Part shown: one piece after another, positions 1 through 39,611 of the stretch
Layout: each line of letters opens with the position of its first letter
Numbering within the stretch: position 1 is the first letter of the stretch
NCBI GenBank assembly: GCA_011390675.1
Contig: JAABRX010000025.1
Span: 1 to 39,611, forward strand
DNA length: 39,611 nucleotides
Source: Trueperaceae bacterium
GTDB lineage: Bacteria; Deinococcota; Deinococci; Deinococcales; Trueperaceae
Reading direction: 5' to 3'
The notes under the pieces: generated by a model
Told to the model about the DNA's origin: nothing
What the model saw: only the letters and a program-made list of their open reading frames with translations
Databases searched by the model: none
Program-made: the position numbers and the translations under genes

Positions 1-3000
1 ACGCCCGCGTGTTCGTGGACGCCGAGTGCGGCGACGCCGGCGGCCTCGTCGGACCAGCGTTCGATCGCGGCCGCAGGGGTCCCGGGGCGCCCGTCGCCGG
101 TGGCGGGGTCCGCGAGCGCCGCTTCGGCGGCCGCAGCCCATACGCCCGCGTCGGCGACCCCACTGCGCGCCAAGCGCCGCTCGAGCGCCCGACCGAAGCG
201 CCCCCGCCGCCAGGTGCCGAGCGCGTCGGGCAGGTGGCCGATCAGGAACGTGTAGGCGGCGGCCACCGCGCCCTCGGGGCTCGCCGCGGCGGCGGTCCGC
301 AGCCGCGAGCGGGACGCCGTCGTCGGCGCCGGCACGCGCGTCGCGGCGCCGGCACGCTCCTCGACCGCGTCGACGAAGGTGTTCCAGGCATCGTCGAGCG
401 GCGTGCCCGCTACCCACGCCGCGACCGCCGCGTCGAGCGCCGCGTAGGCCGGTCCCCAGCGCAGCTCGTCGAGCGCGTCGTCGAGGGACGCCACGCCGTC
501 GTCGCCGAAGGTCGCCGCGATTCGCGCCAGCGAACCGTCCGGGTCGTGGCGTTCGTGCACGTCGACGTACACCCGGCGCGCGAAGCCCTCGAGGTCGAAG
601 CGCCACCCGGCGCGCACGACGTCGTCCGCGGCGCGCACGACGGTCACGCCGCGCGCGAGGTCGCGCGCGACGACGAACCGCCCTTCACCACCGACCAGAC
701 CGAGCGCCTCCGCGACCGAGACCGTGCGCGCGTCGGCCCCGGCCTGCGGCACGAACGGGGTCGATCGCAGGGCGCGCCCCGCCGAACGTGGATGGCGGTG
801 GTTGACGATCACCAGCGACCGACCGCCGCCCGCATCGTTCGTGTAGGCGTAGACGTCTTCGAGCACCGCCCCGTCCTCGGTGAGGGCGTCGTACAGCCGG
901 AACGCCTCGGCGCCGGCGAACGCCGCGCGGTGCCGGAGCACCGGGACGAGCTCGCGCTCGTGGCGCTCGACGAGCCACCCCTCGGGGCGCTCGTCGAGCT
1001 TCGCGCGCCGGAACTCCATCCCGTACTTCTCGCGGTACCCCTCGAACTGGCCGTGGCCGATCATCGGCAGCCCGGGCATGGTGGCCAGCAGCGTCGCGAC
1101 CGCGAAGTAGCGGTCGCCGTCGCCGAACTGCTCGCGCGCCGACTCCTCGTCCGGGTTGTTCATGAAGTTGACGTAGCGCTGCAGCACGCGCGGATCGAAC
1201 TCGAGCAGCTCCTTGAGGATGCGCCGGTAGCCCGCGTTGTCCTGGTCGCGCATCATGTGCATGAAAGCGCTGTTGTACACGCGGTGCATGCCCAGCGACC
1301 GGACGAAGTAGCTCTCCATCATCCAGAACGCCTCGGCGAGCAGCAACGTGTCGGGCACCTCGGCCGCCACGCGCTCGACGACGGTGCGCCAGAACTCGCC
1401 GCCGATGGCGGCCTCGAAGTCCTCGTCCGTCATCGCCCCGAAACGCCCGCGCGAGGGCACGCCGCCCCCTTCGCCCGGCGGCGGGAACCACAGCCGCCGC
1501 ACGTGGCGCTTCGCGAGCGTCATCGCGGCGTCGAAGCGGATGATCGGCGAGCGCCGCGCCACCTCGACGATCGTGCGCAGCACCGCCTCGCGCACGTCGG
1601 CGCGAAGGTAATCGAGTTGCGCGGTGTCGTTCCACGGCATCGTGGTGCCGTCGTTGCCGTGGTAGACGTACCGAACCGCTCCGGTCGCGGTGTCGCGGCG
1701 CTCGAACACGACGGCCGCGTCGCTGCCGTCGTAGTAGTGGTCTTCGATGCGGATCTCGACCCTCGGGTCGCCCGAGAGGTCCGGCCCGGTGAAGGTGTAC
1801 CCCGGGTACGGAGGGTGCGGCACCTGCACGAAGCGCTCGGGGTGCTCCACCACCCAACGTCCGTCGATGCCCACGTGGTTGGGCACCATGTCGGTCGCCA
1901 TGCGGATCCCGTGGCGCGCGGCGCGCGTCTTGAGCGCCTCGAACGCCGGTTCGCCGCCGAGGTCGTGGGCGATGGCGTAATCCTCGAGCGCGTACGCCGA
2001 CGCCACCGCGTCGTGCTGGCCGCGCAGGTGCTTGATCCGGCGCGACGCCTCGCTGCGCTGCCAGACGCCGATCAGCCACAGAGCGTTGACGCCCTTGCGG
2101 GCGAGCTCGGCCAGGGCCGCGTCGGGCACCTCGTCGAGCCGGGTCACCGCCACGCCATGGTCGCGCGCCAGCTGCTCGAGCCAGACGTACGTGCTCTTGG
2201 CGACCATGACGACCTTGGGCATCCAGTCGCCATCGGGGCTGAAGCGCTCGGCCTCGTCCTCGCCGAAGCGCAGCTCGGCGCGACCGGGCGCGGGCGGGCG
2301 CCCGACGCCGCCGCCGCGCGCCACGTTCGCCTCGCGGACGGTCGCGAGCGCATCGAGGAGGCGCGCGAGCAGGGTCCGGAAGCCGTCGCCGAGCACCGCG
2401 CCCCAGGCGCGATGCACGAAGCGGAGCTGCGCCTCGAGGTCGTCGGGATGAGCGCGCGCCGGCTCGAGCAGCAGCTCGAACAGCGACACGCCCGGGCGCC
2501 CGGGAAGCCCTGGACGGTCGTCGAGGTGGCCGCGGAGCGAGTCGATCAGCGCGTCGAACGGCACCTGCGCGGCGAGCGGCGCGACGTCGACGAGCGGTCG
2601 CGCGCCCCGCAGCGCCGGGTTGGCGTTGGCCAACCAACAGGTCCACGCCTCTTCGATCGCCACGTGCGCGCCGGACACGCCGTCGACGCTCCGCCGCAGC
2701 GCCGCCTCGGCGGCGGTGCCCGCGGCCACGTCGGGCGGTGGATAGCGCTCGACGAAGGCGACGAGCGTCGCGTCGAAATCCGCCCCCATCCAGCCGCGCG
2801 CCCGCCGTTCGAGGTCGACGAACAGCTCCGCGTCGACGGTCTGCAGATAGCGCGCGATGACGAGGTGGTAGACCTCCTCGAGCAGCGCTCCCGCGTACAG
2901 ATCGGCGGCGCGCAGCGCCGGCGCGTCCGGGTCGGGGTCGAGCGCGACGCGCGCCGCGACGCGCGCCGCCCGATCCGGATCGGCGAGCATCAGGTCGCCA

Positions 3001-3143
3001 CGCAGCGTCACCCACGACCCGTCGACGTCGTACCGGAGGCGCGCCTCGCGCGCGACGTGGAAGGCGCGGGCGGGACCCGGCACGGGCCAGGGGGTTCGGA
3101 ACCGGTGGGGGCGGGCGGTGGGATCGATGCGGCAATCTACCAC
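1..3143 (-). CDS. GH13 alpha-amylase-family glycosyl hydrolase (C-terminus truncated by window start)
   Basis: Read by hand in the minus frame starting GTG at 3143 (VVDCRIDPTARPHRFRTPWPVPGPARAFHVAREARLRYDVDG...). GH13 motifs present: MATDMVPNHVG (region I), IIRFDAAMTLAK (nucleophile region), LLLAEAFW (acid/base), NFMNNPDEE (region IV). No stop inside the window, so it is missing from the ORF track. Start codon uncertain. Confidence 0.85.
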   Translation of the reverse strand, partial: MVDCRIDPTARPHRFRTPWPVPGPARAFHVAREARLRYDVDGSWVTLRGDLMLADPDRAARVAARVALDPDPDAPALRAADLYAGALLEEVYHLVIARYLQTVDAELFVDLERRARGWMGADFDATLVAFVERYPPPDVAAGTAAEAALRRSVDGVSGAHVAIEEAWTCWLANANPALRGARPLVDVAPLAAQVPFDALIDSLRGHLDDRPGLPGRPGVSLFELLLEPARAHPDDLEAQLRFVHRAWGAVLGDGFRTLLARLLDALATVREANVARGGGVGRPPAPGRAELRFGEDEAERFSPDGDWMPKVVMVAKSTYVWLEQLARDHGVAVTRLDEVPDAALAELARKGVNALWLIGVWQRSEASRRIKHLRGQHDAVASAYALEDYAIAHDLGGEPAFEALKTRAARHGIRMATDMVPNHVGIDGRWVVEHPERFVQVPHPPYPGYTFTGPDLSGDPRVEIRIEDHYYDGSDAAVVFERRDTATGAVRYVYHGNDGTTMPWNDTAQLDYLRADVREAVLRTIVEVARRSPIIRFDAAMTLAKRHVRRLWFPPPGEGGGVPSRGRFGAMTDEDFEAAIGGEFWRTVVERVAAEVPDTLLLAEAFWMMESYFVRSLGMHRVYNSAFMHMMRDQDNAGYRRILKELLEFDPRVLQRYVNFMNNPDEESAREQFGDGDRYFAVATLLATMPGLPMIGHGQFEGYREKYGMEFRRAKLDERPEGWLVERHERELVPVLRHRAAFAGAEAFRLYDALTEDGAVLEDVYAYTNDAGGGRSLVIVNHRHPRSAGRALRSTPFVPQAGADARTVSVAEALGLVGGEGRFVVARDLARGVTVVRAADDVVRAGWRFDLEGFARRVYVDVHERHDPDGSLARIAATFGDDGVASLDDALDELRWGPAYAALDAAVAAWVAGTPLDDAWNTFVDAVEERAGAATRVPAPTTASRSRLRTAAAASPEGAVAAAYTFLIGHLPDALGTWRRGRFGRALERRLARSGVADAGVWAAAAEAALADPATGDGRPGTPAAAIERWSDEAAGVAALGVHEHAG

Positions 3144-3220
3144 GCACCTCCGGGCCGCCCCCCGCCCGAAGGCCCGCAGGACGGACCCCGACGGGTACCA
3201 TGACAGCCCTTGGAGGCTCC

Positions 3221-4837
3221 ATGACGACCCGTCGCGACCTCGTGCTCTACGAACTCTACGTCCGCGCCTTCCGCGACGCGAACGGCGACGGCCACGGCGA
3301 TCTGCGCGGCGTCATCGAGAAGCTGGACCACGTCGCCTCGCTCGGCGTCGACATCCTGTGGCTCCTGCCGATCTCGCCCTCGCCCCTGCGCGACGACGGA
3401 TACGACGTCGCGGACTTCCGCGCGGTGCACCCCGACTACGGGAACCTCGACGACCTCCAGGCGCTGCTCGACGCCGCCCACGCCCGCGGGCTCAAGGTGA
3501 TCACCGACCTGGTGCTCAACCACACCAGCGACGACCACCCGTGGTTCCAGGCGTCCCGCCGCCGCGAGGACGGCAAGGACGATTGGTACGTCTGGACCGA
3601 CGACCCGACCCGCTACGCCGGTACGCGCATCATCTTCACCGACAGCGAGACGTCGAACTGGACCTTCGACCCCGTGCGCGGGCAGTACTACTGGCACCGC
3701 TTCTTCGGCCACCAGCCCGACCTCAACTACGACCATCCGGACGTGCGCGCCGAGATGCTCGACACCGTGCGCTACTGGCTCGAGCTGGGCGTCGACGGCT
3801 TCCGCCTCGACGCGATCCCGTACCTCTTCGAACGCGAAGGGACGAACAGCGAGAACCTCCCCGAGACGCACGCCTTCCTCAAGGAGGTGCGGGCCGCGAT
3901 CGACCGCATCGCCCCCGACGCCTTCGTCCTCGGCGAGGTGAACCAATGGCCCGTCGACACGCTGCCGTACTTCGGAGACGGCCACGACGAGATGGGCTAC
4001 CTGTTCCATTTCCCCGTGATGCCGCGGCTGTACCGCGCGCTCGCCGAAGGCCATGCGGAGTCCATCCGATGGATCTTGGAGCGCACCCCCGCACCGCCCG
4101 AGGGCGGGCGCTGGGTGGTGTTCCTGCGCAACCACGACGAGCTCACCTTGGAGATGGTGACCGAAGAGGAGCGGGCGCTCATGTACGCCGCCTACGCCCC
4201 GGAGCGTCGGATGCGGCTCAACGTCGGCATCCGACGGCGTTTGGCACCGCTCCTCGGCTTCGATCGCCGTAAGCTCGAGGTGATGCACGGCCTGTTGATG
4301 ACGCTGCCCGGAACGCCGATCCTCTACTACGGCGACGAGATCGGCATGGGCGACGACGTGACGCTCCCCGATCGGCACGGAGTGCGCACGCCGATGGCCT
4401 GGACCGACGCCCCGGGCGTCGGCTTCACCGACCACCCGGCCCCGTACCAGCCGCCCGTAGCGGACGGCCCTGGCGGGTACCCCAGCGCGAACGTGGCCGC
4501 CCAAGAGCGCGACCCGAACAGCCTCCTCCATTGGGTGCGACGCCTCGTCACCACCCGCCGCACCCTGCCGGCGCTGGCGCCCGGTGGCCGGTTCGCCGTG
4601 CTAGACGCCGGCGACCCGCGCGTCCTCGCGGTCCACCACGTGGGCGAGGGAGCCCACGTCGTAGCGGTCCACAACCTCGCCGACGCGCGCGCCAGCGTGC
4701 GGCTCCGCGCCCCGATCGAAGGTCCCTGGCGGTGCGTCTGGTCCGACGAGGCCACGCGCCACGACGGTGCGCTCGACCGCGGGAGCCTGACGCTCGACCT
4801 GCCTCCGTACGGGTACGCCTGGTGGACCACCGGATGA
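3221..4837 (+). CDS. treS: Trehalose synthase / maltose alpha-D-glucosyltransferase (TreS, GH13)
   Basis: MTTRRDLVLYELYVRAFRDANGDGHGDLRGVIEKLD..., FRLDAIPYLFEREGTNSENLPETH, FLRNHDELTLEMVTEEER, PGTPILYYGDEIGMGDD, RTPMAW. GGAGG upstream of ATG 3221. Confidence 0.9.
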   Translation: MTTRRDLVLYELYVRAFRDANGDGHGDLRGVIEKLDHVASLGVDILWLLPISPSPLRDDGYDVADFRAVHPDYGNLDDLQALLDAAHARGLKVITDLVLNHTSDDHPWFQASRRREDGKDDWYVWTDDPTRYAGTRIIFTDSETSNWTFDPVRGQYYWHRFFGHQPDLNYDHPDVRAEMLDTVRYWLELGVDGFRLDAIPYLFEREGTNSENLPETHAFLKEVRAAIDRIAPDAFVLGEVNQWPVDTLPYFGDGHDEMGYLFHFPVMPRLYRALAEGHAESIRWILERTPAPPEGGRWVVFLRNHDELTLEMVTEEERALMYAAYAPERRMRLNVGIRRRLAPLLGFDRRKLEVMHGLLMTLPGTPILYYGDEIGMGDDVTLPDRHGVRTPMAWTDAPGVGFTDHPAPYQPPVADGPGGYPSANVAAQERDPNSLLHWVRRLVTTRRTLPALAPGGRFAVLDAGDPRVLAVHHVGEGAHVVAVHNLADARASVRLRAPIEGPWRCVWSDEATRHDGALDRGSLTLDLPPYGYAWWTTG

Positions 4838-5757
4838 GCACGCTGCGGACGAGCCGACGCTACCGCGCCCTCGCTCCGGCGCTCGCGCTCGTGCTCCTGA
4901 TCGCCGGATGCGCCGAGCAGCTGGCCGCACCCGCCGAACCCCTGCGCCTCCTGCGACCGTCCTGGGGCGAGGCCTACGCCGGCGAGGCCTTCGATGGCGC
5001 GCTGCGCCCCACCGGCGGGCTTCGGCCTTATCGGTTCGAGGTCGAAGACGGGGCCCTGCCCGCCGGGCTGCGGCTCGAGGGAGGTCGAATCGTCGGCACC
5101 CCGACCGAGCCCGGCCGTTCCCGCTTCACCGTCGGCGTCAGCGACGGCAACCTGTCGCAGGCCCTGCTCGAACTCGAGATCAACGTGCGACCGCTTCCCG
5201 CGCCCGTCGTGCGCGTGGCCACGCCGGCGACCGAGGTCCGCGGCCCGCTGCGCCTCGTCGCCCGCGTCGAAGACGCCCGTGGCTGGGTCGGAGCGCGGCT
5301 CGTGATCCGCTGGGACGCGGACCAGTTCACGCTCGACGGGGCCCCCACCGCGATCGACGGGCGCACGGTCGCCTTCGCGCACGCCGAGCCCGGCGTGCTG
5401 TTCCTCGACGTCGCGGCGCTCGGCCCCGCGCGCGACGGCGCCTTCGACGTCGCCCGCTGGACGCTGGTGCCCGTGGACCCGCCGGCGCGGGCCAGCGTGC
5501 TGGTCGTCGCGACGTCGCGCTACTCGGGCGGCGAAGCCGTCAGCGAGCGGCGCGAGGGCGCACCGCCGAGCGCGCCGCCCGCGACCACGCCCCCCGGCGG
5601 ACCCGCCGACGACCCGCCGGCGGTCGACGAGGACTCGCCCGCGAACCCACCCGAACCCGATCCCCCGGCCTCGGATCCCACGGCGCCGAACGGCGCACCC
5701 GCGGCGCCGGGCGACGCTTCCGAAACGCCCGGCGACGCCCCGGAAGGCGCCCCGTGA
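4834..5757 (+). CDS. Lipoprotein with putative Ig (He_PIG-like) domain, cohesin-like domain and acidic Pro-rich tail
   Basis: Lipobox LLIAGC; GLRPYRFEVEDGALPAGLRLEGGRIVGTPTEPGRSRFTVGVSDG matches He_PIG-type Ig consensus; following VGARLVIRWDADQFTLDG...GVLFLDVAALGPARDGAFDVARWTLVPV is cohesin-like. ATGA overlap with treS. Confidence 0.75.
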   Translation: MSTLRTSRRYRALAPALALVLLIAGCAEQLAAPAEPLRLLRPSWGEAYAGEAFDGALRPTGGLRPYRFEVEDGALPAGLRLEGGRIVGTPTEPGRSRFTVGVSDGNLSQALLELEINVRPLPAPVVRVATPATEVRGPLRLVARVEDARGWVGARLVIRWDADQFTLDGAPTAIDGRTVAFAHAEPGVLFLDVAALGPARDGAFDVARWTLVPVDPPARASVLVVATSRYSGGEAVSERREGAPPSAPPATTPPGGPADDPPAVDEDSPANPPEPDPPASDPTAPNGAPAAPGDASETPGDAPEGAP

Positions 5758-6344
5758 GGGCGCGCGGCGCCAGCCACGAGAGCGCGGTGCGCGCGATCCG
5801 CGCGGTGCTCGCCACCCTGCTGGTGGCGGCGGCCGCCACGGCGACGGCGGGCGGTTGGCGGGCGCTCGACCTCCCGGAGCGGCTCGACGCCACCCGCGAA
5901 GCGTTCGTCGGCCGCGTCGCGTCCATCGACGTCGACCTGCGCGAAGGCGAACCCTGGACCCTGCTCACCCTCGAGGTGGAGCGCTGGTGGCGGCGCGAGG
6001 GCCGCGCCGCGGACGACGGTCCGAGCTCGGTGCGCGTCGCCCTGTGGGGTGGACGCGCTCCAGGGGCGCCGCCGCTGCTCGTCGCGGGGGCGCCCGCGTT
6101 CACGGTCGGCGAGCGCGTGATCCTGTGGTTGCGCTCGCTCGACGACGGCTTGGCCGTGCCGATCGTCGGCATCGACCAGGGGTTGTGGCGGGCGACCGAG
6201 GGCGCGTGGCGCGGTGCCGACGGTCGATCCCTGGGCGTCGGCGCCGGCGGCCGTCCGCAGCTCGACGGCTCGACGGTGCCGGACGCGCTGCTCTTCGACG
6301 CTCTCGACGCCGCCTTCCGGGAGCTCGAGGGGGAAGCGCCGTGA
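5754..6344 (+). CDS. Secreted protein of unknown function (signal peptide plus small beta-rich domain)
   Basis: GTG start in a GTGA overlap; N-terminal hydrophobic segment AVRAIRAVLATLLVAAAATATAGG; conserved-looking ERLDATREAFVGRVASIDVDL...TLEVERWWRREG. Confidence 0.7.
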   Translation: MRARGASHESAVRAIRAVLATLLVAAAATATAGGWRALDLPERLDATREAFVGRVASIDVDLREGEPWTLLTLEVERWWRREGRAADDGPSSVRVALWGGRAPGAPPLLVAGAPAFTVGERVILWLRSLDDGLAVPIVGIDQGLWRATEGAWRGADGRSLGVGAGGRPQLDGSTVPDALLFDALDAAFRELEGEAP

Positions 6345-7138
6345 GGGCTACGGTCGCCGTGCTCACGCTCGCGCTCGCCTCCTGGGCCGCCGCTTGGGAG
6401 CTGAGCGTCGATGCGAGCGGCGGACCGCTCGTGTTGATCGATCACGTCGAGGCCGTGCTGGCGGACTGGAGCGCGGCGGGCGCGGACGTCGAGGGGACCG
6501 ACCGAAGCGTCGTCGTGCGGTACGGCGACCCCGACCGCCTGGGGCCGGACGCGATCGTGCTGGTCGTGGTGCGCCCCGACACCGGCAGCTTCGACGTGCT
6601 CGTCCACCCGGACCAGGACGGGGTGCGCGCGGCGCTCGTCCCGGCGTTCGGCGTGGTGTTGGGCGGGGTGCCGGGCGTCGGCGCCCTGGACCCGCGCGTC
6701 GTGGCCGCGGCGCCGCGCGCACCGACCGACGCCGACGTCGCCGCGCTCCGCGCTGCCCGCCCCGAAGTCCCAGGCGACCTCGACGGCGACGGTCGCGTCG
6801 ACTTCGAGGACCTGCTGCGCCTGGCCGCCGCCTACGGTCGGCAAGGGATCAACCTCCCCGAAGACCTCGACGGCGATGGCGTCGTCGGCGACGCAGACCT
6901 CGACCTGCTGCGGGAGGCATACACGTTCGAGACCCCCACGAGCACGGGCGACGCACCGGCCGAGGGCGCGGAGCCGGCACCCGACGCCGAGCCTGCAGAG
7001 CCTGCAGAGCCAGCCCAGCCGAGCGACGCACCGGCCGAGGGCGCCGAGCCGGCAGATCCGGCCGAGCCGAACGACGAACCGACCGACGGACCCAGCGAAG
7101 ATGCCGAGCCGGCGGACCCGTCCGACGATCCGAACTGA
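6341..7138 (+). CDS. Secreted dockerin-type-I protein, matrixin-like domain lacking zinc motif, acidic repetitive tail
   Basis: Signal peptide MRATVAVLTLALASWAAAW; two dockerin-type Ca-binding repeats DLDGDGRVDFEDLLRLAAAYG and DLDGDGVVGDADLDLLREAY; GTGA overlap with previous gene. Confidence 0.8.
   Translation: MRATVAVLTLALASWAAAWELSVDASGGPLVLIDHVEAVLADWSAAGADVEGTDRSVVVRYGDPDRLGPDAIVLVVVRPDTGSFDVLVHPDQDGVRAALVPAFGVVLGGVPGVGALDPRVVAAAPRAPTDADVAALRAARPEVPGDLDGDGRVDFEDLLRLAAAYGRQGINLPEDLDGDGVVGDADLDLLREAYTFETPTSTGDAPAEGAEPAPDAEPAEPAEPAQPSDAPAEGAEPADPAEPNDEPTDGPSEDAEPADPSDDPN
6948..7054 (+). repeat. Two 32-nt copies (6948-6979, 7023-7054; one mismatch) spaced 75 bp, encoding DAPAEGAEPA
   Basis: gcgacgcaccggccgagggcgcggagccggca versus gcgacgcaccggccgagggcgccgagccggca; offset is a multiple of 3. 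Confidence 0.9.
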
Positions 7139-7441
7139 TCAGCGCGGCAACGCAGCGAGGTCTTCGAGCAGCGCCAGGTCGCGCTGCGTCACGCGATCGC
7201 CGGCGTCGTGGGTGATGAGCCGCAGCGCGACGTCTCGGTACGTCCAGGCCGTCTCCGGATGGTGTCCGTGACGCTCCGCGTGCAGCGCGACCGACACCAG
7301 GAACCCCACCGCCTCGGCCACGGACGGGAACTGGTGCTCGAACACGAGCGCGCCGTCCTCGGCTTGCCTCCAGCCGGGCGCGGCGGCGACCGCGGCGGCC
7401 ACGGCGGCGGCGTCGGCCACCTTGGGCGCGTCGCCCGTCAC
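7139..7441 (-). CDS. phhB: Pterin-4a-carbinolamine dehydratase
   Basis: Whole-length match to family pattern: WRQAEDGALVFEHQFPSVAEAVGFLVSVALHAERHGHHPETAWTYRDVALRLITHDAGDRVTQRDLALL. Confidence 0.88.
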   Translation of the reverse strand: MTGDAPKVADAAAVAAAVAAAPGWRQAEDGALVFEHQFPSVAEAVGFLVSVALHAERHGHHPETAWTYRDVALRLITHDAGDRVTQRDLALLEDLAALPR

Positions 7442-9360
7442 GCGGGGGCCTTCGCCTTCAGCGTCCGGTCGCGCAGCAGCAAGAGCGCGACCTCACCCTC
7501 GCCGGTGGCCGCCACGAGCACGCCGCCCGGCACCGACTCGACGGCGACCGTGCTGAACGCACCCACCACCTGACCGGGGAGCATCACGACCAACTGCTCG
7601 GACGAGCCGCGACCGCGACCGCGGTAGCGCCGCACGGTGAGCCGGAGCGGGCCGACGTCCGCCGTGACGGGTTCCTCGCCGACCGCGCACGCCACGCCGT
7701 CCGCGAGCTCCTCGCGCTCGAGCAGCGCCGCCAGGTCGCCTGGTTCCACGCTCATCGCCGTCTGCATGCGCTGCACGAGCCCCAGGACGACGTTGTCCTC
7801 CAGCTCGTTCCCGATCGCCTTCGCCGCGCCCCGCACCAGCCCCTCGAGCGCCTGGCGCCGGTTGGGCGCGCCGGCCGTCACCGCGGTGGCCGCCTGCAAG
7901 GCACGGGCGACGACGTCGGTGGGGGCGCCACCCGCCACGTTGGCGATCGCGCCGAGGACGGTGAGCAACGCGGCGTGGCGCTCGTGGGTCGAGACGTGGG
8001 CGACGACGAGGGCCTCTGCGAGCCGGGCGGCCACCGACCGACCGCCGTCGCGCCAGCGGACGTGCACGTACTCGCCCTCGCGTTCGACCCGTACCTCGCC
8101 GCGGTCGACGGGGACCACCATCGACGACTCCAGCGGGTGCGCCTCGTCGTCCACGAAGAGCGTGCGGCTGTCGCCCGAGCCCATGACGGCGATCACGTGC
8201 CCTCCGAGCGTGAACCGCACCGGGCCGACCATCCGCAGCGTCAACGCCTCCGCACCGCGCGGCACGCGCTCCCATCGGAGCGCAGGCGAGACCGCGAACA
8301 GCACCCCGCCGGCGAGCCTGCGCGGCGCGGCGCCGCCGCCGACGCGCGCTGGAAGATGCGACTCGAGGCGCTCGAACAGCAACCGGATCGCCTCGACGTT
8401 CCGCTCGGCGTCGCGCTGGAACGATTGCCGCTGCTGGCGCTCGAACGAGAGCGCCTCGTTCAGCCGGGCTTCGAGGTCGTTGCGCAGGACCGATCGCTGA
8501 GCCTCCGGCAAGCGCTCCTTGGCGAGCTCTTGGATCGCCGTGCGCAACTCGCTGGTCGTCGGCCCCTTGCGCTCGAGCGAGGAGAGCTTGCCTGCGTGGG
8601 GGTCTTGCGCCACCCGCAACGCGACCTGCCGGACGAAGTCGAGCGCTTGGGCTTCGGGTACGTCCAGCTGAGGGAAGCGCCCATCGGGTCGACCGAGCGT
8701 CAGGATCAGGTCCACCAAGTCGCGTCCGACCTCGGCCAGGCTGTCGAGGTCGGACAGGGAGATGAGCGGGTCGCGACGCTCGGGGATCGGCTCGACGACC
8801 TTGAACGCACGCACCGACGCCGCATGCGTGGCCTCGACGGTCGCGGCGTGGCGCTGCAGGTTGCGGACCGTGGCGTACACCAGTCGCGGGGTGATGCGAT
8901 CGCGCTCCGCCCGCCAGGCAGCGGCCAGCCGACCGACGAGGTCGTCCAACTCTTCGCGTCCCACGCGTTCCGCGAGGTGCTGCAGCGCCCGCTGCTCCTC
9001 GCGAGCTTCGCGCGAGAGCTCGACGGGGGCCGGAGCGTCGGTCTCGAGCAGGGCTTCGCCGCCGTTGCCGTCGTCGGCGGCGGGCGTGAGCGTCCCGCCA
9101 CCGTCGGGCATGAGCGTCAGCGAATCGAGATCGGCGCGGCGGCCGCCGCCGCGGGTCGGCAGTTCGGCCAGCGCCCGCAGCCGCCGAGCCGCCTCGTCGA
9201 AGCGCCCGCGCTCGTCCGCATCGAGCCGAGCGACCCCGCGGTCGACGACGCGGTGAAGCTCCCAGAGCGCCACCACACCACCCCGGTACTCGCGACGGTT
9301 CGCCAGTGCGTCGATCTTGTACTCGAGCAACTCCAAGGCGACGCGTTCGAGGTTCAGCAT
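7438..9360 (-). CDS. Large uncharacterised protein (640 aa)
   Basis: ATG at 9360 (MLNLERVALELLEYKIDALANRREYRGGVVALWELHRVV...), open to TGA at 7438; GTGA overlap with downstream phhB. Confidence 0.8.
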   Translation of the reverse strand: MLNLERVALELLEYKIDALANRREYRGGVVALWELHRVVDRGVARLDADERGRFDEAARRLRALAELPTRGGGRRADLDSLTLMPDGGGTLTPAADDGNGGEALLETDAPAPVELSREAREEQRALQHLAERVGREELDDLVGRLAAAWRAERDRITPRLVYATVRNLQRHAATVEATHAASVRAFKVVEPIPERRDPLISLSDLDSLAEVGRDLVDLILTLGRPDGRFPQLDVPEAQALDFVRQVALRVAQDPHAGKLSSLERKGPTTSELRTAIQELAKERLPEAQRSVLRNDLEARLNEALSFERQQRQSFQRDAERNVEAIRLLFERLESHLPARVGGGAAPRRLAGGVLFAVSPALRWERVPRGAEALTLRMVGPVRFTLGGHVIAVMGSGDSRTLFVDDEAHPLESSMVVPVDRGEVRVEREGEYVHVRWRDGGRSVAARLAEALVVAHVSTHERHAALLTVLGAIANVAGGAPTDVVARALQAATAVTAGAPNRRQALEGLVRGAAKAIGNELEDNVVLGLVQRMQTAMSVEPGDLAALLEREELADGVACAVGEEPVTADVGPLRLTVRRYRGRGRGSSEQLVVMLPGQVVGAFSTVAVESVPGGVLVAATGEGEVALLLLRDRTLKAKAPA

Positions 9361-9462
9361 GGTGGGCCAGTTTAGCGAACGTCCCGCCGCGCGGTCGGTG
9401 AAGTGCGCCGCAACGCACCTGGCCGACCTCGTCCAGCACGATGCGAATGCAACGGACGACCC

Positions 9463-9490
9463 TTGACGCCCGAGCACGCGTTCGTAATGA
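9463..9490 (+). promoter_or_regulatory. Candidate sigma70-type promoter for ferredoxin
   Basis: TTGACG (9463-9468), 16-nt spacer, TAATGA (9485-9490). Confidence 0.45.
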
Positions 9491-9574
9491 TGCCGTGTGC
9501 GCGTCCCCGTCGGCGCCGCTCCGAGCGAAGGCCCCGGGGAATCGAGCATCGCACCGCGTTTAGGAGGGAGCTTC

Positions 9575-9811
9575 GTGCCCCACATCATTGCCGAACCCTG
9601 CATCGGGGTCAAAGACCAGGCTTGCGTCGACGTCTGCCCCGTCGAGTGCATCTACGAAGCCGACGACCAGTTCTACATCCACCCCGAGGAGTGCATCGAC
9701 TGCGGCGCCTGCGTTCCGGCGTGCCCCGTCGAGGCGATCTTCACGGAGGAGGACACCCCCGAGAAGTGGACGTCGTTCATCCAGAAGAACTACGACCTGT
9801 CCGGCGTCTGA
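9575..9811 (+). CDS. fdxA: Ferredoxin, 7Fe (3Fe-4S/4Fe-4S) type
   Basis: GTG after AGGAGGG; MPHIIAEPCIGVKDQACVDVCPVECIYEADDQFYIHPEECIDCGACVPACPVEAIF. Confidence 0.93.
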   Translation: MPHIIAEPCIGVKDQACVDVCPVECIYEADDQFYIHPEECIDCGACVPACPVEAIFTEEDTPEKWTSFIQKNYDLSGV

Positions 9812-10917
9812 GCGTTCGTCTCGACGCCCGCAAGGCGCACCAGGACCGACTCGAGCACCTCCACCGCGCGATCGAACTCGCGCAGCGGTAGGTGCTCGTT
9901 CGGCGTGTGGTCGAGCGCCGCGTCGCCCGGGCCGTACGCCAGCGCATCGACGTTCCATGCGGGCGCCACGACGTTCCAGTCGCTGGTGCCGGTCTTGACC
10001 TTGATCCCCGGCCGGAGGCCGGCGGCGCGGATCGCGACGCGGAACGCGCGCGCCAGGACCCCGTCGCGATCGCCGCGGACCGGGACCTCGCCCGCGTCGG
10101 CCCGGACCGCCACTCCACCCAGTTCCAGGTCCGCGAGCTCCGAGCGCAAGCGGTCGGGCGGCCACGCGAGCGGCAACCGGAAGCCGAGCTCGGCCGTCGC
10201 GCGCTCCACGAGGCCGTCGCCGTCGCTGGCGAGGCCGAGCAGCGCCACCTGCAGGCGCCCGAACGGACCGCCCTCCGGTGCCGCGGCGTTGACCGCATCG
10301 GTCCACGCGCGGACGCGCGTCCACGCCTCGACGAGGACCTCGGCGGCGGTAGCCTCCTCGCGCGCGGTGTGCACGAGCGCGCGCCGCGCCTCGAGGCGCA
10401 CCCGCAAGCGCCCCTTGTAGCCGAGCGTCACCGCGTCGGCCCCGCTCGGCTCCCCCACCACGAGCAGATCGGGGGGCGGCAGCGTCGCGAGCAGGTGGCG
10501 CGCGCCGCGGCTGCTCGCCACCTCCTCCTCCACCGCCCCAGCCCAGCGCAGGGTCCACGCCGCCCGCACGGGCGCCGGAGCGCGCGCGAGCGCCACCGCC
10601 GCGGCCACCGCGCTCGCCTTGGCGTCGACGCTGCCCCGCCCGTAGAGCACGTCGTCCTCGATGCGGACCGGCACGACGCCGGGCACCGTGTCGAGGTGCC
10701 CCAGGAACAGCAGCGCTCTCGTGCCCGTCCCCGCCTCGGCCCGCGCGTTGCCGGCCTCGTCGACCCACGCCCGGTCCACGTACGGCGCGAGCGCGCGCAC
10801 GAGCAGGCGGGCCACCGCGGCCTCGTCGCCGCTCACGCTCGGGGTGCGCACGGCCGCCTCGAGGAGCGCCCGCGCCCCGTCGCGGGTGGCGAGATCGAAG
10901 CGGTGCGGGACCGTCAC
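9790..10917 (-). CDS. lysK: [LysW]-lysine hydrolase (M20-type peptidase)
   Basis: TVPHRFDLATRDGARALLEAAVRTPSVSGDEAAVARLL...FLGHLDTVPG...YGRGSVDAKASAVAA...KVKTGTSDWNV; GTGA overlap with lysJ. Confidence 0.88.
   Translation of the reverse strand: MTVPHRFDLATRDGARALLEAAVRTPSVSGDEAAVARLLVRALAPYVDRAWVDEAGNARAEAGTGTRALLFLGHLDTVPGVVPVRIEDDVLYGRGSVDAKASAVAAAVALARAPAPVRAAWTLRWAGAVEEEVASSRGARHLLATLPPPDLLVVGEPSGADAVTLGYKGRLRVRLEARRALVHTAREEATAAEVLVEAWTRVRAWTDAVNAAAPEGGPFGRLQVALLGLASDGDGLVERATAELGFRLPLAWPPDRLRSELADLELGGVAVRADAGEVPVRGDRDGVLARAFRVAIRAAGLRPGIKVKTGTSDWNVVAPAWNVDALAYGPGDAALDHTPNEHLPLREFDRAVEVLESVLVRLAGVETNAQTPDRS
9803..9828. terminator. Stem-loop at the convergent 3' ends of fdxA and lysK
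   Basis: GGCGTC-t-GAG-cgttcgt-CTC-GACGCC; stem interrupted by one bulged t, spans both 3' ends. Confidence 0.4.
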
Positions 10918-12116
10918 CCGCGCAGGACGCGACCGAAGATCGCCACCGCCTCGTCGACCTGCGCCTCGGTGATGACGAGCGGGGGCACGAAGCGGATCAC
11001 GGTCGCGCCCGCGTTGATGGTCAGCAAGCCCTGGTCGCGCAAGGCCGCGATGATCGGCGCCGCCTTCTCCTTGAGCTCGATGCCCAACATCAGCCCGAGC
11101 CCACGGACCTCGCGCACGCGCTCGCTCCCGAGCGCCTCGATGCCGGCGCGGAAGCGCGCGCCCATCGCGGTGGCGTGGGCGATCAGGCCGCGCGCGTCGA
11201 GTTCCTGGAGCACGGCGAGACCGGCCGCGGCGGCCAGCGGGTTGCCACCGAACGTGGTGCCGTGGCCGCCGGCGGGCATGGCGCGAGCGACCGCGTCGGT
11301 CATCACGAGGGCCCCGATGGGCACGCCCCCCGCCAGCCCCTTGGCGAGCACCACCAGGTCGGGGACGACCCCGGCGTGCTCGCTGGCCAGGAAGCGACCG
11401 GTGCGACCGACGCCGCACTGGATCTCGTCGAACCCGAGCAGCGCCCCGTGCGCGTCCGCGAGCTCGCGCGCGCGCCGCAGGTACGCCGCGCTGGCGGGGT
11501 GCACGCCCCCCTCGCCCTGGACCGGCTCGAGCCAGATCATCGCGGTCTCGTCGGTGACCGCGGCCTCGAGCTCGGCCACGTCGTCGTAGCGCACCCAGTC
11601 GACCGGGATCGGCAACGGCTCGAAGGGCTCGCGGTACTTGGCTTCCCAGGTCATCGCCAGGGCGCCGAGCGTCCGCCCGGCGAAGCCGCGCTTGGCCGCC
11701 ACGATCCGGCGCCGGCCGGTCTTCGCGATGGCCCACTTGAGGGCGGCCTCGTTCGCCTCGGCCCCGGAGTTCGCCAGGAAGACGCGCTCGAGCGGGGCCG
11801 GGAGGTGGCGGAAGAGCGCCTCGACGAACTCGGTGCGGACGTCGTTCGCCAGGTTCTGCGGGCACACGATCAGGCGCCGCGCCTGCGTCGCGATCGCGTC
11901 GGCGAGCCGCTCGTTGGCGTGCCCGACGCTCGCGACCGCGATGCCCGCCATGGCGTCGAGGTAGCGCTTGCCGTCGGCGTCCCACAGCCAGGCTCCCTCG
12001 CCGCGGACGAAGGCGACGTCGGGCGACCACAACCCGGATGCGTGCCGGGCGTCGCGGGCGAGCAGGGCCTGGGTCGGGTTGGGGTCGGTCGGGGTCGGGT
12101 CGGTGGGGGTCGTCAC
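10914..12116 (-). CDS. lysJ: [LysW]-aminoadipate semialdehyde/ornithine-type aminotransferase
   Basis: VFLANSGAEANEAALKWAIAKTGRRRIVAAKRGFAGRTLGALAMT...LGFDEIQCGVGRTGRFLASEHAGVVPDLVVLAKGLAGGVPIGA. Confidence 0.88.
   Translation of the reverse strand: MTTPTDPTPTDPNPTQALLARDARHASGLWSPDVAFVRGEGAWLWDADGKRYLDAMAGIAVASVGHANERLADAIATQARRLIVCPQNLANDVRTEFVEALFRHLPAPLERVFLANSGAEANEAALKWAIAKTGRRRIVAAKRGFAGRTLGALAMTWEAKYREPFEPLPIPVDWVRYDDVAELEAAVTDETAMIWLEPVQGEGGVHPASAAYLRRARELADAHGALLGFDEIQCGVGRTGRFLASEHAGVVPDLVVLAKGLAGGVPIGALVMTDAVARAMPAGGHGTTFGGNPLAAAAGLAVLQELDARGLIAHATAMGARFRAGIEALGSERVREVRGLGLMLGIELKEKAAPIIAALRDQGLLTINAGATVIRFVPPLVITEAQVDEAVAIFGRVLRG
12071..12109 (+). repeat. G-rich low-complexity tract with G-quadruplex pattern inside lysJ 5' end
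   Basis: GGGTCGGGTTGGGGTCGGTCGGGGTCGGGTCGGTGGGGG. Confidence 0.7.
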
Positions 12117-12174
12117 GGCAAGCTCCTCGGGTGCGGTCGCGCGGGGCGCGATGGTGGGTCGGTTCCAGGTGCGT

Positions 12175-12978
12175 TCAGTCCACCACGGTACCGCGGCCGG
12201 CGAGCGCCGCGCGCACGGGGGACGCGAGCCGGGCGTCGCCCAGCACCACGCGGCGCACCCCGCCCGCGACGGCTTCGGCGGCCCCGAGCACCTTCTTCTT
12301 CATGCGCCCCTGCGCCACCTCGAGGAAGCCCTCGACATCGGCGGCGGGCACGTGGGGGATCAGCGAATCGGGGTCGGGGAAGTGGCGGAGTAGGCCTGGG
12401 ACGTTCGAGAGCAGCAACAGCGCCTCGGCCCCGAGCGCGACCGCGACCGCCGCCGCCGCCCGGTCGCCGTCGACGTTGATCGCCACCCCCTCGGTGGAGG
12501 CGCCCGGCGGGGTGAGGACCGGCAGGTACCCGCCGTCCAGCAACAGCCGCAGCAGATGGGTGTTGACGCGATCGACGGTACCCGTGTGGTCGCCGTGCAG
12601 CACGATCGTGCGGCCGTCCTCGACGCTGCGCACGCTCTTCTTGTGGCGCCCCTCGAACAGCCGCCCGTCGAGCCCCGAGAGCCCCACCGCCGGAGCACCG
12701 AGCCGCTGCAGGCGCTCGACGATCCCCTTGTTGACCTTGCCGGCGTAGACCATCTCGAACACCTCGAGGGTGGCGCGGTCCGTGTACCGGCTCACGTGGC
12801 CGCTCGGGCTCGTGACGAAGCGCGGCGGGTGGCCGAGCGCCTCGGCGACGCGGTTCGTCTCGGCGCTGCCGCCGTGGACCAAGACGACCGGCACCCCCTC
12901 GGCCCAGAGCGCCGCGACGTCGGTCGCGACGGCGTCGAGGTCGACGCCCTCCGCCCCGCCGACCTTGACGACGATCAC
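12175..12978 (-). CDS. lysZ: [LysW]-aminoadipate/glutamate kinase
   Basis: MIVVKVGGAEGVDLDAVATDVAALWAEGVPVVLVHGGSAETNRVAEALG...VDGDRAAAAVAVALGAEALLLLSNVPGLL; GTG start at 12978. Confidence 0.9.
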   Translation of the reverse strand: MIVVKVGGAEGVDLDAVATDVAALWAEGVPVVLVHGGSAETNRVAEALGHPPRFVTSPSGHVSRYTDRATLEVFEMVYAGKVNKGIVERLQRLGAPAVGLSGLDGRLFEGRHKKSVRSVEDGRTIVLHGDHTGTVDRVNTHLLRLLLDGGYLPVLTPPGASTEGVAINVDGDRAAAAVAVALGAEALLLLSNVPGLLRHFPDPDSLIPHVPAADVEGFLEVAQGRMKKKVLGAAEAVAGGVRRVVLGDARLASPVRAALAGRGTVVD

Positions 12979-14207
12979 GCGCGCGCTCCCTCGGGTGCGC
13001 CGGTCCACACCGACGCGCCGCGGACCGCCGCCGACCAGATGGACCGGATCGGCCGGTCGAGCCCGGTCGGGAGCGCCACCGACGTCGCGCCAAGGTACGC
13101 GAGGAAGCGCGCGAACCCTGCCTCCAGGGCGGCCGCGACGGCGGGGCTGCGGCCATCGACGCCCGCTTCCCACCACCAGCCGTGCACGTTCAGGCGCTCC
13201 CCCACGAGCCGCGCGTCGAAGCGCGCCACGAAGCGATCGCCCACCACGACCGGGACCACGTAGTACCCCCACCGCCGCTCGGATGCGGGCTTGTAGACCT
13301 CCCAGACGTACTCGAAGCCGAAGAGCTTGGCCACGCCCCGGCGATCCCAGAGCAGCGCATCGAGCGGCGCGAGCACGCGAGCGACGTCGTGGTCCACCGC
13401 GGGCGCCCCCTCGAGGAGGCCCGGCAGCGCGGCGTACGGCTCGCCGTCCACGTCCCACGCCTCGAGCTCGCCGGCGTCGGTCGCTCGCGCCAACGCCGCG
13501 CGGCGCCCGGCCGCACCGCCGGGCAGCGTCCACGTGCTCGCGTCGGCCGCCACGCGCAGCGCGCCCGCCGCCTGCACCCGCCGGCGCACGAGCCGATCGA
13601 ACGCATCGACGTCGGATAGCGCCGGCGCGCGGAGCGCCCGCTCGGGCAGGCCGCGCTCCGCGAGGTCGTAGACGTGCCGGCCCCCCTCGCGGCCGACGGT
13701 CACCACCCGCCCCGTGTCCCACAGGGCGCGCAGCACGTGCTTGACCAGCTTCGGCCCGTACCAGCTGCCGCGCAGGTCGTCGCGCGCCGCGTCGTCGAAC
13801 CCGAGCGTCGTGCTCGGACCGGCCCGTTCGAGGCGCTCGAGCGTGGCGCGCACGGCGTCGGCGTGCTCGTCGAGGAACGCTCGCCAGCGCTCCTCGAAGC
13901 GCTCGAAGAACAGGCGCCGCGCCGGCCAGTCCTCGGCGAGCGTCAGGCACGCCTGCTTGTCCCACCCGTCGAGCCAGCGTCGGTCGACGTAGGCCGGGAC
14001 GTGCCAACCGTCGACGCGGTACCCGTCGACGCGCGCTTGCAGGACCAGGTCGTGGCTCCGACCCATCGGCGCGAGCGGGTCGACCTGAACGGTCCCGAGG
14101 CGCTCGACGACCTCAGCGAGCGGCGCGCGCTGCAGGTGGTGGCCCAAGATCGCTCGTGCCGCGTCCGCGCGCGCGACGACCCGCGGCGCGGCGACCGCCC
14201 TCGTCAC
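12975..14207 (-). CDS. Winged-helix DNA-binding protein, YcaQ/AlkX-like (HTH_42) DNA glycosylase family
   Basis: VERLGTVQVDPLAPMGRSHDLVLQARVDGYRVDGW...; QVD matches the Q-Phi-D motif of YcaQ-type proteins; LFGFEYVWEVYKPASERRWGYYVVPVVVGDRFVARFDARL matches the family C-terminal region. Confidence 0.8.
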   Translation of the reverse strand: MTRAVAAPRVVARADAARAILGHHLQRAPLAEVVERLGTVQVDPLAPMGRSHDLVLQARVDGYRVDGWHVPAYVDRRWLDGWDKQACLTLAEDWPARRLFFERFEERWRAFLDEHADAVRATLERLERAGPSTTLGFDDAARDDLRGSWYGPKLVKHVLRALWDTGRVVTVGREGGRHVYDLAERGLPERALRAPALSDVDAFDRLVRRRVQAAGALRVAADASTWTLPGGAAGRRAALARATDAGELEAWDVDGEPYAALPGLLEGAPAVDHDVARVLAPLDALLWDRRGVAKLFGFEYVWEVYKPASERRWGYYVVPVVVGDRFVARFDARLVGERLNVHGWWWEAGVDGRSPAVAAALEAGFARFLAYLGATSVALPTGLDRPIRSIWSAAVRGASVWTGAPEGARA

Positions 14208-15253
14208 GGGTGCAGACCGGGGAACCCGAGGCCCGCCCGCTCGTCCCAGCCCATCGCCACGTTGAGCCCTTGGAGGGCGTGCCCGGCGGTCCCTTTGACC
14301 AGGTTGTCGATCGCCGCCATCATCACCAAACGCCCGCTGTCGCGGTCGAGCGCGAAGCCCACGTCGCACCAGTTGGTCCCGTCGAGCCCCTTGGGGTCGG
14401 GCACCCGGTGGATCCCCTTGCGGGCCGAGACGATCCGCACGAACGGCTCGTCGGCGTACGCGTCGGCCAACGCGGCCTGCACGTCGCGCTCGCTGCTGCC
14501 GTCGTGGAGCCATGTGTGCGCGGTCACCTGGATCCCGCGGATGCGCTCCACCGCCGTGGCGGTGAGGTGCGGAGCGACCCCCGGGAACGCTTGGCGCACC
14601 TCGGCCTCGTGCCGGTGGCCGACCGGAGCGTAGGTGCGCACCACGCCCGCGCGCTCGGGGTGGTGGCTCGCCGGCCCCGGTTCGTGGCCGGCCGCGGACG
14701 AACCGACCTTCGCCTCGACGATCACGTCCTGGCGCGCCATCAGCCCGCCGCGCACGAGCGGCAACAGGGCGAGGATGGTCGCGGTGGCGACGCACCCGCA
14801 CCCCGCCAGCCGAGTGGCACCCGGGAGCTCGGGGTGGGTGCGGGTGCGGTCGAGCTCGGGGTTGGCGTAGACGAACTCGCGGAGGCGGTCGGGGTTCGGG
14901 TGCGGCCCGCCGTAGGTGCGCTCGAACGCCGCCGGATCGCGCAACCGGAAGTCGGCGGAGAGGTCGATCAGCACCGTCGCGCGCGCGAGGAGCGCGTCGA
15001 CCTGGCCGGCCAGCAGGCCGTGCGGCAAGGCCGCGACGACGACGTCGGCGTCCTCGAGCTCGGCGAGGGGCCGGAAGCGGAGGCGGGTGGAGCCGCGCAG
15101 GTTCGGGTGGACGAGGCCGACCGGGAGCCCCGCGTGGCGCTCGCTGGTCACCTGGGTGACCTCGAGGTGGGGGTGCCCGAGCGCCAGGCGCAGGAACTCG
15201 CCGCCGGCGTAGCCGCTGGCGCCGACGATCGCGACGGTGCGTCGTTCGCTCAT
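14204..15253 (-). CDS. lysY: [LysW]-aminoadipyl/glutamyl phosphate reductase (ArgC-like)
   Basis: [54 protein letters not shown]...[21 protein letters not shown]. Confidence 0.9.
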
Positions 15254-16179
15254 GCGGGCGAGGCTACCGCGGGGGTCGCGGCCGCGGGCGTGGCGGCGGC
15301 TGCGGTCGCGGCGGCGACGGCCGCCACGTGGTCGACCACCAGCCCGGGAAGGTCGACCCCCGTGGTGGCGACCGAGTTCCGGAACTCCATGGTGTGGTTG
15401 ACCTCGATGACGACCAGCCCGTCGTCGGTCTCGGCCAGGTCGACCGCCAGGACCCCGCCGCCGACCGCGCGCGCCGCGCGCACGGCGATGGCTTCGAGCT
15501 CGGCGGTCACCGGGCAGTTCGACGCTTGCGCGCCGCGCGCGGTGTTCGTGATCCAGTGCTCGCTGGTCCGGTAGATGGCCGCGACCACCCGGTCGCCGAT
15601 CACGAACGCGCGCAGGTCGCGCCCTGGCTTCTCCAGGTACTGCTGAAGGTAGACGACCTGGTGGCTCGGTCCCCCGAGTACTTCCTTGTGCTCGAGCACC
15701 GCGGCCACCGCGTCGGCGTCGTTGAGCCGGCTGACCATGCGCCCCCAGGAACCGACGACCGGCTTGAGCACGACCGGGTACCCGAGGTCCTCGCAGGCGG
15801 CGAGCGCGTGCTCGGCGTCGAACGCGACCACGGTGCGCGGCACCGGGACCCCGGCGGCCGCGAGGAGCGCGCTCGTGGCGAGCTTGTCGCCGCACGCCTC
15901 GATCACGCCCGGCGCGTTGACGACCGCGGCTCCCGTCGCAGCGAAGAGCCGCGCGAGCGCGAGTCCCCGCGTCTGCGACACGCAGCGCTCGAGGACCGCG
16001 GCGTAGCGCCGCTCGCTCGGCGCACTGAGGTCGAACGCGACGTGCGGGGCGTAGACCGACTCGAACGCGACGCCGCGTCGTTCGAAGGCTTCGAACAGGA
16101 GCCGCTCCTCGGGGCGCAGGCGGTCGTAGACGACGGCGATGCGCGCGCTCACCGCCGGCGCGCCGAGGACGTCGCTCAC
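15250..16179 (-). CDS. lysX: alpha-aminoadipate-LysW ligase (ATP-grasp)
   Basis: [83 protein letters not shown] start overlapping lysW stop. Confidence 0.9.
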
Positions 16180-16346
16180 TCGCCCCAGTCCTCGGCCTCT
16201 TCGGGTGCGGGTTCGAAGCGCAGCGGCGCGAGGCCGGTGACTTCGAGCTCGACGCCGTCGTCCGTGACGACGAGCTCTCCGAGCGCGAGGACGGCGGGAT
16301 CGACGTCGAGGGCTCCGTACGGGGTGGCGATCAGGGTAGCGGGCAT
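16176..16346 (-). CDS. lysW: LysW-type amino-group carrier protein, cysteine-free variant
   Basis: [56 protein letters not shown]; ends in EDWGE, AAGGAGG upstream, GTGA overlap with lysX. Not listed as its own ORF; contained in 16176..16817. Confidence 0.88.
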
Positions 16347-16417
16347 GGGGGCCTCCTTGGGTTTCGCTTCGTAAGTCCGGCGCCGAGTCGCAGTCCGTCG
16401 TTCGGCGCAACCCGAGC

Positions 16418-16447
16418 ATGCTAGTCGCTGGGTACGGGCGCCGTCAA
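16418..16447 (-). promoter_or_regulatory. Candidate promoter of the lysW operon
   Basis: Minus strand TTGACG (16447-16442), 18-nt spacer, TAGCAT (16423-16418), 72 nt upstream of lysW ATG. Confidence 0.5.
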
Positions 16448-16673
16448 GGCTTGCACGAACAGGCCATATCATCGCTCTGCACGTTCTTCTTGGTGGTCGG
16501 CCCAACGGCTTACGACTCGTCGTCCGAACCGCGATGCGACGGCGCGGCGGACGGCGATCCCGGCAGCGCACTTTCGTTTCGTAATCGCGGACCGTCCCAC
16601 CGCGCCGGATCGGACGTCGCCGGCGCGCGGCGCGACCGGCGCCGGCACCGGGTCTAGGTAGGCTCTGTCCAGG

Positions 16674-16679
16674 TAGGCT
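16674..16679 (+). promoter_or_regulatory. Candidate -10 box for leaderless mutY transcript
   Basis: TAGGCT followed by 7 nt and then the GTG start of mutY. Confidence 0.4.
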
Positions 16680-16686
16680 TCCCGCC

Positions 16687-17733
16687 GTGCGCGATGCCTT
16701 GCGAACCTGGTTCGACGCTGCGGCGCGACCGTTGCCTTGGCGTTCCGGGGCGGGGTCGGCGCCCCGCGACCCGTACCGCACGCTGATCGTCGAGACGATG
16801 GCGCAGCAGACCCGCATCGAGACCGTCGTCGCGCGCGAGAGCGCCTTCCGCGCCCGCTTCCCGGACCTGGCGTCGCTGGCGGCGGCGGAGCTCGACGACG
16901 TCCTGCACGCATGGTCGGGGCTCGGCTACTACCGCCGCGCGCGGGCGCTCCACGCGCTGGCGCGCGTCGTCGTGGCCGAGCACGGCGGACGCCTCCCGTC
17001 CGATCCGGGGGCGCTGCGACGGCTGCCGGGCATCGGCCCGTACACGGCCGCCGCGATCGCCGCCCAGGCCTTCGGCGTGCCCGGCGTCGCCGTCGACGGC
17101 AACGTGCGCCGCGTCGGCGCCCGCCTCCTCGCCGAGCCCACCCCGACCGACGCCCGCGTCGCGGGTGCCCTCGAGGACCTGCTGCTCGATGGGACGACCC
17201 ATCCGGACGACGCCTTCGTGGCCGAGGCGCTCGTCGAGCTGGGCGCGACCGTGTGCACCCCACGGCGACCCGCCTGCGGCTCCTGCCCGCTCCGACCGGC
17301 CTGCCGAGCCGCTGCCGAGGGCGACCCGGAGCGCTACCCGAGCCCGCGCCCGCGCGCCACCGCGCGGCGCTGGCCGCTCCACGCCTGGCTGACGACGCGC
17401 ACCGGGCCGAGCGGGGTGCTCCTCGCCGTCGAACGGAGGGCCGACACCGGCCCCTGGGCCGGCATGCACGGCCCCCCGTGGCGCGACCACGCGCCCGACG
17501 GGGGGCGCGAGCTCGGGCGCTTCGTCCACCGCCTCAGCCACCGGCTCGTGGAGGCCACCGTATGGGCCGCTCCGGCACCGCCGCTGGACGCGGACGTCCG
17601 CTGGGCGAGCGCTCGGGAGCGAAGCGGCCTCGGCATGGCGGAGGTCGATCGCCGTGCCCTCGCCTGGGTCGACGGCGACGGCATCGACGCCGACGTCCCA
17701 GCAGGCGAGCCGCAGCCGCCATCGCGCGGCTAG
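16687..17733 (+). CDS. mutY: A/G-specific adenine glycosylase
   Basis: LRTWFDAAARPLPWR...DPYRTLIVETMAQQTRIETV...RLPGIGPYTAAAIAAQAFGVPGVAVDGNVRRVGARL; CTPRRPACGSCPLRPAC fits the C-x6-C-x2-C-x5-C FeS motif. Confidence 0.93.
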   Translation: MRDALRTWFDAAARPLPWRSGAGSAPRDPYRTLIVETMAQQTRIETVVARESAFRARFPDLASLAAAELDDVLHAWSGLGYYRRARALHALARVVVAEHGGRLPSDPGALRRLPGIGPYTAAAIAAQAFGVPGVAVDGNVRRVGARLLAEPTPTDARVAGALEDLLLDGTTHPDDAFVAEALVELGATVCTPRRPACGSCPLRPACRAAAEGDPERYPSPRPRATARRWPLHAWLTTRTGPSGVLLAVERRADTGPWAGMHGPPWRDHAPDGGRELGRFVHRLSHRLVEATVWAAPAPPLDADVRWASARERSGLGMAEVDRRALAWVDGDGIDADVPAGEPQPPSRG

Positions 17734-17736
17734 ACT
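17731..17736 (+). promoter_or_regulatory. Candidate -10 box for leaderless thioesterase transcript
   Basis: TAGACT, 7 nt before ATG 17744; first three bases are the mutY stop codon. Confidence 0.4.
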
Positions 17737-17743
17737 CGAGCGC

Positions 17744-18166
17744 ATGGAACTGCGCGTCCGCTTCGCCGAGACCGACCAGATGGGCGTGGCCCATCACGCC
17801 GCGTACGTGGTGTGGCTCGAAGCCGCCCGCGTCGAGTGGATGCGCGACCTCGGCCTCAGCTACCGCGAGCTGGACGCGCAGGGTGTCTCGCTCGCCGTGA
17901 CCGGCCTCGAGGTGCGCTACCGGCAGGCGGTGCGCTTCGACGATCTGCTGCGGATCGAGGTCGTGCTGGAAGAGGCGCGCTCGCGGCGGTTGCGCATCGG
18001 CTACCGGATCGTCCGGAGCGAGGACGGGGCGTTGGCCGCCGAGGCGACCACCGTGCACGTACCGACCGCCCGCTCAGGCGCCGCGATGCGCCTTCCTTCC
18101 GCATGGCTCGACGCGATCGCGGGCCTCGCCGCGCCCGCCGAAAAGCGCCGGGCGCCGCCCGCCTGA
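17744..18166 (+). CDS. Acyl-CoA thioesterase, YbgC / 4-hydroxybenzoyl-CoA thioesterase family
   Basis: MELRVRFAETDQMGVAHHAAYVVWLEAARVEWMRDLGLSYRELDAQGVSLAVTGLEVRYRQAVRFDD. Confidence 0.9.
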   Translation: MELRVRFAETDQMGVAHHAAYVVWLEAARVEWMRDLGLSYRELDAQGVSLAVTGLEVRYRQAVRFDDLLRIEVVLEEARSRRLRIGYRIVRSEDGALAAEATTVHVPTARSGAAMRLPSAWLDAIAGLAAPAEKRRAPPA

Positions 18167-18214
18167 GCGCGCGCCGAACCCCACGAAGCGCGGCCGGGAC
18201 GCGCGCTCGGGCCG

Positions 18215-18223
18215 TGCTAGGCT
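18215..18223 (+). promoter_or_regulatory. Candidate extended -10 promoter for guaB
   Basis: TGCTAGGCT (TGnTAnnnT) about 90 nt upstream of guaB ATG. Confidence 0.4.
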
Positions 18224-18313
18224 CGTCCGCAACGACGGCGCTGGCTGAGCGCCCCCGCCGCCACCGCCCAAGGCCGGCGACGAGCGCCCCGGTCGACCCC
18301 CGAAAGGCCCGCG

Positions 18314-19801
18314 ATGACCACGATTGCCCGCGAACCGCGAACGACCGCCCACCCCAAGATCCTGCGCGAAGCGCTCACCTTCGACGACGTCCTCCTGGTG
18401 CCGCGCCGCTCGGCGGTCCTGCCCGCGGACGCCCTACTCGGCGGCCGCTTCTCGCGCACCGTCCCGCTGAACGTCCCGATCGTCTCCGCGGCGATGGATA
18501 CGGTCACCGAGACCCACATGGCGATCGCCATGGCCCGCCAGGGCGGCATCGGGGTGATCCACAAGAAGATGGCGGTCGATGCGCAGGCCGAGATGGTGCG
18601 CAAGGTGAAGCGCTCGGAGTCGGGCATGATCGTCGATCCGATCACGCTTCCGCCCACCGCGACGATCGGCGACGCCGATCGCCTGATGGCCGAGTACCGC
18701 ATCTCGGGGGTGCCGATCGTCGGGCCGGACGGCACGCTGCTCGGGATCCTCACGAACCGCGACCTGCGCTTCGAGGACGACATGACGCGCGGCGTCGCCG
18801 AGCTCATGACCCGCGAGGGGCTGATCACGGTGCCCACCGGGACCACGCTCGAGCAGGCGCGCGAGATCCTGCGCGGCACCAAGGTCGAGAAGCTGCTCGT
18901 CGTCGACGAGGCGTTCCGGCTCTCGGGCCTGATCACGATCAAGGACATCACCAAGAAGCTCGCGTACCCGAACGCGGCCAAGGACGCGCTCGGCCGGCTG
19001 CGGGTCGCCGCCGCCGTCGGCGTGAGCCGCGATCTCGAAGCGCGCGCGACCGCCCTCGTCGAGGCCGGCGTCGACGCGCTGGTGCTCGACAGCGCCCACG
19101 GGCACAGCCAGGGGATCCTGGACGCGCTCGCGTTCCTCAAGGGGCACTTCTCGGTCGACGTCGTCGCCGGCAACGTCGGCACCGCCGACGCCGCGCGCGA
19201 CCTCATCGAGCTCGGCGCGGACGCGGTCAAGGTCGGCATCGGGCCCGGTTCGATCTGCACCACCCGGGTGGTGACCGGCGTCGGGATGCCGCAGCTGAGC
19301 GCCATCCTCGAGGTCGCCGACGTCGCGCAGGTGGCGGGCATCCCGCTCATCGCCGACGGAGGGATCAAGTTCTCCGGCGACGTCCCCAAGGCGATCGCCG
19401 CGGGTGCCGACTCGGTGATGGTGGGCTCGATGCTCGCGGGCACCAGCGAGGCGCCAGGTGAGGACCTGCTGCGCGACGGGCGCCGGTACAAGGCGTACCG
19501 CGGTATGGGGAGCATGGGCGCGATGGCGGGCGGCTCGGCCGACCGGTACTTCCAGGAGAACGCCACGAAGCTCGTTCCGGAGGGCATCGAGGGCATGGTG
19601 GCCTACAAGGGACCGGTCGAGGACGTCGTGTACCAGGTGATCGGCGGCCTGCGCAGCGCCATGGGGTACTGCGGCACCGCGACGATCGCGGAGCTGCAGC
19701 GCGACGCGCGCTTCGTGACGATCACCCAGGCCAGTTTGGTCGAGGGGCACCCGCACGACGTGACGATCACGCAGGACGCGCCGAACTACGCCCGGCGGTA
19801 G
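18314..19801 (+). CDS. guaB: IMP dehydrogenase with CBS pair
   Basis: [19 protein letters not shown]...[32 protein letters not shown]...[18 protein letters not shown]...[10 protein letters not shown]. Confidence 0.97.
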
Positions 19802-19803
19802 CG

Positions 19804-19828
19804 CGTGCGGAGCCTTCGGCCCCGCACG
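19804..19828. terminator. Bidirectional stem-loop between convergent guaB and bshC
   Basis: CGTGCGG-a-GCC-ttc-GGC-c-CCGCACG. Confidence 0.5.
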
Positions 19829-19830
19829 GC

Positions 19831-21429
19831 TCAGAACACGATCGCGTGGTCGCCGGTGGGCGGTAGCGCCAGGAAGGCATCGCGCACGGGCGCGACGCCG
19901 AGGGTCAGGAAGAACGTGAACGGGCTCAGCACCCGCTCCTGAAGGCCACCGTTGGGGCGCAGATGCGCTTCGAGCCGTCGGAACTGCGCCTGCAGCTCGT
20001 CGTCCTGCCGCGCGAGGGCGTGCGCCGCCTTGTCGCGCAGGTTGAGCACGGTCTGCTCGAGGTGCATGCGCCCCTTGCGCACCGTGCGCTGCAGCGTCGG
20101 GTCGATGCCGTCCACCCGCTCGAGCAGCGTCGTCGCCTCCCGCTCCACGGTCGCGAGCGCGGCGGCGAAGGCGTCGGCGTGCCCGTGCCGACCGAGCGCG
20201 AGCTCGTAGCGGACGCGCTGCGGGTCGAGCTGCACGGTCCGCCAGTCGAGGTCGAAGCGCTCGAGGATGCGCCGCACCGGCGGCTGGAGCACCGTGGCCG
20301 AGGCTCGCGGCCAGGCGAGCGGCATCGGGACCTGGTGCAGGTCGTACACCCCTCGGAGTTGCGCCAGGTAGCGCAGCTCGCCCGGACCGACCACGAAGGC
20401 GACCGTGGGCAGCAGCGCGTCCTGCACGATCGGGCGCAGGCCGGCCGCCGGCGTGAGCGCCGTGGGGTCGGCGTCGAGCCAGGCGCGCAGATCGCCCATG
20501 GTCATGCGCTGCTCGCCCTTCCGAAACCCGTCGCCATCGACGCGGAGGAGCTCGCGCGGGCCGCCGCCCGGTGCCTCGGCGAACAGGTTCGTCGCGCCTT
20601 CGGCGCGGCCGAGCTGCGGTGCCCACCCGAGCGCCTCGAGCCGATGCCCGGCCGCGCGGATCCGGTCGGCCGACGCCTCGGGGGCCTGGAGCTCGTGCTC
20701 GATCCGGTCGCGCGTGAGCGCCGCGACCTCGGGGTCGAGCGGATCGAGCACGAGCAGGCCCTGATCGCCGAGCAGTGAGGTCATCAGGCGCGCGAAGACG
20801 TCGCTCCAGCGCGGCCGCACCGCGCCGGGGACGGCAGCCGCCTCCTCCAACCAGGCCGCCACGTCGGCGGCATGCGGCCCGCCGTGGCCCCCGCACGCGT
20901 CGATGGCGCGCAACTGGTCGGCGACGACCGCCAGGACCCCGGCGGAGAGCTGCGCCCGACCCACGGCAGGCCCGTCGGGCATCGAGACGCGCAGCTGATG
21001 CAGGCGTTCGTCGCGGCCGAGCACCCACGCGTGGTCCATCTCGGCGACGTCGTGGTCCTGGGTCGCCATCCAGAAGACGGGCACCACCGGCCGGTCCGGC
21101 TCGTCGAGCTCCGCGGCCAGGCGCACCGCCGTGGCCGCCTTGGAGAGCGTGTACGTGGGTCCGAGCAGCCACCCCACCTGCTGGCCCGTCACCACGACGC
21201 GCGACTCGGGGTGGGCGAGCCGCCGCAGGGCACGGTCCTGGGCAGGCCTCAAGCCCCATTTGGCGTGGCCGGAGCGCAGGACGTCGGCCAAGCGCGTGCG
21301 GTCGACGGACCGTGTCGTCGACCGCGCCGCCTCGAGGTCGCCCGCTTTGAGCTCGAACGCGTCGCCGAGGGCGCCGGCACGGTAGGCGTCGAGGAACGAG
21401 TGCGGCGCGGGGGCGGAGGTCGGGGTCAC
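19831..21429 (-). CDS. bshC: Bacillithiol biosynthesis cysteine-adding enzyme BshC
   Basis: VVVTGQQVGWLLGPTYTLSKAATAVRLAAEL...VPVFWMATQDHDVAEMDHAWVLG...; GTG start at 21429. Confidence 0.9.
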   Translation of the reverse strand: MTPTSAPAPHSFLDAYRAGALGDAFELKAGDLEAARSTTRSVDRTRLADVLRSGHAKWGLRPAQDRALRRLAHPESRVVVTGQQVGWLLGPTYTLSKAATAVRLAAELDEPDRPVVPVFWMATQDHDVAEMDHAWVLGRDERLHQLRVSMPDGPAVGRAQLSAGVLAVVADQLRAIDACGGHGGPHAADVAAWLEEAAAVPGAVRPRWSDVFARLMTSLLGDQGLLVLDPLDPEVAALTRDRIEHELQAPEASADRIRAAGHRLEALGWAPQLGRAEGATNLFAEAPGGGPRELLRVDGDGFRKGEQRMTMGDLRAWLDADPTALTPAAGLRPIVQDALLPTVAFVVGPGELRYLAQLRGVYDLHQVPMPLAWPRASATVLQPPVRRILERFDLDWRTVQLDPQRVRYELALGRHGHADAFAAALATVEREATTLLERVDGIDPTLQRTVRKGRMHLEQTVLNLRDKAAHALARQDDELQAQFRRLEAHLRPNGGLQERVLSPFTFFLTLGVAPVRDAFLALPPTGDHAIVF

Positions 21430-21529
21430 GGGACAATGTACGTCGCGTGCAGCGCCCGAGCCGTCGTCCGCTGCACCGGGAACGGCTCGGGCGCGGCGCC
21501 GACCCGAGCGTGGTAGCGTCGGCGCCCGC

Positions 21530-22279
21530 ATGCATCCGGACGCCGTCCTCCCGCCGCTGCCGCAGCCTCGGCCGGTCCTCGGGTACGCCGTGCACCCGGT
21601 GGACCTCGAGGGAGCCCGTACATGGGCGCTCGCCGCGGCCGCCCCGGGGGCGCCCGCACGCATGATCGTCACCCTCAACCCGGAGATCGTGGTGCAGGCA
21701 GCCGGCGACCCCGCGCTGGCGACCGCGCTCGCGCACGCCGACCTCACGGTCGCCGACGGCGTCGGCGTCGCCTGGGCGGCGCGGCGCGCCGGCGTGGCGC
21801 TGCCAGGCCGGGTCCCGGGCGTCGACCTCGCGTTCGCGGTCCTCGCCGCCGGTGGCCCCGACCTACCGGTGTTCTTCCTGGGCGGTCGCCCGGGCGTCGC
21901 GGAAGCGGCGGCGGCCGCAGCGATCGAGCGCTGGGGCACGGTGGTCGTCGGCCACCGGCACGGGTACTTCGACCGCGCGCGCGAGGGCGCGGCCGTGGCC
22001 GCCGAGGTTCGCTCGAGTGGGGCCGGCCTGTTGCTCGCCGGCCTCGGCGAAGGGCAGGAGCGCTTCCTGGACCAACACCGCGATGCCTTCGGCGCCGGCT
22101 GCCTCATCGGCGTGGGCGGCACGCTGGACGTCCTCGCGGGCGTCGCCCGCCGGACGCCGGCGTGGACGCACCGGTGGGGCGTCGAGTGGGCGTGGCGGGT
22201 CGGTCTCGATCCGAAGCGGTGGCGCCGGGCGCCGCGGCTCGCGCGCTTCGCGTGGATGGTGCTGCGAGCGCGCGGCTGA
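21530..22279 (+). CDS. WecG/TagA/CpsF-family glycosyltransferase
   Basis: MIVTLNPEIVVQAAGDPALATALAHADLTVADGVGVAWAARRAG...RVPGVDL...FFLGGRPGVAEAAAA...GLGEGQERFLDQHRD...GVGGTLDVLAGVARRTPAW. Confidence 0.88.
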   Translation: MHPDAVLPPLPQPRPVLGYAVHPVDLEGARTWALAAAAPGAPARMIVTLNPEIVVQAAGDPALATALAHADLTVADGVGVAWAARRAGVALPGRVPGVDLAFAVLAAGGPDLPVFFLGGRPGVAEAAAAAAIERWGTVVVGHRHGYFDRAREGAAVAAEVRSSGAGLLLAGLGEGQERFLDQHRDAFGAGCLIGVGGTLDVLAGVARRTPAWTHRWGVEWAWRVGLDPKRWRRAPRLARFAWMVLRARG

Positions 22280-22297
22280 AGGGCGGGGCGCCTGGGC

Positions 22298-23803
22298 TCA
22301 GCGCGCCGTGGCCGCGCGGACGAGCGCGGCGCGCGCTTCACCGGTCTCTTCGAGCCCTTCCTTCTCGGCGTCGTCGCCCGGGTGGCCGGCCGGATAGCGT
22401 CCGTTGAAGCACGCCAGGCACGTGCGCCCGATGCCGATCGCGCGCGCCAACCCCTCCTCGGAGATGAACGCGAGCGAATCGGCGCCGATGCGGCGACCGA
22501 TCTCGGCGACCGTCATCGTCGCGGCGGCGAGCTCTTGGCGCGCGGCCGTGTCGATGCCGTAGTAGCACGGGTAGGCGATCGGCGGGCTCGACACCCGGAA
22601 GTGCACCTCGCGCGCCCCTGCTTCGCGCAACAGCGCGACGATGCGCCCGGACGTCGTCCCGCGCACGATCGAATCGTCCACCAGCACCACCCGCTTGCCG
22701 CGCACCGCGCCGGTGGGCGCGAGCTTGAGCCGCACCTTCTGGTCGCGCAGGCGCGGGTTGGGGGCGATGAAGGTGCGGCCAGCGTACGGCGACTTCTGGA
22801 GGCCCAGGTCGAACGGGATGCCCGACGCGCGCGCGAAGCCGAGCGCGGCCGCGAGCCCCGACTCGGGAACGCCCACCACGACGTCGGCGTCGACCGGCGC
22901 CTCGGCGGCGAGCACCTCCCCCATCCGCAGGCGCGCCGCGTGCACGTCGGCGCCGTCGAGCGCGCCATCGCCCCGCGCGAAGTAGATCCATTCGAAGGCG
23001 CACGGCGTCGGCACGCCCTCCAGCACCTGCCGGGCGTGCAGACCGTCGTCGTCGGCGACGACGAGCTCGCCGGGCCGCACGTCGCGCACGAAGCGCGCGC
23101 CCATGAGGATCAACGCGGACGGCTCGCTCGCGAACACGTGGCCGGCGCCATCCGGCAGCTCGCCGATCACGAGCGGACGCACGCCGTGGCGGTCCCGCAG
23201 GCCGATCACCTTGCGACGGTCCATCAAGACCACCGCGAAGCCGCCCTCGAGCTCGCTCATGACGCGCGCCGTGGCGTCCTCGAGCGACAGGTGGGCGTAG
23301 CGCGCGACCAGGTTGATCATCACCTCGGAGTCGTTCGTGGTCTGGAAGACCGCGCCGTCCTCGAGCATCGCATCGCGGATCGCGCGCGCGTTCGTGAAGT
23401 TGCCGTTGTGGGCGAGCGCCAGCAGGCCCTTGTTCGAGCGCACCGTCAGGGGTTGGGCGTTGAAGCGCAGCGAAGCGCCGGTCGTCGAGTAGCGGGTGTG
23501 CCCGATGCCGGTGCGCGCGTCCTCGAAGCGCAACAGGTCGAGCCGCGCTTCCGTGAACACCTCGGCGACCAGCCCCATGTCCTTCTCGATGCGGATCTGG
23601 TCCGGGCTGGCCACGCAGATGCCGCACGACTCCTGGCCGCGGTGCTGCAGCGCGAACAGGCCGACCTGCAGGATCCCAGCGAGATCGTAGTCCAGCGCGT
23701 CGCTGCGCACGTGGGCACCGACGACGCCGCACTCCTCGTGCGGGTGGTCGTCGTCGTGGTCGAAGCGACCGAGGGGTGCGACGCGCAGCGCGGCGGCGCT
23801 CAC
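22298..23803 (-). CDS. purF: Amidophosphoribosyltransferase
   Basis: [42 protein letters not shown]...[11 protein letters not shown]...[30 protein letters not shown] overlap with purL. Confidence 0.96.
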
Positions 23804-26082
23804 GCCAACGCCCGTTCGATGGTGCCCTCGAAGGCGGCCCGCGCGACGGCGACCGGCACGGCAACCGCACCACCGTCGGCGCCGACGCGGATCGCGTCGC
23901 CGCCGACCGCGCCGAGGCGGCGCGCGGGCAGACCGGCGGCAGCGCAGGCGCGCCGCAGCGCGTCGGTGCGGTCGGCCGGCAGCGCCACCAGCGCGAGGTC
24001 GGCCGCCTCCCCGAACAGCGCGGCGTCGGGGCGCTCGGCCAGGTCCTTCGGCAGCGCGGCGTCGACGCCGCGGTTCCCGAGGATCGCCATCTCGGCCAGC
24101 GCCACCGCGACGCCGCCGTCGCCGACGTCGTGCGCGGTGGCGACCACGCCGTCCTGGACCAGGCTGGCCAGCGTGGTGACCAGGCGGTCGACGGCCGCGA
24201 GGTCGAGCTCCGGCGGGGCGCCGGCCTCGAGCCCGTGCACGGCAGCCAGGTAGGTGGTCGCGCCGAGCGTCGGTCGGCCGGCGCCGAGCAGCCACACCTC
24301 GTCACCATCGCGCTCGAAGGCCATGAGCGCGCGCCGGCGCACGTCCGGGAGCACCCCCACCATGCCGACGGTCGGCGTCGGGAGCACCGCCCGTACCCGA
24401 CCGTCGGGCGCGCGGTACTGGTTGTAGAGGCTGACGTTGCCGCCGGTGACCGGGGTGCGCAGCGCCAGGCACGCCTCGCGCAGCCCTTCGACCGCCTCGC
24501 TCATCTGGAAGTAGACCTCCGGGACCGTTGGGTTGCCGAAGTTGAGGTTGTCGGTCACGCCGAGCGGGGTCGCGCCGACCGCGGCCAGGTTGCGGGCGGC
24601 TTCGACGACCGCCAGGGCCGCGCCGCGGCGCGGAGCCAGGTAGACGTAGCGCGCGTTGCAGTCCACCGTCGCCGCCACCCCCCGACTGCTCCCCTTGATG
24701 CGCAGCACGGCCGCGTCGCCCGCGCCGGGCACGACGACCGTGTTCGTCATCACCTGGTGGTCGTACCGACGGTAGACGGCGCGCTTCGAGGCGATGTCCG
24801 GGTGCGCGAGCAGGTCGGTGAGCACCGAGTCCAGGTCCGTCGGTACGAGGACGTCGTCGAGCGAACGCTCGCGCGCGGCGGCCACGGCGGGGTCCTCGCG
24901 CCCCTCGCGCACGTACGTCGGCGCCTCGTTGAGCGGGGCGACGGGCATGTCGCCGACCAGGTCGTCGCCATCGAAGATGCGGAAGCGCCCGTGGTCGCGG
25001 ACGATGCCGACCGGCACCGCGTCGAGCTCCCACTTCTCGAGCAGCGCGATCAGCTCGCGCTCGCGGCCGGGGGCGGCGGTCAGCACCATGCGCTCCTGCG
25101 ACTCCGAGAGCATGACCTCGAGCGGCGTCATGCCGGTCTCGCGGCGCGGCACCCGGCCGACGTCGAAGTCGACCCCGAGCCCGGCGCGGTGCGCCATCTC
25201 GCCGACCGACGAGGTGATGCCGGCGGCCCCCATGTCTTGGACGCCATCGACGAGCCCGGCGGCGATCGCCTCGAGGCAGGCCTCGAGCAGCAGCTTCTCG
25301 AGGAACGGGTCACCGACCTGCACGGCGGGGCGGTCGGCGTCGGAGTCGGCGCTCAGGTCGGCGGAGGCGAAGACCGCGCCGCCCAACCCGTCGCGCCCCG
25401 TCTTGGAGCCGACGTACAGCAACACCCGGCCGACCGCGCCGACGGTGCCGGACTGCAGGTCCTCGTGCCGCAGGAGCCCGAGCGCCATCACGTTCACGAG
25501 CGGGTTCTCCTGGTAGCTCGGGTGGAACGCGATCTCGCCGCCGACGGTCGGCACGCCGATGGCGTTGCCGTACGCCGCGATGCCCTCGACCACGCCGTGC
25601 AGCAGGTAGCGCGTGCGCTCGTCGGTCAGATCACCGAAGCGCAGCGCGTCGAGGATCGCGATCGGGCGCGCGCCCATCGCGAAGATGTCGCGCAGGATGC
25701 CGCCGACGCCGGTCGCCGCCCCCTGGACCGGCTCGACCGCGCTCGGGTGGTTGTGCGACTCCATCTTGAAGGCGAGCCCCCACCCCTCACCGACGTCGAC
25801 GACGCCGGCGTTCTCGCCGGGCCCTTGCAGGACCTGGGGCCCCTCGGTGGGGAGGCGCCGCAGCAGCGGGCGCGAGTTCTTGTACCCGCAGTGCTCGCTC
25901 CACAGGGCGCCGAACATCGCCGCCTCGAGGGCGTTGGGGGCGCGGCCCAAGTGGCCCACCACCTGCGCGAACTCCGCCGCGTCGAGGCCGAAGGTGGCGG
26001 CGCGGTCGCCGGCGACCGGCGCGCCGACCGGGAGGGCGCCGAGCGGCGCCTCGGTCCACACGTGGCCGATGCGCGGGGTCAC
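23800..26082 (-). CDS. purL: FGAM synthase large subunit (small, PurS/PurQ-dependent type)
   Basis: [23 protein letters not shown]...[38 protein letters not shown]; 760 aa. Confidence 0.96.
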
Positions 26083-26759
26083 GCCGCGGCTCCGGAGGCC
26101 CGGGCGAACGCACGCAGCAGCGGCACGCCGTCGAGCCCACCGAGCAGGTCGTCGGTCGCGCGCTCCGGGTGCGGCATCATGCCGAGCACGTTGCCGGCCT
26201 CGCTCAGCACCCCCGCGACGTCGCGATCGGCGCCGTTAGGGTTGTCGCCGGGCAGGTACCGGAACGCCACCCGCCGATCGCGCTCCAAAGCGTCCAGCGT
26301 GGCTTCGTCCGCCACGTACCGTCCGTCGTGGTGGGCGACCGGCAGCTGCAGCACGTCGCCGCGGCGCAGCCCGCGCAGCAACGGCAGGTCGTCGCGTTCG
26401 ACGCGCACGCCGACGGTGGTGCACACGAAGGTGAGGCCGGCGTTGCGCGCCAGCGCACCGGGCAACAGGCCCGCCTCCGTGAGCACCTGGAAGCCGTTGC
26501 AGACGCCGAGCACCGGCCCACCGCGGGCGGCGAAGCCGCGCACGGCCGCCATCACGGGGCTCTGCGCGGCCAGCGCGCCGGAGCGCAGGTAGTCGCCGTA
26601 GCTGAAGCCGCCCGGCACGAGCACGCCGCCGACGCCATCGAGGTCGGTCTCGGTGTGCCAGACGAAGCGCACCGGCGCACCGGTGGCTGCCTCCAGGGCG
26701 AAGCGGGCGTCGTCGTCGCAGTTCGATCCAGGGAAGCGGAGCACCGCGAGGTCGTTCAC
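26079..26759 (-). CDS. purQ: FGAM synthase glutaminase subunit PurQ
   Basis: [27 protein letters not shown]...[25 protein letters not shown]...[21 protein letters not shown]. Confidence 0.95.
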
Positions 26760-26791
26760 GCGCTCGCCTTGGTCGTGAGGGCCATGATCAT
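26756..26791 (-). other. Possible 11-aa leader ORF ([11 protein letters not shown]) overlapping purQ start
   Basis: ATG at 26791, TGA at 26758-26756 sharing bases with the purQ GTG. Confidence 0.3.
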
Positions 26792-26813
26792 GGGATCGGG
26801 GTCGTGCCTCTCC

Positions 26814-26863
26814 CCCGGGGATGCCCCCGGGACGCGCGCGAGATCGGGGGCCCCTCGGGGCCC
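26814..26863 (-). promoter_or_regulatory. Two GC-only 7-bp hairpins in the purQ 5' leader
   Basis: CCCGGGG-atgc-CCCCGGG (26814-26831) and GGGCCCC-tc-GGGGCCC (26848-26863). Confidence 0.5.
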
Positions 26864-26873
26864 GAACCGGGAT

Positions 26874-26882
26874 AGCCTAGCA
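26874..26882 (-). promoter_or_regulatory. Candidate extended -10 promoter for purQLF
   Basis: Minus-strand TGCTAGGCT, identical 9-mer to the guaB promoter element. Confidence 0.45.
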
Positions 26883-26919
26883 CCCGTGCCAGGCGCGTTC
26901 GTCCATGGGCGGACGGTCC

Positions 26920-26928
26920 TGCTATACT
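26920..26928 (+). promoter_or_regulatory. Candidate extended -10 promoter for tRNA-Leu
   Basis: TGCTATACT 35 nt upstream of the tRNA 5' end. Confidence 0.55.
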
Positions 26929-26963
26929 GCGCGACCGGGCGGCCGCATGGCCCCGCCCGACCG

Positions 26964-27047
26964 GCCGGGATGGCGGAACGGTAGACGCAGTCGACTCAAA
27001 ATCGACCGGGGCGACCCGTGCGGGTTCGAATCCCGCTCTCGGCACCA
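26964..27047 (+). tRNA. tRNA-Leu(CAA), CCA encoded
   Basis: Acceptor GCCGGGA/TCTCGGC; anticodon stem GTCGA-CTCAAAA-TCGAC (anticodon CAA); long variable arm CGGGGCGACCCG; T arm GCGGG-TTCGAAT-CCCGC; terminal ACCA. Confidence 0.95.
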
Positions 27048-27134
27048 CTTCGTTCGCTCGCCACGCGGCGCGGCCGGTCGCGACCGCCGGCCGTGGCACT
27101 CGTGCGCACCACGTGCGCACCCCAAGGAGACCTC

Positions 27135-27368
27135 ATGTTCTGGCTCGTCCTCATCCCCTTCCTGCTCATGTCGGCCCTCTTGACCACGGTCGTCCTCCTT
27201 CAGGAACCCAAGCAGTCGGGCCTCGGCGACGGACTCTCCGGTGGGGGTGGCGGCGGGGTCGACTTCGGCACCCGCGGCGGCACCGCCGGCGGGCTGCAAC
27301 GCGTCACGATCTACCTGGGCATCGCTTGGGCTTCCTTCGCCCTGCTGCTGCAGCTCGTCCCGCGCTGA
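27135..27368 (+). CDS. secG: Preprotein translocase subunit SecG
   Basis: MFWLVLIPFLLMSALLTTVVLLQEPKQSGLGDGLSGGGGGGVDFGTRGGTAGGLQRVTIYLGIAWASFALLLQL. Confidence 0.92.
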   Translation: MFWLVLIPFLLMSALLTTVVLLQEPKQSGLGDGLSGGGGGGVDFGTRGGTAGGLQRVTIYLGIAWASFALLLQLVPR

Positions 27369-27711
27369 GCGACGACCGCCGGGGTCGACGACCACCGAGT
27401 TCGGTGAAGCCTCGGTGAAGCGCCGCCAAGAGCGCCAGGAACGCCCAACACACGTCCTGCACGTACGTCCGGCGTCGTCCCCCCCAGCGGGTCCGACGCC
27501 GGACGCTTCATACCGGAGCGCCATCCTGTGGTGACCGACGCACCGCCGCGCGTCGGTCCGGTGCCGCTACCGGTTCGTTCGGATGCCCACGTTGCGTCGC
27601 CCGCCCACGCGCGGTACCGTGAGGAGTCGCACGAACCGAGCCCGAGCGAGCTCCCGCCCGCCGGAATCGGCGACATTCGCCGACCTCGTCGGCAATACCC
27701 TTGGAGGTAGC

Positions 27712-29463
27712 ATGCAACGAATCTTCCTGAGTCTGGTCGCGATCGCCGTCGCTTCGATGGCCTTTGCCCAGCCCTTCGTCTGGCCGAACGCCTGGACGAC
27801 CGCGCAGCCGGGTGAAGCCGTCATGGGCGGCACGTACCGCGTCGGTGCCATCTCCGACCCGCGCACGTTCAACCCGATCGTCTCGGCGGAACAGAACTCG
27901 ATGATCGACACCACCGACCTGCTCGGTGCCTCGCTCCTGCTCCGTGGTCCCGACTCGGACGAGTGGCTCGCCTACGGCGCGAGCGACTTCGTCGTCTCGG
28001 ACGACGGCACCGTCGTCGACATCACCATCCGGGACGGCATGAAGTGGTCCGACGGCTCCGACGTCACGGTGCAGGACTACTACATCCGCTGGCTGATCGA
28101 GACCGACGTCGACGCGCAGTCGAACGCCTACGACGGCTGGTTCCTCAACGACCAGCTGATCACGGTCGAGATCACCGGCGAGAACAGCCTCCGCTTCACG
28201 TTCCCGGGCCCCGATCGCCTGGCGTTCGCGAACGCGGCGCTGCTCCCGCTCCCGGACGCCGTCTTCGGCGAGGCGTACCGCAGCGGCGGCGCCGAAGCCG
28301 TCCGCGCGCTGTGGGGCACCGAGTCCCCGGCCGAAGAGGTTCTGACCACTGGGCCCTTCATGCCCACCCAGTACGCCCCCGGTGAGCGGCTCAACTTCGT
28401 CGCCAACCCGTACTTCGGCGAGTGGAACGTGGACGAGCAAGGCAACGCGCTCCCCTACCTCGAGGGCTACAACATCACCCTCGTCGGCGATCAGGACGCG
28501 GAGCTCAACCTGTACCTGGCCGGCGAGCTCGACTTCTTCGCGCCGCGCAACCTCGACGACATCGGCGTGATCAACGTCGCGGTCAACAACGGCGACATCG
28601 ACGCGATCATGCTCGAGGACGTCGCGCCGGTCGCGAGCAGCCAGTTCATCGTCTTCAACTGGAACCTGTCGAGCGACCCGGTCAAGGAGGCGATGTTCCG
28701 CAACCCGAACTTCCGCCGCGCCATGGCCCACCTGATCGACCGCGAAGCGATCATCGAGCTCGTCTACGGCGGCAGCGCCGACCCGATGTACACCGGCGTC
28801 TACCTGGTCAACGGCTACTGGATCAACGACGACGTGCCCAAGTACGAGTACGACGTCGAGCGCGCCGTCGAGCTCATGGCGCTCGCCGGCTACAGCAACC
28901 GCGACGCTCAGGGCTTCCTGACGAACGCCGACGGTGTTCGGGCGAGCTTCTCGCTCGCGACCAACGCCGGCAACAACCAGCGCGAGCAGATCATCCAGAT
29001 CTTCGCCGACAGCGCGCGCGAAGCGGGCGTCGAAGTCGCCACCACCCCGATCGACTTCAACCTGCTCGTCGACCAGCTGTTCTCGACCGGCGACGACCGG
29101 CCGTTCGACTCGATCCTGATCGGTCTTCGTGGCGGTAGCCGCGACTGGCCCTTCGGCGACAACGTCAACCTGTGCACCGGCGGCCTCCACATGTTCAACA
29201 CCTCCGGTGCCTGCATCGGCGCCCTCGAGACGTTGGTCGACCAGCTGACCAAGACCGGTCGCCAGACGCTCGACACCGAGGCCGCGCGCGACATCGGCTT
29301 CCAGATCCAGCAGACCGAAGCCGAGCAGTCCGCCATCCTCTACACCGTCAGCCCCAAGGCGCACTACAGCTGGCTGACCGGCATCCAGGGCGAGCACCCG
29401 ATCGAGTACCTCAACCCGCTCCTGGGCTCGCGTCAGCTCCCGCTGACCTTCAAGACCCAGTAA
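27712..29463 (+). CDS. Peptide ABC transporter substrate-binding protein (SBP_bac_5 family)
   Basis: Signal peptide ending AFAQ; GGTYRVGAISDPRTFNPIVSAEQNS...ITIRDGMKWSDGSDVTVQDYYIRWLIETD; TTGGAGGTAG RBS. Confidence 0.92.
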   Translation: MQRIFLSLVAIAVASMAFAQPFVWPNAWTTAQPGEAVMGGTYRVGAISDPRTFNPIVSAEQNSMIDTTDLLGASLLLRGPDSDEWLAYGASDFVVSDDGTVVDITIRDGMKWSDGSDVTVQDYYIRWLIETDVDAQSNAYDGWFLNDQLITVEITGENSLRFTFPGPDRLAFANAALLPLPDAVFGEAYRSGGAEAVRALWGTESPAEEVLTTGPFMPTQYAPGERLNFVANPYFGEWNVDEQGNALPYLEGYNITLVGDQDAELNLYLAGELDFFAPRNLDDIGVINVAVNNGDIDAIMLEDVAPVASSQFIVFNWNLSSDPVKEAMFRNPNFRRAMAHLIDREAIIELVYGGSADPMYTGVYLVNGYWINDDVPKYEYDVERAVELMALAGYSNRDAQGFLTNADGVRASFSLATNAGNNQREQIIQIFADSAREAGVEVATTPIDFNLLVDQLFSTGDDRPFDSILIGLRGGSRDWPFGDNVNLCTGGLHMFNTSGACIGALETLVDQLTKTGRQTLDTEAARDIGFQIQQTEAEQSAILYTVSPKAHYSWLTGIQGEHPIEYLNPLLGSRQLPLTFKTQ

Positions 29464-29472
29464 GGCAACGTC

Positions 29473-29501
29473 GGGGCCCGCCTGCACGCAGGGCGGGCCC
29501 C
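29473..29501 (+). terminator. Strong intra-operon stem-loop after substrate-binding protein
   Basis: GGGGCCCGCC-tgcacgcag-GGCGGGCCCC, only a weak T tail. Confidence 0.65.
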
Positions 29502-29583
29502 ACCCCTATCTTCCCTGCGGGGGTGCGCGCGTCCGCCCTATCGGACGCTCCAACGACCCCCGCTTACCTCAGGAGACGGACGT

Positions 29584-30585
29584 TTGCTTCCATTCATCAT
29601 CCGACGCCTGTTCCACCTGATCCCCACGTTCATCGGGGCGACGATGCTGGCGTTCCTCATCAGCCAGCTCGTGCCCGGCGACTTCTTCGCCGCGAAGGCG
29701 CTCGAGCCCAACGTGCGCCCCGAGACCATCGAGCGCTTGCGCGCCCAGTACGGCCTCGACCAGCCGATGTACGTGCAGTACGTGCGGTGGATGGCCAACA
29801 TCGTGCAGGGCGACCTGGGGCTGTCGTTCTCGTCGAACCAGCCCGTCACCAACCTGATCGTGCGCCCCATCCAGAACTCGATGATCCTCGTGCTGGTGTC
29901 GATCGTGATGCTGTGGGCGATGGCGATCCCGCTCGGGGTGTACTCGGCCGTGCGCCAGTACTCGATGGGCGACCAGCTCGTGTCCGTGTTCGCGTACTTC
30001 GGTCTGGCGATCCCGAACTTCTTCTTCGCTCAGGTGTTCATCCTCGGGATCTTCCTGGTCCGAGGCTTCACCCGTGAGGTCTTCGACTACAACCAGGTGC
30101 TGCTCCCGGTCGCCGGCATGACCTCGAACGGATTCGAGAACTTCTCGACCTGGGAGCAGTTCAAGGACATCGCCTGGCACACGATCATGCCCGCCTTCGT
30201 GGTCGCCACCGCCGGCATCGCGGGGTTCACCCGGGTGCTGCGCGGTCAGATGATCGAGTACCTGGGCAGCGACTTCATCCGCACGGCGCGCTCCAAGGGG
30301 CTCGGGCAGCGCACGGTGACCTACAAGCACGCGCTGCGCCCCGCCATCATCCCGTTCGTCGCCGGCATCGGCGGGCTCCTTCCGAGCCTCATCGGCGGCG
30401 CCGGTCTGGTCGAGATCGTCGTCAGTTGGCCCGGCATCACGCCGCGCCTCCTGGACGCGATCACGCGTCAGGACATCTACGTGGTCCTCGGCTTCCTCGT
30501 GATCTCGACGCTGCTGCTGATGATCGGCAACCTCATCTCCGACCTGCTGCTGGCGGTCGTCGACCCTCGGATCCGGTACTCGTGA
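29584..30585 (+). CDS. Dipeptide/oligopeptide ABC transporter permease (DppB type)
   Basis: TTG start; LPFIIRRLFHLIPTFIGATMLAFLISQLVPGDFF...ARSKGLGQRTVTYKHALRPAIIPFVAGIGGLLPSLIGGAGLVEIVVSWPG. Confidence 0.92.
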   Translation: MLPFIIRRLFHLIPTFIGATMLAFLISQLVPGDFFAAKALEPNVRPETIERLRAQYGLDQPMYVQYVRWMANIVQGDLGLSFSSNQPVTNLIVRPIQNSMILVLVSIVMLWAMAIPLGVYSAVRQYSMGDQLVSVFAYFGLAIPNFFFAQVFILGIFLVRGFTREVFDYNQVLLPVAGMTSNGFENFSTWEQFKDIAWHTIMPAFVVATAGIAGFTRVLRGQMIEYLGSDFIRTARSKGLGQRTVTYKHALRPAIIPFVAGIGGLLPSLIGGAGLVEIVVSWPGITPRLLDAITRQDIYVVLGFLVISTLLLMIGNLISDLLLAVVDPRIRYS

Positions 30586-31766
30586 AGCGCCGCACCGCCG
30601 CCACCGCGCTCGACGTCCAGGTCCCCCAGAGCGAGCACTCGAAGTCGCAGGGGCGCATCGTCTGGGAGCAGTTCATCAAGCACCGCGTCGCCCTCGTCGG
30701 CGGCACCATCCTCATCATCATGTACCTCATGGCGGGGTTCGCCGGATTCATCGCGCCGTACGGCATCAACGAGTACCGCCGCAGCCCGGTCGGCGCGTTC
30801 GTGCCGCCGACGCAGGTGCACTGGATCGATCCCGAGACGGGCCGCATCACCCGCCCGTTCATCTACGACGTGACCGCCGAGCGCGATGCGCTCACCCGCC
30901 AACGCGTCTACGTCGCGGACACCAGCCAGAAGTTCCCCATCCAGTTCTTCGTCCGGCGGCCCGAGCAGCCGTACAAGCTGTTCGGCCTCTTCGAGAGCGA
31001 CCTGCGGCTGTTCGGCGTCGAGGAACCGGCGCGGCTCTTCCTGTGGGGCACGAACAACCTGGGCAAGGACGTGTTCTCGCGGGTGCTCTACGGCGGACAG
31101 GTCTCGCTCACCATCGGCATCTTGGCCGTCTGGGTGTCGCTGACCCTGGGGCTCGTGCTCGGCTCGCTGGCCGGCTTCTACGGCGGTTTGGTCGACGACC
31201 TGATCATGCGCCTGGTGGAGGTGTTCGCCGCCATCCCGGACCTGTTCCTGCTGATCGTGCTCGCGACGCTGCTCAAGGACCCCAGGAATCCCCTGGCGCA
31301 GGCGTTCGGCCTGCGCATGGACTCCGCACAGACGTTCCTGATGGTGGTGATCGTGCTCGGCTTCGTGGGTTGGGGCGGTCTGGCGCGCGTCATCCGCGGC
31401 CTCATCCTGAGCATCCGAGAGATGGATTACGCCCAAGCCGCCAAAGCGCTCGGCGCGAGCGAGTCGCGGATCATGTTCCGACATCTGCTACCCGCCACGG
31501 CCTCGTACGTGATCGTCAGCCTGACGCTCTCGATCCCTGGCTTCATCCTGGCGGAGACGGGTTTGTCGTTCATCGGTCTGGGGCCGTCCGAGGTCGATAC
31601 CGCGAGTTGGGGGATCCTGTTGCGCGACGCGACGGCCCGCGGCATCAGCATCCAGTTCGTTCCCTGGCTCCTCATCCCCGGCATCCCGATCTTCCTGGCC
31701 GTGCTCTGTTGGAACCTCCTGGGCGACGGCCTGCGCGACGCGTTCGACCCCAAGAAGCGCCGCTGA
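30582..31766 (+). CDS. Dipeptide/oligopeptide ABC transporter permease (DppC type)
   Basis: GTGA overlap; GTNNLGKDVFSRVLYGGQVSLTIGILAV...YAQAAKALGASESRIMFRHLLPATASYVIVSLTLSIPGFILAETGLSFIGLG. Confidence 0.92.
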   Translation: MKRRTAATALDVQVPQSEHSKSQGRIVWEQFIKHRVALVGGTILIIMYLMAGFAGFIAPYGINEYRRSPVGAFVPPTQVHWIDPETGRITRPFIYDVTAERDALTRQRVYVADTSQKFPIQFFVRRPEQPYKLFGLFESDLRLFGVEEPARLFLWGTNNLGKDVFSRVLYGGQVSLTIGILAVWVSLTLGLVLGSLAGFYGGLVDDLIMRLVEVFAAIPDLFLLIVLATLLKDPRNPLAQAFGLRMDSAQTFLMVVIVLGFVGWGGLARVIRGLILSIREMDYAQAAKALGASESRIMFRHLLPATASYVIVSLTLSIPGFILAETGLSFIGLGPSEVDTASWGILLRDATARGISIQFVPWLLIPGIPIFLAVLCWNLLGDGLRDAFDPKKRR

Positions 31767-31923
31767 CGCGCCGCAGCGCCACCGCTCGGCCCCCCGGGCC
31801 TCGCCCGAGTTCGGGCGCGGCCCGGTTCCGTCGCGGCATCGCGCTGGGTACACGCTTCTGCGTGCCGCGTCCGACGCTGTCAAGCGGGTTCCGACACGCG
31901 CAGGACACAAGCGAAGCGTACGG

Positions 31924-31929
31924 TATGCT
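31924..31929 (+). promoter_or_regulatory. Weak candidate -10 box before the ABC ATPase genes
   Basis: TATGCT 28 nt upstream of ATG 31957; no convincing -35. Confidence 0.25.
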
Positions 31930-31956
31930 CCAAAGCCATGAGGAGCACCCAAGCGC

Positions 31957-34046
<2,090 letters not shown>

Positions 34047-34058
34047 GGATCGACGACG

Positions 34059-34205
34059 ATGGCCGATGAGCGCCCCAAACTGACCGCACGCGACGTCTGG
34101 GCGCTCATCTGGGCCACGTACAAGACCTCGGCTCCGTACCTCCTCATCTTCCTCCTGCTCTTCTCCCTCGCCGTCTGGTTCGTGACCGAGGTGCTCTTCC
34201 GATGA
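34059..34205 (+). CDS. Small single-pass membrane protein, 48 aa
   Basis: [48 protein letters not shown]; sits in the gap between two operon genes, ATGA overlap with the next gene; below ORF-track size cutoff. Confidence 0.7.
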
Positions 34206-35248
34206 GCGAGCGGGGCGCGGGCGGGACGCGCTCCGATGATGCAACTGGGATCGCCGACGCCGCGGACGCGGTGCAGGCGGCGGTCCTCGCCGCGCTCCCC
34301 GCGCATCACGACGACGCCGACCTCGATCGCTTCTACGCGCTCCTGCGCGAGTACCCGATCCGCGGCGGCAAGCGCCTTCGCGGCCGCTTCGTGTTGGCGG
34401 CGACCGAGGCTCATGGCGGCGACCCCACCCGTGCGCTGGCCCCGGCGGCGGCGCTCGAGCTGTTCCAGAACTGGGTGCTGGTGCACGACGACGTCGAGGA
34501 CGACAGCGACGAACGCCGCGGCGCACCGGCGCTGCACCGGCAGGTGGGCGCGCCCGTGGCGATCAACGTCGGCGACGCGATGCACGTGTACATGTGGGCG
34601 CTCCTCCTCGGGCTGCGCGGCGACGCCGAGTTCGACGCCGACGCGATCCGCAACGAGTTCGTACGCCTGATCCACCGCACCGCGGAGGGACAACACCTCG
34701 ACCTCGCCTGGGTCCACGAGGGACGTTTCCAGGTCGGCGAAGCCGATTACCTGCGCATGGTGACGCTCAAGACCTCGTGGTACACGGTCATCGGTCCGCT
34801 CAACCTCGGGGCGTTCGCCTCGGGGCGCGCGCCCGATCCCGCGTTCGAGGACCACGGCGCCCGCTTGGGCGCGGCCTTCCAGATCCGCGACGACGTGCTG
34901 AACCTGACCCCGGACGTGGCGACCGGCAAGGAGTACGCGGGCGACCTGTACGAGGGGAAACGCACGCTCGTGCTCGCGCATCTGTTCGCGCACGCCACGC
35001 CCGACGAGGCGGCCGAAACGGAGTCGCTGCTCCGCCGCCCCCGTTCGGACAAGCGCCCCGCGGACGTCGCCCGGATCCTGGCGCTCATCGAACGGCATGG
35101 GTCGCTGCGCCACGCCCAGAGCGTCGCCGAACGCGAAGCCGACGCCGCCCTCGCCGGACTGCGCGACGCCTTCGCCGGGCTGCCGCGGCGCGCCGCCGCC
35201 GACGGCTTGCTGGCCCAACTCGCCACCCTCGCCCACCGCACCGTCTAG
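34202..35248 (+). CDS. Polyprenyl synthetase (IspA/GGPP synthase family)
   Basis: [18 protein letters not shown]...[20 protein letters not shown]...[39 protein letters not shown]. Confidence 0.93.
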
Positions 35249-35355
35249 CGCGTCGCCGAACCCAGCGTGGACCCCGCCGGGGCGCTCGCCGAGAGGACCG
35301 CGGCTGCGGCCCCGCTCGGCGACGCCACGGGCGACCGCATCGCCCATTCTCGGAC

Positions 35356-36003
35356 ATGCACGCGCTCTGGTTCGCCCTGCGCCCCTGCCCCGCCTGCCGG
35401 GTGCGCGCAACCACGCGCGACGGCGTGTGCGGCCGCTGCCGCGAGCGCTGGCTCGATGCGAACGCCTGCCTAGCGGTCGCCCGCTCCACGGGACCCGCAC
35501 CGGAAGACCTGATCGCGCTCGGGGCATACCGCGGTGACCTCGGCCGGCTGGTGCGCGCCGCCAAATACCGGCCCGACCGGCGCCTGCTCACGCTCATCGG
35601 GACCGCCCTCGGCTACCGCGCTCGGGCGGCCTTCGCCGACCCTGCGCCCGCATGCTCGGTGGTGCCCGTCCCAGGCGATCGGAGCCGGCTGCGACGCCGC
35701 GGCGTCGACCATGCGCTCATCGTCGCGGCAGCGGTCGCCACCGCGCTCGGTCCGCGCGCCGTGCTACGCCCCGGCCTCCGCCGCGTGCGCCGCACGCGCC
35801 CTCAGGCACGGCTGAGCGACGCCGAACGGCGCGCGAACCTTCACGGCGCCATCGCGTGGCGCAGCGGCGCGCTGAACGGAACCACGGTGCTGCTGGTGGA
35901 CGACGTGCTCACGACCGGCGCGACCGCGCGGGCGTGCCGCGCGGCGCTCACCGCGGCCGGCGCGGGCCGGGTGGTCGTCGCGGTGGCGGCGCAGGCGCGC
36001 TGA
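35356..36003 (+). CDS. ComF family protein (phosphoribosyltransferase-like)
   Basis: N-terminal CPACR...CGRCRERW zinc knuckles; C-terminal TTVLLVDDVLTTGATARACRAALTAAGA. Confidence 0.88.
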   Translation: MHALWFALRPCPACRVRATTRDGVCGRCRERWLDANACLAVARSTGPAPEDLIALGAYRGDLGRLVRAAKYRPDRRLLTLIGTALGYRARAAFADPAPACSVVPVPGDRSRLRRRGVDHALIVAAAVATALGPRAVLRPGLRRVRRTRPQARLSDAERRANLHGAIAWRSGALNGTTVLLVDDVLTTGATARACRAALTAAGAGRVVVAVAAQAR

Positions 36004-36019
36004 GCGAACCGCAACGGAC

Positions 36020-36460
36020 CTAGGTGGCGACGACGATGCCGGTGACGATCCCGACGAGGGCGCCGACGACCACCTGCGGGTACGTGTGCCCGAGCAGGGT
36101 CTTGAGCGCCTGCGGCTGGAAGCCCTCGTCGAACAGGTGGCCGAGCTCCTCCACGAGGTCGTTGATGAGTTCGGCCTGCATGCCGGCCGCCCGGCGGATG
36201 CCGGTGGCGTCGTACATGACGATCGATGCGAAGACGGCGGCGATCGCGAAGTAGGGGTGCGCCCAGCCGTACAGGATGCCGACCGACGTCGCCAGCGCGG
36301 CGACCGATGCCGAGTGCGATGACGGCATCCCGCCGGTCTCGAGGAGGCGCTCGGGCGCCCAGCGGCGCTCGGTCGCCAGCACCAGCAGCACCTTGACCAT
36401 CTGCGCTCCCAGGCTCGCGGCGATGGCCGCGATCAGCGGCACGTTGTCGAACAGCGTCAT
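36020..36460 (-). CDS. Divergent PAP2 family protein (DUF212, YuiD-like)
   Basis: AQMVKVLLVLATERRWAPERLLETGGMPSSHSASVAALATSVGI...MYDATGIRRAAGMQAELINDLVEEL...LLGHTYPQVVVGALVGI. Confidence 0.9.
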   Translation of the reverse strand: MTLFDNVPLIAAIAASLGAQMVKVLLVLATERRWAPERLLETGGMPSSHSASVAALATSVGILYGWAHPYFAIAAVFASIVMYDATGIRRAAGMQAELINDLVEELGHLFDEGFQPQALKTLLGHTYPQVVVGALVGIVTGIVVAT

Positions 36461-36474
36461 GCCCGGCGTCGCCC

Positions 36475-36504
36475 CGCCGTCATCATGCCCGCCGTCATCA
36501 TGCC
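36475..36504. repeat. Two perfect 15-bp tandem copies at the folD/DUF212 junction
   Basis: CGCCGTCATCATGCC x2 (36475-36489, 36490-36504). Confidence 0.9.
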
Positions 36505-37346
36505 CGCCGCCGTTCCGCAGCCGTCAGCGTGTTCTGAAGCACCATGGCCACCGTCATCAGCCCCGTGCCCCCGGGCATGGGCGTCATGTGCCCGGCCACG
36601 CCCCAGACGTCGTCGGCGACGTCGCCGACGATGCGGTCGTCGACCCGCGTCATGCCCACATCGAGCACCACGGCGCCGGGGCGCACCATGTCGGCGGTCA
36701 CGAGACCGGCCCGTCCGACCGCCGCCACGACCACGTCGCCCGTTCGAACCACCGCGCCGAGGTCGCGGGTGCGCGAATGGGCCACCGTCACGGTCGCGTG
36801 GCGCCCCAGGAACAGAGCCGCGGCCGGTTTGCCCACCATGTGGCTGCGCCCGATCACGACCACGTGCTTGCCGAACACGTCCAGCTCGTAGTGGTCGAGG
36901 ATCGCGAGCAGCCCGAGCGGCGTGCACGGTACGAGCGCCGGTGCGCCCGACCACAGGCGCCCGACGTTGACCGGATGGAACCCGTCGACGTCCTTGCCCG
37001 GGTCGATCGCCTCGAGGACCGGCGCGGCGTCGAGATGCGCCGGCAGCGGAAGCTGCACCAGGATCCCGTCGGTCTCCGGGTCCGCGTTCAGGCGCGCGAT
37101 CGTGGCCATCAACTCGGCTTGCTCGACGGTCTCGGGCAGGACGAGCGTCTCGGCGTCCACTCCGACGCGCTTCGCGTAGCGCTGCTTGGATCGGACGTAG
37201 AAGACGCTCGCCGGGTCCTCGCCGACGCGCACGAACACGAGCCGCGGCACGAACGGCAGCTCGGCGATGCGCGCCTTCAAGCGCTCCGCGACCGCGTCGG
37301 ACACCACCCGACCGTCGAGCGGGAGGGCGCGGTGCGTGCCGCTCAC
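36498..37346 (-). CDS. folD: Methylenetetrahydrofolate dehydrogenase/cyclohydrolase
   Basis: VGEDPASVFYVRSKQRYAKRVGVDAE...DGILVQLPLPAHLDAAPVLEAIDPGKDVDGFHPVNVGRL...VVVIGRSHMVGKPAAALFL. Confidence 0.95.
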   Translation of the reverse strand: MSGTHRALPLDGRVVSDAVAERLKARIAELPFVPRLVFVRVGEDPASVFYVRSKQRYAKRVGVDAETLVLPETVEQAELMATIARLNADPETDGILVQLPLPAHLDAAPVLEAIDPGKDVDGFHPVNVGRLWSGAPALVPCTPLGLLAILDHYELDVFGKHVVVIGRSHMVGKPAAALFLGRHATVTVAHSRTRDLGAVVRTGDVVVAAVGRAGLVTADMVRPGAVVLDVGMTRVDDRIVGDVADDVWGVAGHMTPMPGGTGLMTVAMVLQNTLTAAERRRA

Positions 37347-37795
37347 GCGACGTCCTCGGCGACGGGGGCGGCGCGCCGCAGCGCCTTGGCGAGCACCCCG
37401 TTCACGAACCGTCCCGAGTCCTCGCCACCGAACCGCTTCGCGAGCCGCACCGCCATCTCGACGGCGACGACCGCCGGCGTCTCGGCGAGCGCCATCTCGG
37501 CGAGCGCGAGCCGCAACACGTTGAGGTCCGTCTGCGCCATCTGACCGAACGACCAGCCTTGGATCAGCTCGGTGAGGTCGAGATCGATCGCCGCCTTGCG
37601 CGCGTCGAACGCCCGCACCAGCCGCTCCGCGAACTCGACGTCCTCGCGCCCCAGAGCGTCGGCGTAGGGTTCGTCCTCGGGCTCGTCGGCGAGCTCCGCG
37701 CGCAGCTCGAGCCACGCGTCGAGCACGGGCGTCGCGCCCCGATCCGCTTGGAACAGGGCCTGGAACGCGACCTCGCGCGCCCTCCGCCTAGCCAC
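37343..37795 (-). CDS. nusB: Transcription antitermination factor NusB
   Basis: MARRRAREVAFQALFQADRG...LIQGWSFGQMAQTDLNVLRLALAEMALAETPAVVAVEMAVRLAKRFGGEDSGRFVNGVLAKAL. Confidence 0.93.
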   Translation of the reverse strand: MARRRAREVAFQALFQADRGATPVLDAWLELRAELADEPEDEPYADALGREDVEFAERLVRAFDARKAAIDLDLTELIQGWSFGQMAQTDLNVLRLALAEMALAETPAVVAVEMAVRLAKRFGGEDSGRFVNGVLAKALRRAAPVAEDVA

Positions 37796-38144
37796 GCTGC
37801 ACCGGCTCTTCCGGCAGGTCGATCCCTTCGACGTGGACGTCGACCGTGCGCACGGTGAGGCCGGTCATCGACGCGACCGCTTCACGCACCGCCCGCTGGG
37901 CGGCCCGGGCGACCTCGGGTACGCGCACGCCGTACGTGACCGACACGTTGAGGGCGATGGAGACGATCTCTTCCTCGCGGTCGATGACGATGCCCTTGGC
38001 GCGCCGCCCGGTGAGGAACTCCCCCACGCGCGTGGGCGGCGTGATGGTGCGCACCCCCTCGACCTGATCGAGGGCGAGCTGGGCGATGCCGTAGAGGGCG
38101 TCGGGCGAAAGCTCGAGTTCGGGATGGGTCACTGGCTGAGTCAC
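37788..38144 (-). CDS. Asp23/Gls24 family envelope stress response protein (YqhY-like)
   Basis: LSPDALYGIAQLALDQVEGVRTI...GIVIDREEEIVSIALNVSVTYGVRVPEVARAAQRAVREAVASMTGLTVRTVDVHVEGI; GTGA overlap with accC. Confidence 0.9.
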   Translation of the reverse strand: MTQPVTHPELELSPDALYGIAQLALDQVEGVRTITPPTRVGEFLTGRRAKGIVIDREEEIVSIALNVSVTYGVRVPEVARAAQRAVREAVASMTGLTVRTVDVHVEGIDLPEEPVQRG

Positions 38145-39478
38145 GTCGACATCCTCCTGGCGATGAAGTTGGTGAAGACCGCACCACGGCGGTAGAACGC
38201 GTTGTCGAGCACCCGCAGGTGGAACGGGATCGTCGTCTTGACGCCCTCCACGACGGTCTCGCGCAGGGCCCGCTCCATCCGCGCGATCGCGGCCTCGCGC
38301 GTCGGTCCCCAAGCGATGATCTTGGCGATCAGCGAGTCGTAGTGGGGCGGGATGCGGTATCCGGCGTACACGTGCGAATCGACGCGGATGCCGGGTCCCC
38401 CGGGCCAGTGCACGTCCGTGACGACACCCGCCGAGGGCCGGAAGTCGTGGTCGGGGTCCTCGGCGTTGACGCGCACCTCGATCGCGTGCCCCTCGACGCG
38501 GACGTCCTCCTGCCGGATCGACAGCCCCTCGCCCGCCGCCACCCGGAACTGCTCCTGCACCAGGTCGAAGCGGGTGACCATCTCGGTGACCGGGTGCTCG
38601 ACCTGGATCCGCGTGTTCATCTCCGAGAAGAAGAAGTTCCCCTCGCGGTCGACCAAGAACTCGCACGTGCCGGCGCCGCGGTACTGGATGTGCTTTGCCA
38701 GCCGGACGGCGGCCTCCGCGATGCGCTCGCGCAGGTCGGGTTCCAGGATCGACGGGGCCTCTTCGAGCATCTTCTGGTACCGCCGCTGGATGGAGCAATC
38801 GCGGTCGAAGAAGTGGACGACCTCCCCGTTGCCGTCGCCGAACACCTGGATCTCGACGTGGCGCGGCTCTTCGAGGTACTTCTCCATGTACATGCTCGGG
38901 TCGCCGAACGCGGCGCGCGCCTCCTCCTGCGCTTGCACGAAGTGGCGTTCGAGGTCGTTCGGGCTCTGCACGACGCGCATGCCGCGTCCCCCACCACCTG
39001 CGGAGGCCTTGAGGATCACCGGGTAGCCGATGGTACTGGCGAACGCGGTGGCCGCGGCGACGTCGGGCAGCGGCTCGGACCCGGGCGTGACCGGAACGCC
39101 GGCCTCGAACGCCACCGCGCGCGCGCTCGCCTTGTCGCCGATGCGCGCGATGTTCTGCGGACGCGGCCCGATGAACACGAGCCCGTGCTCCTCGCACATC
39201 TCGGCGAACTCCGCGTTCTCGCTCAGGAAGCCGTACCCGGGGTGGATCGCTTCGGCGCCCGTCACGAGCGCCGCCGACAGCAGGTTGCGAACGTTCAGGT
39301 ACGACCCGCGCGCGGACGCCGGACCGATGCAGATCGCCTCGTCCGCGAGCAGCACGGGCAGCGAGGTCTCGTCGGCCTGCGAGTACGCGACGACCGACGT
39401 GACGCCGAGTTCGCGCGCCGCCCGGAGGATCCTCAGGGCGATCTCTCCGCGGTTGGCGATCAGGATCTTCTTGAACAC
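38141..39478 (-). CDS. accC: Acetyl-CoA carboxylase biotin carboxylase subunit
   Basis: MFKKILIANRGEIALRILRAARELGVTSVVAYSQAD...GYPVILKASAGGGGRGMRVV...FSEMNTRIQVEHPVTEMVT. Confidence 0.97.
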   Translation of the reverse strand: MFKKILIANRGEIALRILRAARELGVTSVVAYSQADETSLPVLLADEAICIGPASARGSYLNVRNLLSAALVTGAEAIHPGYGFLSENAEFAEMCEEHGLVFIGPRPQNIARIGDKASARAVAFEAGVPVTPGSEPLPDVAAATAFASTIGYPVILKASAGGGGRGMRVVQSPNDLERHFVQAQEEARAAFGDPSMYMEKYLEEPRHVEIQVFGDGNGEVVHFFDRDCSIQRRYQKMLEEAPSILEPDLRERIAEAAVRLAKHIQYRGAGTCEFLVDREGNFFFSEMNTRIQVEHPVTEMVTRFDLVQEQFRVAAGEGLSIRQEDVRVEGHAIEVRVNAEDPDHDFRPSAGVVTDVHWPGGPGIRVDSHVYAGYRIPPHYDSLIAKIIAWGPTREAAIARMERALRETVVEGVKTTIPFHLRVLDNAFYRRGAVFTNFIARRMST

Positions 39479-39491
39479 GGCCGACCCGCCC

Positions 39492-39611
39492 TCAGGCCGG
39501 ATCGATGCGGAAAAGGACCTGCCCGTACTCGACCGGGTCCTCGTTGCGGACGGCGACCTCGACGACGGTGCCGGCGACCTCGGACTCGATCTCGTTCATC
39601 AGCTTCATGGC
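39492..39611 (-). CDS. accB: Biotin carboxyl carrier protein, C-terminal part (truncated by window end)
   Basis: [39 protein letters not shown] with biotinyl-Lys motif AMKLMNEIE; stop TGA at 39494-39492. Confidence 0.93.

Follow-up and report, generated by a model that had tools for sequence, protein, structure and literature searches.

The window analysed here, a 39,611-nucleotide stretch of DNA from a Trueperaceae bacterium (GCA_011390675.1, contig JAABRX010000025.1), carries on its minus strand a lysW gene at 16176..16346 (coding 16346-16179, stop 16178-16176), whose 56-aa product contains no Cys and ends in EDWGE, i.e., in the substrate-accepting Glu. The gene begins with ATG, and direct reading of the sequence revealed a strong Shine-Dalgarno-like AAGGAGG (16351..16358, minus strand) ~5 nt 5' of this start. 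Its identity is given by a match of residues 22-56 to the TIGR01206 (lysW) profile (1.6e-13, 50.3 bits; cut-off 53.2), a cut-off that most of its Cys-free relatives passed, and by 26 homologues in the family that share its Cys-free core. Pfam Zn_ribbon_LysW (PF21344) scored 23.1 bits against a cut-off of 27. The source assembly is a fragmented metagenome-assembled genome (MAG; 79% complete, 324 contigs), and the closest LysW relatives in named genomes were also from Trueperaceae MAGs. A MutY-like glycosylase gene (window 16347-17733) is oriented divergently from lysW, a pairing seen again in four other genomes (G001, G002, G003, and G004) and more loosely in other genera. An Rfam search of the window found no element near lysW; a tRNA gene (RF00005) was located at 26964-27044 on the plus strand.

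The genes that follow lysW are all on the minus strand. lysX, encoding the ligase that joins LysW to alpha-aminoadipate (AAA), occupies 15250..16179 (TIGR02144, 353 bits; cut-off 275.6), with a possible GTG start that overlaps the lysW stop, although the true start is uncertain. It is followed by lysY, an argC-type reductase gene (14204..15250) assigned from TIGR01850 (343 bits) and its position in the cluster; by lysZ, encoding [LysW]-aminoadipate kinase (12175..13008; NF010659, 438 bits; cut-off 223); by a lysJ-type aminotransferase gene (10914..12116), for which the LysJ model NF042418 was best at 456 bits (cut-off 700) and TIGR00707 was above its cut-off at 419 bits; and by lysK, encoding [LysW]-lysine hydrolase (9793..10851, with a start somewhat upstream of 10851; NF003367, 379 bits; cut-off 363). 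Between lysY and lysZ lies a gene for an AlkZ-like DNA glycosylase (13008..14180; PF06224, 151 bits) that is outside the carrier system. The AlkZ-like gene occupies the same place in G001, G004, G006, G007, G009, G018, and G019, and was not detected between lysY and lysZ in G010, G011, G020, and others.

An earlier note had described this as a complete lysine cluster, a description that does not hold. The cluster has the genes for the AAA-to-lysine half (lysW, X, Y, Z, J, and K); those for the homocitrate-to-AAA half are not beside them, and no homocitrate synthase above the TIGR02146 cut-off was found in the window's genome (G000) or in G001-G004, in a genus that includes a 97% complete genome (G004). 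Two related genes in G000 proved to be LeuA and CimA, and G000 also has a separate arginine locus (argF-like, argC, argJ). Across the family (f1), homocitrate synthase exceeded the cut-off in 10 of 39 genomes, comprising all five with a Cys-bearing LysW and five with a Cys-free one (G007, G017, G019, G020, and G025). It was absent from closed genome G011 and, despite retention of lysWXYZJK, had no match in G000-G004, G006, G008-G011, G018, G022, G023, G027-G031, and other f1 genomes. DapB was not found in the family outside genera g5 and g8, and is likewise missing from the window's genus. According to PMC3356886, Truepera has genes of the AAA pathway, and D. proteolyticus was the only member of the phylum reported to have a dihydrodipicolinate reductase; the proteins tabulated there did not include LysW. 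The joint absence of homocitrate synthase and DapB from the window's genus makes its supply of AAA, and hence lysine as the product, uncertain.

Two Cys-free forms of LysW

Since Cys makes up only 0.5% of the residues encoded by the cluster, the probability of finding none in 56 aa is ~0.76, and the absence of Cys alone is not unusual. The unusual feature is that four ligands conserved in the LysW family are gone. We searched 60 relatives with the TIGR01206 profile and read the matched sequences. Twenty-seven Trueperaceae genomes, including that of the window, were found to encode a Cys-free core whose length from first turn to last residue was always 49 residues (TPyG...vDp..leLGEL.V.D.G.ELEVV, 12 further residues, and.EDWGE), with a first turn of TPYG, TPHG, TPFG, TPQG, or TDYG. 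All four Cys were kept in genera g2, g9, g10, and g13, and every other LysW found in the family was Cys-free. The earlier note had set TPYG against CPECG and TDDG against CEDCG; these segments are aligned correctly, and comparison with Thermus LysW (CPEC and CEDC) adds that each knuckle is also one residue shorter in this form, here called type A. Over 351 pairs of the 27 sequences, median pN was 0.15 and median pS 0.56, a ratio that is only a guide because high G+C limits pS. Judged by these values, type A LysW is under purifying selection.

A frameshift, a misassembly, or an upstream start that had been missed could conceivably have hidden the cysteines, and the open frame does extend upstream in frame to 16817 and includes a CSGC. 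However, the ATG of lysW has its own strong Shine-Dalgarno sequence, and in relatives (G001 and G003, for example) the upstream stretch is unconserved and has no CxxC. The 49-residue Cys-free core recurs in 26 further genomes, which excludes sequencing error or frameshift; the chance of any such artefact is negligible. The Cys-free 56-aa LysW with a kept C-terminal half, lying before lysX, was described correctly in the earlier note, which named no strand: the reading frame, EDWGE, and the adjacent lysX were all found.

Mapping of the trait across Deinococcota, a check that the note had proposed, revealed a second Cys-free form. Type B carries NPE[TS]G and DDETG, keeps the knuckle length, and was found in three of the four genomes of family f5 and in four genomes (G067, G068, G072, and G076) of family f4, the Thermaceae, which includes Thermus and Meiothermus-like genomes. 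A further Thermaceae MAG locus (L036) encodes a type B LysW equal to that of G076. Of 66 LysW rows with a LysX, 33 had no Cys and the other 33 had four; intermediate counts never occurred. In a tree built from LysW only, types A and B each formed one clade with 100% support, and type B was placed closest to the Cys-bearing LysW of family f2. This support rests on the trait itself, since removal of the knuckle columns left 32 columns and single origin was then unresolved. On the LysX tree, seven changes of Cys state were needed; a single clade of type A was not rejected (p-AU 0.20), whereas grouping the four type B rows from Thermaceae in a single clade was (p-AU 0.0007). The latter value points to lysW replacement or repeated change, and replacement of lysW beside a resident lysX would be a natural reading for Thermaceae. 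Since the two types differ in both length and substitutions, at least two separate losses of Cys are likely on the aligned sequences.

Some further LysW-like proteins were encountered during these searches. A plasmid search found only Cys-bearing LysW, including in Streptomyces, in Staphylococcus, and on a Deinococcus plasmid (Deinococcus sp. NW-56, NZ_CP026518.1, L164) that has a lysU-lysW-lysX-lysY cluster. On Staphylococcus epidermidis plasmid NZ_CP043848.1 (L167), a LysW-like carrier lies beside a RimK-type ligase and perhaps belongs to a secondary-metabolite carrier system. In G052, a 100-aa protein with two zinc-ribbon repeats is encoded between lysU and the Cys-free lysW (L102:1480-1782, minus strand), and in many other genomes of the order similar tandem zinc-ribbon matches lie ahead of lysW.

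A carrier that probably works without zinc

Whether a Cys-bearing copy elsewhere serves the pathway was a further check raised by the earlier note. G000 gave no second LysW. In three single-contig closed genomes (G011, G017, and G020), no EDWGE-tailed LysW other than the Cys-free one was found; a Cys-bearing LysW-like frame in G020 ends in SDEWPR, without EDWGE, and another in G017 encodes a thioredoxin that has a zinc ribbon. The Cys-free Thermaceae genomes each gave a single LysW match. An AlphaFold model of the window's LysW (pLDDT 86) had five strands and a loose tail, and its best Foldseek matches in the PDB were LysW chains (3wwn_B, 3wwl, and 5eio_C; TM 0.62-0.75; best E-value only 1.3e-3), while a type B model reached a TM of 0.93 to 5eio_C (rmsd 0.9 A). 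The small five-stranded fold is therefore predicted to be kept without Cys; since the input alignments included Cys-bearing homologues, from which the fold may be borrowed, the models are supportive rather than independent.

The partner ligase shows little sign of adjustment. At nearly all loci that yielded both genes, lysX comes straight after lysW in the same orientation. In the window, lysX encodes GSWGR, a tail-recognition motif said to recognise EDWGE, and WITNTARG, with the Asn-Thr that is the signature of AAA-type LysX (PMC10433800). Both features are kept in the relatives as well, and a 13-residue motif and EVNHTMEF are also kept. Furthermore, no LysX column in the Trueperaceae and Thermaceae alignments separates Cys-free from Cys-bearing rows, and LysX of G072, whose LysW is Cys-free, is 96.4% identical to that of G080, whose LysW bears Cys. 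The suggestion that contacts with LysX had changed is thus not borne out, as the lack of any systematic difference between the Cys states argues against rewiring. Since a different Cys-free form occurs with near-identical LysX, the LysW enzymes apparently accept either scaffold.

Taken together, these results suggest that the window's LysW is a working carrier whose globular domain no longer uses zinc, a reading to which we give a probability of about 0.8, and that Cys-free LysW probably works without metal here and in most of the family. The metal-independent carrier proposed in the earlier note thereby gains indirect support: neither Cys nor a conserved set of His/Asp ligands takes the place of the knuckles, most of the family has this state fixed, the fold is predicted to be kept, and no second carrier was found. 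From sequence and AlphaFold model, two turns that are each one residue shorter (TPxG and [TS]D[DE]G) would close the same small beta-sheet in place of the CxxC knuckles, and the tail would thereby be presented from the same scaffold without metal. Given the observed gene adjacency and motifs, LysX would couple AAA to the last Glu of the retained EDWGE tail; LysZ, Y, J, and K would act next on the tethered intermediate, and LysK would free lysine. The type A change would have arisen in Trueperaceae, and the different Cys-free form elsewhere in Deinococcota.

Other explanations can be weighed against the same observations. If the bacterium spared zinc or avoided cysteine throughout its genome, the loss would have no cause specific to LysW, and the proteins of the cluster are indeed Cys-poor (0.5%); nevertheless, ribosomal L36, the sole other zinc protein examined, keeps three Cys and a His in each of the 27 genomes read, whether or not these have a Cys-free LysW. 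Because L36 keeps its cysteines, general zinc sparing is not indicated, and we consider this explanation unlikely. Binding of metal through other residues, for which the acidic residues of the second turn ([TS]D[DE]G, or DDETG in type B) might be candidates, is more unlikely still: there is no conserved His or Cys and no four-ligand set, and the position in the first turn varies among Y, H, F, and Q in relatives, so that no conserved ligand is available there.

The missing first half of the pathway raises the question of whether lysW is instead decaying, with loss of Cys as a sign of that decay. Homocitrate synthase is absent from the window's genus and from most Cys-free genera, and no lysW was found in G034, a genome of genus g8 with DapB. 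However, length and motif are the same in 27 sequences under purifying selection, the LysX motifs are intact, the five Cys-free genomes with homocitrate synthase show that the form also occurs where the first half is represented, and type B stands beside intact LysX in Thermaceae; we therefore regard a degenerate carrier as quite improbable. For genera without homocitrate synthase, candidate explanations are scavenging of AAA, a synthase that has escaped recognition, a different product, or auxotrophy for lysine in which the salvage half has been retained. One further proposal, which we advance tentatively and hold to be doubtful, is that in the window's genus and several of its sister genera selection maintains LysW and LysXYZJK in the absence of both homocitrate synthase and DapB, and that the carrier there operates off the textbook pathway, with AAA from an unrecognised source or a tethered route to some other product.

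Relation to known carriers

By its sequence, the window's protein is a Cys-free homologue of LysW and not a zinc-ribbon LysW. No mention of a Cys-free LysW was found in the literature; subscription journals were outside the search and a prior mention is possible. Many Cys-free homologues do exist, as the earlier note had considered they might, and in the accessible literature none is shown to be functional. The LysW of Thermus thermophilus (PDB 3wwl, 3wwn, 5ein, and 5eio) resembles that of the window in size, in a 25-residue stretch of the beta-core, and in its place before lysX (48.8-bit match, residues 21-56), and differs in having CPEC and CEDC zinc knuckles where the window has TPYG and TDDG, each one residue shorter. 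The LysW/ArgW proteins of Thermococcus kodakarensis, Sulfolobus, and haloarchaea (5k2m, 3vpb) share the EDWGE tail and a LysX/ArgX partner with GSWGR. However, these and other characterised LysW/ArgW proteins contain three or four zinc-binding Cys (PMC10433800), and the window's LysW has none. The type B proteins (G040, G048, G052, G067, G068, G072, G076, and L036) are like the window's in having lost four Cys while keeping the tail and the linkage to lysX, and unlike it in their knuckle length, their substitutions, and their lineage.

A conserved zinc-free LysW that arose in two ways beside a nearly unchanged LysX would separate the parts read by the enzymes (tail and beta-core) from the part that holds the fold. 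It would also provide tethered biosynthesis with a compact carrier free of metal, and allow a clean test of what zinc is for in LysW. A parallel is provided by the C-minus forms of the zinc-ribbon ribosomal proteins L31 and L36, in which the ligands are lost while fold and role are kept. Those forms are often zinc-regulated paralogues that occur beside a C-plus copy, whereas the Cys-free LysW is the only copy found.
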